A stretch of DNA of 37,682 nucleotides from Thermoplasmata archaeon (lineage in GTDB: Archaea; Thermoplasmatota; Thermoplasmata; Methanomassiliicoccales; Methanomethylophilaceae): NCBI GenBank assembly GCA_015063165.1, contig SUSZ01000022.1, positions 1 through 37,682 of the forward strand, written 5' to 3'. Position 1 is the stretch's first letter; the number at the start of each line of letters is the position of its first letter. A program made the translations under genes and the position numbers. The notes under the pieces were generated by a model. It saw nothing but the letters and a program-made list of their open reading frames with translations. It did not search any database and was not told where the DNA came from. Positions 1 to 37,682 of this stretch are shown in pieces.

Positions 1-1
1 T

Positions 2-125
2 TCCGGTCTGAAATCGGAGCGTGGGACCAGAAACAATCGTAAACGATGGTAGCGGATGCTATGAAAGCATCCAAGTGGCGAATAGGCCAGACCACGTTCA
101 GCATTCACGATGTGGCGAGGTCAGG
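2..125 (+). repeat. Left copy of a 124-bp terminal inverted repeat
   Basis: Positions 2-125 are the exact reverse complement of 37559-37682. The match ends sharply after GCGAGGTCAGG. Inside lies a small hairpin, GGATGCT-ATGAA-AGCATCC (54-72). No transposase domain could be read in any frame. I infer the edge of a dispersed repeat or insertion sequence, at which the contig was probably broken. Confidence 0.85.
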
Positions 126-485
126 GTCAACAGGCCCATTTGGGTTTGAAACCATGGCATGGGCAGAGAATCAGCCGTCCATTCCAAAAAACTTGGACTG
201 TCTGGCCCGGTCCAGTGTGAACCCGGCAGGGCCCACCACTCCCTTATCCTGACCATTGATTCAAGATTCCTTTGTCATAAACCCCGGATTTCTGGCACTG
301 GGCAACGCCGATGGTCCCCAGTTTCCGAATGTCGATGCATTGGACTCATCCGACGCGGGGACGCTTTCGTCGGATGCCTTCGTCGCAGACTTGAAAGGCC
401 GCCTCGCATCGTGCGCCCAGCAGAAAGCGATGGATGGCGTCCCGCACATCGCGGAGCTGGATGATCGTCCTCCCTTCTGTAAGCC
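126..485. other. Region without a recognisable gene
   Basis: Short open frames exist on both strands, but none has a recognisable domain, a convincing start signal or codon use like the neighbouring genes. It may be decayed sequence between the edge repeat and the carbonic anhydrase gene. I see nothing further here. Confidence 0.4.
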
Positions 486-527
486 ATGCCGCCTGTTTTA
501 ATAACAAAGAGCCCCTCGGGACCGAGC

Positions 528-1094
528 ATGGATCAGTGCGACCCGGACCGCGTCATGGAGACGCTGAAGGAGGGCAACAAAAGGTACGTGAGGAGCGGCG
601 CTTTCTCGGGGGATGTGTCGCATATGACCAGGGTCCGCGCCGCCGATGAGGGGCAGCGTCCTTTCGCGGCCGTCGTCTCCTGCTCCGATTCCCGCGTGAT
701 ACCTGAGGCGATCTTCTCCGCCGGGATCGGCGACCTGTTCGTGATCCGCTCCGCCGGGAACGTCGTCGACGGGTGCACCCTCGGCAGCCTGGAGTACGCC
801 GTAGGGCACATGGGGGTGAGGGTGGTGGTCATGGGCCACACCCGCTGCGGCGCCATAGCAGAGGCGCTGAAAGGATTGCATGAGGGGCACTCCATAGAGA
901 TCATAGACAGCATCCGCGCCTGCATCGGCGACGAGAAGGACCCCGTGGAAGCTTCGAAGCTGAACGTCCTCAACAGCGTCCGCCTGATATCCGAAGACCT
1001 CTCTGAGAGGCACGACATCGTCGTGGCCGGTGCCATATACGATGTCCGCGACGGCACGGTGGAGTTCCTAGAAGATCAATCCCCCTCTTCCTGA
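528..1094 (+). CDS. Beta-class carbonic anhydrase
   Basis: Catalyses reversible hydration of CO2 to bicarbonate, presumably in the cytoplasm. The beta-class zinc site is clear. The CSDSR motif supplies the first Cys ligand and the Asp/Arg pair, and HTRCGA about 50 residues later supplies the His and second Cys. A conserved RSAGN segment lies between them. From the ATG at 528 (MDQCDP) the protein has 188 residues, normal for a compact prokaryotic enzyme. An in-frame ATG at 486 would add 14 residues unlike the family, so I prefer 528, though neither start has a strong ribosome binding site. It appears monocistronic. In a methanogen it would supply bicarbonate or CO2 for carboxylations; that role is inference. 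Confidence 0.92.
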   Translation: MDQCDPDRVMETLKEGNKRYVRSGAFSGDVSHMTRVRAADEGQRPFAAVVSCSDSRVIPEAIFSAGIGDLFVIRSAGNVVDGCTLGSLEYAVGHMGVRVVVMGHTRCGAIAEALKGLHEGHSIEIIDSIRACIGDEKDPVEASKLNVLNSVRLISEDLSERHDIVVAGAIYDVRDGTVEFLEDQSPSS

Positions 1095-1144
1095 ACAGCC
1101 TCTGATGGCACGTATCCATTCATCGCTTCCCTAGCCGGTCCAAA

Positions 1145-1330
1145 AGATTGGGTGACGCGCCCGTCATTGATGTCAGGAACGCCGGATTCCTTCAGAAGCA
1201 TGATGTACTGCTTCGAGAACGACCCTCCCGCTGCGCCTCATGCCGGTGATGATCTTCACGGTGTCGGGACAGTCCTTTCCGGTCAAGGATATGGACAGGG
1301 GTGCTTCCTGGACCACTTCACTGAAATGGA
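1145..1330 (-). pseudogene. Remnant of an AAA+ ATPase (DUF4143-type)
   Basis: On the minus strand one frame reads VKIITGMRRSG, which resembles the Walker A segment (GxRRxGKS) of archaeal AAA+ ATPases of the DUF4143 group. The next frame continues FSKQYIMLLKESGVPD, as expected just after the P-loop in that family. The Lys of the P-loop is lost at the frame switch, and both ends of the gene are missing. I therefore read it as a short, frameshifted, non-functional fragment. The call rests on about 40 residues and is tentative. Confidence 0.4.
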
Positions 1331-1839
1331 CGCGATCGGAACATGACCTTCTCGAAATGGAACATCTCGTCCTCGTCGTCAGGGCTGTTCGGATCGCGAT
1401 GCCTGCCGTGGAAGAACGCCGTGATGTGGAACCCGCATCTGTTGACGTAGAAGTGTATGTTCCGCTTCTCGAAATACGGGGTGCAGGTCTCCCACACCCT
1501 CACCTGGGGATACGCCCGCTCGATGGCGCACCACGCCTCGTACCCGATGCCCTTGCTGTGCTCCTCGGGGGAGACGAACAGGATCTGCAGGTCGCCCCTG
1601 TCGCCGGTCACGGACACTATGGCGCCGCCGACGGGCCTCCCGTCCTTCACTATCCTGTATGCCGTCCCGCCGTCGATCGACTTCTCGATGGTCTCCCTCG
1701 AGATTGTCTCGCCGGGCTCCTCGAAGTGGTCGTCCCTGAGGCCGAACTCCTCGGTGGCGCCATATCTGAAGGCCTCCTGATTGTCCCTTATGAACCGCTC
1801 GCGGTCATCCTCCTTCAATGGCTCCAGAGCTATTGGCAT
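1318..1839 (-). CDS. GNAT-family N-acetyltransferase
   Basis: Predicted acetyl-CoA-dependent acyltransferase of the GNAT superfamily, substrate unknown. The acetyl-CoA pyrophosphate-binding region is visible as LFVSPEEHSKGIGYEAW (motif A, roughly residues 88-104), preceded by the beta-strand GGAIVSVTGDRGDLQIL. A later segment, FYVNRCGFHITAFF, corresponds to the alpha4-beta6 region. I start at the ATG at 1839 (MPIALEPL; 173 residues). A TATA-like AT stretch lies about 28 bases upstream, around 1865-1875, which suggests a nearly leaderless transcript and leaves the longer start at 1851 at or before the likely transcription start. The 3' end abuts the ATPase remnant. Confidence 0.85.
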   Translation of the reverse strand: MPIALEPLKEDDRERFIRDNQEAFRYGATEEFGLRDDHFEEPGETISRETIEKSIDGGTAYRIVKDGRPVGGAIVSVTGDRGDLQILFVSPEEHSKGIGYEAWCAIERAYPQVRVWETCTPYFEKRNIHFYVNRCGFHITAFFHGRHRDPNSPDDEDEMFHFEKVMFRSRPFQ

Positions 1840-1938
1840 AGTGGTCCACAACCGGATTCCGATTATTTAACACCGGTTTGCATCGCATCCCAACTTATAC
1901 GACGACATTAATCCGTCTTTGCGGACAACTCAGGATAC

Positions 1939-2922
1939 CTACCAGGATCGAACCCGACGCATGACAGGTCCTCGGCATCGCCCTGAGAATTGGGAAAGCC
2001 ATCCGACCATGGTCTCTTTGGTCCCGGGATGGATCGGCCTCGCGGACAGCCTGAGGTACTGCTTCTTGACCTTCATGACGCTGTTGTCGTCGTCGATCTC
2101 CCTGAGTATGTGGTTCACGCCCTCCGGAGCATAGCATGTCACGGCCGGAACCCCCTTGATCGAATCTAGAGAACTATAGTCTGCGGAAAGGTCGGCCGTC
2201 CCGGTCACTGCCAGGATGGGCTTTCCGAACGCCTTCAGCATCCCGGCGTAGTCGTCTGAGGTGTAAGACAGGTGCTCCCTGACCCACTTGGCGCTCATCT
2301 TGACCCCCTGGAAGCGGATGGTGTCCTCGCCTGTGCTCAGGCACCTCTCGAACAGCTCGTCCTGCCTGGCATCCGTCTTGTCCTGGGACGCCATCCTGCG
2401 GAGGATCGCGCCGGCGATTCCTTTCTTCTCCTCGGACTGCTCGCCGACCAGCCTGCTCTGATAGCGGAGGGCGTCCTTCAGGCAGGTCGCCGCTCCCCCC
2501 AGGAGCATAAGGCCCGCGACGTCCTCCTTCTCGGACAGCAGCGTCGCGACCATGGCCCCTTCGGAATGGCCGCATATCACGACCTTGCCGGCGTCGACAT
2601 ACGGAAGCGATTTGACGTATTCCGTCACCGATACGGCGTCGTCCACAAGATCGCTCAAGCCAGCGCTGTTGAAATCCCCAGACGAGCGGTGGGTGCCCCT
2701 CTTGTCATAGCGGATGACGACGAACCCCTCCTCCACGAACAGGTCCGACAGGTCGCGATAGATGTTCATCCTGCTTCCGGGACCGTTCCCGTCACGGTCC
2801 AGCTTGCCGGTGCCCATGATTATCACGATCGCCGGCCTTTTCCCCTGCTTGTCCTGATACGCTATCGTCGCACCCAGCGATACGACGCCGGATACGACCA
2901 CCTCCTCCTCGTTCACTGCCAT
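1939..2922 (-). CDS. Alpha/beta hydrolase
   Basis: Probable serine hydrolase of the alpha/beta-hydrolase fold, dienelactone hydrolase/acyl-peptidase-like. The nucleophile elbow GHSEG lies near the middle, an oxyanion-type segment (IIMGTGKLDRDGNG) near the N terminus, the candidate acid in TGTADLSADY, and the catalytic His in GVNHIL. No signal peptide or membrane segment is seen, so it is likely cytoplasmic. Three ATGs cluster at 2931-2922; the third is best spaced behind GGAGG. The gene lies downstream of, and overlaps, the HTH regulator at 2792-3415, suggesting translational coupling and control by it. It is the only gene here ending in TAG, and a TGA follows two codons later, so amber readthrough would add only three residues. 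Substrate unknown. Confidence 0.82.
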   Translation of the reverse strand: MAVNEEEVVVSGVVSLGATIAYQDKQGKRPAIVIIMGTGKLDRDGNGPGSRMNIYRDLSDLFVEEGFVVIRYDKRGTHRSSGDFNSAGLSDLVDDAVSVTEYVKSLPYVDAGKVVICGHSEGAMVATLLSEKEDVAGLMLLGGAATCLKDALRYQSRLVGEQSEEKKGIAGAILRRMASQDKTDARQDELFERCLSTGEDTIRFQGVKMSAKWVREHLSYTSDDYAGMLKAFGKPILAVTGTADLSADYSSLDSIKGVPAVTCYAPEGVNHILREIDDDNSVMKVKKQYLRLSARPIHPGTKETMVGWLSQFSGRCRGPVMRRVRSW

Positions 2923-3415
2923 CGCCATCATCCTCCGCAGGCGCTGAAATGATCGAGACGCTCCTCAGCCTGCCTCCGTCCTGGGATTCGAGGTACTTGC
3001 CGAGCAAGGCTGCGTATTCCCCCAGGAACGCGTCGAACCTCTCGTCGGACAGACGGAGCATGCAGGTCCTGAGGCAGAGCCTGTCCCCGGCCGGGTCCTT
3101 CCCCTTATACCGCTCGAATCTCCCGTACAAAGACATGAGAAACTGGTAGGAGGCGTCGGCGAAGTCCCCGGTCTCGGCGGACCATCTCTCCGGATTCACG
3201 GCCAGCAGCCTCTCGACGCTGCCCCTGACCCTCCTCTCCTCCTTGACGGACAGGATCCCCTCCTCGACCAGACGGCCGATATGACGGTAGAGCGTCGGGA
3301 CAGGGACGTCCTCCAGCCCTTCGGAAATCTGTTTGGATGTCGCGTCGCCGTGTATCTGGAGGTACTGCACTATCCTCAGCCTGACGGGATTGGAAAGGAT
3401 GTCGGAGAGCTTCAT
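2792..3415 (-). CDS. ArsR-like winged-helix transcriptional regulator
   Basis: The N terminus (MKLSDILSNPVRLRIVQYL, then SKQISEGL and PTLYRHIGRLVEEGIL) is a winged helix-turn-helix domain of the ArsR/DUF4364-like type common in archaea and bacteria. The middle part is helical and probably mediates dimerisation or sensing. The last 40-odd residues (Asp/Gly/Arg-rich) are read from sequence that also encodes the start of the downstream hydrolase. They look unlike a folded domain, so the ancestral stop codon may have been lost or shifted. The protein has 207 residues; about 165 would be expected. It probably regulates itself and the hydrolase through the palindrome at 3443-3458, which lies 28-43 bases upstream of its start. 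Confidence 0.78.
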   Translation of the reverse strand: MKLSDILSNPVRLRIVQYLQIHGDATSKQISEGLEDVPVPTLYRHIGRLVEEGILSVKEERRVRGSVERLLAVNPERWSAETGDFADASYQFLMSLYGRFERYKGKDPAGDRLCLRTCMLRLSDERFDAFLGEYAALLGKYLESQDGGRLRSVSIISAPAEDDGDGSERGGGGRIRRRIAGCDDSVSGQAGEKAGDRDNHGHRQAGP

Positions 3416-3442
3416 TTCACACCTTTATTGGTTTTGATTTTA

Positions 3443-3475
3443 TTATCAATAATGATAACAAAAGTATATACGGTT
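3443..3475 (-). promoter_or_regulatory. Promoter and operator palindrome of the HTH-hydrolase operon
   Basis: A perfect inverted repeat TTATCA-ATAA-TGATAA occupies 3443-3458. On the minus strand a TATA-like TATATAC lies just upstream (about 3466-3472), so the palindrome falls between the TATA box and the start codon at 3415, the usual place for an archaeal repressor site. Assignment to the adjacent HTH protein is inference from proximity. Confidence 0.55.
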
Positions 3476-3537
3476 TTTCAGACGGATAGACGATAGCCGA
3501 TGGCGAAATCTGATAAACGGAACGATCGTCTCAGGTT

Positions 3538-3628
3538 TTATGAAAGCAGTATTTAAAGGCGTTTTCATAAGCCCAGAGTTATGTAAATTATTTTCATAAG
3601 GAAGCCGTTATGAAAATAACTATTTAAA
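3538..3628. repeat. Cluster of inverted TTATGAAAA elements with TATTTAAA boxes
   Basis: A perfect 12-bp inverted repeat is present: TTATTTTCATAA at 3588-3599 and its complement at 3608-3619, with an 8-bp spacer. Two more copies of the TTATGAAA element occur at 3538-3545 (same sense as the right arm) and 3562-3570 (opposite). Two TATTTAAA boxes alternate with them (about 3550-3557 and 3621-3628). The layout suggests an operator/promoter array or a recombination scar. It covers the 3' end of the truncated nucleotidyltransferase, so a neighbouring promoter may have been fused here. Confidence 0.6.
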
Positions 3629-3801
3629 CAGCTAACATAAAAATCATAGTCGCTGTCGGAGCGGTAGTCGCCTCTGGCCCTTGATCCGAAAAGATACACG
3701 CGGACGAAACGGTATTGCGGGGCCACGTCGCGTACCAGATCCTTCAACTGTTCTAAGGACAAGCCATCCGAGACCAGGATGCATTCGTCGTCACGTGTCA
3801 T
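3565..3801 (-). pseudogene. Truncated MNT-type nucleotidyltransferase
   Basis: The N-terminal part of a minimal nucleotidyltransferase is clear: VYLFGSRARGDYRSDSDYDFYV contains the GS-x10-DxD catalytic signature of the family that includes MntA antitoxins of HEPN/MNT pairs. After the second Asp the frame runs into the AT-rich inverted-repeat array and ends after about 20 unrelated residues, whereas family members continue for 40 or more. A later conserved Asp is therefore missing. I regard it as truncated and probably inactive. The start (MTRDDE, 3801) overlaps the stop of the upstream HsdS remnant by a few bases. No HEPN partner is visible. Confidence 0.65.
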
Positions 3802-3983
3802 GCTGCATCCGCTCTTCAAAGTCTTGATTGATCAAAGCTTTCTGTATTTTCCTTGTATTCTCTAAATGCCTTTGCAATTCGAATCTCTATTCATCGACCT
3901 GTTTGACAAAGGCTGAAAGCTCTTGAGCTTCTATCGGAACTCTTGGAACAATAGCGTTGAGATAACCAGCGGGTTGTAAAGTC
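3791..3983 (-). pseudogene. C-terminal remnant of type I restriction specificity subunit (HsdS)
   Basis: One minus-strand frame reads YLNAIVPRVPIEAQELSAF, then VKQVDE, an in-frame TAG (3887-3889), and RFELQRHLENTRKIQKALI, ending at a TGA (3791-3793). This matches the end of an HsdS target-recognition domain (the P-x-P-P-x-E-Q segment) followed by the conserved distal coiled coil. The N-terminal four-fifths of the gene and the hsdM and hsdR partners are absent from the window, so this is a relic. The internal amber could be a pyrrolysine codon or plain decay; in a fragment the two cannot be told apart. Confidence 0.6.
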
Positions 3984-4007
3984 CCAAAAGCGTAGGCCCG
4001 CACCGGT

Positions 4008-4505
4008 TCAGGATTGGAGAACTGCACTCTGCCTCTCTCGGCCGCCCAGCTCCTGCTGTTTCAAGACGTAGATGGGGTAGGCGTTCTTGTCCTTGGGGAA
4101 CTCGGAGATGATGTCCGCCATCGTCACATGAGACAGATCCTCCAGCATAGCGTCGAAAGCGGACTGGAAGTGCGGAGCCAGCACCCTGCGCATGTCGCGG
4201 CTCAGCGGGCATTTCGCCACGGCAGGATACATGCTGAACACGTCGCTCGCGGACTCCTCTTCGGTGGCTAGGAGCACATCCTTCAGCGTTATGCTCTCTG
4301 CAGGCCTGCCCAGCGCCGTCTGGGCCCTGCCCATCCCCGTCTTCAGAAGCCCAGCCTTGTTGAGCTTGGCCATGACCTTGCGGACGATCACCGCGTTGCA
4401 CCCTATGCTCAGTCCGAGCTCCTTGCTGGTGATGCCGGAATCCGCCAGTATCCCGTAGCAGGCCAAGATGTGTATCCCGACCGTGAACTCAGAATCCACA
4501 TGCAT
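4008..4505 (-). CDS. Rrf2-family transcriptional regulator
   Basis: A 165-residue protein starting MHVDSEFTVG with an N-terminal winged helix of the Rrf2 type (ITSKELGLSIGCNAVIVRKVMAKLNKAGLLKTGMG). This resembles the YwnA-like branch, in which the cluster-binding Cys triad of IscR is absent; only isolated Cys residues are present. The second half is helical and would form the dimer interface. It starts 4 bases after the stop of the DUF1638 gene, so the two form an operon. I chose the ATG at 4505 because upstream codons belong to the preceding gene. A longer frame up to 4655 is only overlap. Its target is unknown; autoregulation of the pair is likely. Confidence 0.78.
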   Translation of the reverse strand: MHVDSEFTVGIHILACYGILADSGITSKELGLSIGCNAVIVRKVMAKLNKAGLLKTGMGRAQTALGRPAESITLKDVLLATEEESASDVFSMYPAVAKCPLSRDMRRVLAPHFQSAFDAMLEDLSHVTMADIISEFPKDKNAYPIYVLKQQELGGRERQSAVLQS

Positions 4506-4509
4506 GACA

Positions 4510-5361
4510 TCACGACTGGAGGAAGGACTTGCACTCTTTGTAGAGGTCGTTCGTGGGCTGGAGGTCCGCCCAGTTCTCTTCAGGTATCTTGATCTTGAGG
4601 CGCATCCTCTCGGAGACCTTCTGAAGGTCCTTCTCGTACTGCTCCTGGTCGCCAAGACCTGTGTCGATCTTGAGGATGTATTCGTACCCTCCGAGGCTGA
4701 ACAGCCACCTCATGTATCCGTCGTGTCCGGGCTCGATGCCCAGCACTTCCCTCATCTCAGGAGTTAGGGACTCCTCGCTAGCGGAGGAGTTGCTGGAATC
4801 CGCGGCGTTGAACTCGTCCCAGTTGGAAGCCATGGCGGGGAACGCGTAGAAATGGCCCACGTACTTCTTCTGCAACTCGTTGTATTTCGGGCCGCCTGCG
4901 ATGTTTATCCCGACGCAGTCGTGACAGAGGCAGCCGTTGCAGTCATGGAACGTGGCGGACGGCTTGAATCCCTTCTCCTTGCACCATCTGGCAGGGCTCC
5001 ACTCGTAGTTTCCGCAGGTGCCCAGGTAGAATCCCATGGCGTCGACGAACGACTGCATATCCATGGCCAGGTTCTCGACGGTGGATTTAAGCTTCTCCGG
5101 CTCAGCATGCAGACCTAGATTGGTCATGTAGACCAGGATGGTGTATCTGTCCCCGTCGAGAGTGTAGTTGCGGGACAGTATGTCGTTCCATGCGACTATC
5201 GAATAAGGGATTCCAGCCTTGTCCAGCTTGGCCTTGATCGACTTGTTGTTGTCGTTGTCGATAATGACGATGTTCTTCTCTTCCGGGTCCTTGCTCAGAC
5301 TGTAGACGAGGTTGTCGTCCACCATCGGACACACTATCAGGCCCAGGATTCCTTTTGTCAT
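4510..5361 (-). CDS. DUF1638-family protein
   Basis: A 283-residue protein beginning MTKGILGLIVCPMVDDNLVYSL. The N-terminal CP pair, the central LGLHAEPEKL and GFYLGTCGNYEW segments and the Cys-rich HDCNGCLCHDC stretch match the DUF1638 family, which is frequent in methylotrophic methanogens near corrinoid methyltransferase genes. The five clustered Cys and His residues could bind a metal. No signal peptide or membrane segment is visible. Function is unknown; a link to corrinoid-dependent methyl transfer is only suggested by what is known of the family. It is first in a two-gene operon with the Rrf2-like regulator. A TATA-like TATTAATAC sits about 25 bases upstream of the ATG, so the transcript may be nearly leaderless. 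Confidence 0.72.
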   Translation of the reverse strand: MTKGILGLIVCPMVDDNLVYSLSKDPEEKNIVIIDNDNNKSIKAKLDKAGIPYSIVAWNDILSRNYTLDGDRYTILVYMTNLGLHAEPEKLKSTVENLAMDMQSFVDAMGFYLGTCGNYEWSPARWCKEKGFKPSATFHDCNGCLCHDCVGINIAGGPKYNELQKKYVGHFYAFPAMASNWDEFNAADSSNSSASEESLTPEMREVLGIEPGHDGYMRWLFSLGGYEYILKIDTGLGDQEQYEKDLQKVSERMRLKIKIPEENWADLQPTNDLYKECKSFLQS

Positions 5362-5499
5362 AAAAATTATTACACATCATCAGTATTAATAGATGTGCCT
5401 GCAACCTACCTGAGAAGAGGAAATCGAGCCGGCTCCGCCTGAGACACGGTCGCCCGCTTGCGGATAACCGTTATCTACCTGTAGCTCTTTGATTTCGTG

Positions 5500-5682
5500 A
5501 TGCTTGGAAAACTTCAAGGCGTGATCATGGGAATCGCCGTGATCATATTCGGAATCTTCTGGACTATGATGGCATCCAACATAGGTGCTCCGGGCTTCTT
5601 CTCGATATTCGGGATATTCTTCATCATTCTGGCCGTGATATTCCTGCTGAGAGTGCTGTTCGGACCCGGACCCAGCAGATAA
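5500..5682 (+). CDS. Small two-helix membrane protein
   Basis: A 60-residue protein with two hydrophobic segments (about residues 8-26 and 33-53) separated by a short SNIGAPG loop, ending in a basic GPGPSR tail. It should sit in the cytoplasmic membrane. The ATG at 5500 directly follows an in-frame GTG; I use the ATG. No family is recognised with confidence. It stands alone between the DUF1638 promoter region and a Sel1 remnant, and nothing nearby suggests a role. Confidence 0.55.
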   Translation: MLGKLQGVIMGIAVIIFGIFWTMMASNIGAPGFFSIFGIFFIILAVIFLLRVLFGPGPSR

Positions 5683-5714
5683 TCCCCCTCGCATCGTTCG
5701 CAGGATCTGTTTTG

Positions 5715-5800
5715 TCAAAGCCTTTTCAATGCCTTCTTGGCAAGCTCGTTGCCTTGTTCGGCAGACTTCTGATACCATTCCCTGGCGAGAAGCTTCGATA
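5715..5800 (-). pseudogene. C-terminal remnant of a Sel1-repeat protein
   Basis: On the minus strand AREWYQKSAEQGNELAKKAL is followed by KRL and a TGA at 5715-5717. This is the typical final Sel1-like repeat (A-x-x-W-Y-x-K-A-A-E-Q-G-N). Upstream the frame is disrupted and no further repeats are readable before the Schlafen-like gene ends at 5866. It is a short relic only. Confidence 0.5.
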
Positions 5801-5865
5801 TCTGGCGAACACATGCAACATACCACGGTCGCTGTCTGCCAAAAGATGTCTCCACATCGGGATGC

Positions 5866-7035
5866 TCAGTCGCGGCTCCCGTCCGAAAGCTCGTAAGAGG
5901 CGGACTTGGTGCTCCCTGCAGATTTCACAAGACGGCCTTCCCTCCTCAACGACTGGAGGAGGTTCGTAGCCTTCACGGACAGCTGTTCCGTCGTCATCGG
6001 CCTGGCCGTCCTGGACCTGAGAAGCTCGGCTACTTCTGAACGCGTCACCGGACCTGAACGGAGCAGCTCCAGCACCGCTTCCCGGTCCGTGATGCGGCGA
6101 GGCTCCGGAACGCCGGCGATAGGGCAAGGTACCCCGCCAGCAGTGTCCACCAGGCCGCGCTCGATCAGGCCCCTCATCCTCCTCTCCGGAACGAAGCGTC
6201 CTGAGCAGACCCTGTCCAGGTCGATCGCGTCCTCGAGGCTGAGCTCGCGAGAGTCCATCATCCTGGGCAGGAGACCGAAGCGGACCCCCGGAATAGTCAC
6301 AGACACGCATGAGTCGTCTATGTAGTAGGACGGCATAGGAAAATGCCTGTACGCCTGGGACAGGTACATCCCGCGTATTCCCGACCCATGGCCCATGGTG
6401 ATCCCCGACTTCGACATGGCCTCCCTAAGGAAGCGGTTGCGAGACGGGTGCGGGGAGGCCCTCCCCAGAGCGAACGATTCCGGCGGCTGGGAGCCGAACG
6501 AGCCTCCGCTGCGAACGGTGACCGACTCCTTGTCCCTCTCGATGACGTCTATGGTCCCGCCCAAGGCGTAGTCCTGATGGGCCACTGCGTTCAGTATAGC
6601 CTCCTCCAGGGTAGCCGTCCTGTACGCGCTGACCGTGCGTTGAACCTTTCCGCCCGTCTCGACGGACCAGTTCCTGACCGCGGAAGAGGCCTGCACCGCC
6701 GACAGCAGCATGGGCCCTTTGAACGTCCTGGAATCGGTTACCGCGCCGTCCACGTCCAGGCTGCGCCAGCGTATGCAGACGGAATCGGGCAGCACACGCT
6801 CCGAGGACTTCCCCAGGAGTATCATCGCGGCCACGGTGATCTTCCCTCTCTTCAGCACACCGGCCTTCGAAAGGAACACAGCGGCATCCCAGTCGTTGAC
6901 CTCGTCCGCCTGCTCGGGAAAGCGCAGGGCATACTTGGCCCTCAGGGCCCTGACGGCGCCGGGATCGAGGCTTCTGACGTCGGCTTCTCCCACGACGTTC
7001 CCGGTCCAGTCCTCGTACGTCCCGATGCTGCTCAT
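5866..7035 (-). CDS. Schlafen/RecG-like ATP-binding protein lacking the AlbA_2 domain
   Basis: A 389-residue protein matching the C-terminal two-thirds of 'AlbA_2/ATP-dependent DNA helicase-related' proteins. Residues about 1-75 form the linker with the KITVAAMILLG strand. Residues 140-240 form a GHKL/HATPase-like domain (LEEAILNAVAHQDY with the Asn of the N box, and GHGSGIRGMY). The end carries a winged-helix region (GPVTRSEVAELL). The Schlafen AlbA_2 domain normally found at the N terminus is missing. In-frame TAA and TAG codons directly upstream exclude a longer start, so the gene is either a natural short form or 5'-truncated. A promoter-like AT-rich stretch follows at 7040-7080. Such proteins are often regulatory or defence-related. 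Confidence 0.68.
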   Translation of the reverse strand: MSSIGTYEDWTGNVVGEADVRSLDPGAVRALRAKYALRFPEQADEVNDWDAAVFLSKAGVLKRGKITVAAMILLGKSSERVLPDSVCIRWRSLDVDGAVTDSRTFKGPMLLSAVQASSAVRNWSVETGGKVQRTVSAYRTATLEEAILNAVAHQDYALGGTIDVIERDKESVTVRSGGSFGSQPPESFALGRASPHPSRNRFLREAMSKSGITMGHGSGIRGMYLSQAYRHFPMPSYYIDDSCVSVTIPGVRFGLLPRMMDSRELSLEDAIDLDRVCSGRFVPERRMRGLIERGLVDTAGGVPCPIAGVPEPRRITDREAVLELLRSGPVTRSEVAELLRSRTARPMTTEQLSVKATNLLQSLRREGRLVKSAGSTKSASYELSDGSRD

Positions 7036-7105
7036 GGTCCCATATAGCTATTACATATTAATCTCATTTTTTCTCATTAATCCATAAGAACCGGAACCGT
7101 TGGAC

Positions 7106-7181
7106 GGTCTAGACCCTGCAACCATTAAATACAGACAACCTGTGGGATTGGCATTACCGGAACTCCACTGATTCCGGAGGT
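7106..7181 (+). promoter_or_regulatory. hdrD promoter, palindrome and hairpin at the ribosome binding site
   Basis: A perfect 10-bp palindrome GGTCTAGACC lies at 7106-7115, followed by a TATA-like ATTAAATA at 7124-7131. The leader holds an inverted repeat CCGGAA/TTCCGG (7157-7162 and 7172-7177) whose right arm overlaps the strong GGAGGT (7176-7181) spaced 7 bases from the ATG. The hairpin could modulate translation. The palindrome may be an operator; both roles are inference. Confidence 0.5.
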
Positions 7182-7188
7182 ATCAGCA

Positions 7189-8388
7189 ATGGCCTTGAGC
7201 AAATTCAGTCTGCCCCGTGTACAGAAAGCACTCACCCAGTGCCTTCAGTGCGGTTACTGCATCGACGTGTGCGAAGCGCACAACCAGACGCCTTGGGAGT
7301 CCGTCACCCCCAGGGGAAAGATCTACTACATCAAGCAGATCGACACCAACGGACTCGACACCGTGGACAAGCTACTCGGAAGGAAGATCGAGCTCTCCCC
7401 CGATTTCGTCGACGCCATGTACAAATGTACCGGCTGCGGAAACTGCGAAGTCGTCTGCCACGCCCAGATCAGCCTGATCGAGCTGTGGGAGGACATGAGA
7501 GCCTGGCTCTTCAAGAACGGAGCAGGGCCCCTCTCCGCGCACAAGGGAATGGCCGAGAAGGTCGCCCAGTACCACAACCCTTACGGCGAGCCCCCCTCCA
7601 AGAGGGACGCATGGTGGCCTGAAGAGGTCAAGAGGTACGACTGCCCCGACACCATCTTCTTCGCGGGATGCACCGGATCGTACAGGATGCAGCACATCGC
7701 CAGGGCAGGAGTCGTCGTTCTGGACCGCGCCGGCGTCAAGATGAACTGCCTCGGAGAGAAGGAGTACTGCTGCTCTTCGCCTCTGATCAGGACCGGAAAC
7801 ACCAACTACTCTCTCGAGTGCGCAGAGAACGTCGTCGAGAAGGCGGACGGAATGGGTGCCAAGAACATGGTCATGACCTGCTCCGGATGCTACAAGACCG
7901 TCTCCTCCGACTTCGGAAAGTACTACGCCAAGGTCGGACAGAACGTCTACCACTTCTCGCAGTACGTCGAGAACCTCATCAACACCAGGAAGCTCCCGCT
8001 CAACAACGAGTTCAACCACAAGGTCACCTACCACGACCCCTGCCACCTCGGAAGGCACTCCGGAGTCTTCGACGCTCCCAGGAACGTCATCAAGAAGATC
8101 AAGGGAGTCGAGTTCGTCGAGATGGAGAGGTCCAGGGAGAACTCCAGATGCTGCGGTGCCGGAGGAGGATACAAGAGCCAGTTCAACGACTTCGCTACCG
8201 CGGTCGCAATGGACAGGATCAGGGACGCCGAGGCTACCGGCGCCGATGTCCTCATCACCTGCTGCCCCTTCTGCGTTCTGAACCTCACCCAGGGCGCCAA
8301 GAAGCTCGGATCCAGCATCAAGGTCATGGACCTGTCCCAGGTTCTCCTGGAAGTCACCGCTCCCAAGGTCGAAGCGCCTAAGGAGTGA
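7189..8388 (+). CDS. hdrD: CoB-CoM heterodisulfide reductase subunit D (HdrD)
   Basis: Reduces the CoM-S-S-CoB heterodisulfide in the last step of methanogenesis. The 399 residues start with two ferredoxin-type 4Fe-4S motifs (C18-x2-C21-x2-C24-x3-C28 and C80-x2-C83-x2-C86-x3-C90). Two Cys-rich CCG domains follow: one runs from FFAGCTGSYR to EYCCSSPL and SGC, the other from HDPCHLGRHSG through RCCGAGGG to CCPFC. These hold the non-cubane cluster site. Codon use is strongly biased to C- or G-ending codons, as expected for a highly expressed gene, and there is a strong ribosome binding site. No hdrE is next to it. In Methanomassiliicoccales HdrD is thought to couple to an Fpo-like complex. GlpC/glycolate-oxidase-like proteins share this architecture, but length and motifs favour HdrD. 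Confidence 0.88.
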   Translation: MALSKFSLPRVQKALTQCLQCGYCIDVCEAHNQTPWESVTPRGKIYYIKQIDTNGLDTVDKLLGRKIELSPDFVDAMYKCTGCGNCEVVCHAQISLIELWEDMRAWLFKNGAGPLSAHKGMAEKVAQYHNPYGEPPSKRDAWWPEEVKRYDCPDTIFFAGCTGSYRMQHIARAGVVVLDRAGVKMNCLGEKEYCCSSPLIRTGNTNYSLECAENVVEKADGMGAKNMVMTCSGCYKTVSSDFGKYYAKVGQNVYHFSQYVENLINTRKLPLNNEFNHKVTYHDPCHLGRHSGVFDAPRNVIKKIKGVEFVEMERSRENSRCCGAGGGYKSQFNDFATAVAMDRIRDAEATGADVLITCCPFCVLNLTQGAKKLGSSIKVMDLSQVLLEVTAPKVEAPKE

Positions 8389-8396
8389 AACCGAAA

Positions 8397-8434
8397 CCCT
8401 TGGGGGGATTTCTCCCCCAGGGATCTTCTTTTCC
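8397..8434 (+). terminator. Terminator hairpin after hdrD
   Basis: A GC-rich stem CCC-T-TGGGGG pairs with CCCCCA-GGG (8397-8422, one bulged T, about 7-base loop) and is followed by a T-rich tract (8423-8434). It starts 9 bases after the hdrD stop and ends just before the helicase start at 8436, so it probably separates the two units or attenuates transcription into the helicase. Confidence 0.6.
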
Positions 8435-8435
8435 T

Positions 8436-11183
8436 ATGTCTTTCGATCTCCTGTCGCCCGAGCTCGTCTCCGTTCTGGCCGAGAAGGGGATCACCTCTCC
8501 GACCCCTCCCCAGGAGGATGCCATACCCAGGATAATGAGGGGCGAGAACGTCCTCGTCGTGGCTCCTACGGGAATAGGGAAGACCGAGGCGGCGATGCTC
8601 CCGGTACTCGACATGATCTTCCGCAGGAAGGACGACGTAAAGGGGTTCAAGTGCATCTACATCACGCCTCTCCGCGCCCTGAACAGGGACATGCTGAGGA
8701 GGATGGAGGACTACGGCCGCGCCCTCGGGATAAGAGTGGGCGTGAGGCACGGAGACACCACCCAATATGAGAGGGCTAGGCAGTCGGAGGACCCGCCGGA
8801 GGTCCTGATAACCACGCCGGAGACCCTGCAGGTCCTGTTCACCGGGAAGAGGCTGGCCAAGCACCTGGCGGCCGTCAGATGGGTCATAATCGACGAGATC
8901 CACGAGCTGGCGGACACCGAGAGGGGAGCCCAGCTCAGCGTGGCCATGGAGAGGCTGAGCGCAGTGGCAGGGAACTACCAGAGGATAGGCCTGTCCGCCA
9001 CCGTCGGAGACGCACAGGCCACCGCGATGTTCCTCGGAGGAAGAGGGAGAAGGGTGTCCATACGCAAGCACGACACCTACCGCGAGTTCGAGATAAACGT
9101 CGAGAGCCCTGAGCCGGACGAGGCCGACACCAAGCTCCGCGACAAGCTCCAGGGGGATCCGGAGATAATCGCTGTGATGAAGAGGGCCAGGCAGATAATG
9201 GAGAGCGGGAGGTCCACCCTGTTCTTCGTGAACACCAGGGAGACGGCCGAATGGCTGGCCGCCAGGTACCACGTGTGGGACGAGAGCCTCTCGGTGGACG
9301 TGCACCACGGCTCCCTATCGAAAGAGACCAGGATGGAGATGGAGGACCGCTTCAAGAGAGGGGAGCTCAGGACGCTGATATGCACCTCGTCGCTGGAGCT
9401 GGGCATAGACGTCGGATCCACGGACATGGTGGTCCAGTACAACTCCCCCAGAAAGGTCTCCCGCATGATACAGCGCGCTGGAAGGGCAGGCCACAAGGTC
9501 GGCGAGAAGATAAGGGCCAAGATCATCGCTACCGCACCCGACGAGGTGGCGGAAGCCCTGGTGATAGCGCGCAGATGCTCTTCCAAAGAGCTGGAGGATC
9601 GCGCAGGAAGGCCTTCTCCTCTGACCGTTGTCGCCAACCAGCTGATAGCCATGACCATGTCCGGCCCCATAGACAAGGACACCGCGTTCAAGATGTTCTA
9701 CGGCGCATACCCTTTCAGGACCCTCGCCAGGAGCGACATGGAGGATGTTCTCGAGCAGCTCAAGTCCATCAGGATGGTGTTCGACGACGGGGAGAAGTTC
9801 AAACGCTCCAAGAAAGGGATGGACTATTTCTACAACAACATCTCGATGATCCCGGACGAGCGCAACTACCGCGTCAGGGACATCGGCACCAGAGCGATCA
9901 TCGGAACGCTGGACGAGAGCTTCGTCGCCACCTTCCAGGATGCGCAGGCCATGTTCATAGCCAAAGGAAGGACGTGGAGGGTCGTGGAAATGCGCGAGGA
10001 CGAGATCCTAGTCGAAGAGGTCAGGGACATGGGAGAGGTACCTTCCTGGGTCGGATCTGACATACCCGTCCCCTTCGAGGTCGCGCAGGAAGTCGGGAAG
10101 ATGCGCAGGATCCGTAACTACGAAGACTATCCGGGCGACAATGGTTGCACTATAGTCCTCAATAGATTCCTGGACGAGCAGGAGGCCAGGCACAAGATGC
10201 CTACCGACAAGGTGGTCACCGTGGACATGGGAGACTGCCTCACGATAGTGAACGCCTGCTTCGGGACCCGTGTGAACGAGACCCTGGGGAAGATATACGG
10301 AGCGTTGCTCTCAGCTCGTCTGGGAGAGAGCATAGGGGTGACTGCGGACCCGTACAGGATAATGCTGGAGCTTCCCCGCTTCGTGGACTGGAACACCGTT
10401 AAAGAGACCATAGTCTCCATTCAACCAGGAACCGTGGAGGCCCTTGCAAGAAAGGTCATCCTTAACTCGACCTTCCTGAAGTGGAGGTTCGCATTCGTGG
10501 CGAAGAAGTTCGGCATCATCGAGAAGGCCGCCGACCATCGCTTCATCAACTTCGGGAAGCTGTTCGAGATCCATCAAGGAACCCCCGCATACAGGGAAGC
10601 TATTGACAAGGTCCTATGGGAGGACCTGGACATTCCCAACACAGAGAAGGTCGTGTCCATGATCGCATCCGGAGAGATCGAGGTAGTTGTTCAGACCATG
10701 TCCCACATCGGTCTGGAAGGGATCACGCGTTCCAAGGAGCTCATGCAACCGATGCGCGCGGACCATGCCATCCTCATGGCTCTGAAGAAGAGGCTGGAGG
10801 ACGAGGTCATGTTCGCCACCTGCATGAACTGCGGCAATCAGCGGAGGTTCAGGGTCGTGGACGCCCCGAAAAGGTTCGAGTGCGACAGGTGCGGAGGATG
10901 CATGATAGCCGTCCTGAAGGAGTATGACAGGGAGCTGGGCGCGCTAGTGAAGAAACAGGACCTCACCAAGGACGAGATCAAAGCCCGCCTGAAGATGAAC
11001 CGCTGCGCTAACCTCATCAACGAGTACGGAGGACGTGCCGCCATGGTCCTCGCGGCCAGAGGAGTCGGCCCGGATACCGCATCACGCATCCTGAGGTCCA
11101 TGTACGTAGATGAGGACGGATTCCTCAGGAGCATTCTGACCGCAGAGGTCACCTACGCCAAGAACAAGCAGTTCTGGGATTGA
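8436..11183 (+). CDS. Lhr-type superfamily 2 DNA/RNA helicase
   Basis: ATP-dependent helicase of the Lhr group, presumed to act in DNA repair or RNA metabolism. From MSFDLLSPEL it has 915 residues. Visible motifs are the Q-motif region TPPQEDAIPRI, Walker A APTGIGKT (residues 43-50), TPLRAL (Ia), TPETL, DEIH (II, 152-155), LSATVGD (III), a second RecA domain with TSSLELGIDVG, and motif VI QRAGRAGHK. The Lhr-typical winged-helix and beta-barrel regions follow. Near the C terminus a four-Cys zinc module is present (CMNCG, then CDRCGGC). The ATG at 8385 would lie within the hdrD stop and its terminator, so I chose 8436. Length and order are normal for archaeal Lhr2-like proteins. Confidence 0.88.
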   Translation: MSFDLLSPELVSVLAEKGITSPTPPQEDAIPRIMRGENVLVVAPTGIGKTEAAMLPVLDMIFRRKDDVKGFKCIYITPLRALNRDMLRRMEDYGRALGIRVGVRHGDTTQYERARQSEDPPEVLITTPETLQVLFTGKRLAKHLAAVRWVIIDEIHELADTERGAQLSVAMERLSAVAGNYQRIGLSATVGDAQATAMFLGGRGRRVSIRKHDTYREFEINVESPEPDEADTKLRDKLQGDPEIIAVMKRARQIMESGRSTLFFVNTRETAEWLAARYHVWDESLSVDVHHGSLSKETRMEMEDRFKRGELRTLICTSSLELGIDVGSTDMVVQYNSPRKVSRMIQRAGRAGHKVGEKIRAKIIATAPDEVAEALVIARRCSSKELEDRAGRPSPLTVVANQLIAMTMSGPIDKDTAFKMFYGAYPFRTLARSDMEDVLEQLKSIRMVFDDGEKFKRSKKGMDYFYNNISMIPDERNYRVRDIGTRAIIGTLDESFVATFQDAQAMFIAKGRTWRVVEMREDEILVEEVRDMGEVPSWVGSDIPVPFEVAQEVGKMRRIRNYEDYPGDNGCTIVLNRFLDEQEARHKMPTDKVVTVDMGDCLTIVNACFGTRVNETLGKIYGALLSARLGESIGVTADPYRIMLELPRFVDWNTVKETIVSIQPGTVEALARKVILNSTFLKWRFAFVAKKFGIIEKAADHRFINFGKLFEIHQGTPAYREAIDKVLWEDLDIPNTEKVVSMIASGEIEVVVQTMSHIGLEGITRSKELMQPMRADHAILMALKKRLEDEVMFATCMNCGNQRRFRVVDAPKRFECDRCGGCMIAVLKEYDRELGALVKKQDLTKDEIKARLKMNRCANLINEYGGRAAMVLAARGVGPDTASRILRSMYVDEDGFLRSILTAEVTYAKNKQFWD

Positions 11184-11255
11184 AGACTATAGTATTCAAC
11201 CATTCTTGCAGAATCGATTCCTTGGTAGGATAATAATTCCAACTGTAGAAATGTC

Positions 11256-11263
11256 ATATTTAT
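11256..11263 (+). promoter_or_regulatory. TATA box of the 77-residue gene
   Basis: TTTATATA lies about 27 bases before the ATG at 11290. That spacing places transcription initiation at or next to the start codon, implying a leaderless mRNA. Confidence 0.55.
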
Positions 11264-11289
11264 ATACTGAACACGGTACTTTGATTTTC

Positions 11290-11523
11290 ATGAACGACAT
11301 AACTGAGGAAGAGCTGCTCAGAACCATCGAGGACAACCCGATGATCTGCACCCGCGCCATAATTAAGAAGCTCCGCCCAGAGGAGTTCAAGGACAACGCC
11401 ACCTACCTTGAGTACGTCAAGGAAGTGAAACCTATTCTGATGAAACTCTGGCACGATGGGAAGATCGTTTCCTCGAAGGTCCAGTGCTGCACATTCAATC
11501 TCAAACAATGGCAGATCGCCTGA
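11290..11523 (+). CDS. Small hypothetical protein
   Basis: A 77-residue protein (MNDITEEELLRTIEDNP...) predicted to be mostly helical. It ends in two adjacent Cys within KVQCCTFNL. The pattern of short helices (EEELLRTIEDNPMICTRAI, then FKDNATYLEYVKEVKPILMKL) and a final WHDGKIVSSK strand resembles a small winged-helix fold, as in DNA- or RNA-binding proteins, but I recognise no specific family. The start at 11290 fits a TATA box 27 bases upstream. It lies between the helicase and metA and ends at a shared bidirectional terminator. Confidence 0.6.
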   Translation: MNDITEEELLRTIEDNPMICTRAIIKKLRPEEFKDNATYLEYVKEVKPILMKLWHDGKIVSSKVQCCTFNLKQWQIA

Positions 11524-11541
11524 AACAACATTAAGACTATA

Positions 11542-11577
11542 GTGATAGGGGGGGTCTCCCCCTGTCACCTGTTTTTA
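11542..11577. terminator. Bidirectional terminator between the 77-residue gene and metA
   Basis: An 11-bp stem GTGATAGGGGG / CCCCCTGTCAC (one G-T wobble, 5-base loop, 11542-11568) is followed by a T5 run on the plus strand (11572-11576). It lies between two convergent genes and overlaps the metA stop. Confidence 0.7.
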
Positions 11578-12488
11578 TTCAGCTCCCTTAGGTCATACGG
11601 AGTCGCCTGGTACACGTAGTAGTTCAGCCAGTTGGTGAACACCAGCATCGAATAGCTCCGCCAGCTCAGGATCGGATCGTAACGGGGATCGTCATCGGGA
11701 AAATAATTGACCGGAACCTTCGGATCTATTCCGCGATCTATATCCCTCTGAAACTCGTAAGCCAAGGTGTTGACGTCGTACTCCATATGGCCGGTGATGA
11801 AGATCTCGCCGGCATCGGATACGATGATGCCTATGTCTCCGTCCTCCGTTTTCGCGGCCACATGCAGATGGGGACATGCGGCGACATCCTCCGGGTAGAC
11901 GGTGGCGTACCTGGACTGAGGCATCCTGAAGATTTCGTTCACTCCCCTCATCAGAGGATCGCTGGGCATCATGTTGCGGTACTCGAATATCCCGCTCATC
12001 TTTCCTGGAAGGAGGTGCTTGTCTATTCCATATAGATAATAGAGCCCAGCCAATGACGCCCAGCAGATGTACATCGTCGTGGTGGCATGGGTCTTGGTCC
12101 AGTCCATTATCCTGCACATCTCGTCCCAATAGTCCACCTGCGAGAAGTCCTTGTCCTCCAGGGGCGCACCTGTTATGATCATGCCGTCGAAGTTCTCGTT
12201 CTCGATATCGGAGAACCTCTCATAGAATCTGGAAAGATAATCGCGAGAGGTGTTCTTGGACTCGTGCGTCGCCGGGATCACCAGCGTGACATCTATCTGA
12301 AGGGGCGTGTTGCTCAGAAGCCTCATAAGCTGTATCTCCGTCTCTATCTTAGTCGGCATGAGATTCAGTATTGCTATCCTGAGCGGCCTTATGTCCTGCG
12401 TCTGGGCCCTCTCCTCGCTCATGACGAATATGTTCTCGTCCTCGAGAACCTTCATGGCGGGAAGTCCGTCCGGTATGTTTATCGGCAT
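11565..12488 (-). CDS. metAA: Homoserine O-acetyltransferase (MetA family)
   Basis: Activates homoserine for homocysteine synthesis. The 307 residues match MetA over the whole length. The nucleophile is Cys142 in YICWASLAGLYY, and the catalytic His/Glu pair is in TGHMEYD (H234, E236). Residue 111 is Glu (GAPLE), the residue reported to select acetyl-CoA; succinyl-CoA enzymes carry Gly. I therefore call an acetyltransferase, which fits the O-acetylhomoserine sulfhydrylase gene at 32629. The segment after the Cys is ASLAG where most family members have GAQAG, a small deviation. The promoter region carries a TTACCTAT-type palindrome also present at the second sulfur cluster, so the two are probably co-regulated. 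The ATG follows GAGGAG. Confidence 0.9.
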   Translation of the reverse strand: MPINIPDGLPAMKVLEDENIFVMSEERAQTQDIRPLRIAILNLMPTKIETEIQLMRLLSNTPLQIDVTLVIPATHESKNTSRDYLSRFYERFSDIENENFDGMIITGAPLEDKDFSQVDYWDEMCRIMDWTKTHATTTMYICWASLAGLYYLYGIDKHLLPGKMSGIFEYRNMMPSDPLMRGVNEIFRMPQSRYATVYPEDVAACPHLHVAAKTEDGDIGIIVSDAGEIFITGHMEYDVNTLAYEFQRDIDRGIDPKVPVNYFPDDDPRYDPILSWRSYSMLVFTNWLNYYVYQATPYDLRELNKNR

Positions 12489-12529
12489 TCTGCTCCTCGC
12501 GGTAACATGCGATGTAGGATATAAATCAA

Positions 12530-12552
12530 TTACCTATCATTTTAATAGGTTT
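12530..12552. promoter_or_regulatory. Sulfur motif 2, site upstream of metA
   Basis: TTACCTAT followed 7 bases later by ATAGGT, an inverted repeat with ACCTAT at 12532-12537 and ATAGGT at 12545-12550. On the minus strand TATA-like sequences flank it on both sides (CTATAAAA upstream and TTTATATCC downstream), about 45 bases before the metA ATG. The same arrangement recurs at 32454 and 32568. Confidence 0.65.
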
Positions 12553-12633
12553 TATAGGGGCCCTAGCCGCCAACCTGTCATCGAACCTGCCTCCGGATTC
12601 GCTCGAAAGATTGCTGCCTTTTATATTTACTTA

Positions 12634-12647
12634 TTTCATATATGATA
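12634..12647. promoter_or_regulatory. Sulfur motif 1, site 1 (upstream of mccB)
   Basis: TTTCATATATGATA matches the shared palindrome TTTCATATATGAAA with one mismatch. A TATA-like TTTTATATT precedes it (about 12619-12627), so the site covers the expected transcription start of the gene starting at 12681. Confidence 0.65.
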
Positions 12648-12680
12648 ATAGTAAAATAATAAATGCGCTATCACACCATC

Positions 12681-13853
12681 ATGAAAAGAATAGAACAGGG
12701 CGGAAGCCGCTCGATAGAGACCGTGCTGATACACGGAGGAAACCAGATCGACGAGAGAACGGGAGCCGTCAACGTGCCTATCTACCAGACGTCCACATAC
12801 ATGCAAGACGGGCTGGGACGCAACAGGGGGTTCGAGTATTCCCGCACAGGCAATCCCACGAGGAAAGTCCTGGAGGACCTCATTGCGGAGCTGGAAGGAG
12901 GCGTGGCAGGATTCGCATTCGCTTCCGGCATGGCAGCGATAACGACCGTGCTGTCGCTGTTCAGGTCCGGAGACAGGATACTGATATCCAGGAACGTCTA
13001 CGGCGGGACCTACCGCGTCCTGGACAAAGTGTTCAGCAGCTTCGGGATAAGATACTCCATCCTCGATTCGGAGGACCCGGAGTCGCTGGAGAGATCCATT
13101 GGCGACGACGTCAAGGCCATTCTGCTGGAGAGCCCGGCGAACCCGCTCATGTCAGTGACGGACATCAGAGCGTTCTCCGAGGTCGCGCACAGGCACGGAG
13201 TCAAGGTCATCGTGGACAACACCTTCATGACCCCGTACCTCCAGCGCCCTCTGGAGCTCGGGGCGGACATCGTCGTGCACAGCGGGACCAAATACCTGGG
13301 AGGCCACAGCGACCTGGTCGCCGGGCTGGCCATCGTCAACGACGCTGAGACCGCAGAGAGGATGGCGTTCCTCCAGAACGCGACCGGCGGAATCCTGCAG
13401 CCCTTCGACTCCTTCCTGCTCATACGCGGGATCAAGACCCTCTCTGTGAGGATGGATAGACACGTCCAGAACGCGGAGGCGATCGCCAGATATCTGCAGT
13501 CCAGCGAGGACGTCTCCCGGATCCACTACCCGGGGATGGAATCCGACCCAGGATACGCCGTGAACTCAAGACAGGCAAAGAACGGAGGGGCCATGATCTC
13601 TTTTGAGCTCACCGAGAACCACGACCTGAACAGGTTCTTCGAATCCCTGGAGCTCGTCTCTCTAGCGGAGAGCCTCGGAGGCGTGGAGTCACTGGTATGC
13701 CACCCGTCCTCCATGACCCATGCGTCCATTCCGGAGGACATCAGGAAGGCCGTAGGGATAAGCGAGCGCCTCATACGCCTGTCGCCCGGGATCGAGAGCG
13801 TCGACGACATAATCGCCGACCTCGATAACGCCATGAAGAGGTCCAGGACATGA
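12681..13853 (+). CDS. mccB: Cystathionine gamma-lyase/gamma-synthase (PLP)
   Basis: Cys/Met-metabolism PLP enzyme of 390 residues. Visible are the phosphate-binding YSRTGNPTR (53-61), SGMAAI, the Asp that binds the pyridine nitrogen in VDNTFMTPYLQRP, and the Schiff-base lysine K204 in SGTKYLGGHSD. GGILQPFDSFLLIRGIKTL is typical of gamma-lyases/synthases rather than the longer O-acetylhomoserine sulfhydrylases. Sequence alone does not separate cystathionine gamma-lyase from gamma-synthase. The next gene is an MccA-like cystathionine beta-synthase and overlaps by 4 bases (ATGA), as in the Bacillus mccAB pair for reverse transsulfuration, so I favour gamma-lyase: cystathionine to cysteine and 2-oxobutyrate. 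Start chosen at 12681; an ATG at 12663 is less likely. Confidence 0.82.
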   Translation: MKRIEQGGSRSIETVLIHGGNQIDERTGAVNVPIYQTSTYMQDGLGRNRGFEYSRTGNPTRKVLEDLIAELEGGVAGFAFASGMAAITTVLSLFRSGDRILISRNVYGGTYRVLDKVFSSFGIRYSILDSEDPESLERSIGDDVKAILLESPANPLMSVTDIRAFSEVAHRHGVKVIVDNTFMTPYLQRPLELGADIVVHSGTKYLGGHSDLVAGLAIVNDAETAERMAFLQNATGGILQPFDSFLLIRGIKTLSVRMDRHVQNAEAIARYLQSSEDVSRIHYPGMESDPGYAVNSRQAKNGGAMISFELTENHDLNRFFESLELVSLAESLGGVESLVCHPSSMTHASIPEDIRKAVGISERLIRLSPGIESVDDIIADLDNAMKRSRT

Positions 13854-14761
13854 CCCTGTACTCATCTGTGGGCGAAATGATCGGGGAGACCCCCCTGCTG
13901 GAGCTCAGGAACATGGGATATCCCGAAGGGGTCAGGGTCTTCGCCAAGCTGGAGCTGTCGAATCCGGCCGGGAGCGTGAAGGACCGCGTCGGGGAATACA
14001 TGATCAGGGACGCCGAGGAGAAAGGTCTGCTGAAAAAAGGGTCCACGATAGTCGAGGCCACAGCAGGGAACACCGGCATCGGGATAGCGCTCGCGGCGCT
14101 CGGCAGGGGTTACAACGTGATATTCACCGTCCCCACGAAGTTCTCGGAGGAAAAGCAGACGATAATGAGGGCCCTAGGCGCGAAGATCGTTAACACACCG
14201 AAGGAGAAGGGCATGCTGGGCGCGGTCGCCGAGGCGGAGAAGATCAGATCCGGGATTCCCGGGTCGGTGTCCTTGAAGCAGTTCGAGAACATGAGCAACC
14301 CCCGCTGCCATTTCGAAACCACAGGGCCGGAGATATACCGCGACCTAGACGGGAAGGTCGACTATGCCGTCATGGGGGCGGGCAGCGGAGGCACGTTCTC
14401 CGGCGTGGTCGGATACCTCAAGAGCAGGAATCCGAACATCAAAAGCGTCCTGGCAGACCCCGTCGGCTCCATCATCGGAGGAGGGGAGAAGTCGGAGTAC
14501 TCCATAGAAGGGATTGGCAACGACTTCATCGCCAAGACCATGGACACGTCGCTGATCGACATGGTCTACAAGGTGAGAGACAGCGAGGCTTTCGACATGT
14601 GCAGGCGCCTCGCCCTGAGAGAAGGGATCCTAGCCGGACAATCCTCAGGAGCCGCTCTCGTCGCGGTGGAAAGGCTGGCGAAGGACGTCGGGAAAGGCAA
14701 CATCGTCACTATCCTTCCAGACCGCGGGGACAGGTATCTGAGCAAAGGGCTATTCTCCTGA
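13850..14761 (+). CDS. mccA: MccA-like cystathionine beta-synthase / cysteine synthase
   Basis: Fold-type II PLP enzyme of 303 residues. The PLP lysine is K44 in NPAGSVKDR, and the Gly-rich phosphate loop is GSGGTFSG. The substrate loop reads EATAGNTG (69-76) instead of EPTSGNTG, and ADPVGSII with EGIGNDFI follows. These are features of the MccA/CBS branch, whereas the paralogue at 33930 has the CysK version. It probably condenses a serine-type substrate with homocysteine to cystathionine, which the upstream partner cleaves. It lacks the haem and CBS domains of eukaryotic enzymes. Translation is coupled to the preceding gene by an ATGA overlap. A plain cysteine synthase activity cannot be excluded. 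Confidence 0.8.
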   Translation: MTLYSSVGEMIGETPLLELRNMGYPEGVRVFAKLELSNPAGSVKDRVGEYMIRDAEEKGLLKKGSTIVEATAGNTGIGIALAALGRGYNVIFTVPTKFSEEKQTIMRALGAKIVNTPKEKGMLGAVAEAEKIRSGIPGSVSLKQFENMSNPRCHFETTGPEIYRDLDGKVDYAVMGAGSGGTFSGVVGYLKSRNPNIKSVLADPVGSIIGGGEKSEYSIEGIGNDFIAKTMDTSLIDMVYKVRDSEAFDMCRRLALREGILAGQSSGAALVAVERLAKDVGKGNIVTILPDRGDRYLSKGLFS

Positions 14762-14782
14762 TTTCCCTGCTTCCGTAAGGGA

Positions 14783-14790
14783 TTATAAAA
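14783..14790 (+). promoter_or_regulatory. Internal TATA box before the Rrf2 gene
   Basis: TTATAAAA lies about 30 bases before the ATG at 14818, in the 56-bp gap after mccA, suggesting a separate promoter for the regulator and the ThiF-like gene in addition to readthrough from mccBA. Confidence 0.45.
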
Positions 14791-14817
14791 GTCAAGGCTA
14801 ATAAGGGAAGAAACGAT

Positions 14818-15285
14818 ATGGCAAGCGTGATTGTATCCACGAAATCTCGGTATGCCCTTCGCATGTTGGTCGACATCGCCGCATTCCAGGATGCTGGCAA
14901 GGTCAAAATCAAAGACATCTCCTCCCGTCAGGACATCTCGGTGAAGTATCTCGAGCAGATCATCTCCGTCCTGTCGAAAAGCGACATCGTGAAAGGGGAG
15001 AGGGGCCCCCAGGGAGGCTATGTACTCACCCGCCCTGCCTCGAAGATAACCGTGGCCGAGGTCGTCACCCAGATCGAGGGGAGCATATCCCCCGCTCCCT
15101 GCATAAAGGAGGACGGGGTGGACTGCGAAAGGAAGGACCGCTGCACCACCCTGGACATGTGGATGAGGATCTGGAAGGCCGTCATGGACATCATGGAGAG
15201 CACCACCATCCAGGACCTGTTGGACGATGCCAACTCCAAGGGGATCATAAGGATCCAGGACATCGAGCCCGAGTACATAATCTGA
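14818..15285 (+). CDS. Rrf2-family regulator with Cys triad (CymR/IscR-like)
   Basis: A 155-residue transcription factor. The N-terminal winged helix (VSTKSRYALRMLVDIA, IKDISSRQDISVKYLEQIISVLSK, GPQGGYVLTRP) is a textbook Rrf2 domain. A dimerisation helix and three cysteines follow (C95, C103, C109; spacing x7 and x5), close to the IscR/RsrR cluster-binding triad, so an Fe-S cluster or Cys-based sensing is plausible. It follows the mccBA-like pair, as CymR is tied to cysteine synthase and mccBA in Bacillus. I infer that it reports cysteine or Fe-S status and may read one of the two palindromes in this window. A near-paralogue lies at 34861 behind a second cysteine synthase. Confidence 0.88.
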   Translation: MASVIVSTKSRYALRMLVDIAAFQDAGKVKIKDISSRQDISVKYLEQIISVLSKSDIVKGERGPQGGYVLTRPASKITVAEVVTQIEGSISPAPCIKEDGVDCERKDRCTTLDMWMRIWKAVMDIMESTTIQDLLDDANSKGIIRIQDIEPEYII

Positions 15286-15301
15286 CGCAAAGGAATGTTC
15301 T

Positions 15302-16033
15302 ATGGGAAGATACGACAGGCAGCTCCTGGAATTCTCCCAGGAGGAGCAGGAGAGGATCAGGGGATCGAACGTCGGGATCGTGGGCTGCGGTGGCCTGGGG
15401 ACGTACGTGTCGACCTCGCTAGCTATGGCAGGCATAGGGAAGCTGACGATCATCGACCGCGATGTGCCGGAGATCAGCAACCTTAACAGGCAGTTCGTCT
15501 ACTCCAAGCACGTCCTGACCGGAGAAAGGCCCAGGCCGAAGGCATAGCTGATGGGCGAATGGATCAGGGAGATAAACCCGGAGGTGGAGACCAGCGTCCA
15601 TGTGGGCTCGTTCGGAGACGACACGTCGTGCCTTTTCGACGGCTGCGACGTGATGGTCGACTGCCTCGACTCGATCTCCTGCAGGATGGCCCTGAACGAA
15701 TATTCGGTCAGGACCGGGAAGCCGTTGGTCCATGGGGGCATAGCCGGCCTGACAGGGGAGCTCTGCACGATACTGCCGGGAAGGACCCCCTGCCTCAGAT
15801 GCATGCTAGGCGACATGCCCGATTCTAGCGTCCCCCCGGCGTCCATAGGATCGGTCGTGATGACCATAGGGGCCATGGAATCCACGGAGGTCCTGAAGCT
15901 GATAACGGGCCGCGAAGACCCCTCCCGCGGAAGGTTCTCGTCGTTCGACTTCTCCTGCGGAAGGACGATCCAGATCGAGTTCGGCAAAGACCCGGAATGC
16001 CCTGTGTGCGGATCCAGGCAACAGGAACCCTAA
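15302..16033 (+). CDS. ThiF/MoeB/HesA-family E1-like enzyme with in-frame amber codon
   Basis: Adenylating enzyme that activates the C terminus of ubiquitin-like sulfur carriers. Residues 1-81 contain the ATP site VGCGGLG and the IDRDVPEISNLNRQF strand. Codon 82 is TAG (15545-15547). The same frame then continues without gap through WIREINPEVE, DCLDSISCRMALNE and PLVHGGIAGLTGE to a TAA, giving 243 residues in total. Two CxxC pairs (C164/C167 and C233/C236) form the structural zinc site. The amber falls in the helix after the nucleotide strand (RPKA-x-LMGEW), where homologues simply carry one residue, so readthrough gives a full-length protein. Pyrrolysine insertion is the simplest reading in a TAG-poor genome; a nonsense mutation is the alternative. 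The catalytic Cys of ThiF is not obvious. It lies 16 bases behind the Rrf2 gene. Confidence 0.82.
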
Positions 16034-16038
16034 ACCGT

Positions 16039-17109
16039 TCATATATCGCGAAACGGAACTATGTCGCAGCATCCGCATTCGAGGCACATTGTCCTGCTGG
16101 TCCGAGTGTCCAACGAGTGTCTGGCCATGACCTCCTTCTGCTTCCTGGCCAGGGCTATGATCCTGTCTGAGGAGGCTTTCTCCAGCCTTCCCATAGACTC
16201 CTCCAGGGACTGGCGGTTGATGCCGTTGATGCGGAGAGCCCTGAGCCCGGGAATCACGCCTATCCCGCAGAGCCTCTCCATGACGTCGTACACATCCTGG
16301 TCGGTCTCTCCGAACCCGTAGATGACGTTCGAGGTCACGTTGCCCCTGCCGAATATCCCGACGGCTGCCTCCAGCATCCTCCAGATATTCCCGCGGTCGA
16401 GGTCCGGGCAGACCCTCCCGAATATCTCGTCCGTGGCGCATTGCAGGTTGAGCTTGATCTCGTCGGCCCCGGCGTCCTTCAGAAGCCTCAGATGCGATTC
16501 GGACGAGACGTAAGGCTCTACGCCGATCCTGATGCCGGGATACTCTCTGCGGACGGCCCTGACGAAACCAGCCATGCGCTCCACGGTCGCATCCACGCCT
16601 CCCACCACCCCGCTGGTGAACGACACGGAATCGAAGGAGTAAAGGGACAGGGACTCTCCTATCAACTCTAGGACCCTGGCCTCGCTCATCTCTTTGACCT
16701 CGTCAGCACCGAGGCGGGGGGAAGAGCAGAACGCGCACCTGTATTCGCATCTGGGATCGATGTTGAAGAACGCCTGACCCGGGCAATGCCTAATCACCGG
16801 GATCAGCTCGACCCCCTTCAGGAACAGATCCCCGTCCTTGAAGAGGGACAAGGTGCCATCCCCGTCCACGACGAGATCGAATTCCCCGGAATCGTAGGAG
16901 ATCGGCTTCTTGACCCTGTATCTCCCGAACCTAATCGCGACCGTGTCGAATCCGGCTCCAGGACCTGCTGTGGAGTGCGATACCTTGAAGGGGATCTCGA
17001 ACCCCTCGGGAAGCCTCACGGGCCCGCCCATGGACAGGACGGCCTTCTTCTCTACCATCTCCATGTCGATGGCGCCCGCCGTGTTGTCGGCAACGGATTG
17101 TCCTTTCAT
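16039..17109 (-). CDS. Radical SAM protein of unknown function
   Basis: A 356-residue protein (start MKGQSVADN, 17109). The radical SAM cluster motif is C121-x3-C125-x2-C128 (CEYRCAFC), followed by a TIM-barrel-like region including FTSGVVGGVDATVERM and LNLQCATDEIFGRVCPD, reminiscent of biotin-synthase-related enzymes. The first 110 residues form an additional domain (SHSTAGPGAGFDTVAIRFG). The C terminus holds a further Cys group, C342-x2-C345-x-C347-C348, probably for an auxiliary Fe-S cluster, as in sulfur- or methylthio-transfer enzymes. I recognise no named family. It is divergent from a Cys/Met PLP gene and shares a motif 1 palindrome with it, so a role in sulfur or methyl-sulfur chemistry is a reasonable inference. 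It ends 5 bases from the ThiF-like gene. Confidence 0.8.
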   Translation of the reverse strand: MKGQSVADNTAGAIDMEMVEKKAVLSMGGPVRLPEGFEIPFKVSHSTAGPGAGFDTVAIRFGRYRVKKPISYDSGEFDLVVDGDGTLSLFKDGDLFLKGVELIPVIRHCPGQAFFNIDPRCEYRCAFCSSPRLGADEVKEMSEARVLELIGESLSLYSFDSVSFTSGVVGGVDATVERMAGFVRAVRREYPGIRIGVEPYVSSESHLRLLKDAGADEIKLNLQCATDEIFGRVCPDLDRGNIWRMLEAAVGIFGRGNVTSNVIYGFGETDQDVYDVMERLCGIGVIPGLRALRINGINRQSLEESMGRLEKASSDRIIALARKQKEVMARHSLDTRTSRTMCLECGCCDIVPFRDI

Positions 17110-17144
17110 CGTGTCCACGATTGTCTCAAGTAATATTAAACTAT

Positions 17145-17158
17145 ATTCATATATGAAA
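17145..17158. promoter_or_regulatory. Sulfur motif 1, site 2 (divergent radical SAM / PLP enzyme)
   Basis: ATTCATATATGAAA, part of a near-perfect 22-bp palindrome (17141-17162) with CTAT and ATAG outer arms. It lies 24 bases before the PLP gene at 17182 and about 36 bases before the radical SAM start at 17109 and could control both. A TATA-like ATTAAACTATATT precedes it on the plus strand. Confidence 0.7.
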
Positions 17159-17181
17159 ATAGAATTATTCCAACGAGAAGA

Positions 17182-18369
17182 ATGACGCAGAAAGACTCGG
17201 ATTACGGATTCAGGACAAGAGCCGTCCATGCGGGAAACGACGTAGACAAGGATTCCGGAGCGATCAAAAGACCGATTACCATGGCCAACAGCTACGAGCT
17301 TCCATATGATCCCACCTCCATCAACTGGAGCGATGCGGGCCCGAATCTGTACACCCGCAACGGAGGGACGAACCAGAAATACCTTCAGGAGAGACTGGCT
17401 TCTCTGGAGGGAGGGGAAGACTGCATAGTGCTGGCATCGGGGGTGTCGGCCCTGTCCGCCCTGTTCTTCTCCAATCTAAACTCGGGCGACCACGTGGTGT
17501 TCTCCGATGTCACCTACATCGCGACGTACAGGCTCCTGAACGAGCTCTTCAACAGAAAGTACGGTGTCGAGACGACGATGGTGGACACCTCCGACCCAGA
17601 GAACATCAGGAGGGCGCTGAAGCCGAACACCAGGCTCGTCCACATCGAGACCCCGGGCAACCCCACGCTAAAGATCTCCGACATCGAGGCCATAGCCGGA
17701 ATCTGCCACGAGAGGGGCGTAAAGCTGTCCGTAGACAACACCTTCGCATCCCCGTTCAACCAGAGGCCTCTGGAGCACGGCGCCGACTTCTGCGTGGAAT
17801 CGCTGACGAAATATATCAACGGCCATGGGGACGCCATGGGCGGGGCGATAATAGGTCGCAGGAAGGACCTGGAATCGATCCGCGCCCAGTCCCAGATCAA
17901 TCTCGGAGGGGTCATCAGCCCTTTCAACGCATGGCTGATCATGAGAGGGTCCGTGACGCTCCCTCTGAGGATGAAGGCCCACAACGAGAACGCGATGTCG
18001 ATCGCCAGGCATCTGAAGGGTCTTCCCTGCGTCAGCTTCGTGTCGTATCCTGGCCTGGAAGACGACCCTGGGCATAGGATTGCCAGAAAGCAGATGGGCC
18101 CTGGATTCGGAGGGGTCGTGTCCTTCGGGCTCAGGGCGACGCACGACCAGTACAACCTGTTCGTAAGCCGTCTCAGGATCATAGTCTCGGCCGTGTCCCT
18201 GGGCCATGACGAGTCTCTGATCGTGTTCCTCGGCGAGGACGATGAACGTCGCGAACTCTTCGACGAGCACTTCAGAAAGGGATTCCTGAGGTTCAGCGTA
18301 GGGATAGAGGATTCGGAGGACCTCATAGCCGACATAGACCAGGCCCTCGAAGCCGTCGGGCTGCTGTGA
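17182..18369 (+). CDS. Cys/Met-metabolism PLP enzyme, atypical (lyase or sulfhydrylase)
   Basis: A 395-residue fold-type I PLP enzyme of the cystathionine gamma-synthase/methionine gamma-lyase group. The Schiff-base lysine is K210 (LTKYINGHGDAMGG), the pyridine-binding Asp is in SVDNTFASPFNQRP, and GGVISPFNAWLIMRG matches the family. The usual YSRxxNPT phosphate loop reads YTRNGGTNQKY (57-67): the Tyr and Arg are kept but Asn-Pro-Thr is replaced. This makes it divergent from the other two members in the window, and substrate specificity may differ. It could release methanethiol or H2S, or make homocysteine; I cannot decide. It shares its operator with the divergent radical SAM gene. Start at 17182 follows a weak GAGAAG. 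Confidence 0.78.
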   Translation: MTQKDSDYGFRTRAVHAGNDVDKDSGAIKRPITMANSYELPYDPTSINWSDAGPNLYTRNGGTNQKYLQERLASLEGGEDCIVLASGVSALSALFFSNLNSGDHVVFSDVTYIATYRLLNELFNRKYGVETTMVDTSDPENIRRALKPNTRLVHIETPGNPTLKISDIEAIAGICHERGVKLSVDNTFASPFNQRPLEHGADFCVESLTKYINGHGDAMGGAIIGRRKDLESIRAQSQINLGGVISPFNAWLIMRGSVTLPLRMKAHNENAMSIARHLKGLPCVSFVSYPGLEDDPGHRIARKQMGPGFGGVVSFGLRATHDQYNLFVSRLRIIVSAVSLGHDESLIVFLGEDDERRELFDEHFRKGFLRFSVGIEDSEDLIADIDQALEAVGLL

Positions 18370-18416
18370 CCACCTGTCGAGGGCATCCCTCCGGCGCCAT
18401 TCCCAGAGGGCTTCCT

Positions 18417-19043
18417 TCAATAGACCCGCCTTATGCTCCTGACGCACTCGTCGACCACGGAATCGATGTCGATGGCGTCCTGCATCTCCGCGACCTTCTC
18501 CACCTTGGCCTCCGTCACCGGCCCTATTGGCACCGCCGCGCACCCGGAGGTCTTCATGATGGAGATGTCGAACGTGCCTATGCGCTTCGCGATTGCGATG
18601 ACCTCTGTCTTATCGAGACCGATGAGCGGCCTGAGCACAGGGAAATCCAGCCCGCTCTGCTCCGCCCTGATGTTGGTCAGCGTCTGGGACGCTACCTGGC
18701 CCAAGGAATCCCCCATCACAATGCCGGAAGCGCCCTGGGACATGGCGAACCTCTTGGAGACCCTCTGCATGATGCGCTTGCACATCACGCACTGGTAGTG
18801 CGAGTCGCAGTTCTCCTTGATTATCCTCTGGTTCCTTCCGTGGTCGGCGACGAACACGGGGAACTCCTTCCTTGTATAGCGCTCCAGCTGCTCGGCTATC
18901 CGGATCACCTTCTCGAGATCCTTCGGGTCGCCGAACTCACCGTTGCTCATGTGCAGGAGGACGACATCCGCCCCGGCTTCTGACACGAGATAAGAGGCCA
19001 CCGGGGAGTCTATCCCGCCTGATACGAGAGATACCGCCTTCAT
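18417..19043 (-). CDS. thiI: Stand-alone PP-loop ATPase domain of ThiI (tRNA s4U synthesis)
   Basis: A 208-residue protein corresponding to the adenylating half of ThiI. The PP-loop SGGIDSPVA is intact (residues 8-16), MGDSLGQVASQT and RPLIGLDKTEVI follow as in ThiI. Three cysteines (C85 and C88 in QCVMC, C168 in TSGCAA) are spaced as I recall for the three cysteines of the Methanococcus maripaludis ThiI (265, 268, 348), proposed to bind an Fe-S cluster that handles sulfide-derived sulfur. No rhodanese domain is present, as in other methanogens. The THUMP half is encoded by the next gene upstream in the same operon, ending 4 bases before this start. The pair should make 4-thiouridine at tRNA position 8. 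Confidence 0.87.
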   Translation of the reverse strand: MKAVSLVSGGIDSPVASYLVSEAGADVVLLHMSNGEFGDPKDLEKVIRIAEQLERYTRKEFPVFVADHGRNQRIIKENCDSHYQCVMCKRIMQRVSKRFAMSQGASGIVMGDSLGQVASQTLTNIRAEQSGLDFPVLRPLIGLDKTEVIAIAKRIGTFDISIMKTSGCAAVPIGPVTEAKVEKVAEMQDAIDIDSVVDECVRSIRRVY

Positions 19044-19047
19044 GGCA

Positions 19048-19920
19048 TCACACCCTATGGTAGACGACGTCTATGGCCTGAGCGTCGCCCGATTCCATCT
19101 GCGACAGTATCCCGTCTATAGCCGCGTCGTTCATGCCTATGGTGGGAACAAACACCGGAAGCCTGGATTCCCCGATCGCTTCCAGCTGGTCGAGAGAGCA
19201 TCCATTCACTAACCCGAGAATCCTGTCGGGGACTTCGTCGCCCTCGCCCAGCGTCCTCAGATGAGGATCGTATCTCTCCAATATCGGGATTCCATAGTCG
19301 CCGCATACGGTCACCTTGCACCCCCTCTTCATCATGAGCCATGCAGACACGAGACTACGTCTGTCGTCCACATACGCCAAGACGTGTCCCTGACTTCCGA
19401 GGGGGAGGCCGGCATGGCACGCTATGTACGAGGTGAAGATGTACGCCCTGTTCGACCTGACCTCTACGAACACCGTCTTGTCGGGGTCGGTAAGATCCAC
19501 CCTGATTCCCTTGGAAGAATTGGCCTCGAGGACGGCCGATCCGACCTCCCTCTTAAGATCCAGGCTTGTGAACGGATACACGTCGCTGTCTCTCCTGGCA
19601 TCGACCGCGAACGTGTCGCCCTGGATCAGCAGCTCCTGCGATATCCAGGAAGCAGTCCGCTTTATCTCCTCAAGAGAAGCGGCGCATTTCGTAGCCACCG
19701 ATACCGACGATATCCCGAAGACCCTCTTCAGCGATGCTATGGCCGCCTGAACATCATCCGTCTCGACGTACAGCCTTGAGTTCGCTATCGATACGACGGC
19801 TTCCACCGAGTCTTTGGCCAGCATGTCCATGATGTTGCGCTTGAGCATGCCTTCGAACCTGCGCCTTACAGGATCGCTCTTGAGCCCGATCTCGCTGTAT
19901 CTCACCAATATCGTCTCCAC
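19048..19920 (-). CDS. THUMP-domain ThiI partner with degenerate PP-loop
   Basis: Starts at a likely GTG at 19920 (VETILVRYSEIGLKS); an ATG at 19941 is the alternative. Residues about 1-165 are the NFLD plus THUMP RNA-binding region of ThiI (RYSEIGLKSDPVRRRFE, VRVDLTDPDKTVFVEVR-like strands, LPLGSQGHVLAYV). Where ThiI normally has LSGGIDSPVA, this protein reads VDDRRSLVSA, followed by the expected WLMMKRGCKV. The PP-loop is therefore degenerate while the domain outline persists. The active PP-loop is on the separate downstream gene. I infer a heteromeric ThiI with this subunit binding tRNA. The operon start lies close to the motif 1 palindrome at 19971, shared with mmp8 on the other strand. 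Confidence 0.8.
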   Translation of the reverse strand: METILVRYSEIGLKSDPVRRRFEGMLKRNIMDMLAKDSVEAVVSIANSRLYVETDDVQAAIASLKRVFGISSVSVATKCAASLEEIKRTASWISQELLIQGDTFAVDARRDSDVYPFTSLDLKREVGSAVLEANSSKGIRVDLTDPDKTVFVEVRSNRAYIFTSYIACHAGLPLGSQGHVLAYVDDRRSLVSAWLMMKRGCKVTVCGDYGIPILERYDPHLRTLGEGDEVPDRILGLVNGCSLDQLEAIGESRLPVFVPTIGMNDAAIDGILSQMESGDAQAIDVVYHRV

Positions 19921-19970
19921 ATGATCACCACGGTTACGCACCAGCCTAATCCTGAGCCGTTATATATTTA

Positions 19971-19984
19971 TTTCCTATATGAAA
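19971..19984. promoter_or_regulatory. Sulfur motif 1, site 3 (divergent THUMP/ThiI and mmp8)
   Basis: TTTCCTATATGAAA, one mismatch from the consensus and identical to site 6. It follows a TATA-like TTATATATTT (19960-19969) and therefore covers the expected transcription start of mmp8. It also lies about 50 bases upstream of the THUMP gene start on the other strand. Confidence 0.68.
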
Positions 19985-20002
19985 TTAGTATATTGTGATG
20001 CT

Positions 20003-20857
20003 ATGACGACAGGCCACGGAAAGCATGTGTTCGATGCCATCGGGATGACGAGAGTGGTCATCCAGGACGGCAAGGTCGTATCGGTCGGAAAGCCGGAGCT
20101 GAAGTACTGCCCCCTGTTCAAGAAGTTCAGGGGAATGGACGAGATAACCCCAGAAATGGTAAAAGAGAACATCGAGTTCCGCATCAAGGACTTCGGGTTC
20201 TGCACCGAGAACAGGGTCGTCCGTGCCGACGACTACATCACGTTCGGGGTTTCGGAGATACTGAGCACGTCTCTGGAGAAGGGAAAGATAGATGCCGCCG
20301 TGATTGCAGCCGACGGGTGCGGGACCGCGGTGATAACGGACCCCTACATCCTCCAAGGGCTCTGCGGAAGGATCTCCGGACTGGTCGAGACATCCCCTCT
20401 GAAGGTAGTGCTCGACGCCGTGGGCAGGGACAATGTCGTCGATCCCGAGACCGTTCCCGTGAACATGGTTGAAGGGTCCATCCTGGCGGACAGGAAAGGG
20501 CACAAGAGATTCTCAGTCACAGTCTGCAAGCCGGAGGACGCAGTCAGGATAAGGGAGCTGTTCGGCGACCGGGCGATTATCGTCGGTGTCCACACCAGCC
20601 ACATAACCCGCTGCGGTGTCGAGACGATGTTCGACTGCTGCGATTTCCTGACCGCCTGCGGATCGAGATGGACCAGGGAGGTCGCCAAGGAGAGAGGGGT
20701 GCTCGTCGCAGGCAACAAGGTGGAGATCTTCGGAATCACGAACATCGGAAAGGAACTCGTCCTGGACAAGCTGGAGTCGATAGGCAAGAAGCCCTATTCC
20801 GGCGAACCGCTGGATGAGCCGAAGCCGCTTCTGGAATGGAGCCGATCCATGCGGTAA
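20003..20857 (+). CDS. Methanogenesis marker protein 8 (DUF2099)
   Basis: A 284-residue protein of the DUF2099/TIGR03275 family, found almost only in methanogens and of unknown biochemical function. Recognisable family segments are HVFDAIGMTRVVIQDGK, KYCPLFKKFRG, MVKENIEFRIKDFGFCT, DDYITFGVSEIL, AVIAADGCGTAVITDP, RISGLVETSPL and FDCCDFLTACGSRW. It contains several conserved Cys but no classical cluster motif. I start at 20003 because a TATA box at about 19960-19969 predicts transcription from around 19990, downstream of the alternative ATG at 19979, which itself lies in the palindrome. The gene is divergent from the ThiI pair and appears to be part of the motif 1 sulfur regulon, a new hint that its function touches sulfur chemistry. 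Confidence 0.85.
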   Translation: MTTGHGKHVFDAIGMTRVVIQDGKVVSVGKPELKYCPLFKKFRGMDEITPEMVKENIEFRIKDFGFCTENRVVRADDYITFGVSEILSTSLEKGKIDAAVIAADGCGTAVITDPYILQGLCGRISGLVETSPLKVVLDAVGRDNVVDPETVPVNMVEGSILADRKGHKRFSVTVCKPEDAVRIRELFGDRAIIVGVHTSHITRCGVETMFDCCDFLTACGSRWTREVAKERGVLVAGNKVEIFGITNIGKELVLDKLESIGKKPYSGEPLDEPKPLLEWSRSMR

Positions 20858-20870
20858 GAGGGCGTTAATA

Positions 20871-20934
20871 GGAAACTATAGTGATATCGATGATATCGTT
20901 TCCCATTAGGAAAGAAGGAGGGCGAACGTCCTCC
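20871..20934. terminator. Paired hairpins between mmp8 and the aminotransferase
   Basis: GGAAAC (20871-20876) pairs with GTTTCC (20898-20903), enclosing GATATC-GAT-GATATC. A second hairpin GGAGGGC-GAAC-GTCCTCC (20917-20934, one G-T wobble) follows. The elements lie between convergent genes and could terminate both. Two ACTATAGT palindromes flank the structure (20875 and 20946). Confidence 0.5.
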
Positions 20935-20952
20935 GATTACGTCTGACTATAG

Positions 20953-22140
20953 TCAGAAATGCTGGAACGGGACATCGAATCGGCGCTTGAGCCTACCGAT
21001 GCCCTCCAGATTCTTCAGGGCCTTATCCAGCGTGTCCTCATTCTTTGCGAAGTGGAGGCGAGCCAGATTGTTCACGGGCTCCTTGAAGAAGCTCGAGCCT
21101 GGCACCGCCCCGACGCCAACATGACGCGCCAGATCCTCGCAGAACCTCTCGTCGTCATCATACCCGTATTCCGATATGTCGATCAGGACGTAATATGCCC
21201 CTTGGGGAACGTTGTGGGAGATCCCTGCCGCGTCCAGCCCCTCCATGAACAGCTTCCTCTTCGAGGTGTATCTCCTCTGCAGATCCCGATAGTATTCATC
21301 ACCGAAGAGCAGCCCGGGCACGAGGGCCTCCTGCAACGGGGCCGGAGCACCTACGGTGAGGAAGTCGTGGACCTTCCTGACGGTGTCGATTATCTTCGCC
21401 GGTCCGATGACATACCCCAACCTCCATCCGGTTATGGAATACGTCTTCGAAAGCGAAGAGGTGGATATCGTGCGCTCCCACATGCCCGGGAGCGTGGCGA
21501 AATAAGTGTGCTCGTTGGGCTTGTAGAGGATGTGCTCGTACACCTCGTCGGTGACCACGTAGACGTCGTACTCCTCTGCCAGCCTCGCTATCTGAAGGAG
21601 CTCCTGCCTGGTGAACACCTTTCCGCAAGGATTGGAAGGATTGCACAGGATCAGAGCCTTCGGATGCTGCGCGAACGCTGCCTCCAGCTCCTCCAGATCG
21701 AAACGGAAATCAGGCTGGCGCAGCTCGACGTAGATAGGCACAGCGCCAGACAGTATGGTGTCCGCCCCGTAGTTCTCGTAGAACGGGGAGAAGATCACCA
21801 CCCTGTCCCCAGGGTCCACTATGGAAAGCATCACCGAGATCATGGCCTCGGTGCCGCCGCAGGTGACCACGACCTCGGTATCGGGATCTATCCTGCGCCC
21901 CATGAAGCGCGTCTGCTTAGCGGCAAGAGCCTCCCTGAAATTCTGTGCCCCCCAGGTAACCGAGTACTGGTGGGGGCCCTCCCGCGAGACCTCGGCCAGA
22001 CGGTCGAGTATCTCCTTGGGAGGGTCAAAGTCGGGGAATCCTTGGGATAGGTTCACGGCTCCGTACCTGTTGGATATCCTGGTCATCCTGCGTATGACGG
22101 AATCGGTGAACGTTCTCGTCCTTGCTGCCAGTTCGCGCAT
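20953..22140 (-). CDS. Class I aminotransferase, methionine/aromatic type (YbdL-like)
   Basis: PLP aminotransferase of 395 residues. NLSQGFPDFD (30-39) and HQYSVTWGAQNFREAL are the hallmarks of the KAT/glutamine-transaminase branch that includes E. coli YbdL, a methionine aminotransferase. NPSNP (167-171), TDEVYEH and the PLP lysine K232 (SSLSKTYSITGWRLGY) complete the active site, with the substrate carboxylate Arg expected in RLHFAK. It is the second gene of an operon with the PaaK-like ligase (8-base gap) whose promoter carries motif 1. It may interconvert methionine and 2-oxo-4-methylthiobutyrate, or aromatic amino acids and their oxoacids. The 3' end overlaps a TCTGACTATAGTCAGA palindrome. 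Confidence 0.85.
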   Translation of the reverse strand: MRELAARTRTFTDSVIRRMTRISNRYGAVNLSQGFPDFDPPKEILDRLAEVSREGPHQYSVTWGAQNFREALAAKQTRFMGRRIDPDTEVVVTCGGTEAMISVMLSIVDPGDRVVIFSPFYENYGADTILSGAVPIYVELRQPDFRFDLEELEAAFAQHPKALILCNPSNPCGKVFTRQELLQIARLAEEYDVYVVTDEVYEHILYKPNEHTYFATLPGMWERTISTSSLSKTYSITGWRLGYVIGPAKIIDTVRKVHDFLTVGAPAPLQEALVPGLLFGDEYYRDLQRRYTSKRKLFMEGLDAAGISHNVPQGAYYVLIDISEYGYDDDERFCEDLARHVGVGAVPGSSFFKEPVNNLARLHFAKNEDTLDKALKNLEGIGRLKRRFDVPFQHF

Positions 22141-22148
22141 CCTATCCC

Positions 22149-23531
22149 TCAGATGATGTAGTTGAGCGTCCTCTCGTCTATCACGCGATGAGCCTTGTGG
22201 GTGGCCCTCTCTATGGTCCCGTCCTTCACGACGTTCACCACGGTGGGCTTCACGCCTACGCGAGCCTTGATAGCACCCTGAACGCGAGCGGCTATCTCCT
22301 CGTCGGTCTCGACCGTGTTGCCTTCATCCCTCTCCACGGTGACGTCGAAGTGAGAGGTGTGCTTCAGGTCGTAGATCCTTATCGTGTACTCGCCGGTGAT
22401 GCCTTTGAGCCCGCGGACCACAGCCTCGATGTCGGAAGGGAATACATTGACAGCGGACACGATGAACATGTCGTCCTTCCTGCCGGTGATGTGGATGCGC
22501 CCGTGGGTCCTTCCGCAAGGGCAGGGAGTCTTGTCGAACCATCCTATGTCCCCGGTCCTGAACCTGATCATAGGCCTCGCTTTCTTCCTCAGAGTGGTGT
22601 ACACGAGCTCGCCCATCTGTCCTGGCTCCAGTATGGCTCCGGTCTTCGGATCCACGGTCTCGACGTATATGTGGTCCTCCGCGATGTGGAGACCGTTCTT
22701 CTCGTCGCACATGGCTGCGCATGCACCGAAGATGTCCGAGAGACCGAAGAAATCATAGACGTCGGCTCCCCACAGGGCCTCGATGGCCTCGCGCGTGGCG
22801 TCGATGGACCCTCCGGGCTCTCCGGCGACGTAGATCTTCCTGATGGCCAGGTCCTTCGCCGGGTCGACCCCCTGCTTCTTGCATGTCTCACCTAGGTACC
22901 AGGCGTAGGAGGGCGAGGTCCACATCACCGTCGGCTGGTAAGTCTTGAGGACGAATATCAGCCTCTCGCTGGGAAGGGTGCCTCCCCAGATAGTCAGCGC
23001 TCCGAGATTCTGCGCGCCGATGGCATCGGGTCCGCCCACATAGAGGGAGAAGTTCAGCGCATGGAGGTAGCGGTCGTTCTTCCTCATCCCGGTCTGATAG
23101 AACCATCTGCTCTCCACGTCCTGCCACTCGTCAAAGTCCTTCTGGGTGAACGGGGACATCGTGGGGACTCCGGTGGAACCGGACGACGTCGCCATGAAGA
23201 TGACGTCCTCCTCGGGAACCGCGCAGAGAAGCCCGAAAAAGGAGCCTTTTCCCTGGGTGTCCCTCTCGGTCAGCTTGTTGATGAAAGGGAACTTCGCCAG
23301 ATCCTCGAGCGTCTTGAGGTCTGAGGGTTTGACGCCCGCCTTGTCGAACGACTCCTTGTAGTAAGGGGCGTTATCGTATGCGAACTGTATCTCCCTCTTG
23401 AGTTCGGCTAGCTGGAATTCCTCGAACTGAGGGCGAGGCATCGTCTCGATCTCGGGCCTCCAGTATTTCCCGTCGTCCGTATGAACCAGGACGTTGTAGT
23501 TCCGTTCTTCTATTTTCTCCAGATCTACCAT
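22149..23531 (-). CDS. paaK: PaaK-like acyl/aryl-CoA ligase
   Basis: AMP-forming acyl-CoA ligase of the phenylacetate-CoA ligase type, 460 residues from MVDLEKIEER. The P-loop is TSSGSTGVPT (115-124). The adenylation core shows GEPGGSIDATREAIEALWG, DFFGLSDIFGACA, GELVYTTLRKKARPMIRFRTGD and the hinge GRKDDMFIVSAVNVFPSDIE, followed by the mobile C-terminal domain. CPCG near 355 is a common PaaK feature. Related genes in methanogens are thought to activate aryl or branched acids for reductive carboxylation to amino acids. Here it is followed by a YbdL-type aminotransferase and preceded by a 2-oxoacid ferredoxin oxidoreductase. Its motif 1 operator links it to sulfur supply. The substrate cannot be read from sequence. 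Confidence 0.86.
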   Translation of the reverse strand: MVDLEKIEERNYNVLVHTDDGKYWRPEIETMPRPQFEEFQLAELKREIQFAYDNAPYYKESFDKAGVKPSDLKTLEDLAKFPFINKLTERDTQGKGSFFGLLCAVPEEDVIFMATSSGSTGVPTMSPFTQKDFDEWQDVESRWFYQTGMRKNDRYLHALNFSLYVGGPDAIGAQNLGALTIWGGTLPSERLIFVLKTYQPTVMWTSPSYAWYLGETCKKQGVDPAKDLAIRKIYVAGEPGGSIDATREAIEALWGADVYDFFGLSDIFGACAAMCDEKNGLHIAEDHIYVETVDPKTGAILEPGQMGELVYTTLRKKARPMIRFRTGDIGWFDKTPCPCGRTHGRIHITGRKDDMFIVSAVNVFPSDIEAVVRGLKGITGEYTIRIYDLKHTSHFDVTVERDEGNTVETDEEIAARVQGAIKARVGVKPTVVNVVKDGTIERATHKAHRVIDERTLNYII

Positions 23532-23557
23532 GTTTGTCACTCGTAGTAAATTACTAT

Positions 23558-23571
23558 TTTCATATATGAAA
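23558..23571. promoter_or_regulatory. Sulfur motif 1, site 4 (upstream of paaK)
   Basis: Exact TTTCATATATGAAA, 27-40 bases before the PaaK start codon (minus strand), in the 98-bp gap between porB and paaK. The next gene to the right, porB, ends here, so only paaK and the aminotransferase can be controlled. Confidence 0.7.
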
Positions 23572-23629
23572 TATACGTAAAAGAACTGACCATATAGGAA
23601 TATTGCATCCCAGCCAGCCCTCCATCTCA

Positions 23630-24532
23630 TCACAGGCCCCTCTCGGACCGCCCCTGTGCGTCGTCCTTCCATCTGGCGTCGCGGAACCTCTCTATGTGCG
23701 CGATGTCCTCATCCGTGAGATGGGCGAAGCGCTTCTGCGACCGGATATAATCGCGAATTCCGGCAGGATCCGACATGCCCCTGTTGAGTCTGAACTCCCC
23801 GTTCTCGAACTCCTCCAGCCTCCACAGCCCTGTATCCACTGCCTTCCTGGCGAGCTCCACGGTCATGTCCGTCCTGGCGCCCCAACCTGTCGGGCAGGGA
23901 GCGAGGACATGGATGAACTTCGTGCCCCTGATCCTGGAGGCCTTCTCGACTTTCATCATGTAGTCGTCGAGATACCCCACGCTCGCGGTCGCAGCATACG
24001 GTATGCCATGCGCCGCCACGATCCTCAGAAGGTCCTTCTTCTCCCTGGTGTTGCCGCGGACGATCGATCCGGCCGGAGTGGTCGTGGTAGATGCGCCGAA
24101 GGGGGTGAGCGAGCTCTTCTGCGTGCCCGTGTTCATGTAAGCCTCGTTGTCGTAGCAGATGTAGATGACGTCGTCGTTCCTGTCGATGCATCCGGAGAGC
24201 GCCTGCAAGCCTATATCGGCCGTGCCTCCGTCCCCAGCAAAGCCTACGACCGTATAGTCGGACAGTCCGCGGGCCTTGAGCCCTGCCTCGATCCCGGTCA
24301 TCATCGACGCAGTGCCGGCGAATGTGGATATGATGGCATTGTTGGCGAAGCAGAGATTAGGGAAATTGAACCCTACAGCGGACATGCAACCTGCGGGGAG
24401 CACCGCCACTGCCCTCCTGCCGAGGACCTTGAGGGCGATCCTCACCGCCAGAGCGCCGCCGCATCCCGCGCACGCCTTGTGGCCGTAGAAGTACTCGTCC
24501 TCCGTGATCGTCTTCGCAGTCGGGCCGCTCAT
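23630..24532 (-). CDS. porB: 2-oxoacid (pyruvate-type) ferredoxin oxidoreductase beta subunit
   Basis: Thiamine-diphosphate subunit, 300 residues. ACAGCGGALAVR supplies cluster cysteines near the N terminus, and AGDGGTADIGLQALSG is the ThDP/Mg motif (GDG...). CYDNEAYMNTGTQKSSLTP and GASTTTTPAG are characteristic of archaeal PorB, with a further cluster Cys in APCPTGWG. Together with the alpha, delta and gamma subunits upstream it should interconvert acetyl-CoA plus CO2 and pyruvate with ferredoxin, essential for carbon assimilation in methanogens. A related oxoacid substrate is possible. The ATG at 24532 overlaps the porA stop (ATGA). The reading frame is open upstream to 24997, but that part is only the shadow of porA. 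Confidence 0.87.
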   Translation of the reverse strand: MSGPTAKTITEDEYFYGHKACAGCGGALAVRIALKVLGRRAVAVLPAGCMSAVGFNFPNLCFANNAIISTFAGTASMMTGIEAGLKARGLSDYTVVGFAGDGGTADIGLQALSGCIDRNDDVIYICYDNEAYMNTGTQKSSLTPFGASTTTTPAGSIVRGNTREKKDLLRIVAAHGIPYAATASVGYLDDYMMKVEKASRIRGTKFIHVLAPCPTGWGARTDMTVELARKAVDTGLWRLEEFENGEFRLNRGMSDPAGIRDYIRSQKRFAHLTDEDIAHIERFRDARWKDDAQGRSERGL

Positions 24533-25689
24533 GATGTCTGCCCCCCTATGAAGCGCACGTCCGAAGGACCGTCCCTGAGCTCTTCGAAGATGCAACGGAT
24601 ATCGTCGGAAGAGATGTCGCGTCCGCCCAGACCCGCGATGCGGTTGCAGACCGTGCAGGAGCACCCGCTCCCGTACAGGGCGGACCTGACCTCGCCGAAC
24701 ACCGTTCCGGCATTGCCGAACGAGACGTCCTTCTCCAGGACACAGACCGCCTTGGCGCCGAGAAGAGCAGATGAGACCTCCTCGTCTGGGAAGGGGCGCA
24801 TGTATCTGATGCGAAGGACGCCCGCCCTGACGCCCTCCTCGCGAAGACGATCGGTGACGTCCATGCAAAGCCCCGAGACGCATCCGAGCGTGATTATCAC
24901 CAGCTCGGCGTCCTCCAGCCTGTGCTTTTCCACGAGGCCCGTATAACCGCGTCCGAATACCTTGAAGAACTCGTCCTCGATCGCCGGAATCGCGCACTTG
25001 GCGTTCAGCATCCCCTGGTGCTCGCCCATCTTGAACAAAGTGTTGTATGCCGGCCCGGCGGAGAACCCCATGTTCACAGGCTCCTCCAGGTCTATCCTGT
25101 TGTCCGTCTTGTACGGAGGAAGGAACCCGTCCACGGCATCCTGTGCGGGGATGTCGACGTTCTCATAGGTATGAGTGAGATTAAAGCCGTCAAGATTCAC
25201 CATGAAAGGGATGGAAACAGACGGATCCTCTGCGATGCGATATGCCATTATGGCCATGTCCAGCGCCTCCTGGGCGTTCATGGCGTAGAACTGGATCCAC
25301 CCAGAGCTTATCTGCGACAGCGAGTCGCTCTGGTCGCCGTAGATGTTCCAAGGCAACGCCACCGAGCGGTCCGCATTCATCATCACTATGGGGAAGCGTC
25401 CCCCCGCGGCGTACGGAAGGCATTCCGCCATGTACAACAGCCCCTGGGAAGACGTCGCGGTGAACACGCGGACTCCTGCGGCAGACGCCCCGATGGCACA
25501 GGACATCGCCGAATGCTCGGATTCGACATGTATGAAGTCTGACACCAGCTTGCCATCGGCCACCATCTCGGAAAGCCTCTCGACGACGATCGTCTGGGGA
25601 GTGATCGGGTATGCGGAGATGACGGCCGGCCTGCACAGGCTGATGCCCTGCGCGAAGGCCTCGTTGCCCGATACGAACGCCCTGGTCAT
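24529..25689 (-). CDS. porA: 2-oxoacid (pyruvate-type) ferredoxin oxidoreductase alpha subunit
   Basis: A 386-residue subunit holding the pyrimidine-binding and domain II parts of the enzyme. Motifs are SAYPITPQT near residue 27, HVESEHSAMSCAIGASAAGVR, TSSQGLLYMAE, DQSDSL, and in the C-terminal part RIRYMRPFP and VLEKDVSFGNAG, all typical of PorA/VorB-type subunits. It overlaps the downstream beta gene by 4 bases and the upstream ferredoxin subunit by 4 bases, so the four genes form one tightly coupled operon in the canonical G-D-A-B order of archaeal pyruvate synthase. Proximity to PaaK and the aminotransferase leaves open an aryl or methylthio oxoacid as substrate. Confidence 0.87.
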   Translation of the reverse strand: MTRAFVSGNEAFAQGISLCRPAVISAYPITPQTIVVERLSEMVADGKLVSDFIHVESEHSAMSCAIGASAAGVRVFTATSSQGLLYMAECLPYAAGGRFPIVMMNADRSVALPWNIYGDQSDSLSQISSGWIQFYAMNAQEALDMAIMAYRIAEDPSVSIPFMVNLDGFNLTHTYENVDIPAQDAVDGFLPPYKTDNRIDLEEPVNMGFSAGPAYNTLFKMGEHQGMLNAKCAIPAIEDEFFKVFGRGYTGLVEKHRLEDAELVIITLGCVSGLCMDVTDRLREEGVRAGVLRIRYMRPFPDEEVSSALLGAKAVCVLEKDVSFGNAGTVFGEVRSALYGSGCSCTVCNRIAGLGGRDISSDDIRCIFEELRDGPSDVRFIGGQTS

Positions 25690-25982
25690 CTCTCAACCTC
25701 CATCGATATGCAACCGAATGAGCATATGCGTGCACAGATGCCGCATCCTTTGCAGAAATCGTAATCCACGGAAGCCTTCCCGGACTCCATGCGTATGGTA
25801 CCGTCCGGACAATGCAGATAGCATCTGTAGCAGCCCTTACACAGGCCCGCGTTTATCACCGGACGGACCGTCCTCCACCCGGCGTTGACGTCCACAAGCG
25901 TGCCTGCACGATAGCATGTACTGGACGGAAGGTTATCAGAGCTCCACACAGAGATGTCGGAGGTCAACCTCGGGACAATCAT
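25686..25982 (-). CDS. porD: 2-oxoacid ferredoxin oxidoreductase delta (ferredoxin) subunit
   Basis: A 98-residue two-cluster ferredoxin subunit. Two motifs are seen, CKGCYRCYLHC-PDG and CKGCGICARIC, the latter followed by SFGCISM. These bind two 4Fe-4S clusters that pass electrons between the ThDP site and external ferredoxin. The N-terminal 50 residues carry the usual PorD/VorD extension. The start (MIVPRLTSD) overlaps the gamma subunit stop and the stop overlaps the alpha start, confirming the operon. Confidence 0.88.
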   Translation of the reverse strand: MIVPRLTSDISVWSSDNLPSSTCYRAGTLVDVNAGWRTVRPVINAGLCKGCYRCYLHCPDGTIRMESGKASVDYDFCKGCGICARICSFGCISMEVER

Positions 25983-26509
25983 GTGCACGCCTCCATCTCG
26001 GCGTAGGCTTTCTCCATGACCGCCAGGTTCTTCTGCCGGAGACGCGCCGGCATGCATGCCTCGATCCCGATCCCCAAGGAACGGACGTCGAGCCCTTCGA
26101 CTAGCGCCCCGAGGGCCCCTGCCATAGCCGTGTTGGTGATCGGAGCTCCGAGTACCGACTGGGCCAGCCCGGAAGCGTCGAAGGATATGACACCATCCAG
26201 GCCGAAGTTCTCCCTGCTGTTCACCAACGCCATCCCCTGTTCTGGAGGCCTCCGGGGGAACAGGCCCTCGTCCAGATACAGCGAAAAGTCCGGGCTCGAT
26301 ACCTGACTGCGGTCGTTTATCGGAGCCTGGGACAGCTTGGTGAAGGCCTTGACAGGCGCTCCGCGACGCTCCGGTCCGAAGGACGGGAATGCCATGGCAT
26401 ACCTGTCCTCTCTGCTCAATGCGTATGCGGCCCCGACGATGCGGGCGGCGGTGAAAGCCCCCTGCCCTCCGCGGCCGTACCAAATAATCTCGATTCTCTT
26501 CTCGGTCAT
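25979..26509 (-). CDS. porG: 2-oxoacid ferredoxin oxidoreductase gamma subunit
   Basis: A 176-residue gamma subunit beginning MTEKRIEIIWYGRGGQGAF, with the family signature GRGGQG-x-x-TAA and FPSFGPERRGAPVKAF, which bind coenzyme A in this enzyme class. First gene of the porGDAB operon. No clear TATA box was found in the 79 bases before it, where a terminator-like palindrome for the preceding substrate-binding protein gene lies, so the operon may partly depend on readthrough from the motif 1-controlled promoter upstream. Confidence 0.88.
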   Translation of the reverse strand: MTEKRIEIIWYGRGGQGAFTAARIVGAAYALSREDRYAMAFPSFGPERRGAPVKAFTKLSQAPINDRSQVSSPDFSLYLDEGLFPRRPPEQGMALVNSRENFGLDGVISFDASGLAQSVLGAPITNTAMAGALGALVEGLDVRSLGIGIEACMPARLRQKNLAVMEKAYAEMEACT

Positions 26510-26559
26510 GTTAGCGCGTCCTACGATTCTTCGCTCCGATGACGTGTGAAAGGGTTTAA

Positions 26560-26577
26560 CGCCGCCCGTCCGGACGG
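26560..26577 (-). terminator. Possible terminator after the substrate-binding protein gene
   Basis: A perfect palindrome CCGTCCGGACGG with flanking GC pairs lies about 12 bases after the stop at 26589 (minus strand). There is no clear T-run downstream, so the terminator role is uncertain. Confidence 0.35.
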
Positions 26578-26588
26578 CAAGAAAAGAT

Positions 26589-27932
26589 TCAGGCGGTGGT
26601 TTGCTTGTTGTTGATGTCGTACAGGATCACGGCAGGCTCTGCGGCGACGCCGTACTGGGCCTGGTTGGAGTTCAGTGCGGTCACCACGCCGTTAGAGCCG
26701 GTGGCGTCGATGAACTTGACATTCAGACCCGCCTGCTCGTACAGAGTCCTGTCCTCGTTCAGGCTGGGGTTGATCTTAGAAAGACCAGGGAGCTTCTCGT
26801 CGGCCAGATGGGTAGGAAGCTGATGGAGGTCGTTGACGATCACGCTGAGGGTGACTGTCGTCAGAGCGGAAGGGCTGCCGTAAGAGGACTTGTTCAGGAT
26901 AGACCTGATGTACGAATCGTCTACGAACCTCTCTGCGAACTCGGCGGTGTTCCTGAATCCGAGGTCGGCGAGGGTGTTCGTCGCGAGGCCCCCTATATCA
27001 TACAGCGTCTGGGTCTGGCTGGAGATGTCGGCCTTGATCCTGCTAAGGGGATTGCTGGCATCGATGCTGGCATAGGCCATCTCGTCTCCCCAGGCGTACT
27101 CTATGGCGTCGAATGCGTTGAGTATCTGCTCAGTGGTGAGCCCGCTGCTCGCGCCGCCGGCATGCTTGTACGCGTAGTCCACCAGCGCCTTGTGGGTGGC
27201 GACAGAGGGGTCGTAGCCATTCTCCTTGATGTCCTTCACGACTGAGTTGAGCCAGTCGGTCGCGTTCTTGACCGCCCAGACCAGCCTCTCCGTCGTGTCC
27301 TTGTTGCCCTCCATGTAATGGGTGTTGCCGTAAAGGACGCAGCACGTGACATGCGGGAACAGGAGATCTGTAGTGACGAGGTTCTGGTATGTCGCAGTCT
27401 CCCCGATCACCAGTGCGCTGAACTGCGGCTCCCAGGTTATGCCTATGGCGAGACCCGTCGAGGACTGGACCTCCTTGATTCTTGCTGCGGACCCCTGCGT
27501 TACCGTGTACCCGACCTGCCCGTCTCCCGGATTTCCTGCGACCAGCGAGAGCTTCTTCGTCTCGCCGTCTGTGTATGCCGGGTCGGCGAGGTACACTTCG
27601 ACGATCGTCTTGAGCTGATAGTACTGTATCGAACCGACCGTCGGCACGCCGAAGAGGAGCCTCTCCCAGCCGGCGGCCTTGAAGATGACGATCTCCCCCA
27701 CGCCTGGGACATTATGGGTCTTCAGCGTGGAGTCGTCGTTCAGGACGAACAGGTCTCCTTTGTCCACCTTAGACTCGTCGAAGTAGAAACCGGAGCCCAC
27801 CCCCTCGAGGCCCGAGATGAGATTGATCTCCGTGCTCTCGGCCTCGCTGCTCCTGTTGCTGAGGAGAACAGCCGCGCCGGCGATGACGACTATGGCGGCG
27901 ACGGCTATGACTATTACCTTGTATCTTTGCAT
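26589..27932 (-). CDS. ABC transporter substrate-binding protein (SsuA/TauA-like)
   Basis: Extracytoplasmic solute receptor of 447 residues. The N terminus has a short basic start and a hydrophobic segment (KVIVIAVAAIVVIAGAAVLL) followed by NRSSEAEST, an uncleaved anchor or signal peptide. The body resembles NMT1/SsuA-type receptors common in methanogens (VGSIQYYQLKTIVEVYLA, TYQNLVTTDLLFPHVTCCVLYG, GITWEPQFSALV). It is divergent from a matching permease/ATPase pair and shares motif 1 sites with it, so the three probably form one importer. Sulfonates such as taurine, alkanesulfonates or coenzyme M are attractive substrates given the regulon, but the substrate is not readable from sequence. I start at 27932; the site at 27953 lies just upstream. 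Confidence 0.78.
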   Translation of the reverse strand: MQRYKVIVIAVAAIVVIAGAAVLLSNRSSEAESTEINLISGLEGVGSGFYFDESKVDKGDLFVLNDDSTLKTHNVPGVGEIVIFKAAGWERLLFGVPTVGSIQYYQLKTIVEVYLADPAYTDGETKKLSLVAGNPGDGQVGYTVTQGSAARIKEVQSSTGLAIGITWEPQFSALVIGETATYQNLVTTDLLFPHVTCCVLYGNTHYMEGNKDTTERLVWAVKNATDWLNSVVKDIKENGYDPSVATHKALVDYAYKHAGGASSGLTTEQILNAFDAIEYAWGDEMAYASIDASNPLSRIKADISSQTQTLYDIGGLATNTLADLGFRNTAEFAERFVDDSYIRSILNKSSYGSPSALTTVTLSVIVNDLHQLPTHLADEKLPGLSKINPSLNEDRTLYEQAGLNVKFIDATGSNGVVTALNSNQAQYGVAAEPAVILYDINNKQTTA

Positions 27933-27952
27933 GTTCACACCATTTTTCATAT

Positions 27953-27966
27953 TTTCATATATGAAA
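27953..27966. promoter_or_regulatory. Sulfur motif 1, site 5 (upstream of the substrate-binding protein)
   Basis: Exact TTTCATATATGAAA, 21-34 bases before the start at 27932 on the minus strand, downstream of a TATA-like TTTAAATATA (about 27990-27999). It covers the expected transcription start. Confidence 0.7.
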
Positions 27967-28204
27967 TATGTAAATTGTTATCTTGCGTATTATATTTAAA
28001 AATATCGATTTCTGGATTCATTTAGAAATTCCACCATGCCAGCGGGAGCCGCTGGGCGGAAAGAACCTTCTCTTTATGCCAAAAGAACTCCCAAAAACAG
28101 ATCTAAAAAACGCAATAATCGCAGCGTATTATTCACTTTCAATCAATAATATTTGTATATGCATATTTTTGACCGCTGACTATATCTATGAATTATTTTA
28201 TCCA

Positions 28205-28218
28205 TTTCCTATATGAAA
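28205..28218. promoter_or_regulatory. Sulfur motif 1, site 6 (upstream of the permease)
   Basis: TTTCCTATATGAAA, identical to site 3, located after AT-rich TATA-like sequence (CTATATCTA) and 36 bases before the permease ATG at 28254. Confidence 0.68.
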
Positions 28219-28253
28219 TTAGAAATAATGATTTCCGTCATCGGAGGCTCGGC

Positions 28254-29138
28254 ATGAGCGGCCTCAAGGAATGGCTCATGGAGGACGTGAGCGGATCAAA
28301 AAAACAGGACAGCCAGCCCGCCGGAAGAAGGAATCGTTCCTTCGACCCTGACAGCAGAGCCCACAAGATCTGCGTCAATACGGCTTACGCAGCCATATCT
28401 ATAATCATGTTAGTGGCGACCTGGTACGTCGTCTCATGGTACGTCAACAAGACCGTCATCCCCACTCCCCTGGAGACATGGGATGCCTTGGTGGACTTCT
28501 TCGAGAACGGAGATTCTACCGCTGGAGGAAGCGCATGGAGCTACATCAGATCCAGCTTCGGGACCCTCCTGAAGGGATTCCTGATCGCGCTGGTCCTCGC
28601 GTTCCCGATCGGCCTCCTCCTGGGATCCGTTCCAGTCCTGGACAGGCTATTCAGCCCTGCGCTGAACGTACTGAGGCCTATCGCGCCTGTCGCATGGGCG
28701 CCTGTGCTCATCATCCTGCTGCAGTCGGATGCCAGCGGAGCCATGATGGTCGTGTTCATCGGCGCCTTCTTCCCCATACTCACCACGGTGAGCTTCGGCG
28801 TGAAGAAGATCGACGCCAACCTGATCAACGCGACGAAGGTCCTCGGCGCGACCTGGAGCCAGACCTTCTTCAAGATCACGGTCCCCGCATCGGTGCCCTT
28901 CCTCATGAACGGCGTCAAGACCGCTCTCGGGATCGGATGGATGTGCATAGTGTCCGCGGAGCTCTACGCCTCTGGAGTCGGAGGACTGGGGAATTACATA
29001 ACCAACCAGGCGGGACTAGGAGCATGGCCCCAGGTGTACGCCGGAATTGTGATAGTCGGCATACTCGGGCTGATCACCGTCCTCGTGGCGGACTACGTCT
29101 CGAAGGTGCTGAACAAGAAATGGGGTGTTGAAGAATGA
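28254..29138 (+). CDS. ABC transporter permease (SsuC/TauC-like)
   Basis: A 294-residue inner-membrane permease with about six hydrophobic segments (first around IISIIMLVATWYVVSWYV). The EAA-type loop that contacts the ATPase is visible as NATKVLGATWSQTFFKITVPASVPFLMNG. PTPLETWDAL and GIGWMCIVSAELYASGVGGLG are typical of sulfonate/nitrate/taurine permeases. The start at 28254 follows GGAGG with 7-base spacing; an upstream ATG at 28188 precedes the palindrome and is not credible. The soluble N-terminal 35 residues (MSGLKEWLMEDVSGSKK) resemble the start of the ATPase encoded next. The stop overlaps that gene by 4 bases. Confidence 0.86.
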   Translation: MSGLKEWLMEDVSGSKKQDSQPAGRRNRSFDPDSRAHKICVNTAYAAISIIMLVATWYVVSWYVNKTVIPTPLETWDALVDFFENGDSTAGGSAWSYIRSSFGTLLKGFLIALVLAFPIGLLLGSVPVLDRLFSPALNVLRPIAPVAWAPVLIILLQSDASGAMMVVFIGAFFPILTTVSFGVKKIDANLINATKVLGATWSQTFFKITVPASVPFLMNGVKTALGIGWMCIVSAELYASGVGGLGNYITNQAGLGAWPQVYAGIVIVGILGLITVLVADYVSKVLNKKWGVEE

Positions 29139-30058
29139 GCGTAATTGAATGGCTGAAGGAAGACCCTTCGGCGAACAAGAAGGATCGGGAAGGAAAGAAG
29201 AGGGCCTCGATATCGAAATGGCTCAAAGGGGAAGTCGGGATCAACACGGAAGCAGCCATCAAAAGGTCGTTCCACGAGACCAGCATAGGAGAGAGCGACG
29301 TCCAGATCAGCATACGCAACATAGGGAAGACGTACGTGAAGAACGGTGTCGAGACGAAGGCCATAGACGAGATCTCCATCGATGTCAGGAAAGGGGAGCT
29401 CGTGTCTTTCATCGGCCCTTCAGGATGCGGGAAGACGACGCTGCTGAACATGATAGCGGGGCTCCTGCCGCCGACCTCTGGGGTGGTCTATGTCGGAAGC
29501 AGGGAATGCACCGGTCCAGGACGGGACAGAGGCATGGTCTTCCAGGATTTCGCGCTGCTGCCGTGGCGCACGGTCAAAAACAACGTGGAGCTCGGACTGG
29601 AGATCGCTGGAGTCCCGAAAGCGGAGCGGAGCGCGAAGGCCGACGAGTACCTGCGCATAGTCGGACTCGAGAAGTTCGCGAACTCCCATATCAACGAGCT
29701 GTCCGGAGGTATGAAGCAGCGCGTCGGGATCGCCAGAGCGCTGATAGTGGAACCCGACGTGATCCTCATGGACGAACCCTTCGGAGCGTTAGACGCACAG
29801 ACAAGGAACCTCATGCAGGCGCAGCTGATAGACATCCTCAAGACCACGAAGCAGACGATAATTTTCATCACCCACTCCGTAGACGAGGCGGTCTATCTCT
29901 CCGACAAAGTCGTGGTCCTTACTAAGAGGCCGACGACGGTCAACGAGGTCGTCGAGATCCCCTGGTCCAGGCCGAGGGACCGCACGACTCCGGAATTCAA
30001 CGAGATGAAAAGGGAGATCGTGGCGTATCTCGAGCACGAGAACGTGCTGGTGGACTGA
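29135..30058 (+). CDS. ABC transporter ATP-binding protein (SsuB/TauB-like) with N-terminal extension
   Basis: A 307-residue ATPase that should power the importer. Walker A is GPSGCGKTT (94-102), the Q-loop is in VFQDFALLPWRTVKNN, the signature is LSGGMKQR, Walker B is VILMDEPFGALD and the switch His is in ITHSVDEA; all match the nitrate/sulfonate/taurine subfamily. Compared with usual SsuB proteins (about 250 residues) it has some 50 extra N-terminal residues, in which MSVIEWLKED and SKWLKGEVG repeat a W-L-acidic pattern also seen at the N terminus of the permease. Transcription ends at a strong terminator 12 bases after the stop. Confidence 0.88.
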   Translation: MSVIEWLKEDPSANKKDREGKKRASISKWLKGEVGINTEAAIKRSFHETSIGESDVQISIRNIGKTYVKNGVETKAIDEISIDVRKGELVSFIGPSGCGKTTLLNMIAGLLPPTSGVVYVGSRECTGPGRDRGMVFQDFALLPWRTVKNNVELGLEIAGVPKAERSAKADEYLRIVGLEKFANSHINELSGGMKQRVGIARALIVEPDVILMDEPFGALDAQTRNLMQAQLIDILKTTKQTIIFITHSVDEAVYLSDKVVVLTKRPTTVNEVVEIPWSRPRDRTTPEFNEMKREIVAYLEHENVLVD

Positions 30059-30070
30059 GATAAGCCTTCC

Positions 30071-30108
30071 GGGCCGTGCTCAGCTCCGGCATGGCCCTTT
30101 CCTTTTTC
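30071..30108 (+). terminator. Intrinsic-type terminator of the importer operon
   Basis: GGGCCGTGC pairs with GCATGGCCC (30071-30079 and 30089-30097, one G-T wobble, 9-base loop), followed by TTTCCTTTTTCC. It lies between convergent genes and overlaps the last codons of the LolD-like gene. Confidence 0.75.
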
Positions 30109-30838
30109 CTGCAAACCCTCGTCGCAGGCCGAAGAATGCGCCGGCCATGCCGGACCTCAGCGATTCGAGGCGGTCGGTGGCGTCGCGGATCCTTCCAGAC
30201 TCCATGTAGAGGAGCCGCCTTCCGTAGACCGCCGCATCGTACTCGTGCGTCACGACGACCACCGCCGTACCCGACTCGTTTATCCGGGACAGCAGCTCCA
30301 TGACAGTCCTGGCGCTCTCCCGGTCCAGGTCGGACGTCGGCTCGTCCGCCAGAATGAGGTCCGGTCCGTTCATCAAAGACCTGGCTATGGACGCCCTCCT
30401 CTGCTCTCCCCCGGACATCTCCCTGGGGAACGCATCGGACAGCCCCCCTATGCCCAGCCTGTCCAGAAGGTCTTGAGCCTCTTCGGGATCCTTCCCACGG
30501 CCGTACAGCTGCGTAGAGAGCAGCACGTTCTCCAGAACGGTCAGCGACGGCAGAAGGCCGTGCCTCTGTGGAACATACCCTATCCTCTCGTTGCGGAACC
30601 TGGACGAATCCCTGTCGCTCATCGATGAGACGTCCCTGCCGTCCACCGTCACTCTTCCAGAAGTCGGGTGCTGCGCTCCTGCGATGAGGTTCAGCAGAGT
30701 GGTCTTCCCGCTGCCGGACCGTCCCATAACGGTAACGAACTCCCCCCGTTCCAATCCGAGGGACACGTCATCGACAGCTCTGAACTCCGCGTTCCCGCGT
30801 CTGTATACGACAGTGGCCCCCTCCACCTCGACCAGCAT
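30080..30838 (-). CDS. ABC transporter ATP-binding protein (LolD/MacB type)
   Basis: A 252-residue ATPase of the type that partners FtsX-like permeases. Walker A is GRSGSGKTT, the Q-loop VPQRHGLLPSLTV, the signature MSGGEQRRASIARSL, Walker B LILADEPTSDLD, and the switch His is in VTHEYDAA. The first residues (MLVEVEGATVVYRRGN) show it is complete. Its ATG follows the permease stop directly (no gap), so it is translationally coupled. The operon DUF4418 - permease - ATPase starts at a motif 2 palindrome. Such systems work as mechanotransmission or export machines rather than importers; the substrate is unknown. Confidence 0.87.
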   Translation of the reverse strand: MLVEVEGATVVYRRGNAEFRAVDDVSLGLERGEFVTVMGRSGSGKTTLLNLIAGAQHPTSGRVTVDGRDVSSMSDRDSSRFRNERIGYVPQRHGLLPSLTVLENVLLSTQLYGRGKDPEEAQDLLDRLGIGGLSDAFPREMSGGEQRRASIARSLMNGPDLILADEPTSDLDRESARTVMELLSRINESGTAVVVVTHEYDAAVYGRRLLYMESGRIRDATDRLESLRSGMAGAFFGLRRGFAGKRKGPCRS

Positions 30839-32035
30839 TCATTCCCCCTCCCTGAAAAGACGATGGATATCCTTCCTCGACAGCGAGAATGCCGCCGCCA
30901 GAGAGGACAGAGGCCCTATCACGAAGGCCACCGCGAAAGCCACGGTCGCCGCAGGGACCAGCGATGCCAGGGAGGGTGAGATGTACGGCATCCCGAGGGA
31001 ATCCCCTATAATCCCGCTTAGCGGCAGCACGAACGCCAGAGCCAGCACTATCCCTGCCAAGGCTCCCAGGGCGCTGACGACCGCAGATTCGTAGAGGGCC
31101 ATGGACACTATGTGGCCGCGGGTCGCGCCCATCATCCTCAGCACGGCGAAATCCTTCCTGCGGGAACCGACGGAATTGGCGAAGAGCACGGCGAGGATCA
31201 CGGCCGATATGGCGACGACCATGAGCTCGAAGGCCTCCACATATCCTGTCAGAGAGCCCATCTGCGCCGTGATCTTCGAAGTCACGTCCTCAGAGGACAA
31301 CACGTCGACCTCCGAGCCGGACCCCACGCTCCGGATGCGGTTGGCGACCTGCGTCACGGAGTATCCGGGATCGACGTCGACCAGAACCACGGATATCTCG
31401 GAATCCACGTCGCCGTCCACTACGAAGCCCAGCGCGGACGCGTACTCCGCCATGTGGCGGATGGTGTCCTTGACCATGAACACAGAATTGTCCATCCCTG
31501 TGCCGGACTCCGCCAGACTGGCGACGACCTCGAACCTGTGGTCGAACAGACGTATGTAACCGTCGCCGACCTTGATGTTCGATCCGACCACCAGCTGATC
31601 GACACCGACCTGGGACGAGTAGCTCTTGGAGATCCATGGCGTCACCGTGAAATCGGTCTCCGGATTGTAGGCTATCAGCTGTACCAGGAACTCGCAGCAA
31701 TCGGCGTCGGAGATAGATGTCATGTAGAACTGGGAGCTCACCCTTTTCACACCCGTCACCGAGCCGATCTCGGATTCCAGCCCCGCGGGCATAAAGAAGG
31801 ACGAGGCCGTCCCGTTGACTAGTATCGCCTCCTCCGCATATCCGCTGCCTGCGGGAACAGCCATAAGGTCCGCCCCCAGCCTCTCCTCGACGTTCGCCTC
31901 GCCCATCCTCAGGCTGTCCACCACGATGGACCCTGCGAGGATGGCGAACGACACCGCCATGACTATGCATGCGATCCCCAGGGTCCTCCCCGGACGGCCG
32001 ATCAGGCTCTTGTTGGAGACTCTGATTATCCCCAT
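30839..32035 (-). CDS. FtsX/MacB-like ABC permease
   Basis: A 398-residue protein with one N-terminal transmembrane helix (TLGIACIVMAVSFAILAGSIVV), a large extracytoplasmic domain of about 200 residues, and three C-terminal helices (AFELMVVAISAVILAVLFANSV, VVSALGALAGIVLALAFVL and VAFAVAFVIGPLSSLAAAF). This is the FtsX/MacB topology. The loop SRRKDFAVLRMMGATRGHI is the classical cytoplasmic coupling segment. I start at 32035 (MGIIRVSNKSL), a few bases inside the end of the DUF4418 gene; a longer frame to 32140 is not supported. It forms an operon with the LolD-like ATPase downstream. Confidence 0.84.
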   Translation of the reverse strand: MGIIRVSNKSLIGRPGRTLGIACIVMAVSFAILAGSIVVDSLRMGEANVEERLGADLMAVPAGSGYAEEAILVNGTASSFFMPAGLESEIGSVTGVKRVSSQFYMTSISDADCCEFLVQLIAYNPETDFTVTPWISKSYSSQVGVDQLVVGSNIKVGDGYIRLFDHRFEVVASLAESGTGMDNSVFMVKDTIRHMAEYASALGFVVDGDVDSEISVVLVDVDPGYSVTQVANRIRSVGSGSEVDVLSSEDVTSKITAQMGSLTGYVEAFELMVVAISAVILAVLFANSVGSRRKDFAVLRMMGATRGHIVSMALYESAVVSALGALAGIVLALAFVLPLSGIIGDSLGMPYISPSLASLVPAATVAFAVAFVIGPLSSLAAAFSLSRKDIHRLFREGE

Positions 32036-32445
32036 CGTATCCTTCTGGAGTCGCTCTTGATAAGCAGTAGGTTCACTGCGCTGACCACGGCGGCGACGGC
32101 CCCTGAGGCGATCATCCCCGGCCTCCCTGTCCTGTTGCATGCCATCATGTCGCTGTCGCAGGTTCCGATGATGACAGTGACGACGAGGACGGAGAGCACC
32201 GAGAGCGCGAGGACCGCCAATCCCAGGAATTCGCGGCTCCTGTGGCTCTCGACGAACAAAGAGGCCGCCGACAGCACGGCAATGGAGATTCCGATGAAGG
32301 CCTCCGCATAGCCTGTCGCGTGGCAGGGCCCATCCATGGCGTCTCCGCAGATGGGATAGATAGTGTACGGTCCGACAGCAATCAACAGGCCCAGGATCGA
32401 CAACGCGATCGCCGAATACCGAGACGTTCCTGGATAGATGGACAT
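32026..32445 (-). CDS. DUF4418-family membrane protein
   Basis: A 139-residue protein from MSIYPGTSRY with about four hydrophobic segments. PICGDAMDGPCHATGYAEAFIG carries the Cys and CH-x-T residues typical of DUF4418, and a second Cys pair follows in GTCDSDMMACN. DUF4418 genes often sit beside FtsX-like permease and LolD-like ATPase genes, as here, so it is likely an accessory membrane subunit. Function unknown. The start was chosen at 32445 because the upstream part of the open frame crosses the motif 2 palindrome and the TATA region. It overlaps the permease start by 10 bases. Confidence 0.72.
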   Translation of the reverse strand: MSIYPGTSRYSAIALSILGLLIAVGPYTIYPICGDAMDGPCHATGYAEAFIGISIAVLSAASLFVESHRSREFLGLAVLALSVLSVLVVTVIIGTCDSDMMACNRTGRPGMIASGAVAAVVSAVNLLLIKSDSRRIRWG

Positions 32446-32451
32446 GATGTA

Positions 32452-32474
32452 ATACCTATCAAACTCATAGGTAA
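32452..32474. promoter_or_regulatory. Sulfur motif 2, site upstream of the DUF4418-ABC operon
   Basis: TACCTAT-N7-ATAGGTA, with ACCTAT at 32454-32459 and ATAGGT at 32467-32472, lies 9 bases before the DUF4418 start and directly follows a TATA-like CTATATTA on the minus strand, a repressor-like position. Confidence 0.68.
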
Positions 32475-32542
32475 TATAGATTCTGAAATCCGGTAGCTGC
32501 ATGCCGATATCGGCTGGATGCCGTCCGTCTGACTCGTAACAC

Positions 32543-32563
32543 GATGGTCGGAGGGCGACCATC
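32543..32563. repeat. Hairpin between the two motif 2 sites
   Basis: Perfect inverted repeat GATGGTC-GGAGGGC-GACCATC (7-bp arms, 7-base loop) in the divergent promoter region between the DUF4418 operon and metY. Role unknown. Confidence 0.5.
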
Positions 32564-32565
32564 AA

Positions 32566-32588
32566 TTACCTACTAAAATGATGGGTAA
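32566..32588. promoter_or_regulatory. Sulfur motif 2, site upstream of metY
   Basis: TTACCTAC-N7-ATGGGTAA, with half sites at 32568-32573 and 32581-32586, directly upstream of and touching a TATA-like ATAAATAT (about 32590-32597). The position could block factor binding or support activation. Confidence 0.65.
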
Positions 32589-32628
32589 TTATAAATATCG
32601 TGTTCCTGATGACCAATCAGGAGATTTT

Positions 32629-33924
32629 ATGACCGATAAACCGAAATACAGGCTGGAGACCCTCCAGGTCCACGCCGGACAGGAAAATGCGGACCCCGCT
32701 ACCGATGCCCGCGCCGTTCCGATCTACATGACCACCTCGTATGTATTCAAAGATTCTGCTCAAGCAGCAGGCCGTTTCGCTCTCACAGAGCCCGGAAACA
32801 TCTACACGAGGCTCATGAACCCTACATCCGGCGTCTTCGAAGAGAGGATGGCTGCATTGGAGGGCGGAGTGGCGGCCCTTGCGACGGCTTCAGGGTCCGC
32901 GGCCATCACCTATGCTATACAGAACATAGCCCTGGCAGGAGACCACATCGTATCGTCTACCAACCTGTACGGAGGGACGACCAACCTTCTCGCCAACACC
33001 CTTCGCGAGCAGGGCATAGAGACGACTTTCGTAGACCCTTCCGACCCGGAGAACTTCGCCAAGGCTATCAAGAGCAACACCAAGCTCCTGTACACCGAGT
33101 GCTTGGGCAACCCCAACTCTGATGTCGCAGACCTCGAAGCCATCTCTAAGATCGCTCACGACCACGGCATACCCCTGATCGTGGACAGCACCTTCAGCCC
33201 CCCTTCCATACTCAAGCCTATAGAGCACGGAGCGGACATCGTGGTGCACTCGGCGACCAAATTCATCGGAGGCCACGGCGTCGCCATGGGAGGAGTCATC
33301 GTCGACAGCGGAAACTTCGATTGGGCCCAGAATGACAAGTTCCCGACCCTCTCCAAGCCCAACCCGTCCTACCACGGCATCGTATTCACCGAGGCTGTCG
33401 GGAAAGCCGCTTTCGTCATCAAGATACGCACCACCCTGATGAGGGATCAGGGGGCGGCCATCTCGCCGTTCAACTCTTTCCTCCTGCTCCTGGGACTGGA
33501 GACGCTGTCGCTGCGCACGGAAAGGCACATCGAGAACGCTCTGAAGGTCGTGGAGTTCCTGAAGAACCACCCCCAGGTGGAGAAGGTCAACCATCCGTCT
33601 CTCGAGACCGGGAAGAAGAAGGAGCTCTACGACAGATACTTCCCCCATGGAGCAGGATCGATATTCACCTTCGAGATCAAGGGCGGAGCGGAGGCTGCCA
33701 AGAAGTTCACAGAATCCCTGAAACTGTTCTCCTTGCTCGCCAACGTAGCTGACGTGAAATCCTTGGTGATCCACCCTGCATCGACCACCCATTCCCAGCT
33801 GGACGAGGAGGGCCTCCTGGCCAGCGGCATCAAACCTAACACCGTCCGCCTGTCGATAGGAATCGAACACATAGACGACATCATAGCAGACCTGAAACAA
33901 GGATTCGAAGCGATAAAGGAGTGA
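32629..33924 (+). CDS. metY: O-acetylhomoserine sulfhydrylase
   Basis: Makes homocysteine from O-acetylhomoserine and sulfide with PLP. At 431 residues it has the length of MetY rather than of the 380-400 residue gamma-synthases/lyases. YTRLMNPT (59-66), SGSAAITYAI, SSTNLYGGT, the Asp in IVDSTFSPPSI and the Schiff-base lysine K211 (SATKFIGGHGVAMGG) are all present, as is the long MetY insertion (GNFDWAQNDKFPTLSKPNPSYHG). It fits the acetyl-selective MetA at 11565. The start at 32629 follows CAGGAGA; an ATG at 32578 lies inside the palindrome. It leads a metY-cysK-rrf2 operon. Confidence 0.92.
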   Translation: MTDKPKYRLETLQVHAGQENADPATDARAVPIYMTTSYVFKDSAQAAGRFALTEPGNIYTRLMNPTSGVFEERMAALEGGVAALATASGSAAITYAIQNIALAGDHIVSSTNLYGGTTNLLANTLREQGIETTFVDPSDPENFAKAIKSNTKLLYTECLGNPNSDVADLEAISKIAHDHGIPLIVDSTFSPPSILKPIEHGADIVVHSATKFIGGHGVAMGGVIVDSGNFDWAQNDKFPTLSKPNPSYHGIVFTEAVGKAAFVIKIRTTLMRDQGAAISPFNSFLLLLGLETLSLRTERHIENALKVVEFLKNHPQVEKVNHPSLETGKKKELYDRYFPHGAGSIFTFEIKGGAEAAKKFTESLKLFSLLANVADVKSLVIHPASTTHSQLDEEGLLASGIKPNTVRLSIGIEHIDDIIADLKQGFEAIKE

Positions 33925-33929
33925 TTTGA

Positions 33930-34859
33930 ATGACACTTTACAGATCTATAGAAGAAACGATTGGAAACACCCCCCTGGTGGAGCTTAGGAACATAGAGAG
34001 AGAGCTCGACCTGAAAGCGAGGCTATTCGCGAAGGTCGAGTTCTTCAACCCTGCAGGTTCCGTCAAGGACAGAATAGCCAAGGCTATGCTGGACGACTTG
34101 GAAGCCAGCGGGAAGATCGGAAAGGACGCCGTCATAATAGAGCCGACATCCGGTAACACGGGCATAGGGTTAGCATCTGTAGCCGCGGCAAGAGGGTACA
34201 GAGCCATCATCGTCATGCCCGAGACCATGTCTGTGGAACGCCGCAAGCTGATGAAGGCTTACGGGGCGGAACTGGTCCTCACGAAAGGATCCGAAGGCAT
34301 GAAAGGGGCGGTCAACAAGGCGGAGGAGCTTCACAAGGAGATTCCCGGTTCCGTCATCCCAGGACAGTTCGTTAATCCCTCCAACCCCCGCATACACTTC
34401 GAGACCACCGGCCCCGAGATCTACAGGGACCTGGACGGAAAGGTCGATGTTCTCGTAGCCGGAGTCGGGACAGGAGGAACCGTCTCCGGGATTGGAAAGT
34501 TCCTGAAAAGCAAGAATCCCAAGACTGAAGTGGTCGCGGTGGAGCCTGCGAGATCCCCTCTGCTGTCCGAAGGAAAGGCTGGGCCTCACGGAATCCAGGG
34601 AATCGGCGCAAACTTCGTCCCCGACACCCTGGACAGAGACGTCTACGACAGGATAATCAAAGTCTCAGACGACGACGCCTACAACGGAGGAAGGCTCATA
34701 GGACGCAAGGAAGGCATCCTGGTGGGAATCTCGTCCGGAGCGGCGCTGTCCGCTGCCATAGAGCTCGCCAAAGACCCTGCGTACGCCGGGAAGAACATCG
34801 TAGCGATCATGCCCGACACAGGCGAGAGATACCTATCCACACCGATGTTCGGGGAGTGA
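33930..34859 (+). CDS. cysK: Cysteine synthase (O-acetylserine sulfhydrylase type)
   Basis: Fold-type II PLP enzyme of 309 residues. The lysine is K47 in NPAGSVKDR, the substrate loop is EPTSGNTG (71-78), the phosphate loop is GTGGTVSG, and GIGANFVPDTLD is the CysK form of the loop that differs in the MccA-like paralogue at 13850. It should make cysteine from O-acetylserine (or O-phosphoserine) and sulfide. No serine acetyltransferase gene is visible in the window, so the activated substrate is open. It starts 5 bases after metY and ends 1 base before the Rrf2 gene. Confidence 0.9.
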   Translation: MTLYRSIEETIGNTPLVELRNIERELDLKARLFAKVEFFNPAGSVKDRIAKAMLDDLEASGKIGKDAVIIEPTSGNTGIGLASVAAARGYRAIIVMPETMSVERRKLMKAYGAELVLTKGSEGMKGAVNKAEELHKEIPGSVIPGQFVNPSNPRIHFETTGPEIYRDLDGKVDVLVAGVGTGGTVSGIGKFLKSKNPKTEVVAVEPARSPLLSEGKAGPHGIQGIGANFVPDTLDRDVYDRIIKVSDDDAYNGGRLIGRKEGILVGISSGAALSAAIELAKDPAYAGKNIVAIMPDTGERYLSTPMFGE

Positions 34860-34860
34860 C

Positions 34861-35292
34861 ATGGGCTACCTGGTCTCCACCAAGGGAAGGTACGCCCTCC
34901 GCATGATACTGGACCTCGCCGAGAACAGCACCGGAAGCTACGTCCCTCTCAAGGAGATAGCCGAGAGGCAGGACATCTCCTTGAAGTACATGGAGGCGAT
35001 CATGCCGAACCTCGTCAAGGCCGGCCTGGTCACAGCCATACAGGGGAAGGGCGGAGGGTACATGCTCTCCAAGAACATCGGCGAGTACACCGTGGGGGAG
35101 GTCCTGAAAGCGTCCGAAGGGAGCATGGTTCCCGTAGCCTGCCTGGAAGGAGGGTTCGAATGTCCCCGTTCCAGCATCTGCAAGACCAGGAAGGTATGGG
35201 AGAAGCTGGACCTCATGATAGACGGCTACCTGGACAACCTGCCCCTGTCGGACCTCTTGGAAGACGACATGACCGGCTGTTCCCAATCCTGA
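34861..35292 (+). CDS. Rrf2-family regulator with Cys triad (CymR/IscR-like), second copy
   Basis: A 143-residue Rrf2 protein: winged helix VSTKGRYALRMILDLA, LKEIAERQDISLKYMEAIMPNLVKAGLV and GKGGGYMLSK, then three cysteines C94, C101 and C107 (spacing x6 and x5) that could hold an Fe-S cluster. It follows cysK by one base, the arrangement expected of a CymR-like cysteine regulator. It is a diverged paralogue of the protein at 14818, and each copy closes one of the two PLP enzyme-cysteine synthase-Rrf2 sets. By proximity it is the best candidate reader of the motif 2 palindromes; this is inference. Confidence 0.88.
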   Translation: MGYLVSTKGRYALRMILDLAENSTGSYVPLKEIAERQDISLKYMEAIMPNLVKAGLVTAIQGKGGGYMLSKNIGEYTVGEVLKASEGSMVPVACLEGGFECPRSSICKTRKVWEKLDLMIDGYLDNLPLSDLLEDDMTGCSQS

Positions 35293-35310
35293 AACGATTT
35301 CATTGAAAGC

Positions 35311-35359
35311 GGTCTCTTGCCTCGTTTGGATCTAAACGAACCAGGAGAGGCAAGAGACC
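35311..35359. repeat. Strong nested inverted repeat
   Basis: Perfect 13-bp arms GGTCTCTTGCCTC (35311-35323) and its complement (35347-35359) enclose 23 bases with an inner CGTTT/AAACG stem. It lies 19 bases after the Rrf2 stop and abuts an ATG that opens an IS110-like fragment. It could terminate the metY operon or be the structured non-coding end of a decayed insertion sequence. Confidence 0.6.
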
Positions 35360-35491
35360 ATGATCTTCATCGGCATCGATGTGCTCGTTTGGATTCGCAT
35401 CGCTGTCATTATTGACGACGTAAAGTCTGTGTCCGGTCATCGATCCGAGACGAACAGAGGTTCGGATCCATGGCCATCTCTGTGCGCTTGA
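35360..35491 (+). pseudogene. Possible remnant of an IS110-family transposase
   Basis: The open frame begins MIFIGIDV and continues with RIAVIIDDVKSVSG, which resembles the first residues of the DEDD transposase of IS110-type elements (GIDV with the first catalytic Asp, then a variable residue run, then a VID-x-x-G-x-x-V-S-G strand). Between them the expected G-K-x-x-H is altered, and the frame stops after 43 codons. No further transposase sequence is seen before infB ends at 35608. A 7-bp inverted repeat GATCCGA/TCGGATC lies at 35442-35468. The identification rests on a short match and is tentative. The rest of the 35293-35607 gap holds nothing else I recognise. Confidence 0.35.
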
Positions 35492-35607
35492 TGGATCGAG
35501 GGCATGAATGCCGGATAGCCGCCGAACAGGACCCCCGCATCCTGCGGTTTCTGAATGATGCCGATTAAAATAAGATGCCTAGGGCCCGGGTATGCCGGTC
35601 CTGGCAT

Positions 35608-37356
35608 TCACATTCCCCAGAACGGCTCTTCCTTCCTCTTGATGGCCACGGTCTCCTCCAGAGCCATCTTCTCGTCGTCGTTGAGGTCGATGTCGGGGAA
35701 CTGCTTGTAAGCGGATTCGATCAGATCGATGTAGACGATGTCCTCCTCGTTGATCTGCCTCCCGACGGTTGCTCCCTCTATAGCCACAGCGATCTCCTCG
35801 CCCTGGTTGGCCTCCTTGAGGGCCTCCTCGCCGGTGTGGATGCTCTTGATCCTTCCGATCTCGCGTCCGTCGGTCCCGATGAGCTTCTCTCCGGGCCTTA
35901 TCCTTCCTGCAAGGACCCTCACCCCCACGATCGCAGGCTTGCTGGCGCGGAATGTGCAGTTGGGCAAGACCTTGAACTTCGCGGGGAAAGAGAACTCGGA
36001 CCTCTTGTCGGTCTCGGTCCTCTTCTTGCTGTCGTCCACCCACTCCATGTAGTCGTCCACCAGCTGATAGATGATCTGGCTGGTCATGACCTTCATGTTC
36101 TCGTGGTTGGCCAGCTCGGCCTCCGCGTCCTTCGACATGACGACGTTGAATCCTAGGATGACGCTGTTCTTCTTGTCTCCGTAGGCGGTCTCGACGATGT
36201 CTCTGCGGGTGATCTCTCCGACTCCGTACTTCCTGATGGGGATTCCGTTGGCCTTGGCCTCGAAAGCGAGGGCCTCCAAGGAGCCTACAGCATCCGCCTT
36301 GATCGTGATTCCCTTCTCCTGGGTCTCGATCTTTATGCTGAGCTCCTCTTTGATCGCGTTGACAGCGGGGTCGTTGGCGTTCTTCACCACGACCAGTGGC
36401 GCTCCTGCGATGACTCCGTCGCAGCTCTGGCAGGAGATCTTCACCCCTGCGGCGGCATGGAGCTCTTTCATGGAATCGAACCTGTCGCGAGGATCGCGTA
36501 TCTCATCCAGGGGCTTGGGCTTCAGGATGGCCCTTATCTTGGTCACGAGAGGCTCTCCGCGGGTTCCGATGGCGACCGTGTCCCCTTTCTTGAGAGTTCC
36601 GGAGTAGAGGATCATGTCCAGAGTCTTCCCCAGACCGCGCTCCTCCTTGATCTCCAGGATGGTCCCCTTTCCGGGTCCCTCCCCCTTCTCCAGCTGGCTC
36701 TCCAGGAAGCGCTGGGCCAGTCCGATGAGTACCAGGAGCAGGTCGGGTATCCCCTCGCCCTCCTTGGCACTTATTGGGACGAGGGCTACAGCCTTGGTGA
36801 AGTCGTCGATCCTGTCGTATCTGTCAGCGGATATCCCGTTCTCGGCTAGCTGGGCTATCACGGTGTACAGCTTATCGTTGAACGCTTCCAGGGTGTGCTC
36901 CTGCTGGGACTTCTCGGCGAGGACGAACGGCCTTCCGTCCACGCTCTGCCATCCCTGGATGGTGTCGACCTTGTTCAGGGCTATGACAAAAGGCGTCTTG
37001 TACTGCTTCAGGATGTTGATCGACTCTATGGTCTGGGGCATTATGCCTTCCTTGATGTCGATGACGAGGACGGCCAGATCGGCCAGGGAGCCGCCTCTCG
37101 CACGGAGCGTGATGAAAGAATGATGTCCTGGGGTGTCTATGAAGAGCAATCCGGGCACTCCGAACTTCTTGTTGCCGATCAACGGCTTGCAGACCTTGTA
37201 GATGTGGTCTATCGGAACTTCGGTCGCGCCGATGTGCTGGGTGATCGCCCCAGCCTCCCTCGCTTGGACGGAAGTCCCTCTGATACGGTCTAGAAGTTTG
37301 GTCTTGCCGTGGTCGACATGGCCGAGAACGCTGACGACGGGTTGCCTAATAGCCAT
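35608..37356 (-). CDS. infB: Translation initiation factor aIF5B (IF-2)
   Basis: GTPase that promotes ribosomal subunit joining during initiation. It has 582 residues from MAIRQPVVSV, a normal length for archaeal aIF5B, which lacks the long N-terminal extensions of bacterial IF-2 and eukaryotic eIF5B. G1 is GHVDHGKT, G3 is DTPGH, G4 is NKVD and a switch I Thr lies in QHIGATEVP. Domain II (beta-barrel), the domain III region and domain IV (FSFPAKFKVLPNCTFRASKPAIVGVRV-like) follow. The start follows GGTGAG; the frame is open further upstream, but those codons are AT-rich and unlike the family. It appears monocistronic, with a TATA-like AATTACATATA about 30 bases upstream. Confidence 0.95.
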   Translation of the reverse strand: MAIRQPVVSVLGHVDHGKTKLLDRIRGTSVQAREAGAITQHIGATEVPIDHIYKVCKPLIGNKKFGVPGLLFIDTPGHHSFITLRARGGSLADLAVLVIDIKEGIMPQTIESINILKQYKTPFVIALNKVDTIQGWQSVDGRPFVLAEKSQQEHTLEAFNDKLYTVIAQLAENGISADRYDRIDDFTKAVALVPISAKEGEGIPDLLLVLIGLAQRFLESQLEKGEGPGKGTILEIKEERGLGKTLDMILYSGTLKKGDTVAIGTRGEPLVTKIRAILKPKPLDEIRDPRDRFDSMKELHAAAGVKISCQSCDGVIAGAPLVVVKNANDPAVNAIKEELSIKIETQEKGITIKADAVGSLEALAFEAKANGIPIRKYGVGEITRRDIVETAYGDKKNSVILGFNVVMSKDAEAELANHENMKVMTSQIIYQLVDDYMEWVDDSKKRTETDKRSEFSFPAKFKVLPNCTFRASKPAIVGVRVLAGRIRPGEKLIGTDGREIGRIKSIHTGEEALKEANQGEEIAVAIEGATVGRQINEEDIVYIDLIESAYKQFPDIDLNDDEKMALEETVAIKRKEEPFWGM

Positions 37357-37440
37357 AGAACTCACCTGGATAACATCGTATATGTAATTATGGTTGATAG
37401 TATTTTTCGGTCTGCATCCATCCAGCCACACGTCCAAGAA

Positions 37441-37485
37441 TGACGGGACGTTGAAAAGTCATATGGAAGATGATGCGTCCCGTCA
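37441..37485. repeat. Inverted repeat upstream of infB
   Basis: Ten-base arms TGACGGGACG (37441-37450) and CGTCCCGTCA (37476-37485) enclose 25 bases in the region before the infB promoter. It could be a terminator of a unit entering from the right or a repeat scar. No gene is seen between here and the edge repeat. Confidence 0.55.
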
Positions 37486-37558
37486 CAGAAGCGTGAACTC
37501 CTCAATCTATGCAAGAGAACACATTTCCATACAAACCATATGTAAGAATCGTATTTTT

Positions 37559-37682
37559 CCTGACCTCGCCACATCGTGAATGCTGAACGTGGTCTGGCCT
37601 ATTCGCCACTTGGATGCTTTCATAGCATCCGCTACCATCGTTTACGATTGTTTCTGGTCCCACGCTCCGATTTCAGACCGGA
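37559..37682 (-). repeat. Right copy of the 124-bp terminal inverted repeat
   Basis: Exact reverse complement of 2-125; it reaches the last base of the window. The boundary at CCTGACCTCGCC is the same as in the left copy, while the inner flanks differ completely, so both copies share one defined element end. Confidence 0.85.

Follow-up and report, generated by a model that had tools for sequence, protein, structure and literature searches.

An in-frame amber codon in a Methanomethylophilaceae ThiF/MoeB-like gene, very probably read as pyrrolysine

The thiF locus and its product

The window considered here is a stretch of 37,682 nucleotides on contig 36 of a draft Methanomethylophilaceae genome (67 contigs, 2.28 Mb, 99.9% complete). 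It carries a gene of the ThiF/MoeB family of E1-like adenylyltransferases that opens with ATG, meets TAG at codon 82 and continues in an unbroken frame to a TAA stop at 16031–16033 (Table 1). Reading of the whole ORF reveals neither a second stop nor a frameshift, and the readthrough product gives a single Pfam ThiF match of 188.6 bits that covers residues 4–235 and spans codon 82. An earlier sequence-only reading had described just such a gene, complete but for the amber codon and running on as ThiF to TAA, and had also remarked that TAG hardly ever serves as a stop in the window. Both descriptions hold: TAG ends 2 of the 36 genes called (the focal fragment and a gene at 1939–2931), TGA ends 30 and TAA four.

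Table 1 Features of the thiF locus, numbered from the first letter of the window; L006–L014 carry orthologues of the focal gene
Feature	Position	Strand	Evidence or remark
Cys/Met metabolism PLP enzyme (cystathionine synthase/lyase type)	12663–13853	+	Pfam, 1.6e-150
CysK-like PLP enzyme	13850–14761	+	Pfam PALP; synteny in L009 and L010; beside thiF in L013 and L014
Rrf2-family regulator, directly upstream of thiF	14818–15285	+	Pfam Rrf2, 1.1e-38; also upstream in L008, L009 and L010
ThiF/MoeB-family (E1-like adenylyltransferase) gene	15302–16033	+	243 codons with UAG read through, ending in TAA; Pfam, fold, orthologues L006–L014
Codon 80 (AAG), invariant Lys, two residues before TAG	15539–15541	+	K80 column of 18 sequences
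In-frame TAG, codon 82, putative pyrrolysine	15545–15547	+	Glu in 8/9 and Asp in 1/9 orthologues
Met84 (ATG), two codons after TAG	15551–15553	+	Met also in several intact orthologues
Radical SAM protein, convergent neighbour	16039–17229	-	Pfam Radical_SAM; beside thiF in L009 and L013

The order CysK-Rrf2-ThiF is kept in L009 and L010, and in part in L008, L013 and L014. Its neighbours, a cystathionine-type enzyme, CysK, an Rrf2 regulator and a radical SAM protein, hint that the thiF cluster serves sulfur transfer or cysteine metabolism. The sole ThiS/MoaD-like protein found is encoded on a different contig, at C25:167-352, beside another ThiF-like gene.

The product has the hallmarks of the ThiF/MoeB (E1-like) superfamily: the domain itself, the GxGGLG loop, the catalytic Arg/Lys/Asp residues and the zinc CxxC pairs. 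An AlphaFold2 model informed by 18 homologues (mean pLDDT 89.9) matches E. coli ThiF (1zud, 1zfn) and MoeB (1jw9) with a TM of about 0.85–0.88. While the focal protein shares with these enzymes the fold, the GxGGLG loop, the invariant Arg/Lys/Asp and two CxxC pairs, it differs from them in sequence (identity about 28–30%) and falls below the cut-offs of both strict NCBIfam equivalogs, scoring 142.7 for ThiF (TIGR02356, cut-off 275.25) and 102.6 for MoeB (TIGR02355, cut-off 376.55). GxGGLG, Arg63, Lys80, Asp120/123 and both CxxC pairs do not vary across the 18 sequences, and by homology Lys80 would be the nucleotide-binding lysine of the family. Because it combines a single ThiF domain, a matching predicted fold and these invariant residues, the enzyme looks intact but for the TAG. 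As the sequence-only reading had supposed, residue 82 is modeled within a helix (residues 80–91), where it is presumably surface-exposed. RNA structure 3′ of the TAG gave no significant signal (z = -1.4, with 20 of 200 shuffles folding equally well); such structure is not required for UAG decoding.

UAG as a sense codon in the genome and in known relatives

The same genome encodes a complete pylTSBCD operon on contig 34, recovered by profile searches at curated cut-offs: PylS scores 255 bits (cut-off 178), PylB 431 (348), PylC 313 (248) and PylD 203 (150). The tRNA-Pyl that adjoins the pyl genes has the anticodon CTA, which reads UAG, and the canonical pyrrolysine genes mtmB and mttB of this genome contain in-frame TAG. 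The sequence-only reading had held that a genome devoid of pyl genes would undo the case for a pyrrolysine protein; that objection falls, because pylS, pylB, pylC, pylD and tRNA-Pyl(CUA) stand together in one complete operon.

Use of TAG was surveyed across about 665 kb, or 29% of the genome, with an ORF caller based on a codon-usage model. Among the 582 ORFs called, TGA ends 492, TAA 59 and TAG 31. The 25 codons after the stop were open and coding-like at 16 of 31 TAG ends, the focal gene among them, versus 37 of the 551 TAA/TGA ends (Fisher p = 2.5e-10). Pfam searches of joined frames detected one domain that crosses the TAG, or is split in two by it, in 7 of 19 joins tested: MtmB, MTTB, DUF2099 (methanogenesis marker 8), a nitroreductase, a protein kinase, a Cys/Met PLP sulfhydrylase and the focal ThiF. 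No domain extended across the stop in any of 35 TAA/TGA joins, where the pairs were two neighbouring genes or had no match; seven against zero has a hypergeometric probability of 2.8e-4, rising to 2.4e-3 when the two canonical methyltransferases are left out. Several high-scoring TAG joins (for example, C34:5249-9016) were not counted, being antisense shadows or in-frame neighbours. Since many TAG ends run on and domains span TAG, with TAA and TGA as controls, UAG, as judged from sequence, acts widely as a sense codon here and not in methyltransferases alone.

The genes concerned are varied. A methanogenesis marker 8 gene (L052:12526-13386; G000:C40:32526-33389) has TAG in frame at both codon 6 and codon 175, and a TAG-free marker 8 paralogue lies inside the window at 19979–20857. 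An O-acetylhomoserine sulfhydrylase gene (L072:2584-4005; G000:C5) has its TAG near the C-terminus, which reads ADLD-TAG-AFAKI versus ADLKQGFEAI in the window gene at 32578–33924. Four in-frame TAG codons, with coding-like sequence in between, occur in a gene resembling helix-turn-helix regulators (L059:9396-10796; G000:C28:29393-30796), and large proteins of surface-like and zinc-ribbon type (L084:4984-7785 and L082:5453-8422) also contain in-frame TAG and would be split by a standard caller.

Comparable genes have been described in the closest relatives. Candidatus Methanomethylophilus alvus has 16 TAG-interrupted genes beyond the methylamine methyltransferases, TAG makes up 1.6% of its stops and half of the candidates have TAG-free homologues; a tolerated change of a sense codon to amber, acting as missense through constitutive suppression, was already proposed by the authors (Borrel et al. 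2014, PMC4153887). That organism belongs to the same family of gut methanogens and likewise combines TAG-interrupted conserved genes with few TAG stops, but the genes are different ones, and a ThiF-family protein is absent from Table 7 of that paper. For the ruminal relative ISO4-H5, main-text passages of the genome report give 46 genes with in-frame amber codons, methyltransferases included (Li et al. 2016, PMC5011839); methanogenesis marker 8 contains amber there as in the focal genome, and ThiF is not among the amber genes that these passages name. The sequence-only reading had called pyrrolysine outside methylamine methyltransferases rarely documented, a view that gives way to these published cases (PMC4153887 and the passages of PMC5011839) and to the many in the focal genome.

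Because such genes are numerous both here and in known relatives, the amber codon of thiF is real but unexceptional, and the gene is a further case of the in-frame amber genes published for this family. The genome provides a clean example, with TAA/TGA controls, of gut Methanomethylophilaceae treating UAG largely as a sense codon, with the consequence that standard gene callers cut many proteins of the group. Kivenson and colleagues, in Science in 2025, reportedly described an archaeal code in which all TAG codons specify pyrrolysine; if that code applies, TAG use in the focal genome would be an instance of it.

Codon 82 among relatives and a route to Pyl82

The sequence-only reading had asked whether orthologues keep TAG or a sense codon at this position. 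All nine same-genus orthologues (56–74% identity), none of which has an internal stop, carry a sense codon, GAG or GAA in eight and GAC in one; with TAG at codon 82 in 0 of 9, it is confined to this genome among the species compared. Because the orthologues have Glu or Asp codons there, the TAG is lineage-specific, and it lies one base from GAG, the commonest codon at the site. The site is variable: ThiF paralogues further removed carry Val, Asp, His, Gln, Ile or Glu at residue 82. A TGA inside one paralogue, L002, was considered as an internal stop and rejected, being an ordinary stop with a match that runs past the gene end.

Very probably, then, the locus encodes a normal adenylyltransferase of the ThiF/MoeB type, one of whose Glu codons turned into TAG within the lineage, and UAG is read as Pyl, as a nearly neutral by-product. 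A GAG to TAG change at codon 82 would have arisen in the focal lineage. PylBCD would make pyrrolysine, PylS would charge tRNA-Pyl(CUA) with it, and the constitutive Pyl-tRNA(CUA) would outcompete termination at UAG in many genes, such that full-length ThiF with Pyl82 is produced. In essence, the mutation would act as missense (Glu to Pyl) rather than nonsense, and hence persist; amber suppression would have left Pyl82 as a by-product close to neutral, and no catalytic use of Pyl need be supposed. The site varies and lies in a helix, two residues past the invariant Lys80, so the substitution would be tolerated there. We infer that UAG is read in the thiF mRNA, as Pyl, giving a working protein. 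The original suggestion of a candidate pyrrolysine protein gains support from the pyl operon, the sense-codon orthologues and the lack of further lesions and of accelerated evolution, each checked in silico.

Competing readings of the TAG codon

That thiF is a recent pseudogene, in which TAG terminates, the 81-residue fragment is useless and other lesions have yet to accumulate, appears decidedly unlikely. The thiF cluster is accessory, to be sure: thiF of this group is present at full length in about 10–12 of the 31 genomes of the genus, and because it is so patchy its loss is probably tolerable. However, the gene has no frameshift or second stop, the organism appears to suppress UAG genome-wide, and substitution rates, estimated by the Nei-Gojobori method (NG86) against five orthologues, do not point to decay. 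Nonsynonymous divergence (dN) between focal thiF and the orthologues is 0.19–0.25 vs 0.12–0.26 between intact orthologues, and 3′ of the TAG it is 0.20–0.27 vs 0.20–0.28 for L006 to the others. Such dN values, not raised even after the TAG, show long purifying selection at the level of sequence comparison, and a very recent TAG could not be dated from them. Thus neither the inactivating mutations that the sequence-only reading had linked to pseudogenisation nor accelerated evolution or relaxed constraint is found in the focal gene.

A thiF remnant in another assembly might also seem to favor a pseudogene. Positions 15906–21002 of the window correspond to 1790–6887 of contig L005 (G011:C39), a 5.1-kb block at 98.3% identity, and this contig keeps only codons 198–243 of thiF, without 1–197. 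L005, labelled Methanomethylophilaceae and from roe-deer rumen, is the sole near-identical sequence; elsewhere, in sampled regions, G011 and the focal genome are mostly 66–83% identical. The block is best read, on this pattern of identity, as recently transferred between species or as part of a mis-binned contig, with its left edge cutting thiF. Decay of a resident gene was accordingly rejected for the remnant, which has the look of a boundary left by transfer or binning, the edge of a near-identical block inside an otherwise diverged genome. L005 is silent on the TAG allele because its part of thiF starts at about codon 198.

An assembly or sequencing error, with G as the true base at 15545 and hence GAG as in the orthologues, is very improbable: the single-base distance from the orthologous codon and the draft state of the assembly would allow it, but the same assembly has many domain-interrupting in-frame TAG codons and no such TAA or TGA, and random errors would not favor TAG.

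Only the slimmest chance attaches to a split gene, in which ribosomes stop at UAG and restart at ATG 15551, directly after TAG-CTG, and chains 1–81 and 84–243 assemble, since Met84 is present in the intact orthologues L007–L010 and so is ancestral rather than evolved for re-initiation, no ribosome-binding site is seen just upstream of ATG 15551, and a break in helix 80–91, next to Lys80, would sever the nucleotide site.

Equally hard to credit is a function for Pyl82 of its own, such as sulfur-carrier activation tied to pyrrolysine or methylamine supply. Selection for Pyl as a functional residue would be marked by conservation of TAG across species, and the same-genus orthologues show none at this codon. 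The comparison with MtmB and MttB is instructive: the same machinery would decode UAG as Pyl in all three, but in the methyltransferases Pyl is conserved and catalytic, whereas in the focal ThiF it falls at a variable Glu/Asp site with TAG private to one species. This private Glu to Pyl change in an E1-like enzyme is a testable target for the question of neutrality. Elsewhere in the genus, a ThiF paralogue of a single-contig genome (L034 1501-2169; G030) has an in-frame TAG of its own at a different, non-conserved site, with Glu, Gln or some other residue there in relatives; Pyl at a fixed site is evidently not needed in this ThiF family.
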